DNA from: Pyrococcus yayanosii CH1
GTDB taxonomy: Archaea; Methanobacteriota_B; Thermococci; Thermococcales; Thermococcaceae
Reading direction: 5' to 3'
NCBI RefSeq assembly: GCF_000215995.1
Contig: NC_015680.1
Location: forward strand, 186,001-250,000
Length of the DNA: 64,000 bases
Shown here: positions 1-64,000 of the stretch, piece after piece
How the letters are laid out: each line of letters opens with the position of its first letter
Numbering within the stretch: position 1 is the first letter of the stretch
Position numbers and translations under genes: made by a program
The notes under the pieces: generated by a model
What the model was told of the DNA's origin: nothing
Databases searched by the model: none
What the model saw: the letters and a program-made list of their open reading frames with translations, nothing else

Positions 1-121
1 TAATGGTTTCTCTGCTCGTAACCGTCTGCATCTGGGCTGGGGCAGTCGTGGTGTTTGAACCTATGCACCCGCTCAGAATGACAATGGCCATTAGTAAGCC
101 GACTAGCAGACCTTTTCTCAT
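1..121 (-). CDS. N-terminus of a secreted lipoprotein (cut by window start)
   Basis: Only the first 40 codons are in the window. The start is ATG at 121 behind a strong GGGAGGGG ribosome site. The residues read MRKGLLVGLL, then a hydrophobic stretch, then LSGC: a lipobox with the acylated Cys near residue 18. A Thr/Ala-rich linker follows. In Thermococcales such proteins are mostly substrate-binding subunits of ABC transporters, but nothing in this fragment shows which substrate. It lies downstream of the oxidoreductase genes on the same strand and has its own promoter. Confidence 0.7.
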   Translation of the reverse strand, partial: MRKGLLVGLLMAIVILSGCIGSNTTTAPAQMQTVTSRETI

Positions 122-162
122 CGAGACCCCTCCCTGGATTATTCATCCATTCCTGCAATAAT

Positions 163-176
163 TTAGCTTATAAGCT
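163..176 (-). promoter_or_regulatory. TATA box for the lipoprotein gene
   Basis: On the minus strand the sequence AAAGCTTATAAGC gives a BRE/TATA-like element (CTTATAAG, 167-174). It would start transcription near 145, leaving a leader of about 24 bases with the GGGAGGGG ribosome site. Confidence 0.5.
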
Positions 177-208
177 TTTGGATAAAATCGCCAAGAATAA
201 GGAAGAAT

Positions 209-757
209 TCATAGGGTGCGCTTAGCGAGCTCAAAGCCCTTCCTGAGGGCTCTCAGGTTTATTTCCTCTGTCCCCTTGGGCACGGCGTCCTTGACGGCCT
301 TCTCTATACTTTCCTCGCTTACTATCCCCGTTAGCCCCACGAAGAAACCGAGGGTAAGTATATTCATCGTGAGGCTCAGCCCCGTTGTCTTCTCGGCTAT
401 CTCCGTGAGGGGGAGGGCGTAAATCTTCTTACTCTTCTCCATCCCCGCGTCCCTGCGAGGCACAAGGTCACTCTCAACTATAACGAGACCGTCGTCCTTG
501 ACGAGGGAGAGATACTTATCGTAGGCCTGCTGACTGAGGAGTATTGCGTAGTCTGGGGCGATGACCTTAGGGTAGTCTATGGGCTCGTCGCTGATTACAA
601 CTTCAGCCCTGCTCGCCCCTCCCCTTGACTCTGGACCGTAAGCTTGAGTCTGAACAGCGTAGAGGCCCTCATAAACGGTGGCGGCCTTTCCCAGTATGAC
701 GCTCGCCAGTATAACGCCCTGGCCGCCGAAGCCGCCAATAAGAATTTCCTTCCTCAT
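209..757 (-). CDS. 2-oxoacid:ferredoxin oxidoreductase, gamma subunit (second set)
   Basis: Gamma subunit of a CoA-dependent 2-oxoacid:ferredoxin oxidoreductase, about 182 residues, the usual length. The N-terminus MRKEILIGGFGGQGVILAS carries the family GGxGGQG motif. I chose ATG at 757 because it overlaps the beta stop as ATGA with GGGTGGGAG just upstream; a GTG at 766 would add three residues. Last gene of the alpha-beta-gamma triad 2753-209. The orthologous set in Pyrococcus furiosus is often called XOR, and its substrate is not fixed by sequence. Confidence 0.9.
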   Translation of the reverse strand: MRKEILIGGFGGQGVILASVILGKAATVYEGLYAVQTQAYGPESRGGASRAEVVISDEPIDYPKVIAPDYAILLSQQAYDKYLSLVKDDGLVIVESDLVPRRDAGMEKSKKIYALPLTEIAEKTTGLSLTMNILTLGFFVGLTGIVSEESIEKAVKDAVPKGTEEINLRALRKGFELAKRTL

Positions 758-1599
758 TTCTCCCACCCCATAATTCTCTTGGCCCGCTTCTTGTATTCCT
801 CATATTCTCTCACGAGGCCAGGTCTATCGCGGTCAACGAACTCACCGATAACTATCTTGCCCTCAAGTTCTTCTGGACTCATATTCTTCGCCTTGCTTAT
901 GGGCACGGTTATCTTCTGGTACCAACGGATGAGCTCGGGGGAGGTCTTCATCCTGTTCCTCCTTCCGAAGCTTACCGGGCATGGTGAGAGGAACTCGACA
1001 AGTGAGAACCCTTCCTTCTGGAGGGCCTTCTTGATGCTGTTGATTCCTTGGACGTAGTTGAAAACCGTCCATCTCGCCACGTAGTTGGCCCCAGCCGCGA
1101 CTGCCAATTCAGCTATGTCAAAGGGGTTCTCGAACTGGCCATAGGGAGCTGTGGTTCCTCTCAATCCTTTCGGCGTGGTTGGGGCAACCTGACCACCGGT
1201 CATCCCGTAGGTGAAGTTGTTGATGAGGATAACGGTTATGTCAAGGTTCCTCCTTATGGCATGGATGAAGTGGTTACCCCCTATCGCCGCGGCGTCGCCG
1301 TCGCCCATGAATGCTATTATCTTGAGCTTCGGGTTGGCAAGCTTTATTCCTGTGGCAAACGCCAGAGCCCTCCCGTGGGTTGTGTGCAGGCCGTCGAAAT
1401 TGACAAAACCCGGAACGCGGGAGGAACAGCCTATACCGCTGACCCAGACGATCTCGTCCGGATTTAGGCCGAGCTCGTCTATCGCCCTAAGCGTGAACTG
1501 CAGAACGGTGCCTATCCCACATCCCGGGCAAAATATCGTGGGAAGCATGTCCTTTCTGAGATATCTATCCCTAATCTCGTAGGCCGAGACGAGTCTCAC
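754..1599 (-). CDS. 2-oxoacid:ferredoxin oxidoreductase, beta subunit (TPP-binding, second set)
   Basis: Beta subunit of 281 residues that binds thiamine pyrophosphate. Visible motifs: CPGCG at 24-28, and GDGDAAAIGG from residue 99 followed by NN at 127-128, the TPP/Mg2+ signature. The start is GTG at 1599, overlapping the alpha stop by four bases (GTGA). A fourth conserved Cys lies in SGIGCSS near residue 58; in the family these Cys ligate a 4Fe-4S cluster. It catalyses decarboxylation of the 2-oxoacid bound with the alpha subunit and passes electrons to ferredoxin. Confidence 0.93.
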   Translation of the reverse strand: MRLVSAYEIRDRYLRKDMLPTIFCPGCGIGTVLQFTLRAIDELGLNPDEIVWVSGIGCSSRVPGFVNFDGLHTTHGRALAFATGIKLANPKLKIIAFMGDGDAAAIGGNHFIHAIRRNLDITVILINNFTYGMTGGQVAPTTPKGLRGTTAPYGQFENPFDIAELAVAAGANYVARWTVFNYVQGINSIKKALQKEGFSLVEFLSPCPVSFGRRNRMKTSPELIRWYQKITVPISKAKNMSPEELEGKIVIGEFVDRDRPGLVREYEEYKKRAKRIMGWEK

Positions 1600-2753
1600 A
1601 TCAGGTCACCCCTGATGGGGCGGATTATGTCAATAGGAGCGTGAACCTCTCCACCTATCTTGCTTATCAGCTTGACATCGGCCTTTCCGTTTGCTCCTTC
1701 GCGAACGAGGTGGTAGAGCTGACCGAGGTTCATCTCTGGCACGTATATCCTCTTGACTCTCTCCGCTATCCTCTCGATGAGCTCGAAGTCAAAGGGCCAG
1801 AGGACGTTCAGCTTGAGGAGACCAGCCTTGATACCTTCAGCGCGGAGCATCTTCACGGCCCTTATGGCAGAGCGGGCCACTATGCCGTGAGCCACTATCG
1901 CTATCTCGGCATCTTCGAGCTCGAAGGTCTGGTAGTCAATTATGTCCTCTTTGTTCTTCTCGATCTTTTCGACTATCCTCCTGATGAGCCTCTCGTGGAT
2001 CTCTGGCTCGACGGTTCTTGGTCTTCCACGTTCGTCGTGGGTAAGTCCCGTGACGTAGGTTCTGTATCCCTTGCCAAATATCGGCATCGGTGGAACTCCA
2101 TCGCCATGCGGGTCGCCGAACGGTAACTTCGCCTCCTCTTCGTTGGCCGGGAGCTTCCTCTCGACTAGCTCTATCTCGTCAGGTCTCGGAATGTAAACGC
2201 GTTCCCTCATGTGTCCAACCTCGGCGTCGGTTAGAAGGATGACTGGCGTCCTGTACTTCTCCGAGAGGTTGAATGCCCTTATCGTGAAGTCGAAGGCCTC
2301 CTGGACGGTCGCGGGACTGAGGACTATCAAGCTGTGATCCCCGTGCGTTCCCCATATAGCCTGCATGACGTCTCCTTGGGCCGGGAGGGTGGGCTGACCG
2401 GTTGAAGGGCCACTCCTTTGGACGTCCACAATGACTATCGGTGTTTCGGTCATAACAGCATAGCCTATGTTCTCTTGCATCAGTGAGAAGCCCGGGCCGG
2501 ATGTGGCGGTCATGGCCTTTACGCCGGCCCAGGAAGCACCTATAATGGCGGCGATGCTCGCGATCTCATCCTCCATCTGTATTACCACGCCATCCACGAG
2601 GGGCATGTAAAGGGCCATCGCCTCGAAGATCTCGCTCGCGGGTGTTATCGGATAGCCTGCGTAGAAGCGGCAACCCGCCAGAATGGCCGCCCTCGCTATG
2701 GCCTCATCTCCCTGAATGAAGTCTGCTTGACCGATGGGGAACGGGTATCTCAT
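1596..2753 (-). CDS. 2-oxoacid:ferredoxin oxidoreductase, alpha subunit (second set)
   Basis: Alpha subunit of 385 residues with the pyrimidine-binding fold of the PFOR/KGOR family. Shared motifs with the paralog at 4172-5362 include GYPITPASEI near residue 35, MEDEIASIAAIIGASWAG, TATSGPGFSLMQENIGYA and VDVQRSGPSTGQPT. Start ATG at 2753 follows GGGGTGGTTAC. The 46-base gap from the first set suggests cotranscription. No delta (ferredoxin-like) subunit belongs to this set, so it may share the one at 5365-5634 or use free ferredoxin through the beta cluster alone. Confidence 0.93.
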   Translation of the reverse strand: MRYPFPIGQADFIQGDEAIARAAILAGCRFYAGYPITPASEIFEAMALYMPLVDGVVIQMEDEIASIAAIIGASWAGVKAMTATSGPGFSLMQENIGYAVMTETPIVIVDVQRSGPSTGQPTLPAQGDVMQAIWGTHGDHSLIVLSPATVQEAFDFTIRAFNLSEKYRTPVILLTDAEVGHMRERVYIPRPDEIELVERKLPANEEEAKLPFGDPHGDGVPPMPIFGKGYRTYVTGLTHDERGRPRTVEPEIHERLIRRIVEKIEKNKEDIIDYQTFELEDAEIAIVAHGIVARSAIRAVKMLRAEGIKAGLLKLNVLWPFDFELIERIAERVKRIYVPEMNLGQLYHLVREGANGKADVKLISKIGGEVHAPIDIIRPIRGDLM

Positions 2754-2799
2754 GTAACCACCCCGCCCGGAATTCTAACGACAAGCTCGTGGAAATCCC

Positions 2800-3324
2800 T
2801 CATCCCTTCAGCCCCTCCTCGTAACCGATGTTAAAGGCCTTTAGGTTGACCTCCTCAGTTCCCTTCGGGACCCGCCTCCTTATCGCCTCCTCGACGCTCT
2901 CCTTATTCACGACACCCGTCTTGGCGACGAGATAGCCAAGGGCGACCATGTTAACCGTCAGGGCAAGACCTGTTGTCTCTTCAGCTAGGCGCGTAAAGGG
3001 GGCGCCGACGTAGTCTCTATCAGGCTTTACGAGGTCGGTGTCAATTATGAGCAGGCCGTCCTCCTTGAGCGAGTCCTTAACCGTGTCGTAGCCGAGTTGG
3101 TGAAGGGCAACAAGGACGTCGGCCTTCGTTACCATGAGGTCGTAGATGGGGCCCTTTGAGACTATCACGTCCGCTATTGAGTGGCCGCCCCTGCTGGCCG
3201 AGCTGTAGTCCTGCGTCTGAATAACGTTTAGCCCCTCTATAGCTGCAGCCTCGCCGAGGATGACACCGGCAAGGACAACACCCTGCCCACCTATGCCCGC
3301 AAACCTAATCTGCATGGCCTTCAC
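2800..3324 (-). CDS. korC: 2-oxoglutarate:ferredoxin oxidoreductase, gamma subunit
   Basis: Gamma subunit of about 174 residues with the GIGGQGVVLAG motif near residue 11. GTG at 3324 overlaps the beta stop (GTGA); ATG at 3315 is a second candidate with GGGGGA nine bases upstream. The gene closes the delta-alpha-beta-gamma cluster, whose order matches the KGOR operon of P. furiosus. KGOR makes succinyl-CoA from 2-oxoglutarate with ferredoxin as acceptor, mainly in glutamate and amino-acid catabolism. Confidence 0.88.
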   Translation of the reverse strand: MKAMQIRFAGIGGQGVVLAGVILGEAAAIEGLNVIQTQDYSSASRGGHSIADVIVSKGPIYDLMVTKADVLVALHQLGYDTVKDSLKEDGLLIIDTDLVKPDRDYVGAPFTRLAEETTGLALTVNMVALGYLVAKTGVVNKESVEEAIRRRVPKGTEEVNLKAFNIGYEEGLKG

Positions 3325-4172
3325 TCCCCCTTAAGGCCAAAGCTCTCTTGAACTTCATCTATCAGCTTGTTCAGCTCATCCACGAACTCTGGCCTTTCTC
3401 TGTTCACGAACTCACCGATGATGAACTTACCCTCAAGTTCTTCTGGACTCATATTCTTCGCCTTGCTTATGGGGATGGCATTCTTCAAGAACCAGCGGAG
3501 CATCTCCGCAGGTTCCTTCATCCTGTTCCTCCTTCCGTACTGGACCGGACACTGAGAGATTACCTCAACGAGCGAGAAACCCTTGACGGTTAGGGCCTTT
3601 TTGATGCTCTCGATAAGCTGGTAGACGTGGGCGGTGGTCCATCTTGCCACATAGGATGCGCCGGCGGCGACCATCTCGGCTATATTGAGGGGATGTTCAA
3701 CGTTCCTGTACGGCGTTGTGGTGGTTTTGGCCCCGAAGGGCGTGGTTGGGGCAACCTGACCGCCGGTCATTCCATAGATGAAGTTGTTGACGAGGATGAC
3801 GGTAATATCTATGTTCCTCCTCGCGGCGTGGATGAGGTGGTTGCCGCCTATGCTCGCTAAATCTCCGTCCCCACTTATGACAACTACCTTCTTGTCGGGA
3901 AGGCCAACCTTGACGCCGGTAGCGAAGGCTATCGCCCTTCCGTGCGTCGTATGGAGGGTATCCGCCAAGAAGTACGGCGAGGCGATCCAGGCAGAACAGC
4001 CGATACCGCTAACGACAACCAAATCCCTCGGGTCAATCTTTAGCTGGTCAATAGCGTTGGCAAAAGCGTTGAGAACCGTTCCACCACCACAGCCCGGGCA
4101 CAAAGCGGTTGGCAGAGCCTCCTTGCGGAGGTACTTGACCATAGGATACTTGGAATAGATTTGCTTCACCAT
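3321..4172 (-). CDS. korB: 2-oxoglutarate:ferredoxin oxidoreductase, beta subunit
   Basis: TPP-binding beta subunit of 283 residues. It shows LCPGCGGGT near 24-32, SGIGCSAW, and SGDGDLASIGGNHLIHAARRN with NN downstream, as in the paralog at 754-1599 (the TGGQVAPTTP segment is identical). ATG at 4172 overlaps the alpha stop by one base (TGATG) behind GGGGTG. It is the catalytic partner of KorA and probably holds one 4Fe-4S cluster. Confidence 0.9.
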   Translation of the reverse strand: MVKQIYSKYPMVKYLRKEALPTALCPGCGGGTVLNAFANAIDQLKIDPRDLVVVSGIGCSAWIASPYFLADTLHTTHGRAIAFATGVKVGLPDKKVVVISGDGDLASIGGNHLIHAARRNIDITVILVNNFIYGMTGGQVAPTTPFGAKTTTTPYRNVEHPLNIAEMVAAGASYVARWTTAHVYQLIESIKKALTVKGFSLVEVISQCPVQYGRRNRMKEPAEMLRWFLKNAIPISKAKNMSPEELEGKFIIGEFVNRERPEFVDELNKLIDEVQESFGLKGE

Positions 4173-5362
4173 CAGGCAACACCCCTTATCTCGCGCAGGA
4201 TTTCCTCAACCGTTAACGGAACGCCCCCTATCTTGTTCACACCTTTGAGAAGAACGTCGTCGTTGATGAAACGTTGCACCTCGAGTATCATCTGGCCGAG
4301 GTTCATTTCTGGTACGATTATGGCACGAACCTGCTTCCCGAGCTGTCTCATCCTCTCGCCCGGGAACGGGTGAACGGTCTTGGGGACAAAAAGACCAACC
4401 TTTATGCCCTCTTCCCTGGCCTTCAGGACGGCCCCGAGTGAGGGCCTCGCGGTAACTCCCCAGCTGACAACGAGTATTTCGGCATCGTCCGTGAAGTGCT
4501 CCTCGTACTTCTCATAAACGTCCCTGTTCTTCTCGATCTTCCTGTGAATCCTCCTCACGAGCCTGTCGTGGACTTCCGGTGTGTATACATCGCGCAGGCC
4601 GTTCTCCTTATGAGTTGAACCAGTTACGTGGGTGAAGTAGCCGTGGCCAAAGAGGGGCATCGGTGGAACTCCATCGCCGTGCGGGTCGCCGAACGGCAAC
4701 TTCGCCTCCTCTTCGTTCCTCGGCAACTTGCGGTAGGCTATCTCGATGTCATCTGGGGCCGGAATTCTTATCTGCTCTCTCATGTGGCCGAGGATTCCAT
4801 CGAAGAGTACGATGACAGGAATCCTCAGCATCTCCGCGATGTTGAAGGCCCTGATGGTCTCCCAGAAGGCATCCTCAACGCTTACCGGGGAGACGGCAAC
4901 TATTGGATGGTCGCCGTGCGTTCCCCACCTCGCCTGGAAGAAATCTCCCTGAGCGCCCTTTGTGGCCTGTCCCGTTGAAGGGCCGCTCCTTTGGACGTCC
5001 ACAATGACTATCGGGGTTTCGGTCATAATAGCATAACCTAGGTTTTCCTGCATGAGGCTGAAACCGGGCCCGCTCGTGGCAGTCATAGCTTTAAGGCCCG
5101 TCCACGAGGCCCCAATAATGGCGGCGATGCTCGCGATCTCATCCTCCATCTGGACGTAATAGCCTCCAAGCTTGGGCAGCTCCCTTGCCATCGTTTCTGC
5201 TATCTCGCTCGACGGCGTTATTGGATAGCCTGCGTAGAAGCGACAGCCGGCGAAGATGGCTCCATAAGCAACAGCTTCATCACCCATCATAAAGTAGTTG
5301 CCCGGCTTGTAGAGCTTTCTCAGAAGCCTTATTTGGTCAGGCTCATCACCCCTTATTATCAT
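4172..5362 (-). CDS. korA: 2-oxoglutarate:ferredoxin oxidoreductase, alpha subunit
   Basis: Alpha subunit of 396 residues. I start it at ATG 5362 (MIIRGDEPDQ), right after the delta stop and behind GGTGGTGAAC. A longer in-frame extension into the delta gene exists but is not needed. Conserved blocks: GYPITPSSEIAETMA, MEDEIASIAAIIGASWTG and TSGPGFSLMQENLGYA. Assignment to KGOR rather than another 2-oxoacid enzyme rests on gene order and on my memory of the P. furiosus locus, so the substrate is an inference. Confidence 0.88.
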   Translation of the reverse strand: MIIRGDEPDQIRLLRKLYKPGNYFMMGDEAVAYGAIFAGCRFYAGYPITPSSEIAETMARELPKLGGYYVQMEDEIASIAAIIGASWTGLKAMTATSGPGFSLMQENLGYAIMTETPIVIVDVQRSGPSTGQATKGAQGDFFQARWGTHGDHPIVAVSPVSVEDAFWETIRAFNIAEMLRIPVIVLFDGILGHMREQIRIPAPDDIEIAYRKLPRNEEEAKLPFGDPHGDGVPPMPLFGHGYFTHVTGSTHKENGLRDVYTPEVHDRLVRRIHRKIEKNRDVYEKYEEHFTDDAEILVVSWGVTARPSLGAVLKAREEGIKVGLFVPKTVHPFPGERMRQLGKQVRAIIVPEMNLGQMILEVQRFINDDVLLKGVNKIGGVPLTVEEILREIRGVA

Positions 5363-5364
5363 GT

Positions 5365-5634
5365 TCACCACCTTACCGCTATGGCAAAGTCCGGACAGAG
5401 CAGCTCGCAGAGCTTGCACTTAACGCATTTTTCGGCGTGGGCCGGCACTGGGTAGTGGACGCCTTTTTCGCTGAGCTCCTTGCTCCACTCGAAGACCTTC
5501 CTGGGGCACATCTCGATGCAGATCCCGCATCCCTTGCAGAGGAATGTGTCAACGTCGATTTCTACGGCCTGAGTCTTCCCTATAACAAGGTATCCCTCCT
5601 TGGAAACGACCGTGACGTTTTCCTTATCCGCCAT
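5365..5634 (-). CDS. korD: 2-oxoglutarate:ferredoxin oxidoreductase, delta subunit (2x[4Fe-4S])
   Basis: A small ferredoxin-like subunit of 89 residues that carries electrons from the TPP site to external ferredoxin. Two CxxCxxCxxxCP motifs are seen: CKGCGICIEMCP and CVKCKLCELLCP. ATG at 5634 is chosen because GGGGG lies six bases upstream and the TATA box predicts a start site near 5656. An upstream GTG at 5658 would have practically no leader. It is the first gene of the seven-gene minus-strand run. Confidence 0.9.
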   Translation of the reverse strand: MADKENVTVVSKEGYLVIGKTQAVEIDVDTFLCKGCGICIEMCPRKVFEWSKELSEKGVHYPVPAHAEKCVKCKLCELLCPDFAIAVRW

Positions 5635-5677
5635 GAGCATCCCCCGCTTAGCCTTCACGACTTTTACTTTTGTAAAT

Positions 5678-5705
5678 CATTTAAGCTTTTCGCAACATGC
5701 GAAAA
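5678..5705 (-). promoter_or_regulatory. kor operon promoter with overlapping palindrome
   Basis: On the minus strand GAAAAGCTTAAATG reads as BRE plus TATA (TATA 5678-5685). The perfect inverted repeat TTTTCGCAACATGCGAAAA (8-bp arms, 3-base centre) occupies 5687-5705 and covers the BRE. That is the position expected for a repressor site. The binding protein is unknown. Confidence 0.6.
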
Positions 5706-5732
5706 AACCTTCACTTTTCTTGACCTTCGCGT

Positions 5733-5752
5733 GCTATTTTGGACAAAATAGC
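5733..5752. repeat. Inverted repeat upstream of the kor promoter
   Basis: GCTATTTTGGACAAAATAGC is a perfect inverted repeat with 8-base arms and a 4-base spacer. It sits 46 bp (centre to centre) from the palindrome on the kor BRE. It could be a second operator. It has no run of T and no adjoining gene end, so a terminator role is unlikely. Confidence 0.6.
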
Positions 5753-5830
5753 GTCAATCGTTCGGAGTTTCCCCAGAAAAGAAGGTATTTGATCCCCTTA
5801 ATTCAACCGACCTTTGATAAATTTAAAGGG

Positions 5831-5882
5831 TCGGCGATAGCTGGTGTCATCACCACTCAGTCCCGAAACCGCTCGTCATCCA
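5831..5882 (-). ncRNA. Predicted C/D box sRNA (rRNA 2'-O-methylation guide)
   Basis: On the minus strand the elements are: C box ATGACGA (5879-5873, one mismatch to RUGAUGA), a 12-base guide, D' box CTGA (5860-5857), a 3-base spacer, C' box GTGATGA (5853-5847, perfect), a second 12-base guide CACCAGCTATCG, and D box CCGA (5834-5831). Both guides have the 12-base spacing typical of archaeal sRNPs. The second guide is complementary to the near-universal 23S rRNA segment AUAGCUGGU, recalled from memory. The TATA palindrome at 5904-5911 would start the RNA at about 5882. Confidence 0.72.
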
Positions 5883-5903
5883 ACAATAACTATTGCCGGA
5901 ACC

Positions 5904-5911
5904 TTTTAAAA
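5904..5911. promoter_or_regulatory. Symmetric TATA box serving the sRNA and the ABC operon
   Basis: TTTTAAAA is palindromic. Read on the plus strand it gives a start near 5935 for the ABC genes (ATG 5943). Read on the minus strand it gives a start near 5882, at the predicted C/D sRNA. Confidence 0.5.
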
Positions 5912-5942
5912 GTGTTAGGGCTACCAAACTTTCGGGGATGTC

Positions 5943-6731
5943 ATGAGGGCCATAGAGGCTGAGAACTTGGAAATCTATTACGGAGAATATAAGGCCATTG
6001 AAGGCCTGACGTTTTACCTCGAGCAAGGAGAGACCCTCCTGCTCCTGGGACCGAATGGAGCTGGCAAGACGACACTCCTCAAGGTTCTTGCGGGGTTTCA
6101 CACAAATTACAGGGGAAAGGTTCTCATATTTGGGAAGAGGCCTGATGAGGCGAGGGAATTCGTTGCGTACGTTCCACAGAGCTTCGCCCTTAACGTTCGT
6201 GTTCCCCTCTCCGCTCTCGAAGTCGTCGCGATGGGGGCTCTCTACAGGTCGGGTTTGGCCCATCTCAACATACCTCCCGATGTTGTAAGGAGAGCCCAAG
6301 AAGTTCTCGAGTTTCTGGGCATTGGGGATGTAGCAAATGAGCCCTTCAGGAACCTGAGCGGGGGCCAGAAGCAAAGGGTCCTCATAGCGAGGGCCCTGAT
6401 ATCAAATCCTCGCATCCTTCTCTTGGACGAGCCCCTCTCTGCCCTCGACCCGAAGGCGAGAATCGACGCAACGGCTATCCTCTCCAAGATAAAGGATGAA
6501 ATGAGCATAACAATGGTGATAACGACCCATGACGTCAACCCTCTCATCGAGATCGGTGATAAGGTCATGCTCATAGACAGGAGGCTCGTGGCCTTTGGTG
6601 GACCTGAGGAGGTACTCAAGGATGAGGTAATCGCGAAAGTCTATGGTTCCGCATCAAAGACGATCAGGGTTGGGGAGAGGCTTTACTGCATAATAGGTGA
6701 CGTCCACATGCCCAGGGAGGTGGCTCCATGA
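5943..6731 (+). CDS. ABC transporter ATP-binding protein, metal (Zn/Mn) type
   Basis: A cytoplasmic ATPase subunit of 262 residues that powers import through the permease encoded next. Motifs: Walker A GPNGAGKT 36-43, Q-loop at PQS 78-80, signature LSGGQ 138-142, Walker B LLLDEP 159-164, and H-loop TTHDVN further on. The pairing with an ABC-3 family permease places it with ZnuC/MntB-type systems. The metal is not shown by sequence. Start ATG at 5943 follows GGGG. No substrate-binding gene is in the operon. Confidence 0.88.
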   Translation: MRAIEAENLEIYYGEYKAIEGLTFYLEQGETLLLLGPNGAGKTTLLKVLAGFHTNYRGKVLIFGKRPDEAREFVAYVPQSFALNVRVPLSALEVVAMGALYRSGLAHLNIPPDVVRRAQEVLEFLGIGDVANEPFRNLSGGQKQRVLIARALISNPRILLLDEPLSALDPKARIDATAILSKIKDEMSITMVITTHDVNPLIEIGDKVMLIDRRLVAFGGPEEVLKDEVIAKVYGSASKTIRVGERLYCIIGDVHMPREVAP

Positions 6732-7558
6732 TACCTGAGTACCTCTTCAGGGCCCTGCTGGCAAGCGTTATGGTTGGGACGCTCCTTGGGATGCTCAGCC
6801 CTCTCATCAACATCAAGGGGGCCGCATTTCTCACTCACGCAACCTTTCACTCGCTTCTCTTCGGTGCCGTGCTGGGGATGATACTTGGCCTCATATTCGG
6901 AAACCTCTCCCTTATCTTCTGGGTCTCTCTACCAATCGCCATAATGGTTGTCATCGCGGTGGCCGAGCTGGAGATGAGAGGGTACTCGGCAGACACGGCC
7001 GTGGGAGCCGTTGCTGGGCTTGTTGCAGGCCTGACGGTCCTCGGCTTTGGCCTCCTCTACAAAGTCATGGCCTCCCGGCCCTACTTTGCCCTATCCGAGA
7101 GTATAGTTACGTACCTGACGGGCGAGATATTCCTCGTGACACTCGAGGACCTCTGGATGCTCGTCCTCGGCGGTATCATAATCTTTGGGCTCATGCTCCT
7201 TTTTTACAGGGACTTTGTGTACCTGAGCTTTGATCCTGAGGGAATGGAGAGCTGCGGAGGACACGTCCGCCTCTACCTCATCCTCCTCTACATCCTTGTT
7301 GGAGCCACAGGAGGCCTCATAGTTAAGACGGTCGGCCTTATAACCCTCCAGGTCGTTGCCGTCCTGCCAGGGGCTATAGCCATGAGCCTCGCGAAAAGCG
7401 TCAGAGAGCTGATGGGGATAAGTCTCGCCATAACCCTTTCGGTTCAGCTCGCCTCCGTCCTCCTTGGCTATGTCCTTGACATGCCCCCGAGCGGTATAGC
7501 GACGATATTCCTTGGCATGCTCTATGGAGGACTCATGGTGAGGAGGCGGCTACAATGA
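6728..7558 (+). CDS. ABC transporter permease, ABC-3 (metal) family
   Basis: Integral membrane permease of 276 residues with about eight hydrophobic segments. The N-terminus MIPEYLFRALLASVMVGTLLG and the segment GGLIVKTVGLITLQVVAVLPGAIA are typical of ABC-3 permeases for zinc, manganese or iron. ATG overlaps the upstream stop by four bases (ATGA), so translation is probably coupled with the ATPase gene. It forms the transmembrane channel of the importer. Confidence 0.88.
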   Translation: MIPEYLFRALLASVMVGTLLGMLSPLINIKGAAFLTHATFHSLLFGAVLGMILGLIFGNLSLIFWVSLPIAIMVVIAVAELEMRGYSADTAVGAVAGLVAGLTVLGFGLLYKVMASRPYFALSESIVTYLTGEIFLVTLEDLWMLVLGGIIIFGLMLLFYRDFVYLSFDPEGMESCGGHVRLYLILLYILVGATGGLIVKTVGLITLQVVAVLPGAIAMSLAKSVRELMGISLAITLSVQLASVLLGYVLDMPPSGIATIFLGMLYGGLMVRRRLQ

Positions 7559-8220
7559 AGGTAGCGGGGATAGACGAGGCCGGTAGGGGACCCGTCCTGG
7601 GACCCCTCGTCATCGTGGCGGTGGTTGTTGACGAAAAGAAAATGACAGAGCTCGAGGGCATCGGCGTGAGAGACTCCAAGGCCCTAACGCCCAAGAAGAG
7701 GGAGAAACTCTTCGAGAGGATACTCTCGATGGTGGATGACTACTCCATCGTGCTCGTGGAGCCGCCGGAGATAGACGCCAGGGCGGGAACCATGAATGAG
7801 CTGGAGGTCGAGAAGTTCGCCCAGGCCTTGAACTCGCTGAAGGTGAAGCCTGACGTGGTCTACGTGGACTCGGCCGATGTCAGAAGCGAGAGGTTTGGGC
7901 TTGCCCTCCGGGAGAAGCTAGCCTTCGATGCGAAGGTTGTGTCGGAGCACAAGGCCGACGCGAAGTATCCTGTTGTTTCTGCCGCATCAATTTTGGCCAA
8001 GGTAATAAGGGATAGAGAAATAGAGAAGCTTAAGCTGGAGTATGGCGATTTTGGCTCCGGATATCCGAGCGATCCGAGGACAAGGGCATTTCTCGAGGAC
8101 TACTACAGGAGACATGGAGACTTCCCCCCGATGGTCCGCAGGACATGGAAGACGGTTAAGGAAATTGAGAAACAGCTGGGGAGAAAGGGCCAACTTACCC
8201 TCGACCAATTCTTGCCCTGA
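7555..8220 (+). CDS. rnhB: Ribonuclease HII
   Basis: RNase HII of 221 residues, which cuts RNA in RNA-DNA hybrids and at single embedded ribonucleotides. The catalytic signature AGIDEAGRGPVLGP begins at residue 4, DSKAL follows near 41, and VVSAASILAKVIRDRE lies in the C-terminal half with the later catalytic Asp. The last residues read KGQLTLDQFLP: QLTLDQFL (213-220) fits a PIP box for binding the PCNA clamp. ATG overlaps the permease stop (ATGA). The 3' end overlaps the convergent gene by 26 bases. Confidence 0.95.
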   Translation: MKVAGIDEAGRGPVLGPLVIVAVVVDEKKMTELEGIGVRDSKALTPKKREKLFERILSMVDDYSIVLVEPPEIDARAGTMNELEVEKFAQALNSLKVKPDVVYVDSADVRSERFGLALREKLAFDAKVVSEHKADAKYPVVSAASILAKVIRDREIEKLKLEYGDFGSGYPSDPRTRAFLEDYYRRHGDFPPMVRRTWKTVKEIEKQLGRKGQLTLDQFLP

Positions 8221-9724
8221 TTTCCTTCAGGATCCCCCTTATCCACCTCCAGTAAATTCTTAGGGATTCCTCGAAGTACTCCCACCTAATTATGTCGTGG
8301 CCGAGCACTCCAAGGACGATGGCCCCTGGAGGGACAAGGGGCGTCGCGTAGAATATGAACTGAGTTTTCCCTCCGAGGATCCACTGTAGGGCGAAGAAGA
8401 CCACCACGGACCAGAAGGCGCCAAAAATTTCGGCGAGCTTGACCTGCCTTCTGGCCGCGTAGGGAATCGCGAATATGAATGCTACCATGGACAGCATCAG
8501 TATAGGGTCCGTCACGGCGTAGACGTCCGGGCTGTAGTGAAACGGAAAGGGCTTGAGGGAGATAAACCACATCCAGAAGGGAGAACTGGCCGGGTGCTCC
8601 CCCTTGAAGCTCAGGTGCCACGAGAAGCTTGCGAGGAACTCCTGAAGCCATGGTACAAAACCCATGGCCTTTATTATGGGAAGCTCAGGAAGAAGGAAGC
8701 CAGCCGCTGGCAGGAGAATACCCGAAATCAGGAATTCTTTGACGCTTCCCTTTCTTATGAGCTTGATCCAGAGGACGGGGAAGACGAAAGCACCGCTCAG
8801 CTTGGTTGCAGTTGCAAGACCGAGGGTCAGGCCTGAGAGCCTGTCCCTGTTCAGGGTGAGCGTTAGGAGGAAGAGGGACACGAAGAAGGCAACATGGATG
8901 TCCAGCATGGCCACTATGGAGGTAGCGAAAAGCAGGGGATCGAGGGCGACGAAGAGGAGGGCTATCCCCGCCGCCAGGTAGCTTTTCGTGAGCCTGTAGG
9001 CCACGTAGAGGACGACTAAATCGATGATGATGTGCTCGATGATGCCCGGCAGGCGCCAGAAGATGGGTTTGTCTCCTAGGAGCATGCCGAGAGCGATTAT
9101 ATCCTTGCCGAGGAAGGGGTGCTCCGTGTTCAGGTAGCGATGGATGTTTTCCTTGTCGGGATAGCGGAAGCCCGTCACAACGGAGAGGTTGCCGAGCCTT
9201 GAAACGTTGGCCACGAACTCGGCCGTGCAGTTGGTCGGAATCTCGTAGTAAACGCCGGGAAAGTTCTGATAGGGCACGTAATCCTTGAATCCGCACCTAT
9301 TGGCTATCTCCCACACCTTCAGCTTGAGGCTATCAAAATGGGCCGAGTCAAGCGTTGAGACGTTGTAGGGGATTATTTCCACCCTTATCCCGAGCCTTCT
9401 CGCGAATTCAGGTACGTGAGGGTAGTTGCGGTATTTTCCCGTGATCGTCAGGCCGAGAAAGGAAACCCTAACTTCCCCCCGATACTCGGGCTCCTTCAGG
9501 ATTACGTTGACGCCCTCGTAGCTCCCATTGACGTAATGAACGTTTATGCCAAGTCTTGCGAGGACGTTTCTTGTGGCAGGAACATACCAGACCTCATCAC
9601 CCATATAGTCGTTGACCCTTGAGGCCCACATGAGCATGTAGTAAGTGCTCCCCCCTACGAGGAGGAGAACGTAAAGCAGGAAGATCAGTGTCTTCCAGTT
9701 CCTCTTCAGTAGAGCGTAATCCAA
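8195..9724 (-). CDS. Membrane glycosyltransferase, PMT (GT39)-like
   Basis: A 509-residue polytopic membrane protein. One membrane segment lies at 13-32, then MGDEVWYVPATRNVL, which carries the acidic DE pair typical of lipid-phosphate-sugar dependent mannosyltransferases. A long extracellular loop of about 170 residues follows, with TEHPFLGKDIIALGM, and then roughly eight more membrane segments. It probably transfers a sugar from dolichyl phosphate to protein or lipid outside the membrane. Start is TTG at 9724 behind GGAGG, overlapping moeA by 19 bases. Confidence 0.78.
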   Translation of the reverse strand: MDYALLKRNWKTLIFLLYVLLLVGGSTYYMLMWASRVNDYMGDEVWYVPATRNVLARLGINVHYVNGSYEGVNVILKEPEYRGEVRVSFLGLTITGKYRNYPHVPEFARRLGIRVEIIPYNVSTLDSAHFDSLKLKVWEIANRCGFKDYVPYQNFPGVYYEIPTNCTAEFVANVSRLGNLSVVTGFRYPDKENIHRYLNTEHPFLGKDIIALGMLLGDKPIFWRLPGIIEHIIIDLVVLYVAYRLTKSYLAAGIALLFVALDPLLFATSIVAMLDIHVAFFVSLFLLTLTLNRDRLSGLTLGLATATKLSGAFVFPVLWIKLIRKGSVKEFLISGILLPAAGFLLPELPIIKAMGFVPWLQEFLASFSWHLSFKGEHPASSPFWMWFISLKPFPFHYSPDVYAVTDPILMLSMVAFIFAIPYAARRQVKLAEIFGAFWSVVVFFALQWILGGKTQFIFYATPLVPPGAIVLGVLGHDIIRWEYFEESLRIYWRWIRGILKEIRARIGRG

Positions 9725-10890
9725 ACTTCCTCCCCCTCAAGATATCCTTCGCTGTCCTCTGGGATGACGAGGTAGCCATTGCTCTCGACCAGGGAGCTCA
9801 TAATCCCGCTTCCCCTCCTCTTTATCGGCCTCGCGATGCCCCCTTCGTACCTTACCTTCACGAACTCATAGCGGCCGAGCTGGCTGGGCACCCTCTCCAT
9901 TAACCGTGCCCTCACCCTAATCTCGCAGTCCCTAGCGCCGACGAGCTTAGCGAGGGCGTGCTTGACGAAGAGGTGGAACTGAGCGAAAACTGCAACGGGA
10001 TAACCGCTCATGACGAAGACTCTCTCTCCGTAACCAATTGGCCTCCCGGGCTTTATAGTCGTCCCGTGGAAGAGGAGCCTGACGAAGTGGTGGGCGTAGT
10101 CCCTATCGCCGAAGGCGCTACCTCCGGTCACGAGCACGAGGTCATTCTCTTTCTTAGCCATCTCCATAGCCTCCCTGATCTCATGCGGGTCATCTGGAAG
10201 AACACCGTAGAAGACGGGCTCGCCAAAGTACCTCTCCACAAGGCCCATCAGCATGACGGAGTTCGTCTCGACTATTTTTCCGGCCCTAAAGGCGTCCTCG
10301 CTCGGCTCATCGATGAGCTCATCGCCCGTGACGATTATCCCGACCCTCGGCCTTCTCTTGACCCTCACCCTCTTAACGCCGAGGGCCTTAAGGATCGCGA
10401 GATCCTGGGGCCTCAGGATTTGCCCCTTCCTAAGGACAACCTGTCCTTTCTTCACATCTTCCCCTGCGAATGCGACATTTTGGCCTGGGGCCACAGGCCT
10501 TAGGACTCTGATCAAGTTACCTTCCCTTATGGCGTGCTCCTGCATGAGGACAGCGTTTGCCCCCTCAGGTATCTTAGCGCCAGTGAGAACCTTGATGCTC
10601 TTTCCGGGCTCAACCCTCTTTCGTGGAGCCCTTCCGGCGGGAACCTCCTCAATGACCTCAAGCGTTACCGGACTGTACTCCCTTGCAGCGAAGGTATCCT
10701 CGGCCCTGAGGGCGTAGCCATCGACGGCGGCCCTGTTAAAGGGGGGAATTTCAAAGGGGGTCGTTACGTCCTCGGCGAGAACTCTTCCGAGGGCTTCCTT
10801 TAGGGAAACCTCTTCATCATTAACCTCCCCGAGATCGTCCAGCATGAGCTTTAGAGCCTCTTGGTAAGGGGTGAGCCTCTTGAACTCCAT
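9706..10890 (-). CDS. moeA: Molybdopterin molybdenumtransferase-type protein (MoeA)
   Basis: Cofactor synthesis protein of 394 residues that inserts the metal (tungsten is likely in this group) into molybdopterin. The N-terminal MoeA domain has PPFNRAAVDGYALRAEDTF near 50-68; the central MPT-binding domain has GIIVTGDELIDEP and VTGGSAFGDRDYAHH; the C-terminal domain includes SNGYLVIPEDSEGYLEGEEVWI. ATG at 10890 follows GGTGGTGGC. The product would serve tungsten enzymes such as aldehyde:ferredoxin oxidoreductases encoded elsewhere. Confidence 0.9.
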   Translation of the reverse strand: MEFKRLTPYQEALKLMLDDLGEVNDEEVSLKEALGRVLAEDVTTPFEIPPFNRAAVDGYALRAEDTFAAREYSPVTLEVIEEVPAGRAPRKRVEPGKSIKVLTGAKIPEGANAVLMQEHAIREGNLIRVLRPVAPGQNVAFAGEDVKKGQVVLRKGQILRPQDLAILKALGVKRVRVKRRPRVGIIVTGDELIDEPSEDAFRAGKIVETNSVMLMGLVERYFGEPVFYGVLPDDPHEIREAMEMAKKENDLVLVTGGSAFGDRDYAHHFVRLLFHGTTIKPGRPIGYGERVFVMSGYPVAVFAQFHLFVKHALAKLVGARDCEIRVRARLMERVPSQLGRYEFVKVRYEGGIARPIKRRGSGIMSSLVESNGYLVIPEDSEGYLEGEEVWITLY

Positions 10891-10930
10891 GCCACCACCG
10901 GGGGAAGATGGTAGAGTTCTATAAAAGGCT

Positions 10931-12304
10931 TTATCCTGGCAGTGCCCCTCTCTTCTTTAGCATTGTTAGGTAGCTCGTAAAGGCACCAGCCGAAATAGTG
11001 TCCCCAAGCCCGACCGTTGAGACTGGATTAGGCACGAGCCTCGTTGGCACTATGACAACCTTGTACTCCCTCATTCTCAGCCGGCTCTTGGCCTCCTCGA
11101 AGCGGAGCTTTACGTACTCTCCCCGGTCGTTGAATGGCACGCGAAGGCCTACCTCGTAGTCCTTGGGCCCTCTTATGTCCCCAAGAGATGCCCTAGCCGC
11201 GGCGAGTGTCGTTCCGAACTCGAGACTTCTCATGAGTTCCTCTTCGGTCAGAGGGTTGTCCCTGTGGGTTATGTATATCAGGTAATAGATCGTGTGAACC
11301 TGAAGGATTTCGAAATTGAGTTCGTCGAGGATTATCTTCCCACCGAGCACGGTGTCCTCTATCCTGTTATAGAGAAATATCCTGTCCGCGAGGTCGGGGT
11401 AGCCGAGGACGTTCAGAATGTGGGCTATTTCTGCTTCATCCATGCCGACGCTGTCCACGAGCGGGAATATATTGTTCATGACCCTCTTCCTCAGCTTCCT
11501 GTCCTGAATGGACGCAAACTCTACGTGAACCTTTATGTCGGCCTCCTTCTTGAGGAGTCTTATGTCCTCCTTGGCCTTCCTGAGGTAGTAGTTGGCGTCC
11601 TTGCCGTCCGAGTAGCTTAGCCTGAGACCCTGGTAGCCGGAGAGGATGGCACCGTCAACCAGCTTCCCTATCTCAGGTAGATACGGTCTCAGCTCGTCCC
11701 TTGTCTCTATCCTGCTAAGGGTCTCGAATCTGGCTGAGACTATGAACCTGCCCGAGTGGGGCACCTCTATAACCTCGTCGCCAAGCCTGAACTCGGTACC
11801 TTTCCTGAACTCGAATATCCTGTTGACTTTAACGGGATCTCCGTCCCGATAAGCTTCTCTTATAGGCTTCAGCACTAGTTTTCCATCCACGGTCGGGTAG
11901 AGGACAGAAGGGTGGAAGAGATTGGCGAGCCTCTTGGGGAGAAATGGTGTGTAGGTGATTACCCTCCTTAGGCCAAGACTTGCGAGTAGGTTCGCGATTA
12001 TGCCCGCCTGGCCCCCGATACTCTCCATCTCATATTTGAAGCGGGAATCGAACCACTCGTTTAGGTCTTCATTAACGAGGGGAACTGCCACGGGCTTTCC
12101 AAACTTGAGGGCGTGGACGAGACGGGCCACGAAGTCAAGGGGCTCCCTTATTTCCCTGGGGTACTCCTCGATTCTCTCCCTCACAGCCTTGGGACCGAAC
12201 TCCTTTATGAGCCCCTGTATAGTCTTTCCGTCTATATGCACTATGACATCCACGTTTGCGTTGTAAGCCGTGTAAATCCTAAGCCCCCTAACCGCGTCTA
12301 TCAT
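10931..12304 (-). CDS. pfkC: ADP-dependent phosphofructokinase
   Basis: Glycolytic kinase of 457 residues that phosphorylates fructose 6-phosphate with ADP as donor, the defining step of the modified Embden-Meyerhof pathway of Thermococcales. It follows the P. furiosus enzyme closely: YTAYNANVD near residue 12, ESIGGQAGIIAN, and the catalytic PVSTVGLGDTISAG with Asp near 435. Start ATG at 12304. A glycolytic operator overlaps its ribosome site, so sugar-dependent control is expected. Confidence 0.96.
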   Translation of the reverse strand: MIDAVRGLRIYTAYNANVDVIVHIDGKTIQGLIKEFGPKAVRERIEEYPREIREPLDFVARLVHALKFGKPVAVPLVNEDLNEWFDSRFKYEMESIGGQAGIIANLLASLGLRRVITYTPFLPKRLANLFHPSVLYPTVDGKLVLKPIREAYRDGDPVKVNRIFEFRKGTEFRLGDEVIEVPHSGRFIVSARFETLSRIETRDELRPYLPEIGKLVDGAILSGYQGLRLSYSDGKDANYYLRKAKEDIRLLKKEADIKVHVEFASIQDRKLRKRVMNNIFPLVDSVGMDEAEIAHILNVLGYPDLADRIFLYNRIEDTVLGGKIILDELNFEILQVHTIYYLIYITHRDNPLTEEELMRSLEFGTTLAAARASLGDIRGPKDYEVGLRVPFNDRGEYVKLRFEEAKSRLRMREYKVVIVPTRLVPNPVSTVGLGDTISAGAFTSYLTMLKKRGALPG

Positions 12305-12308
12305 GATA

Positions 12309-12325
12309 TATCACCCGGAGTGATC
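12309..12325 (-). promoter_or_regulatory. Thermococcales glycolytic motif (TrmBL1 operator)
   Basis: TATCAC-CCGGA-GTGATC matches the known consensus TATCAC-N5-GTGATA at 11 of 12 arm positions. It lies between the TATA box (12351-12358 on the minus strand) and the pfkC start, and covers the ribosome site GGTGA. Known TrmBL1 sites downstream of the TATA box act as repressor sites when sugar is absent. Confidence 0.85.
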
Positions 12326-12350
12326 ATAAACGGTAAAGGTTAAGTGCTAC

Positions 12351-12358
12351 TTTAAAAA
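12351..12358 (-). promoter_or_regulatory. pfkC TATA box
   Basis: TTTTTAAA on the minus strand predicts a start near 12328, just before the glycolytic operator, giving a leader of about 24 bases. Confidence 0.55.
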
Positions 12359-12372
12359 CCTTTTTCGGGCAA

Positions 12373-12381
12373 CTTTATAAA
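12373..12381 (+). promoter_or_regulatory. cbf5 TATA box
   Basis: CTTTATAAA predicts a start near 12404. The ribosome site GGTGA lies at 12409-12413 before ATG 12418. The promoter is back to back with that of pfkC. Confidence 0.6.
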
Positions 12382-12417
12382 TGCGGTGCCGTAGGAAAAG
12401 CTCAGGCGGTGAGAATC

Positions 12418-13419
12418 ATGGCGAGGGACGAGGTGCGCAGGCTTCCCGCGGACGTTAAGAGGGAAGTTCTCATCAAAGACGAGAAAGCCGAGACGAATCC
12501 CAAATGGGGATACCCCCCTGAAAAGAGGCCCATGGAAATGCACATGCAGTTCGGAGTAATAAACCTCGACAAGCCTCCCGGGCCGACAAGCCACGAGGTC
12601 GTCGCTTGGATAAAAAGGTTATTTAACCTTGAGAAAGCCGGTCACGGGGGAACCCTCGACCCGAAGGTTAGCGGCGTCCTTCCAGTTGCCCTTGAAAGGG
12701 CCACTCGCGTTGTCCAAGCCCTCCTCCCCGCCGGTAAGGAGTACGTGGCTCTAATGCACCTCCACGGCGACGTTCCGGAGGAGAAGATTTATAGGGTCAT
12801 GAAGGAGTTCGAGGGAGAGATAATTCAAAGGCCGCCCTTGAGAAGTGCCGTCAAGAGGAGGCTTAGAACGAGGAAGGTTTACTATATCGAGATTTTAGAA
12901 ATTGATGGCAGAGACGTCCTCTTTAGGGCAGGTGTCGAGGCGGGAACCTACATAAGGTCTCTCATTCACCATATAGGCCTTGCCCTCGGTGTTGGAGCGC
13001 ATATGGCCGAGCTAAGAAGGACAAGAAGCGGCCCCTTCAAGGAGGACGAGACCCTCGTAACTTTCCATGACCTCGTGGACTACTATCACTTCTGGAAAGA
13101 AGATGGCATAGAAGAACACTTCCGCAGGGCTATTCAGCCGATGGAGAAGGCTGTGGAACATTTGCCGAAGGTCTGGATAAAGGACTCGGCGGTAGCCGCG
13201 GTGACGCACGGTGCCGACCTTGCCGTCCCGGGCATAGTCAAGCTACACGCGGGCATAAAGAGGGGGGACCTCGTGGCGATAATGACCCTCAAGGATGAGC
13301 TCGTCGCCCTGGGAAAGGCCCTCATGACTAGTCAGGAAATGCTCCAGAAGAGCAGGGGGATAGCTGTGGACGTTGAGAAGGTCTTCATGCCGAGGGACTG
13401 GTATCCGAAGATGTGGTAG
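12418..13419 (+). CDS. cbf5: tRNA/rRNA pseudouridine synthase Cbf5 (H/ACA RNP)
   Basis: Catalytic subunit of 333 residues of H/ACA ribonucleoproteins and a stand-alone tRNA U55 pseudouridine synthase. The TruB-type domain has GHGGTLDPKVSG with the catalytic Asp near 81, and FRAGVEAGTYIRSLIHHIG. A PUA domain ends the protein (VAAVTHGADLAVPGIVKLHAGIKRGDLVAIMTLKDELVALGKA). ATG 12418 is preferred over GTG 12409 because GGTGA lies just before it and homologs begin MARDEVRR. Partners Nop10, Gar1 and L7Ae are encoded elsewhere. Confidence 0.96.
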   Translation: MARDEVRRLPADVKREVLIKDEKAETNPKWGYPPEKRPMEMHMQFGVINLDKPPGPTSHEVVAWIKRLFNLEKAGHGGTLDPKVSGVLPVALERATRVVQALLPAGKEYVALMHLHGDVPEEKIYRVMKEFEGEIIQRPPLRSAVKRRLRTRKVYYIEILEIDGRDVLFRAGVEAGTYIRSLIHHIGLALGVGAHMAELRRTRSGPFKEDETLVTFHDLVDYYHFWKEDGIEEHFRRAIQPMEKAVEHLPKVWIKDSAVAAVTHGADLAVPGIVKLHAGIKRGDLVAIMTLKDELVALGKALMTSQEMLQKSRGIAVDVEKVFMPRDWYPKMW

Positions 13420-13552
13420 AAACTTTGCCAAGCAAAAGTTGCTGGGGAGCTATTCTTTTGTCCATTCAATTACTCTGGCTTCTTTCGTTTCATTCTAGTC
13501 GTTTTGTTATCGTTGGAAATTGAAAACGCTATCGAACTTGTAATTGGAAAAG

Positions 13553-13597
13553 CTTTTAAGGATTTTGACGTTACATGTAGTGATGATCTCTGGAGGT
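13553..13597 (+). promoter_or_regulatory. Promoter and ribosome site of the secreted cysteine-rich protein
   Basis: CTTTTAAG (13553-13560) predicts a start near 13583, and GGAGGT at 13592-13597 precedes ATG 13605. The 185-base spacer from cbf5 is AT-rich compared with its surroundings. Confidence 0.55.
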
Positions 13598-13604
13598 ATT
13601 TCCA

Positions 13605-14591
13605 ATGGAAGGCCGGGCTAAGAAGGTTTGTGTTGTCCTCTTGCTTGCCATGATGTTGAGTCTTCAGTTTGGGACTGTTCAGGAGACGAAGGCTTTAACT
13701 GATAACGCCACGAGCATAACCTTCAGGAGGGCTGTGGTTGCTTGGTACGATGAGAAGAGTAGGCTTCAGATGAACGTCACTTGGATTAATCAAACCATAG
13801 ACTTCGCGAACTTGACTAACACTTCCTGTCCCTGTCACAACTCAAGTTCCTGTGCTTCCAACTTGACTGCAAACTTTAACGTTTCCGTGGTCACGCTCTA
13901 CAACATGACGAAAAAGCACGAGCAGTTACTGTTCTTTGGGATAACAATTTATAACGGGACTTTCAACTACACCATGTACGCGCTCGTTTACAGGGCTGAG
14001 AGGAGCCAGTACAACTTTACCCTCGTCACGAGGATCTTCACTGATCCTGAGACTGGAGCGTACAAAGTCTTCCTTACTGGAATGAACATTGCTCCGAATG
14101 ATGAAAACAAGGTCGTTCTTGTTGCTGACACTATTGTCACTAGGGACAACCTCACGCTTTCAGAGTACTACTGGACTCTGAACAAGATTCTCATGAAGCT
14201 TCGCAGGGGTGACGAGACGGGCTGGATTTGGGGCAGGAGTGCGTACGAGCTGAGGCACCTCTTGCACTTGGTGAGGCTAAAACTACCAGAATACAACCAG
14301 CAGAAAGCAATGGGGTTAACAGCAGTAACTGATGTAATTGGAATAACATTAACCTGCATAACATATCCCAAGCACATAGATTGGTGGTGTGCAATAACCT
14401 CCTGTGCAACGTCAATAATACTCGGCGTGTTAGAATGTGGTGAATGTGCCGCAAGTCTTTTAGTAAGAAAACCAAATACTAAAGCATGTGCGGCATGTGT
14501 AGCTGCCATTGGCAGTATCAGTGGAGACTGTGGTAAGTGCTTTAGTGACTGGACAACAGTCTGTATTCCAGGGTATGGAACACCCGCATAG
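13605..14591 (+). CDS. Secreted protein with sequon-rich domain and C-terminal ten-cysteine domain
   Basis: I do not recognise a named family with certainty. The 328-residue protein has a signal peptide (hydrophobic core 8-25, possible cleavage after ETKA near 30), a central region of about 200 residues with some 13 N-x-S/T sequons, and a C-terminal hydrophobic domain (about 235-328) with ten cysteines spaced 10-4-10-2-13-2-10-2-7 and no sequons. The layout, with an exported leader, a ~200-residue middle and a ten-Cys peptide of ~80 residues, resembles the halocin C8 precursor, but the spacings differ. DNA of the cysteine domain is AT-richer than the first part. A peptide toxin precursor is an inference. 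Confidence 0.7.
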   Translation: MEGRAKKVCVVLLLAMMLSLQFGTVQETKALTDNATSITFRRAVVAWYDEKSRLQMNVTWINQTIDFANLTNTSCPCHNSSSCASNLTANFNVSVVTLYNMTKKHEQLLFFGITIYNGTFNYTMYALVYRAERSQYNFTLVTRIFTDPETGAYKVFLTGMNIAPNDENKVVLVADTIVTRDNLTLSEYYWTLNKILMKLRRGDETGWIWGRSAYELRHLLHLVRLKLPEYNQQKAMGLTAVTDVIGITLTCITYPKHIDWWCAITSCATSIILGVLECGECAASLLVRKPNTKACAACVAAIGSISGDCGKCFSDWTTVCIPGYGTPA

Positions 14592-14602
14592 GTGATGGTA
14601 CC

Positions 14603-14950
14603 ATGAACTTCATGTTGGCCGGAAACATAATCTCGGCTCTGATGTTTCCTTTACTTTTATACTATTCAATCTCGGCTGTAACGTCCCGAAAATTTTGGAA
14701 ACCTCAAACTTGGGCAGTACTTGCGGCTCTTCTCATGTCGGCTCGAGGATTATACAGCACTGCAGTTTATTTTAACATCATTCCATTTTACTCGTTTGTC
14801 GATAAATCGTTTAATGCATTGACTGTATTATCCCTGATTATAATGTTGCTGATAGCGGGAAGAAATAGAAAGACTATCCGATCCGAGGAAGAACGTTTTC
14901 AAGATGGTAATCGGTCAAACCATGAAACCAAACGGAAGCTGATTTTTTGA
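14603..14950 (+). CDS. Small membrane protein next to the cysteine-rich protein
   Basis: Unrecognised protein of 115 residues with about three membrane segments (near 4-24, 35-56, 68-86) and a charged, Arg/Glu-rich tail of about 30 residues. ATG 14603 follows GGTGATGGTACC only 11 bases after the upstream stop, so the two genes are probably cotranscribed. In peptide-toxin loci such partners often give immunity or export, which is the inference here. Its 3' end abuts an eroded copy of part of the upstream gene. Confidence 0.6.
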   Translation: MNFMLAGNIISALMFPLLLYYSISAVTSRKFWKPQTWAVLAALLMSARGLYSTAVYFNIIPFYSFVDKSFNALTVLSLIIMLLIAGRNRKTIRSEEERFQDGNRSNHETKRKLIF

Positions 14951-15087
14951 GTTTATACGCTGGCGACATGATTATTACCCCCAACAACCTCCTTCCGGAG
15001 TACTACTGGACTTTGGATCATGGGCTTCACTCTCAGGATGCCTCTCTTTATGCACTTGGATGGAGTATGGCGCATGCGCAAGAATAG
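14941..15087 (+). pseudogene. Eroded fragment of the secreted protein gene
   Basis: In the frame ending at TAG 15087 the sequence reads GDMIITPNNLLPEYYWTLDHGL. This matches ADTIVTRDNLTLSEYYWTLNKIL inside the protein at 13605-14591. Only about 40 codons remain. There is no signal peptide and no cysteine domain. It indicates a former second copy of the gene. Confidence 0.65.
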
Positions 15088-15132
15088 TTTGGGAATCCTT
15101 TTACTTCTTTTTGCCTCTAAGGCGTCATTCGC

Positions 15133-15318
15133 GTGAGTCTTCAGCTGGAGATGGTCTTTTTCATGGTGCTTATGGGTTTCCTTGTCTGAGGAATCCGCAA
15201 CGATAGTATTTCATTCTACGTTCTGGGAGCGGCTGGGTGGATATGGCTGGCTGTTGTTATTGCGACAGTTTTGCTGTGGCTGGAGAGTGGTTCATTGACT
15301 AGAACTTCTTGGACATAA
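15133..15318 (+). pseudogene. Interrupted small membrane protein gene
   Basis: From GTG 15133 the frame encodes VSLQLEMVFFMVLMGFLV, then TGA at 15187, then in the same frame FYVLGAAGWIWLAVVIATVLLWLES and a stop at 15316. Two hydrophobic segments separated by one stop suggest a dead two-helix protein. No selenocysteine machinery is expected in this group, so read-through is unlikely. It may belong to the duplicated toxin-like locus. Confidence 0.4.
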
Positions 15319-15323
15319 CTTAC

Positions 15324-15332
15324 CTTTATAAA
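15324..15332 (+). promoter_or_regulatory. TATA box of the methyltransferase gene (leaderless)
   Basis: CTTTATAAA lies 26 bases (centre) before ATG 15354, so the mRNA should start at or next to the initiation codon. This fixes the start and rules out an in-frame ATG at 15309. Confidence 0.6.
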
Positions 15333-15353
15333 CCCCTCAACGAACCATCTCAT

Positions 15354-15941
15354 ATGAGCCACTACTACTCCGAGAGGCCTTCCGGCCCATTGAGAACTAA
15401 GACTATAGATGTCTGCATCAGGGGTTACTGCTTCAGGTTCATAACCGCCAGTGGGGTCTTCTCCTTCGGCAAGCTCGACAGGGGGACAGAACTCCTTATA
15501 GAGAACATGATACTCCAGCCCGGCTGGAGGATACTCGACCTCGGTTGCGGTTATGGGGCCATAGGTATAGTCGCGGCTCGCTTCGTGGACTACGTTGTCA
15601 TGACGGACATCAACAGGAGGGCCGTGGCGATAGCCAGGAAAAACTTAAAAATCAACGGCGTCAAGAACGCGGAGGTTCGCTGGGGCACCCTCTACGAGCC
15701 CGTTGAGGGAGAAAAGTTCCACTCGATAATAACGAACCCTCCAGTGCACGCTGGGAAGGATGTGCTTAGGGAAATAGTTATAAACGCACCTCGGCACCTC
15801 CACGATGGCGGCCTGCTCCAGATGGTAATCAGAACGAGTCATGGGGCAAAGTTTATTAAATCGCTAATGGAGGAGACCTTCACTGAGGTAAGGGAGGTCG
15901 CGAAGGGCTCGGGCTACCGGGTATATGCCGGGATCGCCTAG
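15354..15941 (+). CDS. SAM-dependent methyltransferase, RsmC/MJ0882-like
   Basis: A class I methyltransferase of 195 residues. SHYYSERPSG opens the protein; LDLGCGYGAIGI is the SAM-binding motif I; ITNPPVHAG is the NPPF-like catalytic motif IV of N-methyltransferases. The family (RsmC, MJ0882) methylates guanine N2 in small-subunit rRNA, so an rRNA target is likely but not shown. The last 15 bases, including the TAG stop, are also the first 15 bases of tRNA-Ser. Confidence 0.82.
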   Translation: MSHYYSERPSGPLRTKTIDVCIRGYCFRFITASGVFSFGKLDRGTELLIENMILQPGWRILDLGCGYGAIGIVAARFVDYVVMTDINRRAVAIARKNLKINGVKNAEVRWGTLYEPVEGEKFHSIITNPPVHAGKDVLREIVINAPRHLHDGGLLQMVIRTSHGAKFIKSLMEETFTEVREVAKGSGYRVYAGIA

Positions 15942-16013
15942 CCTGGTAGGGCGCGGGCCTTGAGAGCCCGTGGGCGTTTGCCCGCCGGGGTTCAAATCCC
16001 CGTCCCGGCGCCA
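15927..16013 (+). tRNA. tRNA-Ser (UGA anticodon)
   Basis: Acceptor GCCGGGA pairs with TCCCGGC and CCA is encoded (16011-16013). The anticodon arm CGGGC-CTTGAGA-GCCCG gives anticodon UGA. A long variable arm (GTGGGCGTTTGCCCGCC region) confirms a class II tRNA, as for serine. The 5' end overlaps the methyltransferase gene by 15 bases. Confidence 0.95.
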
Positions 16014-16036
16014 GAATATTCCGGAGGTGTGTTCAA

Positions 16037-16483
16037 ATGGCTGACTTTAGGCACATCGTGCGTGTTGCTGGTGTTGACCTCGACGGACACAAGCAGCTGA
16101 GGTGGGCGCTCACTGGAATAAAGGGAGTGGGCATAAACTTCGCCACCATGGTCTGCAGGGTAGCAGGTCTCGACCCATTCATGAAAGCAGGCTACCTCAC
16201 CGACGAGCAGATAAAGAAGATCGAGGAGATACTCAGTGACCCCGTTGCCCACGGCATACCTCGCTGGGCTGTCAACAGGCCGAAGGACTATGAGACTGGC
16301 AGAGACCTGCACCTCATAACGGCCAAGCTTGACATGGCTATCCGTGAGGACATAATGAGGCTCAGGCGCATTAGGGCCTACCGTGGCATTAGGCATGAGC
16401 TTGGCCTGCCTGTCCGCGGTCAGAGGACGAGGTCCAACTTCAGGCGCGGTCAGACGGTTGGTGTTAGCAGGAAGAAGAAGTGA
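16037..16483 (+). CDS. rps13: 30S ribosomal protein uS13
   Basis: uS13 of 148 residues, head of the small subunit. It begins [20 protein letters not shown] with the conserved [13 protein letters not shown], and ends with the basic [24 protein letters not shown] block. GGAGGTG precedes ATG. It opens the rps13-rps4-rps11-rpoD operon common to archaea. Confidence 0.97.
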
Positions 16484-16493
16484 GGTGGTGTGA

Positions 16494-17042
16494 ATGGGCG
16501 ACCCTAAGAGGCAGAGAAAAAAGTATGAGACTCCCCCTCACCCCTGGATTAAGGAAAGGCTTGACCGCGAAAGGGTATTGATGGAGAAGTACGCCCTCAA
16601 GAACAAGAAGGAGCTCTGGAAGCATGAGACCCAGCTTAAGAACTTCAGGCGTAGGGCGAGAAGGCTTTTGGCGGCTCGTGGCAAGCAGGCCGAAATTGAG
16701 AGGCAGCAACTCCTTCAGAGGCTTCGCAGGCTTGGCCTACTCCCGGCTGACGCCGTTCTCGATGACGTCCTTTCCCTCACCATCGAGGACATCCTCGAGA
16801 GGCGCCTTCAGACTATAGTCTTCAAGAAGGGCCTTGCCAGAACAATGAGGCAGGCAAGGCAGCTCATCGTTCACGGCCACATCGAGGTAAACGGCCAGAT
16901 AATCCGCTCACCGAGCTACCTCGTCCTCAAGGAGGAAGAGGACACCATAACCTACGCGAGAACATCTCCCTTCGCGAATCCCGGCCACCCCGAGAGGATG
17001 GTTATAGAGCAAGCCAAGCAGAGTGAGGGTGGTGGAGCATGA
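16494..17042 (+). CDS. rps4: 30S ribosomal protein uS4
   Basis: uS4 of 182 residues, a primary 16S rRNA binder. The S4 RNA-binding domain is in the C-terminal half ([33 protein letters not shown]). Start ATG 16494 follows GGTGGTGTGA. The 3' end overlaps rps11 (ATGA). Confidence 0.97.
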
Positions 17043-17452
17043 GCGAGGAGCAGGTCAACATAAAGAAGAAGGAGAAGTGGGGAATCGCCCACATCTACTC
17101 CTCCTACAACAACACCATCATCCACATCACCGATATCACGGGGGCCGAAACCATAAGCAGGTGGAGTGGTGGTATGGTCGTCAAGGCCGACAGGGACGAG
17201 CCATCACCATACGCGGCCATGATAGCCGCTAAGAGAGCTGCAGAGGAGGCCCTTGAGAAGGGTATAGTCGGAGTTCACATAAGGGTCCGTGCTCCTGGTG
17301 GAAGTAAGAGCAAGACGCCTGGTCCGGGTGCCCAGGCGGCCATTCGTGCACTTGCCAGAGCAGGCCTTAAGATAGGCAGGGTAGAGGACGTTACCCCGAT
17401 ACCGCACGATGGAACGAGACCCAAGGGCGGCAGAAGGGGTAGGCGTGTCTGA
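17039..17452 (+). CDS. rps11: 30S ribosomal protein uS11
   Basis: uS11 of 137 residues on the 30S platform. It has [50 protein letters not shown], and the C-terminal [22 protein letters not shown] overlaps the rps4 stop by four bases. Confidence 0.97.
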
Positions 17453-17483
17453 CCTTTCCAAACTTTTTCTTGGGGGACAGGAT

Positions 17484-18263
17484 ATGGTAAAGGTTGAGAT
17501 TCTTGAAAAGAGGGAGAATGCGATAAAGTTCATCCTTGAGGGCGTTAGCATAGCATTCGCCAATGCCCTTAGGAGAACCATACTCGGCGAGGTCCCAACG
17601 TTTGCCGTTGATGAGGTCGAGTTCTACGAGAATGACTCTGCCCTCTTCGACGAGATAATCGCCCACAGGCTCGCTATGATACCCCTCACCACACCCGTTG
17701 ACAGGTTTGCCCTTGATTCTCTCGAGCTGGACGATTACACAGTTACCCTCTCCCTTGAAGCTGAGGGGCCTGGCGTGGTCTATTCGGGTGACCTCAAGAG
17801 TGACGACCCAGATGTAAAGCCAGTCACGCCAGACATCCCGATAGTTAAGTTGGCCGAGGGCCAAAGGCTCGTCTTCAACGCTTACGCAAAGCTCGGCCGC
17901 GGGAAGGATCATGCCAAGTGGCAACCGGGCTTCGCCTACTACAAGTACTATACGAAAATCCACATAAGCAAGTCAATTCCGGGGTGGGAGAAGCTGAAGA
18001 GCCTTGCGGAGAAGCGCGGTCTTCCCGTCGAGGAAACTGACGAGGAAGTAATAGTCACAACGCTGAAGCCCTTCTACATCCCGAGAGAATTTGAGGAATA
18101 CGAGAGTAAGGAGATATGGGAGGAGATAGTGCCAGAAGCCTATGTCTTTACCGTCGAAACCAACGGGGAGCTTCCGGTGGAAGAGGTCGTCGGCATAGCC
18201 CTTAGGATACTCATGAGAAAGAGCGATAGGTTTATAAGCGAACTCCGTAGAGTAGCCGGTTGA
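17484..18263 (+). CDS. rpo3: DNA-directed RNA polymerase subunit Rpo3 (D)
   Basis: Assembly-platform subunit of 259 residues, counterpart of bacterial alpha and eukaryotic Rpb3. The N-terminus [20 protein letters not shown] and [26 protein letters not shown] are diagnostic. Start ATG 17484 lies behind GGGGGA. The protein contains no cysteine, so the 4Fe-4S ferredoxin-like cluster found in some archaeal D subunits cannot form. It dimerises with Rpo11. Confidence 0.95.
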
Positions 18264-18267
18264 TTGT

Positions 18268-18355
18268 GCGGGGGTTGCCGAGCCTGGTCAAAGGCGCGGG
18301 ATTCAGGGTCCCGTCCCGTAGGGGTTCCGGGGTTCAAATCCCCGCCCCCGCACCA
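18268..18355 (+). tRNA. tRNA-Leu (CAG anticodon)
   Basis: GCGGGGG pairs with CCCCCGC and CCA is encoded. The anticodon arm CGGGA-TTCAGGG-TCCCG gives CAG. The long variable arm (GTCCCGTAGGGGTTC region) fits leucine. It lies four bases after rpo3, inside the ribosomal block. Confidence 0.93.
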
Positions 18356-18422
18356 TCCTTTACGCTCACCCCGCCCCTTCGTCGGTTTCCCTGCGAGCCT
18401 TAAATTGTGAGGGGGAATGCTC

Positions 18423-18785
18423 ATGAAGAGGACCGGACCGACCGATCCGAACCTTAGGAGGCTCATCCGCTACCTTAGGAAGAAGTCAAACGAGGAAGGG
18501 GTTAAGATATGGAAGGACATAGCTTGGCGCCTTGAGAGGCCAAGAAGGCAGAGGGCTGAAGTGAACGTCAGCAAGATAAACCGCTACACCAAGGATGGCG
18601 ATATGGTCGTTGTTCCGGGAAGCGTCCTCGGTGCCGGCAAAATTGACCATAGGGTCATTGTTGCCGCTTGGAAGTTCAGCGAAACTGCTAGGAGAAAGAT
18701 AATCGAAGCAGGTGGAGAAGCCATCACGATTGAGGAGCTCGTTGAGAGGAACCCAAAGGGAAGTGGAGTAATCATAATGGAGTGA
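18423..18785 (+). CDS. rpl18e: 50S ribosomal protein eL18
   Basis: eL18 of 120 residues: [55 protein letters not shown] 18423 is chosen over ATG 18417 because GGGGG sits at proper distance only from the second. First gene of rpl18e-rpl13-rps9. Confidence 0.95.
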
Positions 18786-18791
18786 TGTGCC

Positions 18792-19220
18792 ATGAGGATT
18801 ATTAATGCCGAAGGCCTCATCCTCGGTAGGCTCGCCTCTAAAGTTGCGAAGATGCTCTTAGAGGGCGAGGAGGTCGTCATAGTCAACGCCGAGAAGGCAG
18901 TCATAACCGGCAATCGCGAGGATATCTTCGCAAAGTACAAGCAGAGGACCGAGCTCAGGACCCTTACCAATCCGAGGAGGGGACCATTCTACCCGAAGAG
19001 GAGCGATGAGATAGTCAGGAGGACTATCAGGGGCATGCTCCCCTGGAAGACTGACAGGGGAAGGAAGGCCTTCAAGAGGCTAAAGGTCTACGTTGGCATC
19101 CCCAAGGAGTTCCAGGGCAAGGAGCTCGAGACCATAATGGAAGCCCACGTGTCGAGGCTGGCCACCCCCAAATACGTGACCGTTGGCGAGGTCGCTAAGT
19201 TCCTTGGTGGAAAGTTCTGA
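18792..19220 (+). CDS. rpl13: 50S ribosomal protein uL13
   Basis: uL13 of 142 residues: [52 protein letters not shown]. Six bases follow the rpl18e stop. Ends 11 bases before rps9. Confidence 0.96.
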
Positions 19221-19231
19221 GGTGGTGGAGA

Positions 19232-19639
19232 ATGAGGATAATCCAGACGAGCGGCAAGAGGAAGACTGCCATTGCGAGGGCCGTTATTAGGGAAGGCAAG
19301 GGAAGGGTTAGAATAAATGGCAAGCCCGTTGAGCTCGTGGAGCCCGAAATAGCGAGGTTCACTATCCTTGAGCCGTTAATCCTGGCTGGAGAGGAGGTAT
19401 GGAACAGTGTTGACATCGACGTCAGGGTCCAGGGTGGCGGCTTCATGGGCCAGGCTGAGGCCGCCCGCATAGCCATAGCTAGGGCGCTCGTCGAGTGGAC
19501 CAACGATATGAACCTCAAGGAGAAGTTCATGAAGTACGACAGAACCATGCTCGTCGGTGACCCCAGAAGGACGGAGCCTCACAAACCCAACCGCTCCACC
19601 AAAGGTCCGAGAGCTAAGAGACAGAAGTCCTACCGCTGA
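19232..19639 (+). CDS. rps9: 30S ribosomal protein uS9
   Basis: uS9 of 135 residues with [26 protein letters not shown] at the start and the basic C-terminal tail ending KRQKSYR that reaches the P site. GGTGGTGGAGA precedes ATG 19232. Confidence 0.96.
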
Positions 19640-19694
19640 CCTTTCCGTTAACTTTAAAAACTCTTTCCCCGGCAGAACGGATAGGGTGATGGGG

Positions 19695-19892
19695 TTGATA
19701 ATCCCCGTTAGGTGTTTCACGTGCGGAAAGGTTATCGGAGACAAATACTATGAGTTTAAGGCAAGGGTCGAGGCCGGGGAGGACCCTGAGAAGGTCCTCG
19801 ATGATCTCGGCCTCGAGAGGTATTGCTGCAGGAGGATGCTCCTTAGCCATGTCGAGCTCATCGACGACATAATGCACTACCGAGTATATTGA
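19695..19892 (+). CDS. rpo10: DNA-directed RNA polymerase subunit Rpo10 (N)
   Basis: Zinc-binding subunit of 65 residues. Ligands: CFTCG at residues 7-10 and CC at 44-45 ([16 protein letters not shown]). I start it at TTG 19695 because this gives MIIPVRCF, as in homologs, with GGTGATGGGG before it. ATG 19689 would add MG and leaves little room for a ribosome site. Confidence 0.93.
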
Positions 19893-19907
19893 AAACCCCC
19901 TTTCTGT

Positions 19908-19985
19908 GGGGCCGTGGGGTAGCTTGGTCTATCCTCCCGGCCTGGGGCGCCGGAGACCCGGGTTCAAATCCCGGCGGCCCCACCA
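19908..19985 (+). tRNA. tRNA-Pro (GGG anticodon)
   Basis: GGGGCCG pairs with CGGCCCC, followed by A and encoded CCA. The arm CCGGC-CTGGGGC-GCCGG gives anticodon GGG. It sits between rpo10 and rpo6. Confidence 0.93.
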
Positions 19986-20006
19986 AAAAATTTCCGGGTG
20001 GTCGGC

Positions 20007-20180
20007 GTGTTTAAGTACACGAGGTTCGAGAAGGCGAGGATTATAGGGGCGAGGGCTCTGCAAATATCCATGGGAGCACCAATCCTGATAGATGTGCCAG
20101 AGGGCATCACTCCTCTTGAGGCCGCGATACTCGAGTTTGAGAAGGGAGTTATCCCCATAACAGTCATAAGGCCGAGCTGA
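20007..20180 (+). CDS. rpo6: DNA-directed RNA polymerase subunit Rpo6 (K)
   Basis: Subunit of 57 residues that clasps the largest subunit: [25 protein letters not shown], then [26 protein letters not shown] 20007 is the start, giving MFKYTRF as in Pyrococcus homologs, with GGTGGTCGGC upstream. Confidence 0.94.
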
Positions 20181-21211
20181 TGACCATGAGCGTCATTCAG
20201 AACGTGGTCGGCAGGGTCGCGGTGCTTAGGGGCGGCAAGTATTCAGTTGAAGTTGATGTTATAACGAGCGATGGTTTTGGGAGGTTCGCCGCCCCCATAG
20301 AGGAGAATCCCACCCTCCACATAGCCGAGGCCAGGAGGGCCGTCAGCGAGGTGGATGAGATAATAGGGCCGGAGCTCATAGGCTTTGACTCCGTGGAGCA
20401 GGAGTTGATAGATAGCTACCTCTGGGAGATAGACGGGACGGATGACTTAAGCCATATAGGGGCCAACACGGCCCTCGCCGTCTCGGTGGCCGTCGCTAAG
20501 GCTTCCGCAAACTCCAAGGCCATACCCCTATACTCTTACATCGGCGGGACTTTCACCACGGAGCTCCCCGTCCCGATACTTCGCTTCGCCTCCGACGAGT
20601 CCTTTGACTACTACATGGTAGTTAGAGACCTCCTCGAGATAACTGACGTCGTTGATGCCGTGTCGAAGGTGCTTGAGGCCGCGGATTCAATAACCCTCGA
20701 AACCCTCTCCAAGGCCTCGGAGAAGGTTGGGGACGAGCTGGGCCTTGAGGTGTCTCTCGGTATCGGTATGAAGATGCCAATGGGGACTGAGGAAGTGCTC
20801 GCCCTCGTGGAGGACAATAATGTTGCGTACATAAAGCCCCTGGGGGAGGAGGAGCTGTTCCTCGAGCTAATAGCCGGAACGCACGGTGTCTTCGTTGATG
20901 GGGAGTACCTCTTTCGGACTAAGAATATCCTTGATAGGCGCTACTACAACGCTCTCTCCATAAAGCCCATAAATCTGGGCACGCTCACCGACTTGTACAA
21001 CCTTGTAAACGACGCTAAGGCCGAGAGAATAACTCCTATCCTCTCGGAATCAACGTATGAGTCGGCCGATGAGGCCCTTCCTCATATCGCGCTGGGCCTT
21101 AAGTGCCCAGCGATAATCCTCGACTGGACTTCCATCGAGAAAATAAACGAGCTGAATCGCATAGCTGAGGATCTTGGGGAAAGGGGTAGGATTATAACGT
21201 TTGAAGGATGA
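20180..21211 (+). CDS. Enolase-like protein, probably inactive
   Basis: An enolase relative of 343 residues, some 80 shorter than true enolases. The N-terminal domain is recognisable ([39 protein letters not shown]). The active site is not: the usual SHRSGET is replaced by LSESTYES, the EDP metal ligand block by IKPLGEEE, and GDDL by DGEYL. The Lys in [12 protein letters not shown] is kept. Many archaea carry the real eno at this rpoK-rps2 position. Start ATG 20180 overlaps the rpo6 stop; ATG 20186 is an alternative. Function unknown. Confidence 0.85.
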
Positions 21212-21224
21212 GGGGGTTGGTGAA

Positions 21225-21833
21225 ATGGCAGATGAGTATTTGGTTCCGCTTGACCAGTATCTTGCTGCCGGAGTACACATAGGGACTCAACAGAAGACCA
21301 AGGACATGAGGAAGTTTATATACCGTGTCAGGCAGGATGGCCTCTACGTCCTTGACGTCAGGAAGACCGATGAGAGGCTCAAGGTTGCCGGCAAGTTCCT
21401 CGCCAAGTTCGAGCCCCAGAGCATCCTCGCCGTCAGCGTCAGGCTCTACGGCCAGAAGCCGGTGAAGAAGTTCGGCGAGGTTACGGGAGCTAAGGCAATG
21501 CCGGGTCGCTTCCTGCCGGGGACGATGACGAACCCAGCGGTCAAGAACTTCTTCGAGCCCGACGTGATCATAGTCACCGATCCGAGGGCCGACCACCAGG
21601 CTATGAAGGAGGCCGTCGAGATAGGCATCCCGATAGTTGCCCTGGTCGACACTGAAAACCTACTCAGCTACGTTGACCTGGCGATACCCACAAACAACAA
21701 GGGAAGGAAGGCGCTGGCTCTCATCTACTGGATACTCGCCAGGGAAATCCTCTACAATCGTGGCGAGATAGCCAGTAGGGAGGACTTCAAGATCCCCGTC
21801 GAGGACTTCGAGATGAAGATAGTCAGGCGCTGA
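21225..21833 (+). CDS. rps2: 30S ribosomal protein uS2
   Basis: uS2 of 202 residues: [25 protein letters not shown], then [42 protein letters not shown] 21225 follows GGTTGGTGAA; an upstream in-frame ATG at 21201 overlaps the previous gene and is not favoured. Confidence 0.96.
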
Positions 21834-21897
21834 CTCCTTCTCTTTTTCCTCGAAAAATCCTTAAGTTCCTTCCCTTAATTTCTCTCGGTGGTGTGTG

Positions 21898-22776
21898 GTG
21901 ATTAGGTATCCTGCCGTTGCGGGCCAATTCTATCCTCTCGGAGAAGAACTCGTTGACATGCTGAAAGCGTTCTTCAGGGATTTGGGTGAGCCTGGAGGGG
22001 AGAGAAAGATAACGGCCGGTATCGCCCCTCACGCGGGGTACGTCTTTTCCGGCTACACCGCCTCGAGGACCTACAAGGCCATCTACGAGGATGGCCTGCC
22101 CGAGACCTTTGTGATATTCGGACCGAACCATACGGGCCTCGGCTCGCCCATCGCCGTCTATCCGGAGGGCAAGTGGGTTACTCCTCTTGGTGAGGTGGAA
22201 GTTGATGGTGAGCTTGCGAGAGAGATAGTGAAGAATTCGGGCATAGCCGATTTAGATGAGATAGCCCACAAATACGAGCACTCCATAGAGGTTCAGCTCC
22301 CCTTCATCCAGTACATAGCTGAGAGGGCCGGAAAGACCGTTAGAATAGTGCCGATAACCCTCAGCATACAGGACGAGGAAGTTTCCGAAGACCTCGGGGG
22401 GGCAGTCTTTGAGGCCGCCCGGGAGCTTGGAAGGGACGTCGTGGTTATAGCGAGCACCGACTTCATGCACTACGGAACCTTTTACGGCTACGTGCCGTTC
22501 AGGGCGAGAGCAAATGAGTTGCCCAACCTCGTCAAGGAGTGGGATCTCAGGGTGATAAGGAGGATACTCGACTTCGATGTTGAGGGCATGTTTAGAGAAA
22601 TTCGTGAGATGGATCACACTATGTGTGGTCCCGGTGGAGTTGGAGCCAGCGTGGTGTTTTCCCGCCTTATCGGTGCCGTTGAGGCCGAACTCCTACACTA
22701 CACAACGAGCTTTGATATTAGTAGAAGCACCGATGCGATAGTGGGGTACGCGAGCATAGTGATGAGGAGGGCGTGA
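21898..22776 (+). CDS. MEMO1 family protein
   Basis: A Memo-family protein of 292 residues with the fold of class III extradiol dioxygenases. Visible: [45 protein letters not shown] and MCGPGG, including the His residues that form the metal-site region. GTG 21898 follows GGTGGTGTGT. In archaea the gene often neighbours rps2 and mevalonate kinase, as here. Biochemical role is not established. Confidence 0.9.
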
Positions 22777-22780
22777 CATC

Positions 22781-23782
22781 ATGAGAGTCCTCGCCTCTGC
22801 TCCCGCGAAGGTCATCCTCTTCGGGGAGCACAGCGTCGTCTATGGAAAGCCGGCAATAGCTGCGGCGATAGATCTGAGAACCTTTGTCGAGGCCGAACTC
22901 AGGGACGACGGGAGGATTAGAATAGAGGCCCATGACATCAAGGTTCCCGGCCTAACGGTGTCCTTCTCCGAGAGCGAGATATACTTCGAGACCGACTACG
23001 GTAAGGCGGCCGAGGTGCTCAGCTACGTGAGGGAGGCCATAAACCTCGTCCTTGAGGAGGCCGGGAAGAAGACGGGCGTCAAGGTCAGCATAACGTCCCA
23101 GATTCCCGTTGGTGCGGGCCTTGGAAGTTCTGCAGCTGTAGCGATCGCGACCATTGGAGCAGTGGCAAAGCTCTTAGGTCTGGAGCTTACCCGGGAGGAG
23201 ATTGCCAAGCTTGGCCATAAGGTCGAGCTCCTCGTTCAAGGCGCTTCCAGCGGGATAGATCCGACCGTTTCGGCCATCGGCGGCTTTATCTACTACGAGA
23301 AAGGCAGGTTTGAGAACCTTCCCTTTATGGAGCTTCCAATAGTCGTGGGCTATACTGGCTCCAGCGGTCCTACAAAGGAGCTCGTCGCGATGGTAAGGAG
23401 GAGATACGAGGATATGCCTGAGCTGATGGTGCCCATAATCGAGGCCATGGGCAAGCTGGTTGAAAAGGCCCGTGACCTGATAACGGCGGAGCTGGATGAG
23501 GAGGAAAAGCTGAGGAAGCTTGGAGAGCTCATGAACATCAACCACGGCCTCCTTGACGCCCTCGGCGTCTCGACAAAGAAACTCAGTGAGCTGGTTTACG
23601 CCGCCAGAACCGCCGGGGCCCTCGGAGCGAAGATAACCGGGGCCGGAGGCGGTGGTTGCATGTACGCTTTGGCACCAGGAAAACAGAGCGAGGTGGCGAC
23701 AGCGATAACGATAGCGGGAGGAACGCCCATGGTGACCCAGATAAGCCGTGAGGGACTGAGGGTGGAGGCAACGATGCCGTGA
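22781..23782 (+). CDS. mvk: Mevalonate kinase
   Basis: GHMP kinase of 333 residues that makes 5-phosphomevalonate from mevalonate and [24 protein letters not shown] opens it; the ATP loop is [30 protein letters not shown] and [13 protein letters not shown] complete motifs 2 and 3. It starts four bases after the Memo gene and is followed at close spacing by isopentenyl phosphate kinase. Confidence 0.95.
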
Positions 23783-23811
23783 ATGGGGCAAAAGAAAGCG
23801 GGTGTGATGTC

Positions 23812-24588
23812 ATGATAATAGTCAAGCTCGGAGGAAGCGTCATAAGCGACAAGAAGGTAGAGTTTTCGTTCAGGGAGGATGTCGTTAGGCGCATCGCCCG
23901 GGAAATAGCCGAGTTCTTTCCAGAGAAGAGGTTCATGATCGTGCACGGTGGGGGTTCTTTTGGACACCCCCTCGCGAAGAAGTTCAGAATAAGGGAGGGC
24001 CTGACCGATGATTCGAAGCGGTTTGGCTTCTCCGCAACCCATCTGGCCATGCTTGATCTCAGCGGCAGGATCGTGAGGGCATTCCTCGATGAAGGCCTTC
24101 CAGCCTTTCCGGTTTCCACCTCCTCGGTCTTCGTGACGGAGAACGGCGAAGTTGTCCACGGCGACCTAACAGTTGTGGAGATGCTCCTTGGCCTGGGGTT
24201 CATTCCGGTTCTTTTCGGGGACGTCTCCGTTGATGTGAAGAAGGGAATAGACATACTCTCGGGCGACCAGATAATAGCCTACTTGGCTCGAAAACTAAGG
24301 CCCGAGAAGGTCATATTCCTCATGGACGTTGGCGGGATATATGCCGGGAAGCCGGGGGAAGCCTCCCTGGTGGAGAAGCTACGGCCTGGGGACATAGAAG
24401 GCCTCATAGAGAGGCTCTCCGGTGCGGCCGGCATAGACGTGACGGGAGGCATTGCAAACAAACTGAGAAAGGCGAGGGAGATAGCGGAGTACTCGGAGGT
24501 CTGGTTTGTCAACGGCCTCGTTCCCGGGAGGCTGGCCGGGGCAATTAGGGGCGACACAACTGGAACTGTGGTTTCCAAAAGACCATGA
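23812..24588 (+). CDS. Isopentenyl phosphate kinase
   Basis: Kinase of 258 residues of the amino-acid-kinase fold. It phosphorylates isopentenyl phosphate to IPP, the last step of the archaeal modified mevalonate route. MIIVKLGGSVIS opens it; HGGGSFGH at 45-52 holds the catalytic His of IPKs; VTGGIANKLRKA lies near the end. ATG 23812 follows GGTGTGATGTC. A longer frame from 23779 would run back into mvk and lacks a ribosome site. Confidence 0.92.
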   Translation: MIIVKLGGSVISDKKVEFSFREDVVRRIAREIAEFFPEKRFMIVHGGGSFGHPLAKKFRIREGLTDDSKRFGFSATHLAMLDLSGRIVRAFLDEGLPAFPVSTSSVFVTENGEVVHGDLTVVEMLLGLGFIPVLFGDVSVDVKKGIDILSGDQIIAYLARKLRPEKVIFLMDVGGIYAGKPGEASLVEKLRPGDIEGLIERLSGAAGIDVTGGIANKLRKAREIAEYSEVWFVNGLVPGRLAGAIRGDTTGTVVSKRP

Positions 24589-24696
24589 CAATCTTAAAGC
24601 GCCTGTTTGGGAGCCCTTGAGGGCACCATCTTCCATCTCCTCTTCGCCTCCAAAAACCTCTTAACCCTGCCCGCTCTTTCCTATTTGGTGATCGTC

Positions 24697-25830
24697 ATGG
24701 GGCCCTTCGATAAGGAGGAGCTCACGGTCATTAGGAAGTTTGAGCACATAGAGCACTGCCTCACGAAGAACGTCCAGGCTCACGTGAGCAACGGCTTTGA
24801 GGACGTGCATTTCGTCCATATGAGCCTTCCCGAAATAGATAAGGATGAGATCGACCTGAGCGTTGAGTTCCTTGGTAGGAAGTTTGACTACCCGATAATG
24901 ATTGCCGCCATGACTGGCGGCACTAAGGGCTCCCAGCTGGCCGCCAAGATAAACAAGACCCTTGCGAAGGCCGCCCAAGAACTTAACATTCCCATGGGCG
25001 TTGGAAGTCAGAGGGCCATGATAAGGAAGCCAGAGACGTGGGAGAGCTACTATGTCCGGGATGTGGCCCCTGACGTCTTTTTGGTTGGCAACCTTGGGGC
25101 GGCCCAGTTTAGTGAAAATGCCGCGGAGCGCTACGGCATTGAGGAAGCTATAAAGGCCGTCGAGACAATCCAGGCCGATGCTTTGGCAATCCACATGAAC
25201 CCCCTTCAAGAGAGCGTCCAGCCCGAAGGCGACACGACATACAGGGGCGTTTTGAAGGCGTTAGCCGAGCTCAAGGCCGAGTTCCCGTATCCGATAATAG
25301 CAAAGGAGACTGGGGCTGGTGTCTCGATGGAGATTGCCGTGAGGCTCGAGGCCATCGGGATAGATGCGATAGATGTGGGTGGGCTCGGTGGGACAAGCTG
25401 GAGCGCCGTCGAATACTACAGGGCCAAGGACGAGCTCGGTAGGAGGCTTGCTCTAAGGTTCTGGAATTGGGGGATAAAAACTGCCATAAGCGTCGCCGAG
25501 GTTCGGTATGCAACTGATCTCCCAATAATAGCGACCGGCGGCATGCGGGATGGGATAACCATGGCCAAGGCCCTCGCCATGGGAGCCTCTCTCGTGGGCG
25601 TTGCCCTTCCCCTCCTCAAGCCAGCAGTGAAGGGGGACGTCGAGGAAGTCATAAAAATCCTGAAGTGCTATATCGAGGAGATTAGGAACGCGATGTTCCT
25701 AGTGGGGGCGAGGAACGTCGAAGAGCTCAGGAGAGTCCCGCTTGTGATCACGGGATTCACGAGGGAATGGCTTGAGGAGAGGATAAACTTAAGGGAGTAC
25801 CTGAGGGCCAGGAGGAGCACACCTTTTTAA
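24697..25830 (+). CDS. fni: Isopentenyl-diphosphate delta-isomerase, type 2
   Basis: FMN/NADPH-dependent isomerase of 377 residues interconverting IPP and DMAPP. Features: [10 protein letters not shown] at the start, [34 protein letters not shown] with the conserved Gln/Glu, and the phosphate-binding [12 protein letters not shown] and [12 protein letters not shown] 24697 follows GGTGATCGTC. An in-frame ATG at 24607 gives an unlikely extension. Confidence 0.94.
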
Positions 25831-25889
25831 ACCTACCCTAAGAGGTAAGAGCAACGTGGTCCCATGCCCTCGGGCTGGGAGGAGAGAGA

Positions 25890-27209
25890 ATGATAAGGAT
25901 TTACACTCTTGGAGGCTATGAGGAAGTGGGAAAAAACATGACGGCCGTCGAGTACAACGGTGAGGTTATCATAATCGATATGGGTATCAGGCTCGATCGC
26001 GTCCTTATACACGAGGACGTTGAATTTCAAAAGATGAGCTCCAAGGAGCTGAGAAAACTTGGTGCGATCCCAGACGACAGGCCCATAAGGGACAAGAAGG
26101 TTGTTGCCATAGCCCTCTCACACGGCCATCTCGACCACATAGGTGCTGTTGCCAAGCTCGCCCCCCACTACCCAGATGTGCCCGTATATGGCACCCCCTA
26201 TACCATTCGGCTCGCCAAGAGTGAGGTCAAGGGGGAGCAGTACTTCGAGGTTACGAACCCGATGTTCGAGACGAACTACGGTGAGATAGTTCAGGTGAGC
26301 GAGAATCTCGCCATAGAATTCGTCCAGATAACACACTCAATTCCCCACTCTTCCATCGTCGTTATCCACACGCCCGAAGGAGCTGTGGTATATGCCTGTG
26401 ACTATAAGTTCGATAACAACCATCCCTACGGCGAAAAGCCCGACTACAAGCGTTTGAAGGAGCTCGGCCAGGAAAGCGTTAAGGTCCTCATAGCTGAATC
26501 TACAAGGGTTGCCGAAGAGACAAAAACGCCAAGCGAGGCAGTCGCGAAGATGCTCTTAGAGGATTTTTTCCTTTACGAGGGCATGGAGGCTGATGGTCTT
26601 ATAGCCACAACGTTCGCTTCCCACATAGCCCGCCTCCAAGAGCTTATAGAGATAGCCAATAAGATGGGTCGCCAAGCAATATTCATCGGTCGCTCCCTTG
26701 CCAAGTACACTGGCATAGCCAAGCAACTTGGGTTGATAAAGATGAAGGGTTCTCGTGTCTTGAGGAGTCCCAATGCCATAAGTAAGGTCCTGAAGGAGGT
26801 CTCTCAAGCGAGGGAGAACTACCTTCTAGTTGTCACTGGACACCAGGGGGAGCCTGGAGCAATACTGACGAGGATGGCCGGTGGTGAGCTCTACGACATA
26901 GGAAAGAGGGATACCGTTGTTTTCTCCGCTGGCGTGATTCCGAACCCGCTCAACGTAGCCCAGCGTTACGCCCTCGAGACGAAGCTGAGGATGAGGGGCG
27001 TAAGGATGATAAAGAACCTTCACGTTTCAGGTCACGCGAGTAGAGAGGATCATCGCTATCTTATTAGACTGTTAAATCCTGAGTATATAGTTCCCGCACA
27101 CGGGGAGTTTAGAATGCTCACCCACTACGCTGAGCTGGCCGAGGAGGAGGGCTACATGATTGGAAAAGATGTTTTCGTGGCAAGGAACGGTCATCGAGTT
27201 GACATATAG
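25890..27209 (+). CDS. rnj: Ribonuclease J (beta-CASP metallo-beta-lactamase)
   Basis: A beta-CASP nuclease of 439 residues, the archaeal RNase J type with 5'-3' exoribonuclease activity. The metal motif SHGHLDHIG is at 77-85. Further His/Asp ligands are in CDYKFD. The beta-CASP region shows GRSLAKYTGIAKQL and the C motif HVSGHASREDH near 376, then PAHGEFRML. It has no KH domains, unlike aCPSF. GGAGGAGAGAG precedes ATG. It sits inside the isoprenoid gene run. Confidence 0.93.
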   Translation: MIRIYTLGGYEEVGKNMTAVEYNGEVIIIDMGIRLDRVLIHEDVEFQKMSSKELRKLGAIPDDRPIRDKKVVAIALSHGHLDHIGAVAKLAPHYPDVPVYGTPYTIRLAKSEVKGEQYFEVTNPMFETNYGEIVQVSENLAIEFVQITHSIPHSSIVVIHTPEGAVVYACDYKFDNNHPYGEKPDYKRLKELGQESVKVLIAESTRVAEETKTPSEAVAKMLLEDFFLYEGMEADGLIATTFASHIARLQELIEIANKMGRQAIFIGRSLAKYTGIAKQLGLIKMKGSRVLRSPNAISKVLKEVSQARENYLLVVTGHQGEPGAILTRMAGGELYDIGKRDTVVFSAGVIPNPLNVAQRYALETKLRMRGVRMIKNLHVSGHASREDHRYLIRLLNPEYIVPAHGEFRMLTHYAELAEEEGYMIGKDVFVARNGHRVDI

Positions 27210-27220
27210 GGGGGATTGGG

Positions 27221-28246
27221 ATGAAGTACGACGCCCTCTTTAAGAGGATTAAAGAGAAGGCCAAGCTCGTTGATGAGAAGATGTTCGAACTAATACCCGA
27301 GAAGGAGCCGGCTGTTCTCTACGAGGCCGCCCGCCACTACCCTCTCGCCGGCGGAAAGCGCGTCAGGCCCTTTGTCGTTCTAACTGCAGCTGAAGCCGTC
27401 GGTGGCGACCCCTCGAAGGCCCTCTACCCGGCGGTTGCCATAGAGCTCATCCACAACTACTCCCTCGTCCACGATGATATAATGGATATGGACGAGACGA
27501 GGCGTGGAAGGCCAACGGTCCATAAGCTCTGGGGCATCAATATGGCCATCCTGGCAGGCGACCTCCTCTTCAGCAAGGCATTCGAGGCTATTTCTGGGGC
27601 AGATGTTGACGCCGAGAAGAAGGCGAGAATTCTCGAGACGATAGTTAGGGCATCGAACGAGCTCTGCGAAGGTCAAGCGATGGATCTCGAGTTTGAGAAG
27701 AGAGAAACCGTAACTATCGAGGAGTATATGAGGATGATAAGCGGCAAGACCGGGGCACTCTTCGAGGCTGCTGCCAAGGTCGGTGCCATCGTTGGAACCG
27801 AGAACGAGGAGTACATAGGGTCCCTTGCCCGCTGGGGTCGCAACGTCGGCATAGCGTTCCAGATATGGGACGACGTTCTTGATCTTATCGCCGATGAGAA
27901 GAAGCTGGGCAAGCCCGTTGGAAGTGACATAAGGAAGGGCAAGAAGACCCTTATAGTGGCTCACTTCTTCGAGAGAGCAGATGAGAGAGATAGGGAGAGA
28001 TTCCTCAGGGTCTTTGGCAAGTTCGCGGGCGACGTCAGGGGGAGGGGCATAATCGAGGAGGATGTCAAGGCCGAGGTTATGGAGGCCATAGAGCTCCTTA
28101 AGGCCTACGGGAGCATAGACTACGCCGCCAGCTATGCAAAGAAGCTCATTAGGGAGGCCAATGAGTCACTGAAGATTCTTCCAGAGAGCGAAGCCAGGAA
28201 GGACCTAGAGCTCCTAGCCGAGTTCATCGTTGAGAGAGACCACTAA
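27221..28246 (+). CDS. idsA: Geranylgeranyl/farnesyl diphosphate synthase
   Basis: A trans-prenyltransferase of 341 residues that builds C15/C20 diphosphates for ether lipids. First Asp-rich motif DDIMDMD at 85-91, second motif DDVLD near 213 ([24 protein letters not shown]). [12 protein letters not shown] binds substrate. Residues before the first motif (HNYSLVH) suggest room for chains of C15-C20, but product length cannot be fixed by eye. Eleven bases separate it from rnj. Confidence 0.93.
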
Positions 28247-28284
28247 AGAAATCCTTAAATTCGACGAAGGAGAGAGTCTGGTCG

Positions 28285-29118
28285 ATGAAGTTCGGTATAG
28301 TGGCTCGAAGGGATAGGGAGGAGGCTCTCAAGCTCGCCTACCGCGTTTATGATTTTCTCAAGGTCAGCGGTTATGATGTCGTGGTTGATATGGATACATA
28401 TAAGCACTTTCCCCACTTTGATGAGGGAGATGTCCTGCCCCTCGAGGAGTTCGATGTGGACTTCATAATCGCGATAGGCGGGGACGGGACGATACTAAGG
28501 GTTGAGCACCACACAAAGAGGGACATCCCGATACTAAGCGTAAACATGGGAACCCTTGGCTTCCTCACGGAAGTGGAGCCTAGCGAGACATTCTTCGCAA
28601 TAAATAGGCTCCTCGAAGGTGATTACTACATCGACGAGAGGATAAAGCTAAGGACGTTCATAGACGGCAAGGGGAACATTCCCGACGCTCTCAACGAGGT
28701 CGCAATCCTAACGGGCGTCCCCGGAAAGATAATCCACCTTAAGTACTACGTGGATGGGGGACTGGCGGACGAAGTCAGAGCTGACGGTCTCGTCGTCTCG
28801 ACTCCCACGGGCTCCACAGGCTACGCTATGTCCGCGGGCGGCCCTTTCCTTGACCCAAGGCTTGACACGATGGTAATAGTTCCCCTCCTCCCGATGCCGA
28901 AAACTTCAGTTCCCATAGTCATTCCGGGAACATCAACGGTAGAAATCGAGCTGATCACGGAGAGAGAGATAATCTTGGTTGTGGACGGGCAGTACTATGA
29001 GCACCTTCCGTCAAATGTCTGGATCACCGTTAAGAAGAGCCCAAGAAAGGCCAAGTTCGTTCGCTTCAGCCGGGAGATATACCCCAAGTATACGATGAAG
29101 ATAAAGGAGAGACACTAG
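28285..29118 (+). CDS. nadK: NAD kinase
   Basis: A polyphosphate/ATP-NAD kinase of 277 residues making NADP+. GGDGT at 65-69, then [14 protein letters not shown] and [16 protein letters not shown], which are family motifs. A TATA-like CCTTAAATTC at 28253-28262 lies about 27 bases before ATG, so the mRNA may be nearly leaderless. The 3' end overlaps the convergent homoserine dehydrogenase gene by four bases. Confidence 0.93.
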
Positions 29119-30077
29119 CGGAGAGGCTTCATGTAGCTGGCCGCCTTCAGGATATCGCTGAAGACGCCGCTTGCCGTAACCTTCCCTCCTCCGCCGGGCC
29201 CCTTAATAACGAGCTCTCCTAGAAGGTCTGTCCTTATGACCGCGGCGTTGAGAACGCCTTCCGTTAGCAGGGGGCTGCCCTCGGAGAGTCTTTTTGGTTG
29301 AACCCTAATCCTTCCCTTGGACACCTCTGCAATGAGCCTTACCCTTCTTGCGTCCGTGACCTCCCTTATCCCCTTCACCTCGACCTCCTCAGCCTCCTGA
29401 CCAAAGGCCACCCAGTGCAGTATTTTGGCCTTGTGCATAGCATCTATCCCGTCTATATCCTTCGAGGGGTCCTCTTCAAGTATCCCCTGCTCTTTAGCCT
29501 TCTCCACAGCCTTCTCAAAGGAAGAGCCGCGTTCCATCTCCGTAAGTATGAAGGTCGTGCTGGCGTTGAGGACGGCCTCGATTGAGAGTACGTCATCGCC
29601 AAGCAGGTTCTCCCTGAGCAGTCCGATTACGGGCGTTCCTGCCATCACGGTGGCCTCAAAGAATAGGCCTGCACCGCCCTCCTCAGCGGCTTTCATGAGC
29701 TCGCGATAGTGATTCGCGATGGGAGGCTTGTTGCTGGTCACGACGCCTATCCCTTCCTTCAGTGCCGTCTCGTACATGGAAAAGGCCTCGTCGTGGCTGC
29801 TGACGTCAACAAGTATGTCCGGTCTGACCTCCTGAACGAGCTCCTCGGGTGAGAAGTCGAAAACCTCGTATTCGTCCCATGCGCTCAGCCTTCCCATCGT
29901 TTCCTTGACCTCTTTGGCTTCTAGGGGGTCGATGTCGCCCCATATTGTGCCGCTCCTGTCTGTTATCGAGACGATTCTCAATTCAACCCCAAACCTCCTT
30001 CCCCTCTCCGCCATTATTTCGGCCAGTGCTCTTCCAACAGTTCCAAACCCGAAAATTGAGACCCTAACAACTTTCAT
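29115..30077 (-). CDS. hom: Homoserine dehydrogenase
   Basis: Oxidoreductase of 320 residues converting aspartate semialdehyde to homoserine. Rossmann motif [12 protein letters not shown] at 9-20; [12 protein letters not shown] near 135; [12 protein letters not shown]; and [33 protein letters not shown], which contains the substrate-binding block and catalytic Lys/Asp. No ACT domain, so feedback control by threonine through such a domain is absent. It stands alone here, convergent to nadK. Confidence 0.92.
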
Positions 30078-30130
30078 GGTGGATACCTAGGGGATAATGG
30101 TAATAAAGTTTCCCTCAAACTGGAATGTTG

Positions 30131-30682
30131 ATGAAGTATCGCTTTGACCTCCGGAAGCATGAAAAGGGAGTAATGATCCTTGCGGTGCTCCTGTTCCTAC
30201 TTTCCCTTTCTCTTTCGCCTCCAGTAAGATGGCCACCCTACTCGCTCCTCGAATACGTGATCTACTGCTCCATAGCTCCTGTTCTGCTAGTCATAGCCCT
30301 TCATGAAGGGCTCCATGCAGTCGTCGCAAGGCTTCAGGGAGCAAGGGTGGAGTTCGGAATAACTAAGCTCGGCAAGAGCTGGGTTGCGATGGCCCCGTAT
30401 ACGGCCGTCAGAACTCCACTCCCGGTAAAGATGTGGATTCCGGTGCTTCTAGCACCCTTCAGTCTTTCTCCGCTTTTCTACATCCTTGGCTCGGCTACAG
30501 GCTCTCCGATCTGGGTGATGGCGTTTTTAATAAACACATCCGGTCTCGCTGGAGATATCGTGGTGCTCCTCGTACTCATTAGAATGCCAAAAGATGCTCT
30601 TGTAGTGGACGAAGGGATTGAGATGGTCTCGGAAATTCCGTTCCCGGAACCTTGGCCAGAACTGTTAAGGCTCGGCAAGTAG
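30131..30682 (+). CDS. Putative membrane zinc peptidase (DUF3267, M50-like)
   Basis: A membrane protein of about 183 residues. Membrane segments lie near 13-29, 40-58, 103-120 and 128-150. The zincin motif HEGLH is at 58-62 (ALHEGLHAVVARLQGARVEFGI). The family is placed by profile with M50 site-2 proteases, but no substrate is known. ATG 30131 lies about 25 bases after a TATA-like AATAAAG; ATG 30125 is an alternative. Confidence 0.7.
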   Translation: MKYRFDLRKHEKGVMILAVLLFLLSLSLSPPVRWPPYSLLEYVIYCSIAPVLLVIALHEGLHAVVARLQGARVEFGITKLGKSWVAMAPYTAVRTPLPVKMWIPVLLAPFSLSPLFYILGSATGSPIWVMAFLINTSGLAGDIVVLLVLIRMPKDALVVDEGIEMVSEIPFPEPWPELLRLGK

Positions 30683-31091
30683 CTAGCCGACCGGTGGATG
30701 CTCTGCCCCTTTCCTCCACTTTTCGTACGCTTCATCCCACCGCTTTAAAAGTTCGGCACGCTTTTGTTCGTCCTTTATCCCCTTGAGGTACTCCCGCGGG
30801 ATATAGGCGAGATAATTGGGGTAAAGCTGGCTCAAAGGTTCCGCTTTCTATTACCTCTCCACTGGCTTTCTCCACAAGCTCCTTCAGCCGTTCCAGAGGA
30901 AGGTAATGCAGGTCGTCCTTTCTCCCGAAAAGGGCTTCAAAAATTTCTTCACGCAGGTTGTACAGCTCAAGATGAGCCCTCTGTCTCTCGTTCTTCGCAA
31001 TAGGCAAGCAATCCGGAGGTAGAGGCGGCTCGTTCCGGAGCGGAATCCTTGATAGGACATCTCTCCTAAACGTCTCCTCGTCAACGGACAT
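30683..31091 (-). pseudogene. Frameshifted gene of an unnamed Thermococcales family
   Basis: From ATG 31091 (behind GGGTG) the frame reads MSVDEETFRRDVLSRIPLRN through LERLKELVEKASGEVIESGTFEPA. Near 30830-30845 the sensible reading moves to another frame: SQLYPNYLAYIPREYLKGIK, then EAYEKWRKGAEHPPVG and TAG at 30683-30685. One indel therefore breaks a protein of about 135 residues. A sequencing error would look the same. The family is not one I can name. Confidence 0.6.
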
Positions 31092-31291
31092 GGAAAACAC
31101 CCAAAAGTGCTAAAACGGCTGTCTTTAAGGCGTTTTCGGAGAAAATGTTGTATAAGATGGGGGAGAATTAATGGCAGGTCAAAAATCTCTAGGATCAAAA
31201 CAGCTAACACCTCTCTTGACTAATTTTTCTCTCGGTCTCCCGAGGAAAAGCAGTGAGGAGGATGATCACCCCAAATACAAGAAGAGGGAAT

Positions 31292-32545
31292 TTAAATTAG
31301 AGCCCTGCTGAGCTCTACTGCATCTCTCCAGTCGAGAATTTCGGCATTTTCTGGAGCTCTTGGCAAGTCATTTCTATCCGGAACTATGAGGAGTTTTTTC
31401 TTGGCGTTAATTTCTTCAAATTTTTCTTCAACCTTCCTGATATCCTTTTCTTTAATTTTCTCCTTCCATTTAACCTCGGCAACCAAATGGAGCTTTCTAT
31501 TTTTCAACAGGGCAACATCTACTTCCAGATCAGGCATTTCAATCCTGATTGGTTGCAAAGAATAGTGTTTTACCAACAACCTCTCAAAGAATCTCTCAAC
31601 GTAGTGCGGCATTTTTTCCCTAAAAATCCTCTCAACGGTTTCATCTGGAAGCTCAGTTTCGAAGAATCCATATTTGGCGTTTAGGTAATATGCGAAATCC
31701 ACTACAGGGGACAGATGTCGGTACTTGAATATTTTCTTTCTCTTCCCGAAGAGCGAAATTCTCTCGAGGATTCCCATGTTGACAAGGGTCTCAAGGTATG
31801 GAGCGACTGCACTGTGGGTTTCCTTTTCTATGAGTCCTCGCGAATACAGCTCCTTGGCTATCTCTCCTGAACTTGACTTGCCATCCGCAACAGTCTCGAG
31901 TATTGCCGAATATCTTCTCGTTAATTCTCGCTCTTCTTCTGTGAATATCTCACCAATTAAGCTGGGAACGTTTCCCTTCAGGGTTGATCCAAGGGTTGAG
32001 AAAACTCTCTCACCCAAACTTTCAACGGCTGGAGCTAACCAGGGTTCCTGAACGAGAACAGCAAGCTCTACCATGGCTTTTCCTTTATATCCCAACTCAT
32101 TAACAAAGTTAATCGCATCCCTCGGATCAACTAAGCTCAGCTCCCTTACATAGAAAAGCCCCAGCAGAGGACTATTGTTCCCTATAAGCTTTTTGAAATA
32201 GTGCCTCGTTGAAGTTATAAGGATGAGCCCACCCCTTCCTGACAATCCCTGGAGAATTGAGAAAAATGACTCGCCGAGCCGGTGGAACTCGTCAATGACG
32301 ATTCTCCCTTGGTCCAGGAGAAGGGGGAGCACTCGCATGAACTCGGAGAAAGAATATATCTCTCCTTTTTTTATTTCAAATATCTCCCTACCGCTCGTTA
32401 CAATGAAGTAATGGGAATATTTTGCCCTCTCTCTGATGTAGAAGGTCTTCCCAGTTTTCCTTCTTCCGTAAATTAGCAACCATCTTACGTTCAGGACATC
32501 TCTAAGCTCGCGACGTTCAATAATTTTCACTATGCTAATCACCAT
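31292..32545 (-). CDS. Archaeal AAA ATPase with C-terminal DUF234/nuclease-like domain
   Basis: A 417-residue member of the archaeal ATPase family frequent in accessory regions. The P-loop GRRKTGKT is near residue 28, and the Walker B-like ILLDQGRIVIDEFHRLG follows. A winged-helix part (SSGEIAKELYSRGLIEKE) is next. The C-terminal region EVDVALLKNRKLHLVAEVKWKEK has the E-x-D..E-x-K pattern of PD-(D/E)xK nucleases. ATG 32545 fits a TATA box at 32569-32577. Function unproven; its surroundings are decayed. Confidence 0.8.
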   Translation of the reverse strand: MVISIVKIIERRELRDVLNVRWLLIYGRRKTGKTFYIRERAKYSHYFIVTSGREIFEIKKGEIYSFSEFMRVLPLLLDQGRIVIDEFHRLGESFFSILQGLSGRGGLILITSTRHYFKKLIGNNSPLLGLFYVRELSLVDPRDAINFVNELGYKGKAMVELAVLVQEPWLAPAVESLGERVFSTLGSTLKGNVPSLIGEIFTEEERELTRRYSAILETVADGKSSSGEIAKELYSRGLIEKETHSAVAPYLETLVNMGILERISLFGKRKKIFKYRHLSPVVDFAYYLNAKYGFFETELPDETVERIFREKMPHYVERFFERLLVKHYSLQPIRIEMPDLEVDVALLKNRKLHLVAEVKWKEKIKEKDIRKVEEKFEEINAKKKLLIVPDRNDLPRAPENAEILDWRDAVELSRALI

Positions 32546-32568
32546 TATGCTAATTTTGGTTAGCCTTA

Positions 32569-32579
32569 TATAAATATTG
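32569..32579 (-). promoter_or_regulatory. TATA box of the AAA ATPase gene, with repeated ATTAGCATA
   Basis: TTTATATAAGG on the minus strand predicts a start close to ATG 32545. Downstream the sequence ATTAGCATA occurs twice (about 32536-32558), spanning the start codon; it could be an operator or chance. Confidence 0.5.
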
Positions 32580-32622
32580 CGATATGGGGAGGCAATAGAT
32601 GTTAGGATCAAATCCTTAATTA

Positions 32623-32692
32623 GCCTCTTTCATAAGCTCTGCCATTGCGGCCTTGAAGTCCCTCTTCTCTGCAACAACTTCAACAACGCGCC
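32623..32692. repeat. Displaced copy of leuS 3' coding sequence
   Basis: This stretch repeats leuS DNA found at 33623-33636 (CCTTAATTAGCCTC) joined to 33685-33749. There are two mismatches in the 65-base block and a deletion of about 48 bases between the two pieces. It lies 1.06 kb from its source, in the same orientation, and is fused to a gene-family fragment. Confidence 0.85.
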
Positions 32693-32742
32693 TCGCGCGG
32701 GATGTAGGCGAGGTAGTGCAGGAGGTCTGGCTCGAAGGTTAC
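32692..32742 (-). pseudogene. Fragment of the same family as 30683-31091
   Basis: On the minus strand the 17 codons read VTFEPDLLHYLAYIPRE. This matches the GTFEPA...LYPNYLAYIPREY part of the frameshifted gene at 30683-31091. It is joined directly to the leuS fragment, so the family relic and the leuS piece share a breakpoint. Confidence 0.6.
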
Positions 32743-32746
32743 TTTC

Positions 32747-33054
32747 TCTCGTCAGTTTTAAGCTGGATTATTCTGTGTTTTAAACCCGTCTAGGATGTCA
32801 TTTCCCCGAAGAAGCTCCAGCAAGAACGATCAACAGCAACGACGCGACCGGTTTCGCCGACGAGGTAAGTGAGGGGGACCCCACAATGATAAATACGGAG
32901 AGCCGTATAAAGCTATATATGTTAACACTTGGAACCACGCTATGAGGATTCGAATCCAGACTTACAGAAAAAAGCTATGGAAACCTGGAGATTATCCCAC
33001 AAAGGAGGGAACAAGAGAGGATGCCGAAAACGATTATTAATTGAGGTGACTCTA
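32747..33054. other. Degenerate stretch, no intact gene supported
   Basis: I see no convincing gene. On the plus strand a 32-codon frame (32942-33040, MRIRIQTYRKKLWKPGDYPT...) follows a TATA-like TATAAAG near 32905 and could be a small protein. On the minus strand a short run VGETGRVVAVDRS near 32820-32870 recalls methyltransferases but is isolated. Confidence 0.4.
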
Positions 33055-33469
33055 ATGCGTGAAAAACTCTTAAAGAGCATCCTTTTAATTTTCTTTTTAG
33101 CTTTGTGGTTTTTTCATGGTTAGATAAAGTGTACCTTTTAGAACTCGTATCTTTATTAGGAATCTCCCTGCCCATTGTCGTTTTAACGCTGGGAAAAGCA
33201 TGGTACTGGGTTACGATTCTCATGGCATTGCCTGCCTATTATCTCGGTTCACTGCTCAGACTATCAAGGAGGCCTTTGGAGGCACTGGTAATTTCAGCTC
33301 TGATGTTTGCTCCGTTCGTGGTTTTATCCAGTTTGGACTTTTATACATGGATTATCCTGGCTAATTATGGCTGAGGGTGGCGTCTCTAGTTATCCTTGTG
33401 CCTGTTTATCCTATCATTGCATGGGTTGCAATGACTTTTAAAAGAAAGAAAAGCCATCACTCCACGTAA
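33055..33469 (+). pseudogene. Frameshifted polytopic membrane protein
   Basis: ATG 33055 follows GAGGTGACT and encodes MREKLLKSILLIFFLAL. A shift at the T6 run near 33108 leads to WLDKVYLLELVSLLGISLPI and two or three more hydrophobic segments up to TAA at 33376. A second shift would continue as LRVASLVILVPVYPIIAWVA to TAA 33467-33469, overlapping the leuS 3' end. Two indels suggest decay of a protein of about 135 residues with four membrane segments. Confidence 0.45.
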
Positions 33470-36354
33470 ACTGCAGGCTTCAGAGGCATCGCCTGTTTTT
33501 TCTTTCCGCCCTTGTCCTCCTTCGGGTTAATGACTATCTCCAAGCCAAGCTCCTTCTCTATGAACTCCTTCGCCTCTCTCAGGACCTTCTCCTCGTCTAT
33601 CCTCTTGACATCGAAAGCTCTCTCCTTAATTAGCCTCTGAACTATCTTCGCAACCTCCTTGCCGTGCTTCCTTATCTCTTCATCTTTCATGAGCTCTGCC
33701 ATTGCGGCCTTGAAGTCCCTCTTCTCTGCAACAACTTCAACAACACGCCACTTCCATTCTGGGGCAGTGTAGATGTAAGCCCTCTTCGGGTTCTCTATCT
33801 TTGCCACCTCGACGATCTCTTTTATGTCCTCTATGAGAGACTTAATGAATTCCTCGCCAATCTCAAGGGCCTCGTTCCACCATTCCTTCCTGGGTTCAGG
33901 CCACTTCGCTAGGCTGACGAATCCCTCTCCGCCGAGCTTCTCCCAGAGCTCCTCGCATATGTGGGGCGTGAACGGTGCCATCAGCCTAACCCAAACGTCT
34001 GCAAGTGTTCTCAGGACGTAGCGCTTGGCGGCATCATCTCGTCCCTCTGTCCTCCTCAGGTACCAGCGCAGGTCGTTCATGATAGTGTAGAAGGCCCACT
34101 GGACAGCGGTTCTGGTCCTGAACTCCTCCAGAGCCTTGGTGGTTCCCTCAATGGATTTGTTCAGCCTGTGGAGCATCCAGCGGTCAATGCTCTTCAGCTC
34201 AATACCTTCCTTGGCCTCATAGCTTGCAAACTCGCTCACGAGTTCGTAGAACCTCTCGACCTGTTTCCTGAGCTTTCCGACTTCCTTCCTGCGCCAATCA
34301 AAATCACTATCGTGCTCGGCAAGGCTCATTATGTATAGCCTGACGACATCTGCTCCGTTCTCCTCGATGGCGTCGATGAAGTTCAGCACGTTGCCCTTGC
34401 TCTTGCTCATCTTCTGACCCTCGAGCGTTCCGAAGCCATTCACCGCTATGCCCCTTGGCCAGTGCTCCCTTCTGAAGAGGGCTACGTGATTGAAGATGAA
34501 GAACGTCAGGTGGTTTGGTATCAGGTCTTTGGCGGAACAGCGCCAGTCTAATGGATACCAGTACTCGAACTCCTCCTTCATCTCGTGGATAATCTCAGCC
34601 GGAATTCCGGTCTTCTCGGCTAGCTCTTTCTCCTTGGCCTCGCTGAAGCCCTCCCTGAATATGTAGTCGAAGAACTCAGGCGTGAGCTTCTCGGGGTCGA
34701 GTTTATCCTCCTCGCGGAGCTTGTTTATGTGCCTGCTAATCGTGTAGTAAGCCATGTAAATCGTTGAATCACTCAGACTCTCAATGACCCACTCGGGGTC
34801 CCAGGGTAGAGGAGTTCCCAGCCCCACTTTTCTGGCGCAGGCCTTCTTGTCGAGCCATTCGATGACGGCCTCGAACTGGGCTCTGCGGCTCTCGGGATAG
34901 ATGGTCATCTGGTCGAGTGCCTCCTTTGCCTTAGCCTTCCACTCAGGGTTCCCGTAATCGATAAACCACTGGTCGTGGATTATCTTGATGACGGCCCGAT
35001 TTCCAAAGCGGCTTATCACGTTCTTCTCCGCGAACTCGTACATTATCTCGGCGATACCCTTCTCCTGGAGCTCCTTTGCGATGAGCTCCTTTACCTCCTG
35101 CACCGGTTTGCCAGCGTAGGGCTCGACCTTGAAGATTCCCTTGTGGTACTCGGCCTTGTATATCGTCTTCGTGGCTTGCTCCAGCTTCTCCCTATCCTTC
35201 TGGCTCTTTATGCCCAGTTTCTCTACCTCTTCGACGGCCGGGAACTCGCCATAACCCTCGAGCTTTATCAGCGAGATGTAGCTTATCTCCTCGACGACCC
35301 TTGGGTCTATGTCGTACTTGAGCAAAATCTCCGTCTCCCTCTTCAAATCCTCCAAAGCCACGTGGTCGAAGGGTGCATGCGCTGGAACGCTCATGACAAC
35401 TCCGGTCGCGTTGTCAGGATCGACGAACTCGGCCGGCAGTATTATGACCTCGTCGCCAGTCACCAGATTTCTCACGTATTTTCCTATCAGCTTCTCGCCC
35501 TTGAACTCCTCTAAAATTTCAATCTCCCTGTCCTGGAAGGAGAGCTTGTAAGCTGCTTCCCTGCTGATTATCCAAGTTTCTTCCCTATCGCCGCGCCTGA
35601 TCTTTGCTTTGACGTAGATCGCTTCTGGATTCACCCACATGTTGGTGACGCCGTAAACGGTTTCTGGCCTCAGGGTTGCCGCCGGGAGATAAATTACCTC
35701 TCCGTCCTCGCGCAGCTCGAACTTTATCAGGACATATTCGAGTATTGGGACGTCCTCGCCCTCCATGAGGTCGTGGTCGCCCAGCGGCGTGCCCACGACC
35801 GGGTCCCACCTGACGCGGTGAGCCCCCTTGACTATGTAGCCCATCTCTTTCAGCCTGATGAACTGCCACTCGATGAACTTGCTGAAGGGCGGGAACAGGC
35901 TCGTGGTGTGGAACTCCCTGCTCCAATCAACGCTGAATCCTGCCCTGATGAAGGTCTCTTTTGCTGCTCTCATGAAGTACTTCACGATGTTCACGGGGTC
36001 CTCGAAGGTCCAGAGTATCTCTTCGGGCACCTTGTAAACGTCCCTGTAAATCCAGATGGTCTTGGGGTCGCGGTTCTTTATTCTCTCGGCTATTCCAACT
36101 ATCGGGGCCCCGGTGATGTGCCAGCCCATCGGGAACAGCACGTTGTAGCCCTGCATTCTCTTGAAGCGTGCTATGACGTCGGGAATAGTGTAGGTTCTGG
36201 CGTGGCCGACGTGCAAATGTCCGGAAAGGTATGGGAAGGCCACCGTTATGTAGAACTTGGGCTTCCTTGGGTCCCTCTGAGGCTCGAAGACCTTCTCCTC
36301 CAGCCATCTTTTCTGCCACTTCTCCTCGATGGCCTTGAAGTTAAGTTCAGCCAT
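33457..36354 (-). CDS. leuS: Leucyl-tRNA synthetase
   Basis: Class Ia synthetase of 965 residues charging tRNA-Leu. HIGH-type motif PYLSGHLHVGHART near 42; the CP1 editing domain follows (residues ~180-430, with AATLRPETVYGVTNMWV and the conserved Asp in VVMSVPAHAPFDHVA); KMSKS is in GFGTLEGQKMSKSKGNVL near 645. C-terminal helical and tRNA-binding domains end in VYVE. ATG 36354 is chosen as GGGGGG stands seven bases upstream; ATG 36360 is too close to it. Confidence 0.96.
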   Translation of the reverse strand: MAELNFKAIEEKWQKRWLEEKVFEPQRDPRKPKFYITVAFPYLSGHLHVGHARTYTIPDVIARFKRMQGYNVLFPMGWHITGAPIVGIAERIKNRDPKTIWIYRDVYKVPEEILWTFEDPVNIVKYFMRAAKETFIRAGFSVDWSREFHTTSLFPPFSKFIEWQFIRLKEMGYIVKGAHRVRWDPVVGTPLGDHDLMEGEDVPILEYVLIKFELREDGEVIYLPAATLRPETVYGVTNMWVNPEAIYVKAKIRRGDREETWIISREAAYKLSFQDREIEILEEFKGEKLIGKYVRNLVTGDEVIILPAEFVDPDNATGVVMSVPAHAPFDHVALEDLKRETEILLKYDIDPRVVEEISYISLIKLEGYGEFPAVEEVEKLGIKSQKDREKLEQATKTIYKAEYHKGIFKVEPYAGKPVQEVKELIAKELQEKGIAEIMYEFAEKNVISRFGNRAVIKIIHDQWFIDYGNPEWKAKAKEALDQMTIYPESRRAQFEAVIEWLDKKACARKVGLGTPLPWDPEWVIESLSDSTIYMAYYTISRHINKLREEDKLDPEKLTPEFFDYIFREGFSEAKEKELAEKTGIPAEIIHEMKEEFEYWYPLDWRCSAKDLIPNHLTFFIFNHVALFRREHWPRGIAVNGFGTLEGQKMSKSKGNVLNFIDAIEENGADVVRLYIMSLAEHDSDFDWRRKEVGKLRKQVERFYELVSEFASYEAKEGIELKSIDRWMLHRLNKSIEGTTKALEEFRTRTAVQWAFYTIMNDLRWYLRRTEGRDDAAKRYVLRTLADVWVRLMAPFTPHICEELWEKLGGEGFVSLAKWPEPRKEWWNEALEIGEEFIKSLIEDIKEIVEVAKIENPKRAYIYTAPEWKWRVVEVVAEKRDFKAAMAELMKDEEIRKHGKEVAKIVQRLIKERAFDVKRIDEEKVLREAKEFIEKELGLEIVINPKEDKGGKKKQAMPLKPAVYVE

Positions 36355-36410
36355 GTTCATACCCCCCGAAGCTTTTCAAAAGAGCCAGACTCTAGAATAG
36401 GCGGATTATT

Positions 36411-36455
36411 GGGGGAATCAGGCATCGGTGCCGAGACGGAGAACTCGATCCCCCC
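36411..36455 (-). ncRNA. Structured 5' leader of leuS
   Basis: A leuS TATA box (TTAAATA on the minus strand, about 36489-36495) predicts a start near 36466 and a leader of about 110 bases, long for this genome. In it 36447-36455 pairs with 36411-36419 (nine base pairs, GGGGGGATC with GATTCCCCC). Inside lies a smaller hairpin at 36421-36432. It could be a regulatory leader or an unannotated small RNA. No known box motif was found. Confidence 0.4.
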
Positions 36456-36508
36456 TCATGGGCATCGCCATGGGTTCCGGCTCCCGGGTATTTAAGGTTT
36501 TTGGAAAA

Positions 36509-36516
36509 TTTTAAAG
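36509..36516 (+). promoter_or_regulatory. TATA box of the DUF835 gene (leaderless)
   Basis: TTTTAAAG is 26 bases (centre) before ATG 36539, and no ribosome site is seen. The mRNA probably begins at the start codon. Confidence 0.55.
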
Positions 36517-36538
36517 CCCTCCTGGACGACATTCCCCG

Positions 36539-37558
36539 ATGCCACTCGCCGAGTACGTTGACCTCTTGATGCTCATCGTATCCCTTCTCACGTCTGCCTA
36601 TCTCTTCACTGCCTATCTTAAAGCATCTAAGGAATACACGCTCTTTGGGGCCTTTGGATGGGCAATGTTGGCCTTCCATGAGGCCATGAGACTGTTTAAC
36701 GGGCTTGAATTTCTCCAAGAAGGCCTGCTCTACGGCTTCTCCCTCGGGACATCCCTCTACATACTGTCAATCGTGGAGGAGCTCTCTCCCACCGCTATCC
36801 GCCTCTTTAAGCTGTTCCTGCTAATCCCACTGGTTCACATCGTCTACCGCCTCCTGTGGGTGATCATGGGGATAAAATACCCGGGTGTCGGAGGAATAGC
36901 GGGGGATTCGGGGACGATACTCTTAATCTCAGCCTATGTCGTGTGGAGAGTCCTTGGAAGGGAGGGTAGGCTCATGGCCCTCTCGGCGGTTCCCCTTTCC
37001 GTAGCCCTCCTCCTCTACAAAATCTGCCACAGCACGTACGTGGAGCTGGTTCTGGTGGCCATTGGTGCCGTCATGCTCTCTTGGGTGACCGTGAGGACGT
37101 CTTCGAGGGTGTTATTCAGGCCTGGTAGTGAGGGCTCGGCTGACCTCCCCAAGGGACTTCTCATGCTTCCCGAGAGGGAGTTCAGGGTGATGCTCAAGGA
37201 TCTTGAGGATAATTCTCTTCTTCTGTTCACGCGGGAGGTGAGGGACTACCCGGAATCCTGGACGGTGTTCTACGTTACCAACGCTCCAACTGCTAACTCC
37301 GTTCGCCCCACCTCCCTGGAGAAGATGACACATCTGGCGGTTCGCTACCTGAGGGAGGCCAGGGAAATGGGAACGAGGGGTATTGTTGCTCTGGACTGCT
37401 TGGAATATCTCCGGATGTACAACGACTTCTCATCGCTCCTAAAGTTCCTCCACAATCTGAGGGACTACGCTATTGTGGAGGTGGGAACGGCGCTGGTGTC
37501 CTTCGTCCCGGAGGCTTGGGATGAAAGGGAAAGGGCCCTGCTTATGGGGGTTAGCTAG
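36539..37558 (+). CDS. DUF835 membrane protein
   Basis: A 339-residue protein with about seven N-terminal membrane segments (to residue ~190) and a cytoplasmic C-terminal DUF835 domain (PKGLLMLPEREFRVMLKDL, YVTNAPTANSVRPTSLEKM, GIVALDCLEYLRMYNDFSSLLKFL). DUF835 proteins are abundant in Thermococcales and often neighbour membrane or transport genes. Their function is not known. The gene is divergent from leuS. Confidence 0.8.
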   Translation: MPLAEYVDLLMLIVSLLTSAYLFTAYLKASKEYTLFGAFGWAMLAFHEAMRLFNGLEFLQEGLLYGFSLGTSLYILSIVEELSPTAIRLFKLFLLIPLVHIVYRLLWVIMGIKYPGVGGIAGDSGTILLISAYVVWRVLGREGRLMALSAVPLSVALLLYKICHSTYVELVLVAIGAVMLSWVTVRTSSRVLFRPGSEGSADLPKGLLMLPEREFRVMLKDLEDNSLLLFTREVRDYPESWTVFYVTNAPTANSVRPTSLEKMTHLAVRYLREAREMGTRGIVALDCLEYLRMYNDFSSLLKFLHNLRDYAIVEVGTALVSFVPEAWDERERALLMGVS

Positions 37559-37582
37559 GGCGGTTTAATTAAGCGCCGAAGT

Positions 37583-37880
37583 GATCGTTCCTACTTGTTG
37601 GCCGAGGTGGAGTGCACTGGGGGTTCTGGAACCCTCGAAATCGTTGATCTCTTTAGTGGTGAGCAGGTTTTCTCCACCCCATCTACGGAGAGCTCTCAGA
37701 AGAACTTGTTATTCCTCACGAGGGTTCCTATTATGTGGCCTATTTTGGCAACGGCTCTCTTTCCTGCATTCTAAGGCTCAAGAAGAACACTCCAACGGAG
37801 AGCGTCCAGAACGCAGTCTACGCTACCGGAACAGTATCCGCATTCGTCCTTGCGGCTCTTCTCTGGAGGAGGTGGGGAAG
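37583..37880 (+). pseudogene. Remnant of a membrane-anchored protein
   Basis: One frame reads AEVECTGGSGTLEIVDLFSG. After a shift near 37700 another reads HEGSYYVAYFGNGSLSCILRL, then a C-terminal membrane segment TGTVSAFVLAALLWRRWGS. The product would be an extracytoplasmic domain with a tail anchor. No start codon was found. It immediately precedes the ruined ABC ATPase gene. Confidence 0.5.
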
Positions 37881-38500
37881 TGATAATCGCCGAAAACCTT
37901 GTAAAGCGCTTTGGAAGCATATGCGCTCTGAAGGGAATAACTACGGAAATTACAGAGGGAATGACCCTCATTCTCGGCCCCAACGGGGGAGGCAAATCAA
38001 CCTTCTTAAAGCTCGCCACTGGAATCTACAGGCCGACCAGGGGAAAAGATACTGGTTTTTGGAGAAGATCCCTGGAAGAGCGAGAGGATAAAGGAGAGGA
38101 TTGGCGTTTCCTATGACCCGCCCTCCTTTCCCAAGCTCATCACAGGCAGGGAATGGCTGACGCTCTTTGCGTCAGCTAAGGGATATGGAGAGGAAGAGGT
38201 GGAAAGAGTAGCCAAGCTGTTTAACATTGACTTTCTCGACAAGGAGGGTACTCTTCTGGAATTGTGAAGAAGCTGAGCGTAGCCCAGGCCTTCATAGGGG
38301 AACCGAGGCTCAGGAAGCTGAAAACGAGTGGAGAAGCGAGCTTCGTCGTGATCAGTCATATCTGGGAACCTCTGCTCCCACTCGCCGACAGGGTTCTGGT
38401 TATAGCGGATGGCAAGCTTGTGCTTGAAGGGTATGTGGATGACGTGCGGGAGGAAGTTGAGGTCCTTTTCAGGCCGAGGATGGATATCGAAACATATTAG
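37880..38500 (+). pseudogene. ABC transporter ATPase, broken by two frameshifts and a deletion
   Basis: GTG 37880 behind GGAGGTGGGGAA starts MIIAENLVKRFGSICALKGI with Walker A GPNGGGKST. Near 38042 the frame changes to KILVFGEDPWKSERIKERIG, running to a stop at 38264-38266. A third frame gives KKLSVAQAFIGEPRL, then jumps to ASFVVISHIWEPLLPLADRV: Walker B and the D-loop are deleted. The end is YVDDVREEVEVLFRP. It is clearly non-functional. Confidence 0.8.
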
Positions 38501-38691
38501 GGGGGTGGCAATCTCCGATATGTGAGGTTTGTAAGCCCGAATGGGGACTGCCGAAAGTTTTGAAGATATGGGGAGTTAATGAGCCTTACAAGGCTTTACA
38601 CAAATTACGGCTAACCAGAACGGATACATTCATAAGAGCATGGGAACCTCTTACATACTCGAGAAGCCATTCTAATTCAACACCCGCAATC

Positions 38692-38758
38692 CTTAAAAAC
38701 TCTTCATCCAACTTCGCCCGACTAGGCGGGGTCAACCCGCGGGATGTTCCCGGACGGG
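38692..38758 (+). promoter_or_regulatory. rpl15e promoter and hairpin leader
   Basis: TATA CTTAAAAA at 38692-38699 predicts a start near 38722, leaving a leader of about 67 bases. The leader can fold 38736-38739 with 38755-38758 and 38740-38744 with 38748-38752: nine base pairs, a GA bulge (38753-38754) and a UGU loop. It could serve autoregulation by the ribosomal protein. Confidence 0.45.
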
Positions 38759-38788
38759 AGAACCACAAACGAGGAAGGGGTGAAAGGA

Positions 38789-39373
38789 ATGGGCATGTAC
38801 AAGTACATTAGGGAAGCTTGGAAGAGCCCCAAGAAGAGCTACGTGGGTCAGTTGCTCAAGCAGAGGATGATAAAGTGGAGAAGGGAGCCGGTAGTCGTTA
38901 GGATTGAGAGGCCGACCAGGCTCGATAGGGCTAGGGCTTTGGGTTATCAGGCCAAGCAGGGCTACGTCATCGTTCGTGTTAGGGTTAGGCGGGGAGGAAG
39001 GAAGAGGCCCAGGTGGAGGGCTGGAAGGAAGCCCTCCAAGATGGGTATGGTCAAGTACTCACCCAAGAAGAGCCTTCAATGGATAGCCGAGGAGAAGGCG
39101 GCGAGAAAGTTCCCGAACCTTGAGGTTCTCAACTCATACTGGGTCGGCGAGGACGGAATGTACAAGTGGTTTGAGGTCATAATGGTCGACCCGCACCACC
39201 CCGTAATTAAGTCCGATCCGAAGATAGCCTGGATAGCCCTTAAGGTTCACAAGCGCAGGGTCTTCCGCGGGCTTACCTCAGCTGGCAAGAAGGGCCGTGG
39301 CCTGAGGAACAAGGGTAAGGGAGCCGAAAAGGTTAGGCCCAGCATAAGGGCAAATGAGGGCAAGGGTAAGTGA
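38789..39373 (+). CDS. rpl15e: 50S ribosomal protein eL15
   Basis: eL15 of 194 residues, very close to the P. furiosus protein: [20 protein letters not shown], then [21 protein letters not shown], then [17 protein letters not shown], ending [11 protein letters not shown] 38789 follows GGGGTGAAAGG. It ends one base before the convergent ndk gene. Confidence 0.96.
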
Positions 39374-39868
39374 TTAAAGCTCTTCGCACTTCGCCTTCTT
39401 CTTTGTTCTATAGAACCAGTCTGCGGCTTTGCAGTATTCGAAGAGCTCTTCTGGCTTGAAGTAGAGATTTATCTCCCTCTCTGCACTCTCTGGACTGTCG
39501 CTGGCGTGGACGACGTTGTATATCGCGTCCCCTATGTCGAGTCCGTAGTCTCCCCTTATAGTCCCAGGCTCTGCGTCCTTCGGGTCGGTGGCCCCGGCCA
39601 TCTTTCTTACAACGCTTATCGCATATCTCCCTTCAACGACCATCACAACGCTAGGTGCCTTCGTTATATACTCTATTAGGGCTTCGAAGAAGGGCTTTCC
39701 CTTGTGCTCCGCATAGTGCTTCTCTGCGAGCTCCCTGTCAATCCATATCATTTTCATTCCGACTATTTTGAGACCGCGTTTCTCGAATCTGCTGATTATC
39801 TCCCCAATCAGACCCCTGACAACCGCGTCCGGCTTTATTATTACCAGCGTTCTCTCGACTTCCGCCAT
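39374..39868 (-). CDS. ndk: Nucleoside diphosphate kinase
   Basis: NDK of 164 residues that transfers gamma-phosphate between nucleotides through a phospho-His. [20 protein letters not shown] at the start, [16 protein letters not shown] near 115 with the active His, and a C-terminal [16 protein letters not shown] 39868 follows GGTGTTTCCC and fits a TATA box near 39902-39912. A GTG four codons upstream is not favoured. Confidence 0.95.
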
Positions 39869-40109
39869 GGGAAACACCAAAGGCTAATGGGGGCATGGTC
39901 TTAATTATGTTTTTCTTCCTGAGCTGCCACCAGAGAAAAATCAGGCCCATGACTATCCCAGCGAGCAGGAAGGGTACCCGGCTGGGCAGGGGCAGGTTCC
40001 TGTGCCATCTGTAGAGAAGGTAGTTCTGATATAGGAAGAGATAGCCAAGCCACGCTATCAGGATGGCCTCAACGAGAATCATGGCGAACTCCTTAGTTTC
40101 CTCCTTCAT
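39738..40109 (-). CDS. Small two-helix membrane protein overlapping ndk
   Basis: Start ATG 40109 has a strong GGAGGGGGAAAG site. Residues 1-70 look like a real protein: [20 protein letters not shown], a first membrane segment at 9-29, a second at 47-62, then LRKKNII. After about residue 75 the frame runs into ndk in a different frame for 131 bases up to 39738, and that part ([16 protein letters not shown]...) looks random. The natural stop may have been lost. Function unknown. Confidence 0.45.
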
Positions 40110-42018
40110 CTTTCCCCCTCCAGAACTTCCTGAGGTAGAGCCTCATCGTGGGCAATGTTACAGCCCTCATCGTCTCCACCATCCAGTCGGGTAAGTCCTT
40201 TTTAACATTCTTCCAGAGAACACGGTAGTCGAGGATCACTATGCTCCCCCTCTCCTCGGCCGAGCGGTGCACTCTTCCCGCCGCCTGGGCTAGCTTTCTG
40301 TGGGCGGGCAGGACGTAGCCGTAGTAGCGGCCCTTCCCCGGGAACTTCTTCTCGAAGTACCTTATCTGAGCTTGGACCCTCGGCGTCGGGCGGGCGTATG
40401 GGATGCCGACCAATACAACGCCGTTCATTTCATCACCACTGTAATCCTGCCCCTCGCTGTTCCTTCCTCCCATGACACCGAAGAGGACGGCCCCGTTCCC
40501 CTTCGCCTCGGCCTTGAACTGGGCCACGAGGGCATCATTCTCCCTCGAGCTGGCCCCTTTCTTCTCGATGAAGACCTTCTTGCCGAGCTCTTCTTCGATC
40601 TTGACGTGTATGTTAGTGCTTATGAGCCCATCGAGGACCTCATAGGAGGCAGTGAAGACGCCTACGTTCTTTGGCGTCAGCCTGACGGCCTCAAAGATAT
40701 ACTCAGCAAGCCTTCTGTAGAGACCCGGACTCCTCTCCTCGCCCCTCGTCGAGACGTCTCTCGCGACAAGCACAAGGGCATTTTCCCTCTTCACAATCCT
40801 GGGGAACTTCTTGAGCTCGGCTTCCACGCCTATTATGTCTCTGAAGGCCTCTAAGGGGCTGAGGGTCCCGGACATGAATATGGCCGAGTGAACCTCCTCC
40901 ACGAAGTCGAGGGCTCTAGAGGGGTCGAGGGCAACGATCTCGAGGCTGAGTCCCTTCTCCCTGCTCATGAGATGCAGATAGTCCTCGCTGTTCGCGAGGG
41001 AGAGCCACGTGAGGAGGAACTCTCCCACCCTGCCAATGTAACTCCTTGGTGGAAGGTTCCGCTCTATCCTGTCTTCCCTTATGGCGTCCCCTACCTCCAC
41101 CATATCGTTGAGCATCCTCACTATGGCCCTCCCCAAGTAGCCGGTCACCTCAATGACGTGCCTGAAGATGTCCTCCGGCCTTATCGGAACCTCATATGCC
41201 TCGTAGTTCTTTAGCCTCTCCTCGTAGAGAAGTTCCAACCCTCTCAGAAGGATTAAAAGGAAGCTCTCTATGTCCCCCTCCCCGTATTCTTGGGCCTCCT
41301 TGACGGCCCTCTCGAGGCTCCTCAGGGATAGCCTATCGCTCAAGGCTGATACGGCCTGGTCCGGTAGATTATGAGCCTCGTCGAACACCAGTATCAGGTC
41401 AGAATACTCGAGGCCCAGCCCCTCGAGGAAGGCCTCCCTTATCGGGGGACTCACCATGTAGAGGTAGCTGGCCACTATCACGGTAGCCTTCTCGCCAACC
41501 CTTCGCGTCACCTCGTAGGGGCAGAGCTCGAGGAGCCGGCAGTAGTGGACTATCTCGGAGGGGTGACCTGGAGTTGTGAGGAAGAACTCGACCAGCTCCG
41601 AGACTCCCTCCCTCTTCTCCTTGAAGTTCTCGTAGAAGGGGCATTTCCCGAGCTTTTTCAGGTTCTTGCAGACCACCATGGCATTGTAGGCGTCGGGGGA
41701 AAATGTCTGGATGTAAGGATGGAGGCAGAGCTCCTTCCTACTCCTGAATTCGACGCCACTGACCTTTGCCTTCCTCCCTATGGCCTTCAACTCCTCTATG
41801 ACCCTATCCATCTGCTTGTGGGTCCTGGCAAGGTAGACAACCTTGTATCCCATAGCGATGGCGTGGGGAAGGATGCCTGCGAGGACACTTATCGTCTTTC
41901 CGAATCCAGTCGGGGCCTCAACTATTAGGTTCTTCCCTTTCCTAACCGCATCGCTGACCAGTCGAATGAACTCCTCCTGATTGGGTCTGAGGCTCTCGTA
42001 GGGAAAGTATTCGAGCAT
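40093..42018 (-). CDS. xpd: XPD/Rad3-family DNA helicase
   Basis: SF2 iron-sulfur helicase of 641 residues, 5'-3' polarity in the family. Walker A APTGFGKT 35-42; DEAH in LVFDEAHNLPDQ; FeS domain Cys at about 98, 117, 126 and 166 (another at 160); motif V/VI NSEGQDYSGDEMNGVV and QAAGRVHRSAEERG. Archaeal XPD takes part in repair of bulky lesions, although Thermococcales use is not settled. It overlaps the small membrane protein gene by 17 bases. Confidence 0.93.
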   Translation of the reverse strand: MLEYFPYESLRPNQEEFIRLVSDAVRKGKNLIVEAPTGFGKTISVLAGILPHAIAMGYKVVYLARTHKQMDRVIEELKAIGRKAKVSGVEFRSRKELCLHPYIQTFSPDAYNAMVVCKNLKKLGKCPFYENFKEKREGVSELVEFFLTTPGHPSEIVHYCRLLELCPYEVTRRVGEKATVIVASYLYMVSPPIREAFLEGLGLEYSDLILVFDEAHNLPDQAVSALSDRLSLRSLERAVKEAQEYGEGDIESFLLILLRGLELLYEERLKNYEAYEVPIRPEDIFRHVIEVTGYLGRAIVRMLNDMVEVGDAIREDRIERNLPPRSYIGRVGEFLLTWLSLANSEDYLHLMSREKGLSLEIVALDPSRALDFVEEVHSAIFMSGTLSPLEAFRDIIGVEAELKKFPRIVKRENALVLVARDVSTRGEERSPGLYRRLAEYIFEAVRLTPKNVGVFTASYEVLDGLISTNIHVKIEEELGKKVFIEKKGASSRENDALVAQFKAEAKGNGAVLFGVMGGRNSEGQDYSGDEMNGVVLVGIPYARPTPRVQAQIRYFEKKFPGKGRYYGYVLPAHRKLAQAAGRVHRSAEERGSIVILDYRVLWKNVKKDLPDWMVETMRAVTLPTMRLYLRKFWRGKDEGGN

Positions 42019-42077
42019 AATCCTCGCCCAATCTTCTCGCTCCCATCTAAAAAGATACCGGCGTCGTCAACCGTAAA

Positions 42078-42087
42078 CTTTATAAAC
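42078..42087 (+). promoter_or_regulatory. TATA box of the tRNA-Ala/tRNA-Val pair
   Basis: CTTTATAAAC predicts a start near 42108, about 17 bases before tRNA-Ala. The 14-base spacing between the two tRNAs suggests one transcript. Confidence 0.6.
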
Positions 42088-42124
42088 TCGGTCTTACGTA
42101 GTGGATGATGGCCCGAGCACCGGT

Positions 42125-42202
<78 letters not shown>

Positions 42203-42216
42203 CAAATTTTATGGGC

Positions 42217-42294
42217 GGGCCCGTGGTCTAGACTGGTTATGACGCCACCCTGACAAGGTGGAGGTCCGGGGTTCGAATCCCCGCGGGCCCACCA
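42217..42294 (+). tRNA. tRNA-Val (GAC anticodon)
   Basis: GGGCCCG pairs with CGGGCCC, with encoded CCA. CCACC-CTGACAA-GGTGG gives anticodon GAC. It follows tRNA-Ala by 14 bases. Confidence 0.95.
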
Positions 42295-42327
42295 AGTCTC
42301 ACGATTAAAAGAGAGGGGAATAACTGT

Positions 42328-43698
42328 TTAGTGCCATGTAACGACCTTCTTATAAACCCTTCCGGCGAGTGCATCCCTAATCGCGGTCTCCATTATCTCT
42401 AGCCCCCTTTCTGCTACTTCCTCGGTTATGACGAGTGGTGGAGTGATCCTTATGACGTTCCCGAACATTCCGTAGCTCGGCAGTATTAGGCCGAGCTCAA
42501 AGGCGCGCCAGCATATCTTACCCGTGAGCTCAGGATCTGGCCTCTCATCCCTGACTATTTCGACACCGATCATCAAACCTTTGCCGCGAACGTCCCCTAT
42601 AATCTCGAACTCCTCCTGCATCTCCCTTAGCCTCTTCATAATGAATGCTCCGACGCGAAGGGCGTTCTCGAGGAGGTTCTCCTTCTCTATTATCTCCAAC
42701 GTCGCCTTGGCCGCCGCTGATATTACGGGGTTCGCGGCTGGCGTCAGCAGGGATGAGCCGCTCGTGAGCTCCATCAGCTCTGCCCTCCCTATAACGCCAC
42801 TCAGCCCCATGCCGCTTGCCACGCCCTTTCCGAAGATGAGGAGGTCGGGCTCGATGCGGAACCATTCGCTGGCGAACCACTTCCCGGTCCTCGCTATGCC
42901 GGTCTGGACCTCATCCATAACGAGCAATATCCCGTGCTCCTCGAGGAGGCCCTTCAGCTGGACGAAGAAGTCTTCTGGCGGAACCACTATGCCGGCGTCC
43001 CCCTGAATTGGCTCCGCGAAGAGGGCCGCCACCTCATCCGGAGGTGTTATGTGAGCGAAGACGTAGTGCTCGAGGTAGTCGAGGACGCGGTTGATAAGCT
43101 CATCTGGATTTTCATAGCCGTTTATTCCCCAGGGATTCCTGTATGGGTTCGGATAGGGAATCCAGAAGACGTTGGGCATGAGAGGCGAGAAGCCTCTCTT
43201 CTGGGAACTCTGGAACGCCGCTACCGACGTGGCTCCGAGCGTTTGGCCGTGATAGGCCCCGATGAAAGCCAAGAGCCAGGGCCTTCCTGTTGAGAACTTG
43301 GCTACCTTGACTGCCATGTCAACGGCGTCGCTACCGCTCATTCCGAAAATTATCCTTGGCTCGTTCACGGGTGCTATGGTGGTGAGCCTCTCAGCCACCT
43401 CTATCGCCCTCTCGTTGTGGGTGTATCCTATCATGGAGTGCTGGATGAGGGCGACCTGCTCCCTTACGGCCTCCACGAGCTTCGGATGGGAGTATCCTGT
43501 CGAAGCGGCGGCCGCCCCGGCTAGGAAGTCTATGAAGACGTTGCCGTCTACGTCCTCTATGAAGGGGCCGAAGCCCCTTCTAGGGACGAGGGGGAAGAGC
43601 TTCACGCCGATGCCGGGCGAAAGAACACGACTCTCCCTCTCAACGAGCTCCCTGACCTTCGGTCCCGGGGGTTTAACGACAATCTTGGGATAGTCCAT
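42328..43698 (-). CDS. Class III PLP-dependent aminotransferase / amino-acid racemase family
   Basis: A fold-type I PLP enzyme of 456 residues. PLP features: MSGSDAVDMAVKVAKF with the phosphate loop, YHGQTLGA, MDEVQTGIARTGKWFA with the pyridine-binding Asp, and the Schiff-base Lys in LIFGKGVASGMGLSG. In Pyrococcus, proteins of this group annotated as GABA aminotransferases include ornithine aminotransferase and amino-acid racemases. The adjacent alanine/sodium symporter gene suggests alanine or serine as substrate. ATG 43698 follows GGTGACTCAT. Confidence 0.85.
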   Translation of the reverse strand: MDYPKIVVKPPGPKVRELVERESRVLSPGIGVKLFPLVPRRGFGPFIEDVDGNVFIDFLAGAAAASTGYSHPKLVEAVREQVALIQHSMIGYTHNERAIEVAERLTTIAPVNEPRIIFGMSGSDAVDMAVKVAKFSTGRPWLLAFIGAYHGQTLGATSVAAFQSSQKRGFSPLMPNVFWIPYPNPYRNPWGINGYENPDELINRVLDYLEHYVFAHITPPDEVAALFAEPIQGDAGIVVPPEDFFVQLKGLLEEHGILLVMDEVQTGIARTGKWFASEWFRIEPDLLIFGKGVASGMGLSGVIGRAELMELTSGSSLLTPAANPVISAAAKATLEIIEKENLLENALRVGAFIMKRLREMQEEFEIIGDVRGKGLMIGVEIVRDERPDPELTGKICWRAFELGLILPSYGMFGNVIRITPPLVITEEVAERGLEIMETAIRDALAGRVYKKVVTWH

Positions 43699-43745
43699 AT
43701 GAGTCACCTCAAATTGTAGGTGATTAAAAAGGAAATAAGGGGGGC

Positions 43746-45299
43746 TTACGGGTTCTTGGCGAGGAAGTCCTTGGTGTACTGCTTAATTATGGGGTAGAGC
43801 ACTATGAGGCCCACGAGGTTCGGGATTGCCATGAGGCCGTTCATCATGTCCGAGAAGTTCCAGACAGTCTCGAGCTTGGTGACGGCTCCGATGTATATGA
43901 AGACCACGAAGAGGAGGTTATAGACTAAGTGAAGCTTCGGGTAGAGCCTAGCGAACTTCTCGGGGTCCCGGGTTATCCACTTGGCCAGGTACATGATATT
44001 CTGCCTGCCGTAGAAGGACCATGCCAGAATCGTCGAATAGGCGAAGAGTATTATGCCTATGGCGACCATTATCTCACCAAGGTGCCCAAAGGCCTCGGCG
44101 AAGGCGGCCTGGGTCAGCGGAGCACCGTTGAGGTCGGGGTACTTGGTGTAGGCGCCCGTGACGACGATGCTTATACCCGTGAGGGAGCATATTATCAGGG
44201 TGTCGATGAAGGGCCCGAGCATGGCCACGTGAGCCTGTCTGGCCGGGTGGTCGGTCTTGGCCGCGGCGTGGGCCAGCGTAGCGGTACCGAGACCTGCCTC
44301 GTTGGAGAACAGCCCTCTCTTGACGCCCCAGATTATCACCTGACCTATTGCACCACCGGCAACGGCCCTGCCTGTAAAGGCATCCTTGATTATCATGGCT
44401 ATGGCGCTCGGTATCTGGCCGGCAAACTTTATCCAGACACCGATCGCAAAGAGGAAGTACACTATGGCCATGAACGGAACTAAGGCCTCCGCGACTTCGC
44501 CTATTCTCTTGATACCACCGATGACAACTATGAAGGTCAGGATTGCCAGCGCGAGCCCTGTGACCCAAGCAGGTATGCCAAAGGCTGTCTCTATGGCATC
44601 CGCCACCGAGTTGGACTGGGTCATGTTGCCTATACCGAAGGCCGCTATGGCGGCGAACAGGGCGAAGAGCACTGCCAGTATCTTACCGATCACGGGTAGC
44701 TTGCTCTCCTGTAGCAGGGCAAGGCCGAGTATCGCGAAGAGGATCGCTATTATGAAGGCAAGAACCTTAAGACCACCTGCCAGGCCGAGGCCATCCCTGG
44801 CTATGAACGCCGCAAAGAGGAGCATAAGTATGGCCGCGATTGCCCTGCTGATGCCTGTCCCCTTGACCTCGGCGAAGCCCTTCTCGAGGAAGTTGAAGGT
44901 TCCTCCTATCATGGTCCCATCGGGTAGCTTGCCCCTGAAGGCGACGCCCAGCAGACCCTCCGAATACCTTGTGGCCATACCGACGAGGGCTGTAACCCAC
45001 ATCCAGAACAAGGCACCTGGGCCGCCGTAGTGTATGGCCGTGGCGACACCGGCTATGTTACCGATACCTACGGTTCCCGATATCGTGGCCATAAGAGCCT
45101 GAAAAGGTGTGATGTCTCCCTCGCCGGTCTTTTTCCTTCCCTCGGAGAGGGTGAACTTTATGGCCCAGCCTAGCCTGCGGAACTGGATACCACCGAGGAC
45201 GATTGTTAGCAATAGTCCGGTGCCTATCAGTAGCACTATTATAGGAGGACCCCAGACCTCTCCATCAAGCCAGTTAATGAAGTCAACTATACCGCCCAT
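43746..45299 (-). CDS. Sodium:alanine symporter (AGCS family)
   Basis: A membrane transporter of 517 residues with about eleven segments, driven by sodium. Family blocks: GGIQFRRLGWAIKF near 36, PFQALMATISGTVGIGNIAGVATAIHYGGPGALFWMW, and VKRGLFSNEAGLGTATLAHAAAKTDHPARQ. It imports alanine or glycine. GGAGGTGCACCG precedes ATG 45299. It lies 47 bases upstream of the aminotransferase/racemase gene on the same strand, a likely operon. Confidence 0.92.
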   Translation of the reverse strand: MGGIVDFINWLDGEVWGPPIIVLLIGTGLLLTIVLGGIQFRRLGWAIKFTLSEGRKKTGEGDITPFQALMATISGTVGIGNIAGVATAIHYGGPGALFWMWVTALVGMATRYSEGLLGVAFRGKLPDGTMIGGTFNFLEKGFAEVKGTGISRAIAAILMLLFAAFIARDGLGLAGGLKVLAFIIAILFAILGLALLQESKLPVIGKILAVLFALFAAIAAFGIGNMTQSNSVADAIETAFGIPAWVTGLALAILTFIVVIGGIKRIGEVAEALVPFMAIVYFLFAIGVWIKFAGQIPSAIAMIIKDAFTGRAVAGGAIGQVIIWGVKRGLFSNEAGLGTATLAHAAAKTDHPARQAHVAMLGPFIDTLIICSLTGISIVVTGAYTKYPDLNGAPLTQAAFAEAFGHLGEIMVAIGIILFAYSTILAWSFYGRQNIMYLAKWITRDPEKFARLYPKLHLVYNLLFVVFIYIGAVTKLETVWNFSDMMNGLMAIPNLVGLIVLYPIIKQYTKDFLAKNP

Positions 45300-45418
45300 C
45301 GGTGCACCTCCAGCAGAGATATCGCAAACATCTATACTTCATAGTGCTATTTAAGGCTTATCTAACCTTCTTAGTTCTGTAATGTAAAAAAATGTTCATT
45401 AAGGAGCCTGGCGTAACC

Positions 45419-45426
45419 CTTTTAAG
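45419..45426 (+). promoter_or_regulatory. TATA box of the DUF4129-MoxR operon (leaderless)
   Basis: CTTTTAAG is 26 bases (centre) ahead of ATG 45449; no ribosome site is present. Confidence 0.5.
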
Positions 45427-45448
45427 CGCCACTATCCCGTAAGGTTTG

Positions 45449-46285
45449 ATGCACCAGGGAAAGGCAAGGCTCACGGCCACTTTCTTTTGTCTCATACTCC
45501 TCATGGCCTTCCTGCCCTCGGGTACCGCCAGGATAGGCACGACGAGGATTGAGGATCTAATGACTGCCCTCGCGGTTCTTCTGCTCGCCCTCTACGTCTT
45601 CTTAACAGTCTTTCTGGTAATCCTGCTTCTGTCTTGGCGGGACATCTCGGCAAAGGAAGAAGCCTATGACGGGTTCCTCAGAAGATTCCTGACCATGCTT
45701 GCCCCTCTTGTGGCGTCTGTAATCTTATACTTCTTCGTGCTTCCGCGCCTTCCAGCTCCCCTTTCAAACACCTCAGCCAGTCAGGAGACCATTCTGGGCC
45801 CTGTTGAGGCTCCTTCTATCGTCCCCCTTCGGCCTGTGGAGACAAGGGCGGGTGGAGAGGCCGGTAGCTACTATGCCTACGGCCTCGCGGCCCTTGGGAT
45901 ACTTGCCATGGGTTTAGCTCTGCTCACGCTGGTGAGGGAGCTGGTAAAGATCGGCAGGAAGAGGGCTGTCAAGAGATCCCTCCAGGCCTTCGACTCGAGA
46001 CTCGAAGAGGAGGGCCTCGATCTTTTCTCAAACCCAAGGGATGCCGTGATAGAGCTCTACAAAAAGGCGGTCCTCTGGCTGGAGGTTCTCGGCAACCCCT
46101 ACAAGGAGAGCTGGACTCACTGGGAGCACGCCGCTAGGGTGAGCTACCGTAGGCAGGCTTATGTGACCTTAGCTAAGCTCTTCGAGAAAGCGAAGTACGC
46201 GCCGGAGAGAATCACCAGGGAGGACGCCAAAAGGGCCTATGAGCTTTACATGGCTATAAGGGGGGAGGAGAATGAGATTCACTAG
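45449..46285 (+). CDS. DUF4129 membrane protein
   Basis: A 278-residue protein: signal-like segment at 9-27, membrane segments near 39-62 and 85-104, an extracellular Pro/Ser/Thr-rich linker, another membrane segment near 150-170, and a cytoplasmic C-terminal DUF4129 region (SNPRDAVIELYKKAVLWLEVLG, SWTHWEHAARVS). Such proteins go with MoxR/DUF58 gene sets. ATG 45449 is favoured over TTG 45446 by promoter distance. First gene of a five-gene run. Confidence 0.75.
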   Translation: MHQGKARLTATFFCLILLMAFLPSGTARIGTTRIEDLMTALAVLLLALYVFLTVFLVILLLSWRDISAKEEAYDGFLRRFLTMLAPLVASVILYFFVLPRLPAPLSNTSASQETILGPVEAPSIVPLRPVETRAGGEAGSYYAYGLAALGILAMGLALLTLVRELVKIGRKRAVKRSLQAFDSRLEEEGLDLFSNPRDAVIELYKKAVLWLEVLGNPYKESWTHWEHAARVSYRRQAYVTLAKLFEKAKYAPERITREDAKRAYELYMAIRGEENEIH

Positions 46286-46682
46286 GACACTAGTTGCCAT
46301 ACTCTTCCTTGGGGCCTTCCTCTTCGGCTCTTACCCGCTGAGGTGGATATGCGTCCTCCTGACGGGCATCATGCTCTTCGTGATGCTGCTCGGAAGCTAT
46401 GAGGGGAAAGCCGTGAGAGTGCCAGCGGGGCGGGTCCGGAGGAGGGACGACTTCAAGAGGCTCACGGATATCGTGAGGAGGGCCCGCCCCTCCAAGGGTA
46501 CCGTCGCGAGGAAGCTTATCGAGGACAGGATAGCCGAGATATACGCCAACCTCGGAAGATCACATGAGGATATTAGAGAGAACCCTCCCGAAGCCCTCCG
46601 GGTCCTTCGCTCCTATGATGATTTTCTCGCTGGCCTTGAGAAGGCCTTAGAGCTCGTGGGGGCTGATTTGAATGAAGGTTGA
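46272..46682 (+). CDS. Small membrane protein of the MoxR operon
   Basis: A 136-residue protein with two closely spaced membrane segments (6-22, 25-42) and a basic cytoplasmic part ending in a helical region ([46 protein letters not shown]). Unrecognised family, found by position between DUF4129 and MoxR genes. It overlaps both neighbours (14 and 11 bases), implying coupled translation. Confidence 0.7.
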
Positions 46683-47625
46683 GGAGGTTTATGAGAAGGG
46701 GCAGGCCGTGCTTAAGGAGGTAAAGAGGGCGATAGTAGGAAAGGATAATGTCCTCAGGCTAATCCTTGCGGCCATACTCGCTGACGGCCACATACTCATA
46801 GAGGATCTGCCCGGCCTTGCCAAAACGTTAATGGCAAAGAGCTTCGCGAGGGCTCTCGGCCTTGAGTTCAAGCGCGTCCAGTTCACGCCCGACCTCCTAC
46901 CGAGCGACATTCTCGGCGTGAGCGTCTTCAACCAGAAAACGCTTGAGTTTGAGTTCAGAAAGGGCCCCGTGTTCACGAACCTTCTCCTCGCGGACGAGAT
47001 AAATAGGGCGCCACCGAAGACGCAGAGTGCTTTGCTGGAGGCTATGCAGGAGAGGCAGGTGACGATAGAGGGCAGAACCTACGAGCTTCCCAGACCTTTC
47101 ATAGTCATAGCCACTCAGAACCCGATAGAGCAGGAGGGAACGTACCCGCTACCGGAAGCCCAGCTTGACCGCTTCCTAGTTAGGCTTCGGGTGGGTTATC
47201 CAACAAAGGATGAAGAGAAGGAGATACTCCGGAGAAGAATTGAGAGGGAGCGGGAGGAAGTTGAAATAAGGCCGATCCTGACTGCTAAGGATGTCGTAGA
47301 GATGCAGAAGGCAATCGAAGACGTTTACGTTAGCGACCCCGTTCTCGAATACATAACGTCACTCGTGTGGGCCACGAGGGAGGACAAGCGGGAGATAGAG
47401 GTCGGAGCCTCGCCGAGGGGAAGCCTCGCCCTGCTCAAGCTCTCTAGGGCCTATGCCATCCTCGACGGCAGGGACTATGTCATTCCCGACGATGTAAAGG
47501 CCGTTGCCGTGCCAGCGCTGAGCCATAGGATAATCCTGAAGAGGGAGCTCTGGTACACGAGGGTCAGCCAGGAGAGCATAATAGAGAAGCTCCTCGAAAA
47601 GGTCCCAGTCCCCAAGTTTGAGTGA
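46672..47625 (+). CDS. MoxR-family AAA+ ATPase
   Basis: A 317-residue AAA+ ATPase of the MoxR class, thought to act as a chaperone in metal insertion or complex assembly. Nucleotide loop [17 protein letters not shown] near 43-59, Walker [29 protein letters not shown], sensor 1 [26 protein letters not shown], and a C-terminal lid with [20 protein letters not shown]. Partner of the DUF58 protein encoded next. Confidence 0.92.
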
Positions 47626-48854
47626 TGCCTATGAGGCCCACGGGAAAGGCCCTCCAGCTGCTCTCGGTCACCTGGCTCTCAGTCCTGCTTTCTTTCCTTC
47701 TCCTGAGATGGGATATGATCTACCTTACCCTCCCGATACTCACTCTCTTCTTCGTCGCCGTGCTCTTCTTCAAGCCCATCATAGACGTCAAGGTCGAGAG
47801 GGTTCTCCTAAGGGAGAGGGTCCTTGAAGGAGAAGAGGTTGAGATAACCGTCAGGGTGAGGGCCCTTGCCCGCATCCCCTTCCTCTTCATAAGGGACGAG
47901 CTGCCCGAGGGAGTCGAGCTCGTTGAGGGGAGCAACTCATGGGTCCTCTCGCTGGCGGAGGGTGAGGAGAAGGTCTTGAGGTATAGGGTGAGGGTTAGGA
48001 GAGGCATCCACGAGTTCAGGGGCTTTTACGTGGCATACCGGGACCCCTTTGGTCTCTTCGAGGAGGAAAGGTTCGTGGATGTTTACGGAGAGATTGTGGG
48101 TGTTCCGAGGCTCGAGGAGGTGATAACTCCCTATTCCACGAGGGGAACCAAGGTCACGGTCGGCCCCTTGCCCTCACCTCGCGTTGGTGAAGGCGTCGAG
48201 TTTCACGCTGTTAGGGAGTATCAGCCCGGCGATCCCTTCAAGATAATCAACTGGAAGGCCACGGCGAGAACTGGCAAGATAATGGCCAATGAGTTTGAGA
48301 GCGAGAGGAAGGTGGATGTAATATTTGTGGTCGACGCGACCTACAAGGGCGAAGCCGTCTTCGATTACCTTATACGGGCCGCCGCTTCACTCATGCTCGA
48401 CTCCCTGAACAATGGCACAAGCTTCGGCCTTCTACTGTCCGAGAGTGTTCCCCTCTGGATAGGGGTTGACTACGGCAAGAGGCACTTTTTCAGGTGCATA
48501 GACGCTCTGAGCGCCGCGAAGCCCGATAAGAACAACATGATAGCCTACCAAGTTGACCATCTCGCGAGGACGAGGTTCCCGCCGAGGGCCCAAATCCTTT
48601 ACTTCTCTCCCCTTATAACGGAGGAGGGTAGGGAGGCCCTCAGAATTCTCTACCTCTACGGCTACAGGGTTGTTGTGATAAGCCCCAACCCTTGCTCCCT
48701 CATAGAGCCGAGAAGTAGGGAGGAGGAGCTGGCTCTGAAGCTTCTGATGCTCGAGAGGAAAGCCGTAATCAGGAAGCTCTCGGCCTATGGCCCGATAATC
48801 GATTGGGACGTGAGGAAGCCCCTTAAGACGGCCATAGCGGAGGTGCTAAGATGA
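47625..48854 (+). CDS. DUF58 protein (vWA-like)
   Basis: A 409-residue protein. Two membrane segments near 10-50 are followed by a beta-rich domain and the DUF58 core: VREYQPGDPFKIINWKATARTGKIM, then a vWA-like VDVIFVVDATYKGEAVFDYLI with the metal-site DxT/S pattern. These proteins pair with MoxR ATPases. ATG 47625 overlaps the MoxR stop by one base; ATG 47631 is an alternative. Confidence 0.85.
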   Translation: MPMRPTGKALQLLSVTWLSVLLSFLLLRWDMIYLTLPILTLFFVAVLFFKPIIDVKVERVLLRERVLEGEEVEITVRVRALARIPFLFIRDELPEGVELVEGSNSWVLSLAEGEEKVLRYRVRVRRGIHEFRGFYVAYRDPFGLFEEERFVDVYGEIVGVPRLEEVITPYSTRGTKVTVGPLPSPRVGEGVEFHAVREYQPGDPFKIINWKATARTGKIMANEFESERKVDVIFVVDATYKGEAVFDYLIRAAASLMLDSLNNGTSFGLLLSESVPLWIGVDYGKRHFFRCIDALSAAKPDKNNMIAYQVDHLARTRFPPRAQILYFSPLITEEGREALRILYLYGYRVVVISPNPCSLIEPRSREEELALKLLMLERKAVIRKLSAYGPIIDWDVRKPLKTAIAEVLR

Positions 48855-49264
48855 GGATTAGAGCCTCAATAATCCCGCTGATAATCCTTACATTACTCCT
48901 TTCGTCCATGCCTTATGGGGCACTCCTCGTACCGTTGGCGGTTCTGTCCTTATTTTCATACCTCCTTGGAGTGGTGTTCCTCGGCTTTCTGCTAGCTTTC
49001 CTGATATTCGAGGGTGTAGGAGGAGCTCCCGGGGTTTTCTTAGTCTCCATGGCTCTCCTGACGGTGGAAGTGGCCCACCTTGATAGGGCAAGGGCAATTC
49101 CCATCCACTACGCTTGGGTGATTTTCTCGGTCTTTTTGTCCCTCCCCTTGTATCTCCTCATCCGTCTCCTTTCCTACTTTGCCCCATCATTGGAGGTAAC
49201 GGCCTTGGCAACCCTCTTCCTCCTCGTTCTCTACGTCTTCAGTAGGGAAGTAATGTTGAAATAA
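48851..49264 (+). CDS. Four-helix membrane protein, end of MoxR operon
   Basis: A 137-residue, very hydrophobic protein with about five membrane segments (5-25, 27-47, 52-75, 82-103, 110-133). The family is unrecognised. ATG overlaps the DUF58 stop (ATGA), so it belongs to the operon. No transglutaminase gene follows, unlike many MoxR/DUF58 sets. Confidence 0.65.
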   Translation: MRIRASIIPLIILTLLLSSMPYGALLVPLAVLSLFSYLLGVVFLGFLLAFLIFEGVGGAPGVFLVSMALLTVEVAHLDRARAIPIHYAWVIFSVFLSLPLYLLIRLLSYFAPSLEVTALATLFLLVLYVFSREVMLK

Positions 49265-49277
49265 AAGAGAAGAGAGG

Positions 49278-50474
49278 TTACTCACCGAGCTCCTCCACCG
49301 GAAGCTTCATCCTGCTAACGGCTATGAGGGCGGCTATGCCAAGGAGAGGCATGAAGGTGAGCTCCGCGAGTGCTATAGCTTCACCGTGCCGGGCGAGGAG
49401 CTCCGTAACCGTCGGGGCAACCGCGTTGGCTGAGTTGGATATCAGGCCAAGGGCGAAGTTTGCCCTCGGTACGATGTCCTTGGGATACGTTGCCGGAGCG
49501 CTAGTCCAGAAGGCAGGTCCGGTTCCCTGAAGGGCCCCAACGAGCACTAGGCTGGCGAGGGCGAGGGAGTAGTTGCCCGAGAGCATGGCCTTGGAGTATA
49601 CGAGGAGGCCCAGGAAGGCTATAAAGTATGAAGCTATCATAACCTTCACTACGGCATTGAAGAGGCCTCGGGGATTGGTATTCTTCCGCGACAGCTGGTA
49701 TCCGACGAAGCCCATCGCTATACTCCAGAGGGCCTTGGAAACATTAAGGCTCGTGCTCAACGTGGCAACGTGCTCCTTTGTCCATCCCATCTCGTAGCCA
49801 AGGCTCGTGGAGAAGCCTATTATGGTGAATATGACCCAGAGAGCCGGGAAGAAGGTGAAGCCGAGGAGCCATGTGAAGGGCATCTTCCAGACGCTCACCC
49901 TGACCTCTTCTGAGGGGGCATGGCGAATCTCGAAGTCCTCGGTGAGAATCCACCAGAGGAGAAGGATGGTGTACATTATAATGCCCGTTATGATGAAGCC
50001 CACCTTCCATTCAACGTATCCAAGGAGGTAGCGGGCGCTCATGCTTCCGAAGACGCCGCCCCAGAATATTCCCGACAGGATTATGCCTTTGGCAAAGGGC
50101 CTTTCGGCCACAAAGTAGCGGGCTATCTGGGTGCTGAAGAGGGGGACGAGGGTTACCACGAATCCCTGAACGAAGCGCAGAAATACGACAACGTACCAGT
50201 TGCCGATAAACGGTATAATTATCTGGGGAATTGCGGCCCAGCTGAGGGCTATGGCCACGCTCCTCTTAAAGGAGCCTTCATAAATCCTCGTGTGGCCAAG
50301 GAGGAAGGCTATGAATAGGCCAAAGACGTAAGCTATGTGTTGCCACTCGTACAGGTCCCCGGATATACCGAAGTGCGTTATCACCTCGTTCTTGGCGACC
50401 CCCATCATGGTGAGCGTTCCGAATCCGGCCGTCATGAGAAGCGTATCAAGGATTACAAGACGCCATCTACCCAT
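49278..50474 (-). CDS. MFS transporter
   Basis: A major facilitator protein of 398 residues with about twelve membrane segments. VFLRFVQGFVVTLVPLFSTQIARYF resembles the segment-4 signature, and GILSGIFWGGVFGSMSARYLLGYVEWKVGFII segments 5-6. A Lys/Arg-rich loop joins the halves. Substrate is not evident. ATG 50474 follows GGGGTGCTTAG. Confidence 0.85.
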   Translation of the reverse strand: MGRWRLVILDTLLMTAGFGTLTMMGVAKNEVITHFGISGDLYEWQHIAYVFGLFIAFLLGHTRIYEGSFKRSVAIALSWAAIPQIIIPFIGNWYVVVFLRFVQGFVVTLVPLFSTQIARYFVAERPFAKGIILSGIFWGGVFGSMSARYLLGYVEWKVGFIITGIIMYTILLLWWILTEDFEIRHAPSEEVRVSVWKMPFTWLLGFTFFPALWVIFTIIGFSTSLGYEMGWTKEHVATLSTSLNVSKALWSIAMGFVGYQLSRKNTNPRGLFNAVVKVMIASYFIAFLGLLVYSKAMLSGNYSLALASLVLVGALQGTGPAFWTSAPATYPKDIVPRANFALGLISNSANAVAPTVTELLARHGEAIALAELTFMPLLGIAALIAVSRMKLPVEELGE

Positions 50475-50486
50475 CTAAGCACCCCC

Positions 50487-50750
50487 TCACAGCTTTCCTA
50501 TTAGCATGAGGATTCCGAAGATTATGAAGAGGATACCAGCCGCCTTATGAACTAGCTCTGTTGGGAGAGTATCGCCAAGTTTTTCGCCGATCAATGCCCC
50601 TATCAGGTTAACGAGAGTAAGACCTGAAATGGCTCCCAGAAACGCCTTCCACCAGCCGTATTTTGACGCAAAGGCAATTGTGGCAAGTTGTGTCTTGTCT
50701 CCAAGCTCAGCTAGGAAAATAGCAATAAAAACGTAGAGAATTTCCTTCAA
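50487..50750 (-). CDS. UPF0016 (GDT1/TMEM165) family membrane protein, single repeat
   Basis: An 87-residue protein with three membrane segments and the family motif AELGDKTQLATIAFASKYGWW near 14-34. Eukaryotic and many bacterial members have two such repeats and move Mn2+ or Ca2+; this half-size form must dimerise. TTG at 50750 follows GGGGGGAAACCC. Confidence 0.85.
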   Translation of the reverse strand: MKEILYVFIAIFLAELGDKTQLATIAFASKYGWWKAFLGAISGLTLVNLIGALIGEKLGDTLPTELVHKAAGILFIIFGILMLIGKL

Positions 50751-50761
50751 GGGTTTCCCCC

Positions 50762-51934
50762 CTAGAGCTCCTCCAGGGCCTTCTCCATCCTGTCCATGGC
50801 CTCGATGAGCTTCTCCCTGCTTGTAGCGTAGCTTATCCTCACGTAGCCTTCGCCCTGCTTTCCGAAGGCCGTGCCTGGGATTACGACCACCCTCGCCTTC
50901 TCAAGAAGCCACTCACTAAACTCCTCGCTGCCCATACCGGTCTTCGAAATGTTCGCGAAGATATAGAACGCTCCCTTGGGCTCCGGAACCTCGATGTGCG
51001 GCATCTCTTTGAGCCGCTTGAGTACTAGCTTTCTCCTCTCGTTGTATTCATTCCTCATGACCTCAACGGCTTTCCAGCTCTCTTCCTCCCTGAGGGCGGC
51101 GATACCGGCCACCTGAACAAAGGATGCCACGTTCCCTATTACATAAGCGTGGAGCTTTATCATATCCCTTATGATCTGCTCGGGAGCTATTGCAAAGCCG
51201 AGACGCCAGCCTGTCATGGCGAAGGTCTTGGAGAAGCTATTAACGAGTATTGTGTTCTCGGGGGCGAACTTGAGCATTGGGTGATGCTTAGCCCCATCAT
51301 ATAGGAAGTGTTCGTAGGGCTCGTCACTGAGGATGTAGAGGTTGTAGTCAACTGCTATGTCGGCTATGGCCTTAGCAACCTCCTTATCGAGGACGGCACC
51401 TGTTGGATTGTTGGGATAGTTTAGGACTATCATTCTTGTCCTCTTCGTAACCAGCTCAAGAAGCTCATCGGGATCCGGCTGGAAGCCGTTTTCCTCTCTT
51501 AGGGGGAGCCTTACAGGCTTAGCCTCCGCAAGCTTGGCATCCTCAATGTAGCTCACAAAGGCTGGGTCGGGGATGATAACCTCGTCCCCCTGCTCGAGGA
51601 GGGTCTCGAAGGCGATATATGTGGCCTCATAGGCTCCCGCAGTCACTATCACGTTCTCGGGGGGCACTTCAATGTCGTAGAACTTCTTGTAGTACTCGCC
51701 GATGGCCTCCCTGAGCTCGGGGATGCCCGCGTTGGGAGTGTAATGAGTCCAGCCCTCATCGAGGGCCTTCTTGGCGGCCTCCTTTATGTTCTTGGGAGTA
51801 TCGAAATCCGGCTCGCCAATCCCTAGGGATATTACGTTTTCAATCTTCGCAGCCTTTTCAAAGAGCTCTCTAATCTTTGAACGCTGTATCAAACCCATTC
51901 TGCCAGCGATAAAGTACTTCTTCCTGTAGCGCAT
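50762..51934 (-). CDS. Class I/II aminotransferase
   Basis: A PLP aminotransferase of 390 residues, similar to aromatic/aspartate aminotransferases of Pyrococcus. VISLGIGEPDFDTP at 34-47, VTAGAYEATYIAFETLL, NYPNNPTGA, SDEPYEHFLY, and the Schiff-base Lys in NSFSKTFAMTGWRLGF near 238. Exact amino donor is uncertain. ATG 51934 follows GGGGGGTCAGAT. Confidence 0.9.
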   Translation of the reverse strand: MRYRKKYFIAGRMGLIQRSKIRELFEKAAKIENVISLGIGEPDFDTPKNIKEAAKKALDEGWTHYTPNAGIPELREAIGEYYKKFYDIEVPPENVIVTAGAYEATYIAFETLLEQGDEVIIPDPAFVSYIEDAKLAEAKPVRLPLREENGFQPDPDELLELVTKRTRMIVLNYPNNPTGAVLDKEVAKAIADIAVDYNLYILSDEPYEHFLYDGAKHHPMLKFAPENTILVNSFSKTFAMTGWRLGFAIAPEQIIRDMIKLHAYVIGNVASFVQVAGIAALREEESWKAVEVMRNEYNERRKLVLKRLKEMPHIEVPEPKGAFYIFANISKTGMGSEEFSEWLLEKARVVVIPGTAFGKQGEGYVRISYATSREKLIEAMDRMEKALEEL

Positions 51935-52005
51935 ATCTGACCCCCCTGCATCCGGGAACTCTTTTTGCTATTTATAAAAATTTTTCTCAGATAAAATGCC
52001 CGCTG

Positions 52006-52434
52006 TTACTTTGCCTCGACGAGTGCCATCTCTTCGAACCTCTTCTTCAGCTCCTCCTCTGCACAGTTGCTTATAGGAACGGTATCGAGCTTAAGTTTTT
52101 GAATCACATCCTTCAGTTTTTCACAGGCTCCTTTCCCGAAAGCCACAAGATAATTCTTCCCCCTCCTGGCTCCTACCTTGGCTATAGCGTCTCTTATCTG
52201 TGGTGTTCCTGCGAGCCTTATGAGTATTTCCCCTTTCACGGTCTTGGCCTTGGCCCTTCCATTCTTGAATGCCCTAAGGGCGAGAAGGGTTGCGAATGCC
52301 ACCTCCTCCCAGCACTCCACCGATACCGCCTGCATGGTCTCGTCCAGGATTTCTAAGAGGGACTCTGGGTCTGATATATGGATCTTTGCGATACAGATTT
52401 CTTCCTCATTTCGTTCAATTCTCACGATTTTCAT
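52006..52434 (-). CDS. cgi121: KEOPS complex subunit Cgi121
   Basis: A 142-residue protein matching Cgi121, which binds the tRNA 3' end and delivers it to KEOPS for t6A modification at position 37. Typical features: EEVAFATLLALRAFKNGRAKAKTVKGEILIRLAGTPQIRDAI, and KNYLVAFG. Short leader with a TATA-like TGTATTAAG near 52460. Other KEOPS genes are not in this window. Confidence 0.88.
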   Translation of the reverse strand: MKIVRIERNEEEICIAKIHISDPESLLEILDETMQAVSVECWEEVAFATLLALRAFKNGRAKAKTVKGEILIRLAGTPQIRDAIAKVGARRGKNYLVAFGKGACEKLKDVIQKLKLDTVPISNCAEEELKKRFEEMALVEAK

Positions 52435-52480
52435 GATTCACGCTCGGCAGGTGAACTTAATACATTTTCGTAGCATCTTG

Positions 52481-52522
52481 TTAAAATTTTTTGAATTTTC
52501 AGATATTGTTTTAAAATTTTTT
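52481..52522. repeat. Two direct TTAAAATTTTTT repeats, 30-bp period
   Basis: TTAAAATTTTTT occurs at 52481-52492 and 52511-52522, exactly 30 bp apart. Both lie on the upstream side of the TATA box (GTATTTAAC, 52561-52569) of the RHH-ftsZ operon. A phased A/T element of this kind could bend DNA or bind a regulator on one face. Confidence 0.5.
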
Positions 52523-52560
52523 AAGATCCATATTATATCGGCATTATCCAGAGGCAAAAA

Positions 52561-52569
52561 GTATTTAAC
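52561..52569 (+). promoter_or_regulatory. TATA box of the RHH-ftsZ operon
   Basis: GTATTTAAC with an A-rich BRE before it predicts a start near 52592 and a leader of about 30 bases before ATG 52621. Confidence 0.5.
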
Positions 52570-52620
52570 TAATTAAAGCAAGGCTCAAAGCAGTGAACGG
52601 CTGCACCGGGTGTTGCACTG

Positions 52621-52812
52621 ATGAGCAGAATGAAGATAATCAGCGTGCAGCTGCCTCCGAGCCTTATACATGGGCTTGATGCCCTCGTTAAAAGGGGGCT
52701 ATATCCCAACAGGAGCGAAGCTATTCGGAATGCCATTCGGGAGCTCCTTAAGAGAGAGCTCTACAAAGAAGAAATTGAGAGGGAATCCCTTCCCGAATAC
52801 ATTGTTAGATAA
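52621..52812 (+). CDS. RHH regulator upstream of ftsZ (CdrS-like)
   Basis: A 63-residue ribbon-helix-helix protein: beta strand KIISVQLPPSLIHGLDALV, then YPNRSEAIRNAIRELLKREL. It lies 18 bases before ftsZ. In haloarchaea the short RHH protein CdrS is cotranscribed with an ftsZ gene and controls cell-division genes; the same size and position suggest an equivalent here, which is an inference. ATG 52621 or ATG 52630 could start it. Confidence 0.85.
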   Translation: MSRMKIISVQLPPSLIHGLDALVKRGLYPNRSEAIRNAIRELLKRELYKEEIERESLPEYIVR

Positions 52813-52830
52813 CCCCCGGGGGAGGAGAGT

Positions 52831-54060
52831 ATGGTGTTTAAGTTGTTGGAGCAGGCAGGAATAAACTTGGACTTTGACGACGGAGAAAAAACAAAAGCTG
52901 GTGAATACCTTGGGGGACTTGATGATCTGATAAAGATAGCAATAATAGGCGTCGGTGGTTCTGGTAACAACACAATATCGAGGCTCTACGACCTCGGTGT
53001 CCAAGGGGCCGAGCTCATAGCCATGAATACGGATGCCCAGCATCTAGCCCAGACTAAGGCCCATAAGAAGATACTGCTCGGAAAGAACATAACACACGGG
53101 AAAGGTTCGGGTGGCGACCCGAGGATTGGTTACATGGCCGCCGAAGCCAGCGCCCAGGACATTGCCGAGGCCGTAAAGGACGTTGACCTAGTCTTCATAA
53201 CGGCTGGAATGGGCAATGGAACCGGAACAGGTGCGGCTCCCGTGGTGGCGAGGATAGTCAAAGAGACCGCGAGGAATAACGGCCGCTTTCAAGAACCCCT
53301 AGTCGTGAGCGTCGTAACGTTCCCCTTCAAGAACGAAGGTACTATTAGGACGGAGAAGGCCAAGGCGGGTATAAAGCTTCTTCTCGAGTACTCCGACACA
53401 GTAATAATTATACAGAACGACAAGCTCCTCGAGTTAGTCCCAAAGCTTCCAATAAACGCCGCATTCCGCTTCGCCGATGAGATAATAGCAAGGATGGTTA
53501 AGGGGATAACCGAGACTATAAAGCTTCCCTCCATGGTCAACATAGACTTTGCTGACGTTTACAGTGTCATGAAAGGTGGCGGTCCAGCACTCATAGGCAT
53601 CGGGGAGAGTGACTCCAATAACAGAGCCGTGGATGCCGTTATGAACGCCCTTAACAACAAAATGCTAGACGTGGAGTTTGGCAGTGGTGATAAGGCACTT
53701 GTTCACTTTACGGTTGGCCCAGACGTCAGCCTTGGCGAGATAAACGCTGCCATGAACGTCGTTTACGAGCGGCTCGGCGAGAAGAGCGAGATAAAGTGGG
53801 GTGCGATGGTGGACGAGGATATGGGCAAGACTGTGAGGGCCATGGTAATAATGACGGGTGTTAGGAGCCCGCAGATACTAGGAAACGTCAACGCCCTGGT
53901 GGACTCGACTTCAATAGTTATGCCGAGCAGGAGGGAGTTCCTGAAGGACTCCAAAGTCGATAAGATATTCGGTTCAATACCCGATCCAAGAAGGGAGCGT
54001 CAGCTTAGGTCCACTCCTAAGGAACTCGATTACATCTTCGCGGACTTCTACGAGCTCTAA
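52831..54060 (+). CDS. ftsZ: Cell division GTPase FtsZ
   Basis: A tubulin-like GTPase of 409 residues that forms the division ring. [19 protein letters not shown] near 34-52, the G-box [13 protein letters not shown] at 125-137, and the T7-loop region [23 protein letters not shown] short C-terminal tail ends [10 protein letters not shown], possibly an anchor-binding peptide. GGGGGAGGAGAGT precedes ATG 52831. Confidence 0.95.
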
Positions 54061-54109
54061 CCTCCTAAACACTTTTTAATTATTCTGACCAATATCCCCA
54101 GGTGATGCT

Positions 54110-54883
54110 ATGGCAATTATCATCAGCATTGCTAATCAGAAAGGGGGCGTAGGTAAAACAACGATCGCCTTGAACCTTGGCCATGCCCTTGCCCGCATCG
54201 GGAAGAAGGTCCTCTTGGTGGACATAGATCCTCAGTTTAACCTAACGTTTGCCCTGATAGGGATGGATGTTCTGAAGTATGAGGAGAACAACGTGGGAAC
54301 CCTGATGACTAGGGAGAGCGACGTTCGTGAAACGATCGTAGAAGTCAACGAGAACCTTCACTTACTACCAAGTCATTTGAACCTCTCCGCCAAGGAGATT
54401 GAGATAATAAATGCCTACAATAGGGAGAGGAGACTTGAAAGGGCTTTACGTCCCGTTCTGCCCGACTACGATTATGTCATCATAGACAACCCACCCAGTA
54501 TGGGCATATTCCTCGTGAACTCTCTCACGGCCTCCGACTACGTTCTAATCCCGCTGGAGCTTAGCTACTTCGGCGTCATAGGAATGCAGCTCATGTTTAA
54601 CCTCATGAAGATGATAAGGGAAGAAACCAACGAGTCCCTGACTCTTCTCGGCATAGTTCCCAACAAGTTCACCCGCCAGACGAAGGTCCCCCAGATGAGG
54701 CTGAGGGAGCTCAGGGAGACGTACCCCGACGCTCCCCTCCTGACGACCATACCTAAGGCAATATCTCTGGAAAAGGCTCAGGCTGAGGGCCTGAGTATCT
54801 TTGACTACGAGCCGGACGGGAGGGCCGCTAGGGCCTTTGAAAAGCTTGCCAAAGAGGTGGTAGAGATTGTCGAGGAAGGATGA
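54110..54883 (+). CDS. ParA-family ATPase (SegA-like)
   Basis: A Walker-type partition ATPase of 257 residues. The deviant Walker A NQKGGVGKTT is at 9-18, DIDPQFNLT is the A' region, and YDYVIIDNPPSMG is Walker B. It is followed by a small RHH DNA-binding protein with a 17-base overlap, as in archaeal SegAB chromosome segregation pairs. A TATA-like CTTTTTAATTA precedes it at 54072-54082, GGTGATGCT before ATG. Confidence 0.9.
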   Translation: MAIIISIANQKGGVGKTTIALNLGHALARIGKKVLLVDIDPQFNLTFALIGMDVLKYEENNVGTLMTRESDVRETIVEVNENLHLLPSHLNLSAKEIEIINAYNRERRLERALRPVLPDYDYVIIDNPPSMGIFLVNSLTASDYVLIPLELSYFGVIGMQLMFNLMKMIREETNESLTLLGIVPNKFTRQTKVPQMRLRELRETYPDAPLLTTIPKAISLEKAQAEGLSIFDYEPDGRAARAFEKLAKEVVEIVEEG

Positions 54884-55199
54884 TGCCAAGATACCGAAGC
54901 TCTTTTCCGGCTCCATAGACGAGCTGAAGAAGCCCGGAAAGAGAGCAGAGAAGGGGAAAGACCTGAAGAGAGAGAAGATGCAAAAGACCCTCTACATAAC
55001 TCTAGACACAAACAGGAAACTCATCGAGCTTTACGCGGAGGAGGGAAGGAGGCAGAGCAGGATAATAGAGGATGCCGTTAATCTTTACTACTACTTGCGG
55101 ATGGCCTTAGGAGAAAGGAAGTTCGGAGAGCTCGTGGAGGCCGTCAGAAGGGAGGACCCGGAGTTCCTGAGGGAGTATCTGAGAAAGCTCAAAGTATGA
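54867..55199 (+). CDS. RHH DNA-binding partner of ParA (SegB-like)
   Basis: A 110-residue protein. The first ~38 residues are charged and likely disordered (SRKDDAKIPKLFSGSIDELK). The RHH fold follows: QKTLYITLDTNRKLIELYAE, then QSRIIEDAVNLYYYLRMALG. A C-terminal helix ends it. TTG 54867 is the only in-frame start and has GGTGG nicely placed inside the end of the ParA gene. Size and order match SegB of Sulfolobus, which binds centromere-like sites. Confidence 0.8.
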   Translation: MSRKDDAKIPKLFSGSIDELKKPGKRAEKGKDLKREKMQKTLYITLDTNRKLIELYAEEGRRQSRIIEDAVNLYYYLRMALGERKFGELVEAVRREDPEFLREYLRKLKV

Positions 55200-55646
55200 T
55201 CACTCGCAGAAAGTCTCGATTATCCGCTCGATTATCTTGCTCGTCTTCGCCCTATCGTGTTTATACAGATAGGGTAGCCTCACGACCTCAGCCTTTATCC
55301 CGTGCTCCCTGAGTCTCTTCTTTAACTCCTCACAGCTGAACTCTTGGTCGGGCCCAAGGGCTATTATGTCAGGATCAAGCTTTTTTATTAGGTCGGGGCT
55401 GATCTCCCCCGGCTCTCCTATGACGACGTCGTCCACGTAACGTATGGCCCTAAGGAGCTCTGCTCTATCTTCCGCTGGATTTATGGGTGGTCGACCTTTC
55501 CTTCTCTTGACGGTCTCGTCATGGGCTACTATCACCACCAGCTCATCTCCGAGCTCCTTCGCCATTTTGAGGAAGTGGACGTGGCCTACATGAAGTATAT
55601 CGAAGACGCCACCCACGACCACCCTTACCTTGCGGTCAGCTCCCAT
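55200..55646 (-). CDS. ribL: FAD synthase (RibL type)
   Basis: A nucleotidyltransferase of 148 residues that adenylates FMN to FAD in archaea. The cytidylyltransferase signature [19 protein letters not shown] is at 12-30 (HVGH 19-22). Later motif is the [12 protein letters not shown] segment; Cys residues near the C-terminus fit RibL. It overlaps the PUA protein gene by 22 bases. Confidence 0.88.
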
Positions 55647-56143
55647 ATCCTGTCCCTCGCATGGTGGATTACCTTTACGGCCTTGCCCTTTCTCCTCTCC
55701 TTCATGTCCTTTCCGTCCATGAGGGCTATCCCTATGGCGAGCGGCCGTCCGTATTCCTCCTCGACGACGAAGACGAGGTCTCCCTCCCCTATATCCTCAT
55801 CGGCGTCCACTATTCCTGGAGCCATAACGTCCGCGCCGTTGAGGATGTGGGGGACGGCTCCCCCGTCGACGACGACCCTTCTGGGCCACCTCCTGAGATC
55901 CTCCTCATCCGAGAGCTCGTACAGAGCGATGACGAGCGGGAATATAAGTTCTCCCCTCTTTATGAATCTCGGCTTTCCGTTTACGAGGAGTATCTGGGTC
56001 ATCTTGTCAAACTCTGCAACCACAACATCGTCCTTCTTCTTCAACAGCTTCCCTGCGATATCCTCGCCGAACATCCTCGAGAGCTCCCTCAATATGTTTT
56101 TAATTTCCTTCTTGCTTAGAGGGTGCTTCACCCTGAGCTCCAT
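55625..56143 (-). CDS. PUA-domain RNA-binding protein (MCT-1/Tma20-like)
   Basis: A 172-residue protein with an N-terminal DUF1947-type domain ([19 protein letters not shown]) and a C-terminal PUA domain ([48 protein letters not shown]). Archaeal relatives of MCT-1/eIF2D parts are thought to bind tRNA or ribosomes. GGAGGTGAGAGC precedes ATG 56143. It overlaps pyrF by 16 bases. Confidence 0.85.
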
Positions 56144-56763
56144 GCTCTCACCTCCTTGTAGAGCTCCTCGGCAGCTCTCCTTGGGTCCTCAGCCCCGTAT
56201 ATCCTTCTCCCCACGATTATGTAATCGGCCCCAGCCTCGAGGGCCTTGCGGGCGCTTCCTCCCTGAGCTCCTATTCCGGGTGTAAATATCTTTATTCCTT
56301 TCTTCAACATCTTCCGTATGTATCTTACCCTCTCAGGCCTTGTTCCGGGGGCTATGACGCCAAAGGGCTCAATCTCGTTAGCAATTTCGATGAGCTTGTC
56401 GGCAACCGGTTGAATGAACTCCTCTGCCCCCGGGTGGCTCATCTCGACGACCATTATTATCTCGCCGAGCTCCATAATGGCTCTGACGCTGTCTCTCCCG
56501 ACGAACCCGTGCACTATAATGTAGTCGGCTCCGGCCTCGAAGACCTTTTTCGCCACAAGCCTGTTGGTGTTTGGTATGTCGGCCAGCTTAAGGTCGGCTA
56601 TCATAGGAAGGCCCGTTCTCTCCTTGAGCTCCCTGATTATTCCTATTCCGGAGCCTAGTATGAGCGGCCAGTTGACCTTTATCATGGATATGTACTCCCT
56701 TACATCCTCAGCTATCCTGAGGGCTCTCTCCCTTTCGTAGACGTCAAGGGCCAGCACTATCAC
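56128..56763 (-). CDS. pyrF: Orotidine 5'-phosphate decarboxylase
   Basis: TIM-barrel enzyme of 211 residues making UMP. The catalytic tetrad region is in MIADLKLADIPNTNRL; MSHPGAEEF, GVIAPGTRPERV and TPGIGAQGG are phosphate-binding loops. GTG 56763 is the start (MIVLALDVYE as in P. horikoshii), overlapping the upstream stop by four bases (GTGA) with GGAGGTGATCAG as ribosome site. A longer frame to 56844 is a read-back into the neighbour. Confidence 0.95.
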   Translation of the reverse strand: MIVLALDVYERERALRIAEDVREYISMIKVNWPLILGSGIGIIRELKERTGLPMIADLKLADIPNTNRLVAKKVFEAGADYIIVHGFVGRDSVRAIMELGEIIMVVEMSHPGAEEFIQPVADKLIEIANEIEPFGVIAPGTRPERVRYIRKMLKKGIKIFTPGIGAQGGSARKALEAGADYIIVGRRIYGAEDPRRAAEELYKEVRAWSSG

Positions 56764-57362
56764 CTGATCACCTCCTTTAGTTCGCCTGGTATTTTGCCCC
56801 CCTTTAAGAACAGGGCGACGTGGATGGCGCTCTTGAACGCCCAAGGTGGCTCATCGGCCCACGTGACAACTACGAGGTCCCCCCCCTCCGGGGAGAGCCT
56901 CCTCATTATCTCGGCGTCAAGCTCTGGATAAGTGTCGGCGAGGGGCCTCTCGTCCTCAGGAAAGACTATCTTCCCGTCCTTCATAAGGAGTATCAGAGCT
57001 CCTCTTGCCCGAAACCTTATGGCCTCGTCTCTCAGCTCGAGGCTCTTAAAGGGCCCGGGTCTCCTAATCACGATGCCGCAGGCGGGATATCCATCCACGG
57101 ATGGGAGCGGTACCGGTTCGGAGAACTCCTTGAGGAGCTCTTCTCTAAGAGCCTCGCCCTTTTTTGTGAGGAAATGCCCTCTCTGCTTAGACCCTATAAG
57201 GCCGTTGCTAGTCAGCTTCCTGAGTAGCGTCCTCACGCTACCTTCCCCGAGATCAAGAAGTTCGGATATCTGCTTTCTTCCGAGTAGCTCTTTGAGTAAG
57301 AATATCGTTCCAACGGCATCCTCGAGTGTGTATTCGGGATAAGCCCCTCTCTTCCAGCCCAC
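56760..57362 (-). CDS. Winged-helix protein with DUF4443 domain
   Basis: A 200-residue probable regulator. The N-terminal winged helix covers about 12-75 (TIFLLKELLGRKQISELLDLGEGSVRTLLRKL, GHFLTKKGEAL). The DUF4443-type C-terminal domain follows (ACGIVIRRPGPFKSLELRDEAIRF, WAFKSAIHVALFLK). GTG 57362 follows GGTGAGTTGGA. Coupling to pyrF suggests a role in pyrimidine or nucleotide control, but no ligand is known. Confidence 0.75.
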   Translation of the reverse strand: MGWKRGAYPEYTLEDAVGTIFLLKELLGRKQISELLDLGEGSVRTLLRKLTSNGLIGSKQRGHFLTKKGEALREELLKEFSEPVPLPSVDGYPACGIVIRRPGPFKSLELRDEAIRFRARGALILLMKDGKIVFPEDERPLADTYPELDAEIMRRLSPEGGDLVVVTWADEPPWAFKSAIHVALFLKGGKIPGELKEVIR

Positions 57363-57421
57363 TCCAACTCACCGGGAAGATTTCTCCCCGTGGATAAATA
57401 AACTTTGCCCGCCCTCAGAAA

Positions 57422-57430
57422 CTTTTAAAA
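57422..57430 (+). promoter_or_regulatory. TATA box of bpsA
   Basis: CTTTTAAAA predicts a start near 57450 and a leader of about 30 bases containing GGGGGGTG before ATG 57481. Confidence 0.5.
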
Positions 57431-57480
57431 AGGGGAGTCAAGGAGAAAGGGAAAGAAACCTTTCTGGGGGGTGTTTGGGA

Positions 57481-58533
57481 ATGAGGGAGATAGTTGAGAA
57501 GGTGAAGACTAAGACGAGGATTCCAGTCTACGAGAGGAGCGTTGAAAACGTTCTCTCGGCGGTTCTCGCGAGCGACGACATATGGCGCATCGTCGATCTC
57601 AGTGAGGAGCCGCTTCCACTCGTCGTGGCCATTCTCGAGACCCTCAACGAGCTTGGCTACGTAAGCTTTGAGGATGGCGTCAAGCTGACGGAGAGAGGAT
57701 TATCCTTCTTGGAGGAGATGGGGATAGGAAAGAGGGTTGACTACACCTGCACCCACTGTGCAGGTAAGACCGTTGACCTAAACCCATTCTCCGACCTGCT
57801 CGAGCAGTTCAAGGAGATAACCAAGGACAGGCCCCAGCCAAAGCACGAATTTGACCAGGCCTACGTCACTCCCGAGACTACTATTGCGAGGGTTGTGTTA
57901 ATGCACATCCGTGGCGACCTCGAGAACAAGGAGGTGTTCGTCCTTGGCGACGACGATTTAACGAGCATCGCCCTGATGCTGAGCGGTCTCCCGAAGAGGA
58001 TAGCCGTCCTCGACATTGACGAGAGGCTCACGAAGTTCATAGAGAGAGTCGCCGACGAGATAGGCTACAACGACATCGATATATTCACCTTTGACCTCAG
58101 GAAGCCTCTCCCAGACTACGCGCTCCATAAGTTCGACACCTTCATCACCGACCCGCCGGAGACCATAGAAGCTATCAGGGCATTCGTCGGCAGGGGAATC
58201 GCCACGCTCAAGGGGCCAAGGTGCGCCGGATACTTTGGGATAACCAGGAGGGAGAGCTCCCTTGACAAGTGGCGCGAGATACAGAGGCTCCTCATCAACG
58301 AGTTCAATGTCGTGATAACCGATGTAATCAGGAACTTCAACGAGTACGTCAATTGGGGCTACGCCGAAGAGACGAGGGCCTGGAGGCTCATCCCGATAAA
58401 GAGTCTGCCGAAGCACAACTGGTATAAGAGTTATATGTTCAGAATAGAGACCCTTGAGGGTTCCAGAGGCTTCGAGGATGAGATAACGGTCGGGAGCGAG
58501 CTCTACAACGACGAGGAGGCTTCCACCACCTGA
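57481..58533 (+). CDS. bpsA: Branched-chain polyamine synthase BpsA
   Basis: An aminopropyltransferase of 350 residues that makes N4-bis(aminopropyl)spermidine, needed for growth at the highest temperatures in Thermococcus. N-terminal winged-helix region, a CxxC pair (CTHC), then the SAM-like core VFVLGDDDLTSIALMLSG, AVLDIDERLTKFI and FITDPPETIEAIRAF. The acidic C-terminal tail (NDEEAST) is typical. ATG 57481 follows GGTGTTTGGGA. Confidence 0.92.
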   Translation: MREIVEKVKTKTRIPVYERSVENVLSAVLASDDIWRIVDLSEEPLPLVVAILETLNELGYVSFEDGVKLTERGLSFLEEMGIGKRVDYTCTHCAGKTVDLNPFSDLLEQFKEITKDRPQPKHEFDQAYVTPETTIARVVLMHIRGDLENKEVFVLGDDDLTSIALMLSGLPKRIAVLDIDERLTKFIERVADEIGYNDIDIFTFDLRKPLPDYALHKFDTFITDPPETIEAIRAFVGRGIATLKGPRCAGYFGITRRESSLDKWREIQRLLINEFNVVITDVIRNFNEYVNWGYAEETRAWRLIPIKSLPKHNWYKSYMFRIETLEGSRGFEDEITVGSELYNDEEASTT

Positions 58534-58588
58534 CACATTTTTAGGCAATCGCCGAAATGTTTATATCTTTCTTTGCGGATTTGGGAAC

Positions 58589-59326
58589 ATGCTGGAAAAG
58601 GAGAAGGAGACCCTAGCGAAGAGGATAGCTGGGGAGATAGTCCTATCGTCCGATCCTGGCAAGACGATGCGGAAGTGGAGAGAAATATTCGGCATTAGCC
58701 AGACGGAGCTCGCTGAATACCTCGGTGTCTCCTCTTCCGTCATTAGCGATTACGAAGGTGGTCGTAGAAAAAGCCCCGGCGCCTCCACCATAAGGAAGTT
58801 CGTGGAAGCCCTTCTCGAGATAGACGAGAGGCGTGGAGGAAACGTCATAAAGGCCTTCAGCCGGACCCTCGGAAGCGACTTCCCCACGAGCGCAATACTA
58901 GACATAAGGGAGTTTGCTATACCCGTCACGGTTAGAGACGTTGTAGAAGCCGTTAAGGGGGAAATAGTGGCCAACGCCGATCTAGTGGATAGGAGGATAT
59001 ATGGCTACACAGTCGTGGACAGCATCCAGGCTATCCTGGAGATGTCCGCGGACGAGTTCCTGAAGCTTTACGGATGGACGACTGAGAGGGCTCTCGTCTT
59101 CACGAAGGTGACGACGGGGAGAAGCCCTATGATAGCCGTGAGAGTTCAGGGATTGAAGCCCGCTATGGTTGTTCTCCACGGTGTTAAGAACCTCGACGGG
59201 CTCGCCGTCAAGATAGCTGAGAAGGAGAGGGTCCCCCTCGTCGTTTCTAGGGCGGAGAATGAGGGGGAGCTTATAGCGAGGCTCAGGAGGCTGGCGGGTA
59301 GCGTTGAGGAGCGGGTGATTAGGTAA
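58589..59326 (+). CDS. XRE-family HTH regulator with C-terminal ligand-like domain
   Basis: A 245-residue protein. The HTH lies at about 28-55 (MRKWREIFGISQTELAEYLGVSSSVISDYEGGRRKSP read in parts). A second domain (TVVDSIQAILEMSADEFLKLYG, IAVRVQGLKPAMVVLHGVKNLDGLAVKIA) is typical of a conserved archaeal regulator group. A TATA box TTTATATC at 58560-58567 lies about 26 bases before ATG, so the mRNA is probably leaderless. Target genes unknown. Confidence 0.82.
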   Translation: MLEKEKETLAKRIAGEIVLSSDPGKTMRKWREIFGISQTELAEYLGVSSSVISDYEGGRRKSPGASTIRKFVEALLEIDERRGGNVIKAFSRTLGSDFPTSAILDIREFAIPVTVRDVVEAVKGEIVANADLVDRRIYGYTVVDSIQAILEMSADEFLKLYGWTTERALVFTKVTTGRSPMIAVRVQGLKPAMVVLHGVKNLDGLAVKIAEKERVPLVVSRAENEGELIARLRRLAGSVEERVIR

Positions 59327-60104
59327 CCAGCCTCTCCCGCCTCCAGATTCCTTCCTCCGCAAGGCGGGTGAGTCTGTCCCTTATGTGCCTAAGGACATCG
59401 CTCAGCGTTCTTTCGTTGTCGTACTCCTTCACGATTTTCTCAAGCTCCTTCCTGTCATAGTCTCTCATCTCCCTCGCCAGCTCAATCATCCGTGGATATG
59501 CTCTCACGATATTGTCCACTATTGTTACGTGAGCCATCCTCGCGGAGCGCGAGAGAGGGTTTAAATCGACGGTTATCACGAACTTGCCCATTCTTACGAG
59601 GGCTTCCGTCCTGTCGCCGTCCTCGAGCGGGACGAGGACCACGTCGGCCTTCCAGATTCCGTTTTCATCCACCTTTCCACGCTCGCTCTCGAGACCGGGG
59701 ATCTTCTTTGTTGGGTTCAGGCCAAGCACCTCCCCCGCCCCGTGCTCCTTAAGGAGTGCCGCTATCTTCCTAACCCTCTCCTCCGTCCTGTAGAAGAGGT
59801 TTACCTCCAGCTTTGCGTTCACGGCCTTGGCAAGCTCGACGGTTTCCCGGGGGACTAAGGCAGCCACGTTGCCATTAACAGAGATAACGGGATACTCCGC
59901 GAGGAGGAGCTTGGCTACCGCAACTTTCATCGCCCTCTCTGCCGGTTCGATGGTTCTCTCGCCGATGAGGTAATCGAAAGCCTCACCGCGTCCATGGGCT
60001 ATGAGACCGGCCTTTGCAGTTATTCCCTCCTCCATGCTCTCGATTATTTTTTCCCTGTAGAGCAGGCTCCAGTATCGGGGATGGCTCTTAGGTATCCTTA
60101 CCAT
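59319..60104 (-). CDS. 4-phosphopantoate--beta-alanine ligase (phosphopantothenate synthetase)
   Basis: A 261-residue enzyme of the archaeal CoA pathway (former DUF137) joining 4-phosphopantoate with beta-alanine using ATP. Characteristic: IPKSHPRYWSLLYREKI, GLIAHGRGEAFDYLIGERT, VNGNVAALVP, VDLNPLSRSARMAHVTIVDNIVRAYPRM. ATG 60104 overlaps the preceding stop (TAATG) behind GGAGGGAGTGG. It overlaps the convergent HTH gene by eight bases. Confidence 0.92.
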   Translation of the reverse strand: MVRIPKSHPRYWSLLYREKIIESMEEGITAKAGLIAHGRGEAFDYLIGERTIEPAERAMKVAVAKLLLAEYPVISVNGNVAALVPRETVELAKAVNAKLEVNLFYRTEERVRKIAALLKEHGAGEVLGLNPTKKIPGLESERGKVDENGIWKADVVLVPLEDGDRTEALVRMGKFVITVDLNPLSRSARMAHVTIVDNIVRAYPRMIELAREMRDYDRKELEKIVKEYDNERTLSDVLRHIRDRLTRLAEEGIWRRERLVT

Positions 60105-60571
60105 TACCACTCCCTCCTTCTGCTTCCAAGGAAAAAGCCTCGGAAGGCGGTGTCCATGAACTCGCTTCCGAGAAACTCGTTCAGGAATTCCCTTGTCTCC
60201 TTCTCATCGAGCCACTCAATATGGTCGGGAACTCCCTCCTCGAAGAGGTATAGAAGCTCATTATCCTTCCTCGCGACGGTGAGGGTGTAAACCTTCACAC
60301 CCAATCCCCTTGCCTTCTTCACCTCCCTGCAGACGAGGGTCGTGAACTTCCCCAGCGGGGCGACTGCCACAAGGTACTCTGCCTCCCTAATCCTGTGGCT
60401 GACGTCGCGGAGGCCGTAGTCGGAGGGGACTATGACGTTGGTCGAGCCGAGCTTTTCCTCGATTATCTCCAAGATGGCCTTTTCAGTTTTCGTATGGTAG
60501 AGAATTGTGGGCTCACTTAAATAGACAAGAGGGCCTTTTCTCCGCTGCTTGCGTCGGAGGAACTTGAACAT
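60104..60571 (-). CDS. Conserved protein upstream of phosphopantothenate synthetase
   Basis: A 155-residue protein I cannot name. It has a basic N-terminus (MFKFLRRKQRRKGPLVYLSE), an alpha/beta core (SDYGLRDVSHRIREAEYLVAVAPLGKFTTLVCREV) resembling a nucleotide- or sugar-binding sandwich, and an Arg-rich end. No membrane segment. Translationally coupled with the CoA gene. Its mRNA leader holds a predicted C/D sRNA. Confidence 0.7.
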   Translation of the reverse strand: MFKFLRRKQRRKGPLVYLSEPTILYHTKTEKAILEIIEEKLGSTNVIVPSDYGLRDVSHRIREAEYLVAVAPLGKFTTLVCREVKKARGLGVKVYTLTVARKDNELLYLFEEGVPDHIEWLDEKETREFLNEFLGSEFMDTAFRGFFLGSRRREW

Positions 60572-60580
60572 GCGACCACC

Positions 60581-60640
60581 TCAGGTGGGGAATTAACTTC
60601 CTCATCGACCCCGCATCGGCTGGGATGACACTCATCATCG
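60581..60640 (-). ncRNA. Possible C/D box sRNA at the head of the 60571 transcript
   Basis: On the minus strand: C box ATGATGA (60638-60632, perfect), a 12-base guide GTGTCATCCCAG, D' box CCGA (60619-60616), a degenerate C' box TCGATGA (60608-60602), 17 bases, and D box CTGA (60584-60581). The first spacing is canonical; the second is five bases too long. The TATA box TTTTAAAT (60664-60671) would start the RNA at about 60642, at the C box. Confidence 0.5.
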
Positions 60641-60677
60641 GCCAAGGAAGGTTAGGGTCAACGATTTAAAAGGGTTG

Positions 60678-61274
60678 TCATGCCCGGGATAAAAGCTCCT
60701 TAAGCTTCAGGAAGTCCCTTTTGAGCTCCTCCCTGAGCTGGGGCTTGTAAAGGGCGACTGCAGGATGGTAGACGGGCATTATGTAAACCCGGCCGAAGAG
60801 CGTGCTGGCTTCATAAACTTTACCGTGAACGCGGCTTATCGGCTCCGGCTCGAAGCCGAACTTTCTGAGGATGTAGCTCATGGAGTACCTCCCCAGGGGA
60901 ACTATGACACGGGGGCGTATGATGTCTATCTGCATGTCAAGGTAGGGGGAGCAGGCCCTTATTTCCTCCTCTCTGGGGTCGCGGTTGTTGGGCGGCCTGC
61001 ACTTGACGATGTTTGTAATGTAAACGTCCTCCCTCCTCAGCCCAATCATGGATAGGAGCTCGTCGAGGACCTTTCCAGCCTTTCCCACGAAGGGCAAGCC
61101 TTTCTGGTCCTCCCAGTAGCCCGGCGCTTCTCCAACGAACATCACCTTGGCATCGTAGCTTCCAGAGCCGGGAACAGCGTTCGTCCGCAGGTTGCCAAGA
61201 AGGCACTTCTTGCAAGTCTGGATCCTTTCCTCTAACCTCTTCATTAGCTCCTCCTTGGAGGACAAGGGGCTCAC
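60678..61274 (-). CDS. Uracil-DNA glycosylase, family 4 (4Fe-4S)
   Basis: A thermostable glycosylase of 198 residues removing uracil from DNA. Cluster Cys: C21 and C24 (CKKC), then KCRPPNNRDP and RACSPYL. Motifs GEAPGYWEDQKGLPFVGKAG and PVYHPAVAL contain the active-site residues. GTG 61274 overlaps the upstream stop (GTGA); ATG 61244 with GGAGG five bases before it is a strong alternative start. Confidence 0.92.
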   Translation of the reverse strand: MSPLSSKEELMKRLEERIQTCKKCLLGNLRTNAVPGSGSYDAKVMFVGEAPGYWEDQKGLPFVGKAGKVLDELLSMIGLRREDVYITNIVKCRPPNNRDPREEEIRACSPYLDMQIDIIRPRVIVPLGRYSMSYILRKFGFEPEPISRVHGKVYEASTLFGRVYIMPVYHPAVALYKPQLREELKRDFLKLKELLSRA

Positions 61275-61630
61275 CTACTCCCTGTTAGCGTCTTCTGGCT
61301 CAGGTATGCCTGTAAGAGCTCGACCCACGCTGTATAGTATCCCCTCTCGTAGTCGTCCCTGAACTCCTGGGTCTTTATATCCTCAAAGCGCTTTAGTAGC
61401 TTTCTGATTTCGTCAGGATTAGGCTCGTTAATCAGCTTCACGATGAGAGCATCGGAATCACCGTCTTTGAGGGCGCTCATGAAGCCATTTATGGCCTTTG
61501 AATAGCCTCTGCCCCACTCGTCGTCCCCTACTACCTTCTGGAGCTTATCCAAATGTGCCTTTGCCTTGTCAAAGTCCCTCCTCAAGAGAGCCCTGAGAAA
61601 CATCTCCATCCTCATCTCTCTGGCCGGCAT
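61271..61630 (-). CDS. Small helical protein upstream of uracil-DNA glycosylase
   Basis: A 119-residue, all-helical looking protein: MPAREMRMEMFLRALLRRDF, AKAHLDKLQKVVGDDEWGRGYSKAINGFMSAL, then DYERGYYTAWVELLQAYL. No known motif; it may be TPR-like. ATG 61630 follows GGGGGAGAAGC directly after the TIM-barrel gene stop. Coupled with the glycosylase gene, so a link to repair is possible. Confidence 0.7.
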   Translation of the reverse strand: MPAREMRMEMFLRALLRRDFDKAKAHLDKLQKVVGDDEWGRGYSKAINGFMSALKDGDSDALIVKLINEPNPDEIRKLLKRFEDIKTQEFRDDYERGYYTAWVELLQAYLSQKTLTGSR

Positions 61631-61640
61631 GCTTCTCCCC

Positions 61641-62444
61641 CTACTTCTTGAGCTTCTCAACGAGCTCCGCCTTCATCGGGAGACTTTCGAAAGTCTTTCG
61701 GTCCTTGACCTTGAGAAGGATGGGCACGTCGTCGAAGAGCCTTAGGACCTTTCCGAAGGGTATTTTGCCTTCGCCGGGCAGGAGGTGAAGATCTCCGACG
61801 CCGTAGGCGAGGGCGTCCTCGGGTTCGACCTGGGGGAACATCTTTCCGAAGTTGTCGTGCACCATGAGGAGTATTGTCTTCTCAACCCCGAGCTTCACGT
61901 CCTCGAGGAGCTTGTTCTCGTCCCCTTGGGCACTGAGAAAGGCGTGGGCTACATCGAGGGCAAAGCCGACGTTCTCTCTGTTCACGTTGTCAATAACATA
62001 GAGGGTGTCCTTGACGCTAAAGGTGTTCTCGAGGGCTATCCTTATGTCAAACTTGGAGGCTATGTCGGCGAGGCTCTGGATGGCCTCTATTTCCAAATCA
62101 AGCCTGCCCGTCTTTCCACTTTGCATGACTATTATCTTGGCCCCAAGCTTTATGGCGACGTCAAGGGTGGCCTTTGCGACCTTAAAGTGCCTCGAATAGT
62201 ACACGCTGTCCCTGAGGTTCACCGAGACGGGCATCCTCACGATATAGTCAATTCCAACCCCTCTCAGGGCCGTCTCTATGTCCCCTAAATGGTTCTCGAC
62301 GACGGTTCCGTTCTTTATGAGACCGAGCGCATGGGGGAATATCTGGACGAAGTCGTAATCCTTTATCTTGACTTCGGCTAGGATTGAGGGCAAGCTCTTC
62401 GTTCCGCTTATGAAGTGAGGATAAATACTGACTCCAACCTTCAT
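61641..62444 (-). CDS. Sugar phosphate isomerase/epimerase-like TIM-barrel protein
   Basis: A 267-residue member of the xylose-isomerase-like / endonuclease IV superfamily. Barrel features: VGVSIYPHF, KIIVMQSGKTG, IALENTFS with a conserved Glu, GFALDVAHAFLS (Asp/His) and MVHDNFGK, which fit a divalent metal site. Substrate cannot be stated. It leads the three-gene minus-strand operon ending in uracil-DNA glycosylase. Confidence 0.8.
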   Translation of the reverse strand: MKVGVSIYPHFISGTKSLPSILAEVKIKDYDFVQIFPHALGLIKNGTVVENHLGDIETALRGVGIDYIVRMPVSVNLRDSVYYSRHFKVAKATLDVAIKLGAKIIVMQSGKTGRLDLEIEAIQSLADIASKFDIRIALENTFSVKDTLYVIDNVNRENVGFALDVAHAFLSAQGDENKLLEDVKLGVEKTILLMVHDNFGKMFPQVEPEDALAYGVGDLHLLPGEGKIPFGKVLRLFDDVPILLKVKDRKTFESLPMKAELVEKLKK

Positions 62445-62527
62445 AGTCGGATACCTCCGGGTTTGCCTTGAACTTCCCTCGGGCGAAAGATTTAAAAGTC
62501 TTCCGCGGGTGAGGTATTCCGGGCAGT

Positions 62528-62637
62528 GCCGGGGTAGCTTAGCCTGGTCAAAGCGCCCGGCTCATAGGGCTACTCCCCCGGGAGGGGGAGCCTGAGAAAC
62601 CGGGAGATCCGGGGTTCGAAGCCCCGCCCCGGCACCA
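62528..62637 (+). tRNA. tRNA-Met (CAU, elongator type) with 32-base intron
   Basis: GCCGGGG pairs with CCCCGGC, CCA encoded. The anticodon stem CCCGG (27-31) and CCGGG (39-43) are separated by CTCATA and, after the intron, A. The intron (62567-62598) sits at 37/38, the usual place. A standard bulge-helix-bulge is seen: bulge UA^G, helix CUCA/UGAG, bulge AA^A. Intron hairpin CTCCCCC-GGGA-GGGGGAG. Confidence 0.93.
62567..62598 (+). other. Archaeal tRNA intron (bulge-helix-bulge)
   Basis: 32 bases between A37 (62566) and A38 (62599). Both splice bulges are three bases, separated by four base pairs, as the homodimeric splicing endonuclease requires. Confidence 0.85.
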
Positions 62638-62693
62638 TCTATTCTCACCAACGAGTTTTTAAGTTGGAACGTCTAAAGGAAGAGGGGATGACG

Positions 62694-63734
62694 ATGCACC
62701 TAATAGAGTTCCCGCGAGAAGTTCTTCTAGGTGAGAACTTGAAAAGCGAGGTTAAGAACGTTGCGAGACGATTGAATCTCGGGGAACGTGTTCTCGTTCT
62801 TTATGGACCCAAGACGAAGGAGATAGCGGGGAAGGAAGTTGAGCTGGACCTTAAGGATGCATTTGACGTTCATTCCCTCACGGTCTGGGGGCCCTACATG
62901 AAAGAAGTCGAGAAGGTCGAGAAGAAAATCTTAGACCTTGCAATCGAATGGGTTGTGGCGGTTGGCGGCGGGAGCATAATAGATGTTGCGAAGCTCGCGT
63001 CATTCAGGGCGAACGTTCCCTTCGTAAGCTTCCCAACCACCGCCTCCCATGACGGTATAGCGAGTGCCAACGCCTCTATAAAGGATCTGGGGGCTAAAAC
63101 ATCGGTCAAGGCTAGGCCCCCCATAGCGGTCATAGCCGACGTTAGGGTCATAAAGACGGCCCCCCACCGCTACCTCGCGGCCGGGGTTGGGGACGTGATA
63201 AGCAACATAACCGCGGTTAGGGACTGGAAACTGGCCCACAAGATAAAGGGGGAATACTTCAGCGAGTACGCGGCTGCCCTCAGTCTCATGAGCGCAAAGA
63301 TGGTCATGAAAAACGCCGACGTGATTAGGTTGGGCAATGAGGACGCCGTGAGGAAGGTCGTTAAGGCCCTGATATCGAGCGGGGTTGCCATGAGCATAGC
63401 GGGCTCGTCCAGGCCGGCTAGCGGTGCCGAGCACCTTTTTAGTCATGCCCTCGACATGCTTGCATCGAAGCCTGCTCTTCATGGTGAGCAGACGGGCGTC
63501 GGGACGATAATCATGGCATACCTCCATGGCATCAACTGGAGAAAGATAAGGGAGGCCCTTAAACGGGTTGGCGCGCCGACGAATGCTTACGAGCTTGGTA
63601 TAGACCCAGAGATAATCGTAGAGGCCCTGACGATTGCTCACACCATAAGGCCAGAGCGCTACACAATCCTTGGCAGGGACGGGCTCACGAAGGAGGCCGC
63701 GAGGAGGGCCGCTGAAATAACCGGGGTAATATGA
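62694..63734 (+). CDS. egsA: sn-Glycerol-1-phosphate dehydrogenase
   Basis: An NAD(P)H enzyme of 346 residues that sets archaeal lipid stereochemistry. [17 protein letters not shown] binds NAD; metal ligands are seen in [27 protein letters not shown] and [13 protein letters not shown] 62694 is favoured since GAGGGG stands six to seven bases upstream and homologs begin MH; ATG 62688 is too close. TATA TTTTTAAG at 62656-62663. Confidence 0.95.
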
Positions 63735-63750
63735 GGGGGAGGTGTTGGAG

Positions 63751-64000
63751 ATGGTAATCACGCTGGTTGGGGAAAAGCTCGCCAAACCTGGTCTCGAGTT
63801 CATATATTATGGACCGGCCGAGCCCTGTAAGACTTGCAGGCTGGCAAGGGTCTGCACAGGCAATTTGGAGCCGGGAAGGAGGTACAAGATAGTTAGGGTC
63901 AGGAACATAGAGCATCCCTGTCCGCTCCACGAGGGGAAGGTTAGAGTTGTGGAAGTTGTTGAGCCCGCCATAGAGGTTGCAGTGGAGCCGAGGCTCGCTA
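63751..64000 (+). CDS. UPF0179 family protein (cut by window end)
   Basis: The first 83 residues are present. [21 protein letters not shown], then CKTC (26-29), C35 and C57: a cysteine-rich N-terminal region that may bind metal. GGGGGAGG lies before ATG 63751, 16 bases after the egsA stop. Function unknown in the family. Confidence 0.82.

What the first reader, a model, noticed from the sequence alone, without database searches (positions are those of the whole stretch)
13605..14591. Secreted precursor-like protein with a C-terminal ten-cysteine hydrophobic domain (possible archaeal peptide toxin)
The protein combines a signal peptide, a middle region packed with about 13 N-glycosylation sequons, and a last ~90 residues with ten cysteines, no sequons and hydrophobic helices between them. 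Halocin C8 of haloarchaea has a similar plan: exported precursor, ~200-residue N-terminal part (which gives immunity), ten-cysteine C-terminal peptide. The exact Cys spacings differ. The cysteine domain DNA is AT-richer than the rest, suggesting module exchange. To my knowledge no such bacteriocin is described in Thermococcales.
Basis: partly seen in the sequence, partly recalled or inferred. Interest (0 to 1): 0.82.

Follow-up and report, generated by a model that had tools for sequence, protein, structure and literature searches.

The report
Swappable peptide-toxin cassette in hyperthermophilic archaea
This gene looks like one member of a family of secreted archaeal weapons in which the same carrier protein is fitted with many different cysteine-rich peptides, each next to its own matching membrane protein that probably protects the producer.

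Summary
In detail: an intact 328-aa ORF at 13605-14591 with a signal peptide (by eye), 13 sequons in residues 1-240, and 10 Cys without sequons in the last 88. Residues 1-240 are a carrier ("leader") found in 29 of 94 Thermococcaceae genomes and in none of 21 other genomes of the phylum searched. Its C-terminus is swapped: 44 readable cassettes carry 11 types of Cys-rich, hydrophobic core. Four of ten sister proteins scanned exceed NCBIfam's halocin C8 cut-off; the window's core does not. Each of the 44 cores is followed by a membrane-protein gene that tracks core type (96 of 119 same-type pairs similar, 0 of 827 different-type pairs); here it is ORF 14603-14950. Leaders track core type poorly. 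Orphan partner genes occur at the same chromosomal site in genomes without a precursor, and in 45 cassettes no intact precursor stands beside a broken partner. Best reading: a polymorphic archaeocin (peptide bacteriocin) system with separate, cognate membrane immunity genes. Killing, processing and immunity are inferred, not shown; prior description could not be excluded because a key paper is not held.

The parts
12409..13419 (+). Cbf5/TruB-type pseudouridine synthase (name recalled), left flank of the insertion site
   Evidence: ORF; homologues in 86 of 94 family genomes
13501..13526 (+). Upstream DNA block present in the majority consensus of leader-gene upstream regions (possible regulatory site)
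   Evidence: alignment of upstream regions of 32 leader genes, consensus at 60-80% per column; function inferred
13548..13561 (+). TATA/BRE-like promoter stretch; ribosome-binding-like GGAGGT at 13592-13597
   Evidence: read by eye
13605..13697 (+). Signal peptide (residues 1 to about 31)
   Evidence: by eye; relatives share the plan; no signal-peptide program was available
13698..14324 (+). Glycosylation-rich carrier/leader domain, residues 32-240, conserved across core types
   Evidence: 29 of 94 Thermococcaceae genomes, mostly 60-86% identity; 13 sequons counted over residues 1-240
14325..14588 (+). Variable ten-Cys core peptide domain (type T5), residues 241-328
   Evidence: alignment A5, ten Cys invariant in 4 of 4 sequences; found in 5 of 115 phylum genomes; dN/dS 0.06-0.28 in six pairs, several with saturated dS
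14603..14950 (+). 115-aa membrane protein, proposed cognate immunity gene (imm_T5)
   Evidence: homologue in 6 of 94 genomes, each directly downstream of a T5 core; no Pfam or NCBIfam family above cut-off (best E 0.91 and 0.036)
14974..15027 (+). Decayed piece resembling leader (NNLLPEYYWTL)
   Evidence: by eye; not reported by the leader HMM at E<=1e-3
15130..15294 (+). Decayed type-T4 partner gene split over two pieces (15130-15186, 15190-15294)
   Evidence: imm_T4 HMM, E 7e-4 and 3e-14
15309..15941 (+). Methyltransferase-like gene (name recalled), right flank of the insertion site
   Evidence: ORF; homologues in 88 of 94 family genomes

Best explanation
The locus is one allele of a polymorphic archaeocin system of Thermococcaceae. 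A Sec-type signal exports the precursor. The N-glycosylated, probably beta-rich carrier keeps the attached peptide soluble and harmless until an unidentified protease cuts near the G-x5-D junction (residues 237-243). The released peptide of about 85 residues, folded by five disulfides, inserts into the membrane of related cells that lack the matching membrane protein. The 115-aa membrane protein encoded 11 bp downstream protects the producer. Carrier exchange, core types, pairing with the membrane gene and orphan copies are shown by sequence; secretion, cleavage, disulfides, membrane killing and immunity are inferred.
For: Leader conserved, core exchanged: 44 cassettes, 11 core types at the threshold used (10 and 15 at looser and stricter ones). 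The nearest leader relative has the same core type in 12 of 32 full-length cases by 15 subtypes, 14 of 32 by the 11 types (second figure recounted from its list). Core Cys count is even in 43 of 44 cores, 6 to 20. Cores are hydrophobic, GRAVY 0.64-1.56. Four of ten sister proteins scanned carry halocin C8-type domains above cut-off. 44 of 44 cores have a same-strand ORF of at least 60 aa starting within 160 bp (the longest such ORF was taken) with at least one predicted hydrophobic segment; 96 of 119 same-type and 0 of 827 different-type pairs of these ORFs are similar at E<=1e-3. All 6 imm_T5 genes in 94 genomes follow a T5 core, one of them read by eye at a contig edge. A T2b core has an imm_T2b partner under a second leader with no hit to the first leader's HMM (L154, L155). 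Of 45 cassettes judged: 30 precursor and partner intact, 14 precursor incomplete with partner intact, 1 both incomplete, 0 intact precursor with broken partner. 10 of 37 precursor-less genomes examined at the Cbf5 site hold partner genes at E<=1e-9. That one site carries nine core types in different genomes, one of them (T6) with a broken core.
Against: No experiment, no known protease, no solved relative. The AlphaFold model is unusable (mean pLDDT 32.7). The window's own core has no detectable link to any proven toxin. T5 partner genes diverge more than the cores: WIN and L035 are 85% identical in core but 35.5% in partner, odd for a tight pair, though the L035 precursor carries a TAG stop. 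Sequences are related, so pair counts are not independent. Of the 14 incomplete precursors, L070 is cut by a contig end, L067 misses the threshold only at its divergent N-terminus, and some frameshifts could be assembly errors. Predicted membrane segments rest on a simple hydropathy count.
Confidence: 0.8

Rival explanations
1. A polymorphic pheromone and receptor pair: the core is a secreted signal and the downstream membrane protein is its receptor for kin recognition or quorum sensing.
For: Specific peptide/membrane-protein pairing and allelic variation would look the same.
Against: In 45 cassettes no intact precursor lacks an intact partner, while partners often persist alone or in arrays of several types; halocin C8-type cores under the same leader point to toxins. 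The eight partners scanned against Pfam (the window's and seven other types) show no signalling domain.
Confidence: 0.09
2. The domain stays on the cell surface as a variable adhesion or self/non-self module, like the VARTIG Ig proteins of Thermococcales.
For: Glycosylated secreted protein, same order, hypervariable C-terminus and adjacent membrane genes, as described for VARTIG (PMC8416519, passages read).
Against: The VARTIG C-terminal motif is absent, the protein is small, cores are hydrophobic and Cys-rich, and sisters carry halocin C8-type cores.
Confidence: 0.06
3. The Cys domain is a metal-binding or redox domain (three CxxC pairs at 278/281, 295/298, 309/312).
For: CxxC spacing in the window core.
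Against: Sister cores under the same leader have 6 to 20 Cys in other arrangements; the window protein matched no Pfam or NCBIfam family at E<=10 and no PDB chain better than E 0.59; it is predicted to be outside the cell.
Confidence: 0.02
4. The N-terminal part itself is the immunity protein, as reported for halocin C8 (HalI, recalled), and the downstream gene is a passenger.
For: Similar overall plan of precursor.
Against: The leader is the conserved part and follows core type poorly, whereas the downstream gene follows it and persists without a precursor.
Confidence: 0.05

Closest known systems
Halocin C8 family (NCBIfam TIGR04449 halocin_C8_dom)
   Same: Exported precursor, N-terminal part of about 200 residues, C-terminal hydrophobic Cys-rich peptide (plan of halocin C8 recalled and given in the finding); sister proteins with the same leader score above the TIGR04449 cut-off
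   Different: The window core does not match the model and is not detectably related; immunity appears to be a separate membrane gene; one leader carries many core types
Polymorphic toxin systems (Zhang et al. 2012, PMC3482391, search listing only; features also as summarised in PMC8416519, passages)
   Same: Shared N-terminal part, exchanged C-terminal effector, adjacent cognate partner gene, truncated tandem cassettes and orphan partner genes
   Different: Small precursor with disulfide-rich hydrophobic peptides; no known toxin domain matched
VARTIG modules of Thermococcales (PMC8416519, passages)
   Same: Same order of archaea, hypervariable C-terminus of a secreted protein, membrane genes downstream that follow subfamily
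   Different: No Ig-domain family matched, 328 aa instead of mostly over 500, no DNNxxxGG motif

Membership tests
Halocin C8 family (TIGR04449) | Core scores at least 24 bits against TIGR04449 | tested here: not met
   0 families at E<=10 for the window protein; no match in the own genome G000
Halocin C8 family (TIGR04449) | Profile similarity of the core to halocin C8-type cores | tested here: not met
   hhalign T5 against the T2 subtypes 0.2-3.0% probability, against T2 pooled 1.5%
Halocin C8 family (TIGR04449) | Ten cysteines in the mature peptide (recalled) | tested here: met
   10 Cys in residues 241-328
Halocin C8 family (TIGR04449) | N-terminal part of the precursor gives immunity (recalled) | not testable with these tools
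   Sequence evidence points the other way: the downstream gene follows core type
Polymorphic toxin system | Conserved N-terminal part with differing C-terminal domains | tested here: met
   11 core types under one leader; leader and core largely decoupled
Polymorphic toxin system | Cognate immunity gene directly downstream | tested here: inconclusive
   A gene that pairs by core type is there in 44 of 44 cassettes; that it protects was not tested
Polymorphic toxin system | Truncated tandem cassettes and orphan immunity-type genes | tested here: met
   L046, L047, L058, L071 and others; orphan sites
Polymorphic toxin system | Recognised toxin domain such as nuclease or peptidase | tested here: not met
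   No Pfam, NCBIfam or PADLOC family for the window protein at E<=10
VARTIG | Immunoglobulin-like domains in a large secreted protein | tested here: not met
   328 aa, no Pfam family at E<=10
VARTIG | C-terminal D[ND]NxxxG[GD] motif | tested here: not met
   Absent from the window protein

The most novel reading that the evidence does not exclude
Thermococcaceae run a combinatorial peptide-bacteriocin system: one glycosylated carrier (and at least one second, different carrier) is loaded by recombination with any of eleven or more types of disulfide-rich, membrane-active peptide, halocin C8-type being only one of them, each with its own membrane immunity gene. Strains accumulate orphan immunity genes at a fixed chromosomal site beside ribosomal protein genes, giving an arms race like that of colicin or contact-dependent inhibition loci but with small secreted peptides working near 100 C.
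Probability: 0.6. Interest if true: 0.85.

Novelty: new variant of a known kind. Interest (0 to 1): 0.76.

Why it matters
Warfare between hyperthermophilic archaea is hardly described in what I could search. This family predicts, gene by gene, which strain should inhibit which and which gene should protect, so it makes archaeal antagonism directly testable in genetically tractable Thermococcales. It also offers several unnamed families of presumably heat-stable, disulfide-rich peptides with membrane partners, and shows halocin C8-type peptides as one option in a modular system rather than a single-purpose gene.

Tried and rejected
Halocin C8 membership of the window core: rejected. Known families for the window precursor and its partner: Pfam 0 and E 0.91, NCBIfam 0 and E 0.036 (both partner hits below cut-off), PADLOC 0, PHROGs best E 0.13, and for the precursor PDB best E 0.59. 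Partners of seven other types against Pfam: nothing above cut-off, best E 0.024. Viral contigs (pattern scan, close relatives only) and plasmids: no match, so no sign there of a phage or plasmid carrier. The pattern scan of 84,980 species (close relatives only) gave three loci, all Thermococcaceae. Structure: one AlphaFold job with 4 sequences, mean pLDDT 32.7, so no fold search was run; the beta-rich leader is only a hint. A first clustering of cores without composition correction lumped 30 of 44 together and was replaced by a corrected one; in that, T10 is probably akin to T2 (85.7% by hhalign), so the eleven types are not all unrelated, and T2 and T8 were later split into subtypes partly by their partner genes. 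Weak DUF1935 hits to leaders (E 0.05-0.2, three of ten) were not pursued.

Rows dropped: of the 30 of 94 genomes, G075 (E 0.0047, residues 11-54) was dropped as chance; one search gives 29. One search left out core fragments covering under half their model (at least L068 T6, L053 T3, L047 T2c, L063 T3, L071 T1). The site survey took 49 intervals of about 230 bp or more with both flanks on one contig and not already fetched; genomes with shorter intervals or flanks on different contigs were not examined. Control for the HMM maps: the same HMMs against the whole 64 kb window gave one stray partner hit (imm_T6, 16.2 bits, near 39377) and a second hit of the Cbf5 model, so site partners were counted only at E<=1e-9; the maps use E<=1e-3 and may hold a few strays.

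Literature: full-text searches listed no paper that by title or abstract start treats this family; passages were read in PMC8416519, PMC6393860 and PMC12893001. The gene tables of the VARTIG paper were not seen. Makarova et al. 2019 mBio, which by recall expands the halocin C8 family in archaea and lists archaeal polymorphic toxins, is not held, so prior mention of members there cannot be excluded.

Full report
OBSERVATION. The ORF at 13605-14591 is real and intact. Residues 1-240 hold 13 N-glycosylation sequons (3.0 expected from shuffling, none of 10,000 shuffles reached 13), the last 88 none; 10 of the 14 cysteines lie in the last 88 residues, at spacings 10-4-10-2-13-2-10-2-7. The core is AT-richer than the leader (43.4 against 47.6% GC), but leader, core and the next gene (39.4%) all lie below the window mean of 53.5%. 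The window is part of a one-contig genome of 1,716,818 bp, by recall Pyrococcus yayanosii CH1.

A FAMILY WITH EXCHANGED C-TERMINI. Searching the whole protein in 94 Thermococcaceae genomes gave matches in 30 at E<=0.01, one of which I take as chance; the leader alone gave 29 of 115 genomes of the phylum at E<=0.001, all in Thermococcaceae and none in the 21 others. Many matches stop near residue 245. I fetched 40 regions. Forty-four cassettes have a readable leader-core junction; their cores fall into 11 types at the threshold used, 10 or 15 at looser or stricter ones. T5 is the window's type with three others. The own genome has a second cassette, type T1 with 16 Cys. Core cysteine counts are even in 43 of 44, from 6 to 20, and 42 of 44 cores lack sequons. 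Leaders are largely decoupled from cores: the closest leader has the same core type in 12 of 32 full-length cases counting 15 subtypes, or 14 of 32 counting the 11 types; the window's closest leader (83%) carries a T7 core. Mean leader identity is still higher within types (79%) than between (69%), so the decoupling is not complete. Profile comparison finds no relation between T5 and any other type, while T10 is probably akin to the halocin C8-like T2.

LINK TO HALOCIN C8. Of ten sister proteins scanned, four carry a TIGR04449 halocin C8 domain above cut-off, two lie below it and four have none. In the phylum set the model finds 7 of 115 genomes, 6 above cut-off, and among 14 control genomes only Haloferax volcanii. 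The window protein has none. So the carrier is used for halocin C8-type peptides and for other, unnamed peptides.

A PARTNER GENE THAT FOLLOWS THE CORE. All 44 cores are followed within 160 bp by a same-strand ORF of at least 60 aa with predicted hydrophobic segments (the longest such ORF was taken). BLASTP at E<=1e-3 links 96 of 119 same-type pairs and 0 of 827 different-type pairs of these ORFs; of the 23 unlinked same-type pairs, 18 are within T2, whose subtypes each have their own partner, 4 are in T1 and 1 in T8. For T5 the partner is the 115-aa ORF 14603-14950; its family occurs in 6 of 94 genomes, five directly after a T5 core and the sixth after what reads by eye as the end of a T5 core cut by a contig edge. 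The pairing is also seen with another carrier: a second precursor family (14 of 94 genomes at E<=0.001, two of them weak), whose members gave no hit to the first leader's HMM, carries T2b-type cores followed by imm_T2b genes in L154 and L155.

SIGNATURE OF TOXIN AND IMMUNITY. In 45 cassettes judged by HMM coverage, 30 have intact precursor and partner, 14 have an incomplete precursor with an intact partner (L070 only because its contig ends, L067 only by its divergent N-terminus), 1 has both incomplete and none has an intact precursor with a broken partner (core fragments under half the model left out). Three of the five T5 precursors are broken (L035 by a TAG; L043 and L048 split over frames) while the partner is open in all five. 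Arrays of partner genes of other types follow several cassettes, for example L058 (imm_T1 copies, then imm_T10, imm_T2b, imm_T2d) and L071. At the Cbf5-methyltransferase site I examined 49 further intervals (those of about 230 bp or more with both flanks on one contig); 14 hold a partner gene at E<=1e-9, 10 of them in the 37 genomes without a leader. Of these 14, L102 also has a T4 core with a leader remnant, and L108 and L115 hold core remnants. The same site carries types T2c, T3, T4, T5, T6 (core broken), T7, T9, T10 and T11 in different genomes. The window itself shows a decayed T4 partner gene at 15130-15294 and, by eye, a scrap of leader before it.

SELECTION. The T5 core looks to be under purifying selection (dN/dS 0.06-0.28 in six pairs, though dS exceeds 1 in five of them). 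The partner diverges more (three of six pairs measurable, 0.27-0.38; the rest saturated); WIN and L035 differ strikingly, 85% against 35.5% identity. I cannot explain this last point except that the L035 precursor is broken.

MECHANISM. Shown by sequence: carrier conservation, core exchange, core-partner pairing, asymmetric loss, orphan partners, a shared hot spot, and an upstream DNA block in the consensus of 32 leader genes. Inferred: Sec export, cleavage near Gly237 and Asp243 (invariant in the alignments, four sequences each), disulfide folding, membrane attack on kin, and protection by the partner. PMC12893001 (passages) states that halocin C8 releases an active C-terminal fragment and that its protease is unknown, which fits the plan here.

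NOVELTY. In its working it resembles a polymorphic toxin system built on archaeocin-type peptides. The leader, the T5 core and the T5 partner match no named family above cut-off in the libraries searched. I file it as a new variant of a known kind, with the reservation that Makarova et al. 2019 could not be read.

Noticed in passing
L148:940-1734, L147:952-1737, L153-L164: A second Thermococcaceae precursor family with a different leader, next to an MTAP-like gene (by eye) in L147 and L148, also carries several Cys-rich cores, some halocin C8-like with imm_T2b genes downstream.
   Followed up: partly
window 13501-13526: A DNA block upstream of the start, GTTTTGTTA-GTTGGAAATTGAAAA-like, stands in the majority consensus of 32 leader-gene upstream regions and may be a regulator site.
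   Followed up: no
L035:3995-4279 against window 14603-14947: Cores 85% identical but partner genes only 35.5% identical; unexplained.
   Followed up: no
L058, L059, L062: Tandem arrays of three or more T1-type partner genes or pieces behind one precursor, some broken.
   Followed up: no
interval between window 13419 and 15309 in other genomes (L078, L080, L086, L092, L116): The Cbf5-methyltransferase interval holds 3.5 to 4.9 kb of other sequence without any hit to the partner, core or leader HMMs at E<=1e-3, possibly further unrecognised cassettes.
   Followed up: no

Follow-up and report, generated by a model that had tools for sequence, protein, structure and literature searches.

A Soj-type ParA and a small overlapping partner gene adjoin cdrS and ftsZ2 in most Thermococcales

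The archaeal partition pair SegAB has been studied in Sulfolobus, which divides by means of ESCRT, and the Thermococcales offer a natural test of how archaea that possess FtsZ link DNA segregation to division. Two components are already known, namely CdrS with FtsZ2 and a ParA with a small partner. The cdrS-ftsZ2 pairing, in which a small ribbon-helix-helix (RHH) gene lies directly upstream of ftsZ2, is conserved across Euryarchaeota (PMC7439475, PMC8406309). Deletion of cdrS in Halobacterium lowered ftsZ2 and misregulated three par-family genes (PMC7439475), and for CdrS of Haloferax 18 ChIP sites were reported, the published targets being different (PMC8406309). No gene accompanied segAB consistently in a 2025 survey, the Thermococcus used in that study being T. 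sibiricus (PMC12284271).

The window analysed here is a stretch of 64,000 nucleotides of Pyrococcus yayanosii CH1, belonging to a single contig of 1,716,818 bp. Four genes were confirmed in it on the + strand, between positions 52621 and 55199:

52621..52812, + strand: cdrS-type gene encoding a 63-aa RHH protein (RHH_1 and CdrS matches; orthologues before ftsZ2 in sister families)
52831..54060, + strand: ftsZ2, 409 aa, the CdrS-linked paralogue (TIGR00065, E=3e-107)
54100..54106, + strand: Shine-Dalgarno sequence AGGTGAT of parA, inside the 49-nt gap between ftsZ and parA
54110..54883, + strand: parA of the Soj type, 257 aa, with the deviant Walker A motif QKGGVGKTT (AAA_31, E=4.7e-56)
54867..55199, + strand: small partner gene, 110 aa, with a TTG start within parA, the N-terminal motif IPKLFxGS..L.KP, a lysine-rich linker and a predicted RHH-like core; homologues occur in 60 fetched loci

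A preliminary description of this DNA had compared the RHH protein before ftsZ with CdrS, and this comparison holds. The protein consists of a single short RHH domain (Pfam RHH_1, E=2.3e-9), its best NCBIfam model is CdrS (E=1.3e-10) and the gene that follows is the FtsZ2 copy. Since the NCBIfam model describes the haloarchaeal equivalog with a cut-off of 100 bits and the match reaches 41 bits, the protein is a CdrS-like orthologue and not the haloarchaeal equivalog. Residues S8 and Q10 of the CdrS strand are invariant across the Thermococcales and the sister families compared. Three tubulin-family genes are present in the genome. FtsZ1 (1619709) has secE- and spt5-like genes downstream, whereas FtsZ2 of the window, which is about 50% identical to the FtsZ1 copies, has the RHH gene before it; the third (934741) we take to be a more distant, CetZ-like member. 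The locus lies about 0.53 Mb from cdc6 on a circle of 1.72 Mb and is therefore not origin-linked.

The claim that a ParA overlaps a small partner gene is also correct, the 110-aa gene beginning 17 nt inside parA (11-41 nt in relatives). The gap between cdrS and ftsZ2 measures 18-81 nt, on the same strand, in all loci examined, and that between ftsZ2 and parA 22-87 nt across the order; in the loci read the latter includes a GGTG stretch that resembles a Shine-Dalgarno sequence. The partner starts with TTG in 58 of the 59 loci in which the start was mapped, while cdrS and ftsZ2 always start with ATG and parA nearly always does; the TTG may serve to lower translation, or it may be imposed by the codons of parA with which it overlaps. 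The ParA combines the deviant Walker A motif KGGVGKTT with a Soj-type sequence, its nearest solved relatives being Soj/ParA proteins at 124-135 bits, against 48 bits for Sulfolobus SegA, and it is the only Soj-type ParA of the genome.

The 110-residue product had likewise been described as an RHH protein, which is not supported at the sequence level (RHH_1 matched 1 of 19 members, at E=0.06) and is suggested by the predicted fold. The protein is composed of an N-terminal motif of the type IPKLFxGSxxxLTKP, present in 54 of 59 start-mapped loci, a linker of 15-23 residues, variable and rich in lysine, and the core KTLYISxDxNRKLIELYGEEGRRQSxIVEDAVNLYYYL. The full-length AF2 model was of low confidence and uninformative, and only the model of the 75-residue core was usable (pLDDT 87), in which two helices and then a third come after an extended segment. 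Foldseek searches with it returned mostly RHH folds (CopG at 2.0 A over 41 columns, Arc, NikR, MatP and the ParB of pCXC100), each individual match being weak (E>0.5); the fold is predicted to be RHH-like. RHH plasmid partition proteins carry an N-terminal tail beside a DNA-binding core and are partnered with ParA; by analogy the N-terminal tail of the present protein is likely to be the part that stimulates ParA. Unlike in those systems, no iterated binding sites were found adjoining the pair. AAATCAG-like units spaced by about 12-14 bp, in the gap between the partner gene and the downstream gene ribL, had been considered as an iteron array similar to that of SegB/parS. This reading was dropped because the repeat also precedes ribL in genomes that have no partner gene there (genus g4, see below) and reads TGATTTTA on the ribL strand. 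The TGATTTTA units, about 12-14 bp apart on that strand, were seen before ribL in loci L054-L063 and L074-L113, and these repeats at the 3' end of ribL are probably its stop/terminator sequence.

To survey the gene order, ParA and FtsZ were looked for in 94 Thermococcales genomes, 13 of them from the genus denoted g4 and 81 from the others, and the sequence of 80 stretches was read. Among the 76 non-g4 genomes in which adjacency could be determined, 75 have FtsZ2 and ParA side by side, 60 as fully read loci and 15 from match coordinates. Of the other six of the 81, five are incomplete or interrupted by contig ends, and the sixth, G034, is complete and lacks the pair. In the 60 loci the order is aminotransferase (-), cgi121 (-), cdrS (+), ftsZ2 (+), parA (+), partner (+), ribL (-) and PUA (-), subject to contig or stretch ends. 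The linkage is thus kept in five of the six genera of the order, and since the arrangement is conserved over the 94 genomes it is not due to chance; the two modules do stand side by side, as had been proposed.

In genus g4 ftsZ2 is directly followed by ribL in the ten loci read (nine whole and one cut at a contig end). Both in g4 and in G034 the pair is absent at this spot and the remaining locus is collinear where the flank was read. As these genomes retain cdrS-ftsZ2 and the candidate operator described below, the linkage is not obligatory. The genome of G034 (L052; genus g3, complete, 1.52 Mb) contains neither the ftsZ-linked ParA pair nor SegB and represents a natural null for both partition systems, and their function is therefore dispensable in it. 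In three sister families cdrS precedes ftsZ2 and no such ParA follows, and in one of them (f2) a ribL-like gene comes directly after ftsZ2. As cdrS-ftsZ2 of the sister families lacks the pair and is followed in one of them by the same downstream gene, the simplest history is probably a gain of the pair on the Thermococcales stem, by insertion between ftsZ2 and ribL, with at least two later losses, in g4 and in G034. In the FtsZ2 tree the pair-bearing genera g2 and g6 (FtsZ2 identity of 61-68%) branch outside the remaining genera and g4 falls within them, a topology to be read with a long-branch warning.

The closest relative of the pair found outside the order is located on the 58-kb plasmid NC_001732 of Methanocaldococcus jannaschii (MJ_RS09090/MJ_RS09095). 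Its ParA is 47% identical and its 110-aa partner 28-29%, and the two genes overlap likewise (11 nt); unlike the Thermococcales locus, it is plasmid-borne with no cdrS or ftsZ nearby. Five g4 genomes possess a further ParA away from ftsZ2, accompanied by a partner gene in each of the four that were read (L064-L067), and this ParA is nearer to that of the M. jannaschii plasmid (59%) than to the linked one (about 55%). These relationships suggest that a partition cassette, mobile or plasmid-borne, was captured downstream of ftsZ2. Named genomes scanned with an alignment of the partner gave matches in Thermococci only. A partner-like protein of 111 aa (33% over the alignment) is encoded by the 103-kb Thermococcus nautili plasmid NZ_OX281346 (L156 2902-3237), where it has no adjacent ParA.

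The promoter of cdrS contains the following elements:

52531..52546, no strand assigned: candidate CdrS operator, degenerate TAATAT-N4-ATATTA (TATTAT-ATCG-GCATTA, 9/12), from the promoter alignment of 34 loci
52555..52577, + strand: BRE/TATA core promoter CAAAAAGTATTTAACTAATTAAA, from column conservation over 68 loci
52564-52577: inverted repeat TTTAACTAATTAAA overlapping the TATA box

The 110 bp upstream of cdrS show a mean identity of 67% over 68 loci, against 31-52% for neighbouring promoters. Every locus examined contains TATTTAAC, and 67 of 68 contain TATTTAACTA; TATTTAACTAxTTAA is nearly invariant, with TAATAT-N4-ATATTA centred about 33 bp upstream of it. In all Thermococcales loci that were scored, the best match to the 12-base palindrome lies between -85 and -94; it reaches 11-12 of 12 in 45 of 68 loci, compared with 0.7% of shuffles. 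When 26 genomes were searched throughout for the exact palindrome, 10 contained it, each as a single copy lying within the cdrS promoter (10/10), and the reversed control pattern was present in two genomes. With the promoter model R1 the cdrS promoter was the sole strong match in each of 14 genomes; a wide CdrS regulon was ruled out, this model giving no second strong site. In the sister families, f2 has a perfect palindrome (12/12) at -58, beyond the TATA box (0-2 of 400 shuffles), f4 one of 11/12 at -54 (9 of 400 shuffles) and f3 a weaker match, up to 11/12 near -149. Such a pattern would be expected of a dedicated autoregulatory operator, with CdrS as its putative binder. Genomes that lack the ParA pair have the element as well, which assigns it to cdrS-ftsZ2, the pair having come under its influence when it was inserted. 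Since conservation of operator and promoter is no lower in g4 and G034, the regulation is demonstrably built around cdrS-ftsZ2 only. For genus g3 a hairpin in the 5' leader of cdrS was considered and dropped, its folds being inconsistent across genera.

That the ParA and the 110-aa protein are orthologous to Sulfolobus SegA and SegB, so that an authentic SegAB would lie beside CdrS-FtsZ2, had been suggested on account of the common layout, in which the ParA gene overlaps a small gene downstream of it; the RHH fold predicted for the core, with SegB 7dv2 among its weak fold matches, agrees with it. However, the partner showed no similarity to SegB in single-sequence and profile searches against 7DUV and 7DV2, hhalign against the 7DUV segment gave a probability of 0.1%, and SegA is a much more distant relative of the ParA than Soj is. 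A protein of the g4 genomes served as positive control. All but one of these genomes carry another ParA (about 42% identical to that of the window; SegA match of 77 bits, against 48) followed by a 102-aa protein that matches Sulfolobus SegB 7DUV at E=1.5e-9. Authentic SegB is present in 12 of the 13 g4 genomes, the exception being only 61% complete, and absent from all 81 genomes outside this genus, so that its distribution is the reverse of that of the linked pair. On sequence evidence the 110-aa protein was rejected as an orthologue of SegB, and we consider the SegAB explanation very improbable. Genome G078, which we take to be T. sibiricus, falls in g4, and the 2025 study consequently probably saw the authentic pair only. 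The N-terminus of the g4 SegB carries the stretch 'KKALGRGLEALI' (L069, reverse complement 3593-3901; L070; L072), which resembles the N-terminal ParA-activating box of bacterial ParB; it is possible that this protein is a hybrid partner with a ParB-like box and a C-terminal domain of the Sulfolobus SegB type.

It could also be argued that the pair, like MinD, MipZ or PomZ, positions the FtsZ2 ring or some other cargo instead of moving chromosomes, which would account for the linkage to ftsZ2. The presumed operon with ftsZ2 fits this possibility, as does the fact that ParA/MinD ATPases often position division proteins, and the ParA has a weak superfamily match to MipZ (E=3.7e-11). That match is, however, weaker than the one to AAA_31 and superfamily-generic, the partner looks DNA-binding, the genome has separate MinD-like proteins and in g4 the pair is swapped for a segregation system, SegAB; we regard ring placement as unlikely. 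Of comparably low probability is a passive hitch-hiker, that is, a plasmid partition cassette kept behind ftsZ2 by operon inertia without any coordination of division and segregation. The M. jannaschii plasmid relative, the loss of the pair in G034 and g4 and the unchanged cdrS regulation in its absence are all consistent with this, but the pair has been kept between the same genes in five genera, it is missing mainly where SegAB is present, and its ParA is 78-85% identical to that of the window in most genomes, FtsZ2 itself being 61-68% identical in the deepest genera.

The explanation that we favour, and consider fairly probable, is a four-gene operon autoregulated by CdrS, in which a plasmid-type ParA and its RHH-like partner are supplied together with FtsZ2 and do the job of SegAB. 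CdrS would repress or tune its own promoter through the TAATAT-N4-ATATTA palindrome, perhaps binding also the inverted repeat on the TATA box, and would thereby set the level of FtsZ2 and, through read-through, of ParA and the partner. Read-through from ftsZ2 into parA is likely because in most g3 genomes the gap is too short for a conserved promoter and a leader; in some genomes A/T-rich stretches in this gap may be weak promoters or terminators. The gene arrangement thus suggests co-transcription of the four genes. The partner core would bind chromosomal sites and the N-terminal motif would stimulate ParA, and the two proteins would together move chromosomes or compact them, which elsewhere is the work of SegAB, so that the linked pair would fill the role played by authentic SegAB in g4. 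The response of ftsZ2 and of par-family genes to cdrS deletion in Halobacterium speaks for this explanation; against it stand the degenerate palindrome of the window, the undiminished conservation of operator and promoter where the pair is lacking, the 18 sites and differing targets of Haloferax CdrS, the absence of both partition pairs from G034 and the distance of the locus from cdc6. The complementary distribution with SegAB suggests this segregation function, and a non-orthologous displacement of SegAB by the linked pair appears plausible from the same genomic comparison; division and segregation would then be under coordinated control. We propose only tentatively, being close to undecided, that a plasmid-derived ParA/RHH pair replaced SegAB inside the CdrS-controlled FtsZ2 operon, giving one autoregulated transcript, and that g4 reverted to SegAB and uncoupled both processes. 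If true, this reversion would provide a natural comparison with and without the coupling.

In the literature searched, which lay largely outside the subscription journals, we found no description of the conserved combination, of its complementary distribution with authentic SegAB or of the single-copy operator, and the suggestion that RHH, FtsZ, ParA and RHH had not been described as one unit is borne out within it. A division tubulin and a partition pair are thus brought together at one locus in organisms some of which are genetically tractable (e.g. Thermococcus kodakarensis), and with the single-copy candidate operator CdrS can be tested in vitro on a defined site. Moreover a mis-annotation is corrected, as two unrelated-looking ParA partners would fill one niche within one order.

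Compared with the SegAB of Sulfolobales (PMC12284271; PDB 7DUV, 7DV2, 7DUT), the likeness lies in a ParA overlapping the gene of a small DNA-binding (RHH) partner, the RHH fold of the Thermococcales partner being a predicted one; the linked ParA is nearer to Soj, its partner has no detectable SegB similarity and the pair is tied to ftsZ2. ParG, omega and the ParB of pCXC100 would work in a like manner, as RHH DNA binders with an N-terminal tail beside a ParA, and the last two are among the weak profile or fold matches of the partner, with no significant sequence relation. With cdrS-ftsZ2 of Halobacterium and Haloferax the locus shares the small RHH protein immediately 5' of ftsZ2 (PMC7439475, PMC8406309). 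Whereas Haloferax CdrS has 18 ChIP sites, the Thermococcales candidate operator stands at cdrS, and no further copy of its exact form occurs in the genome; there is no cdrL, and a ParA pair has been added downstream.
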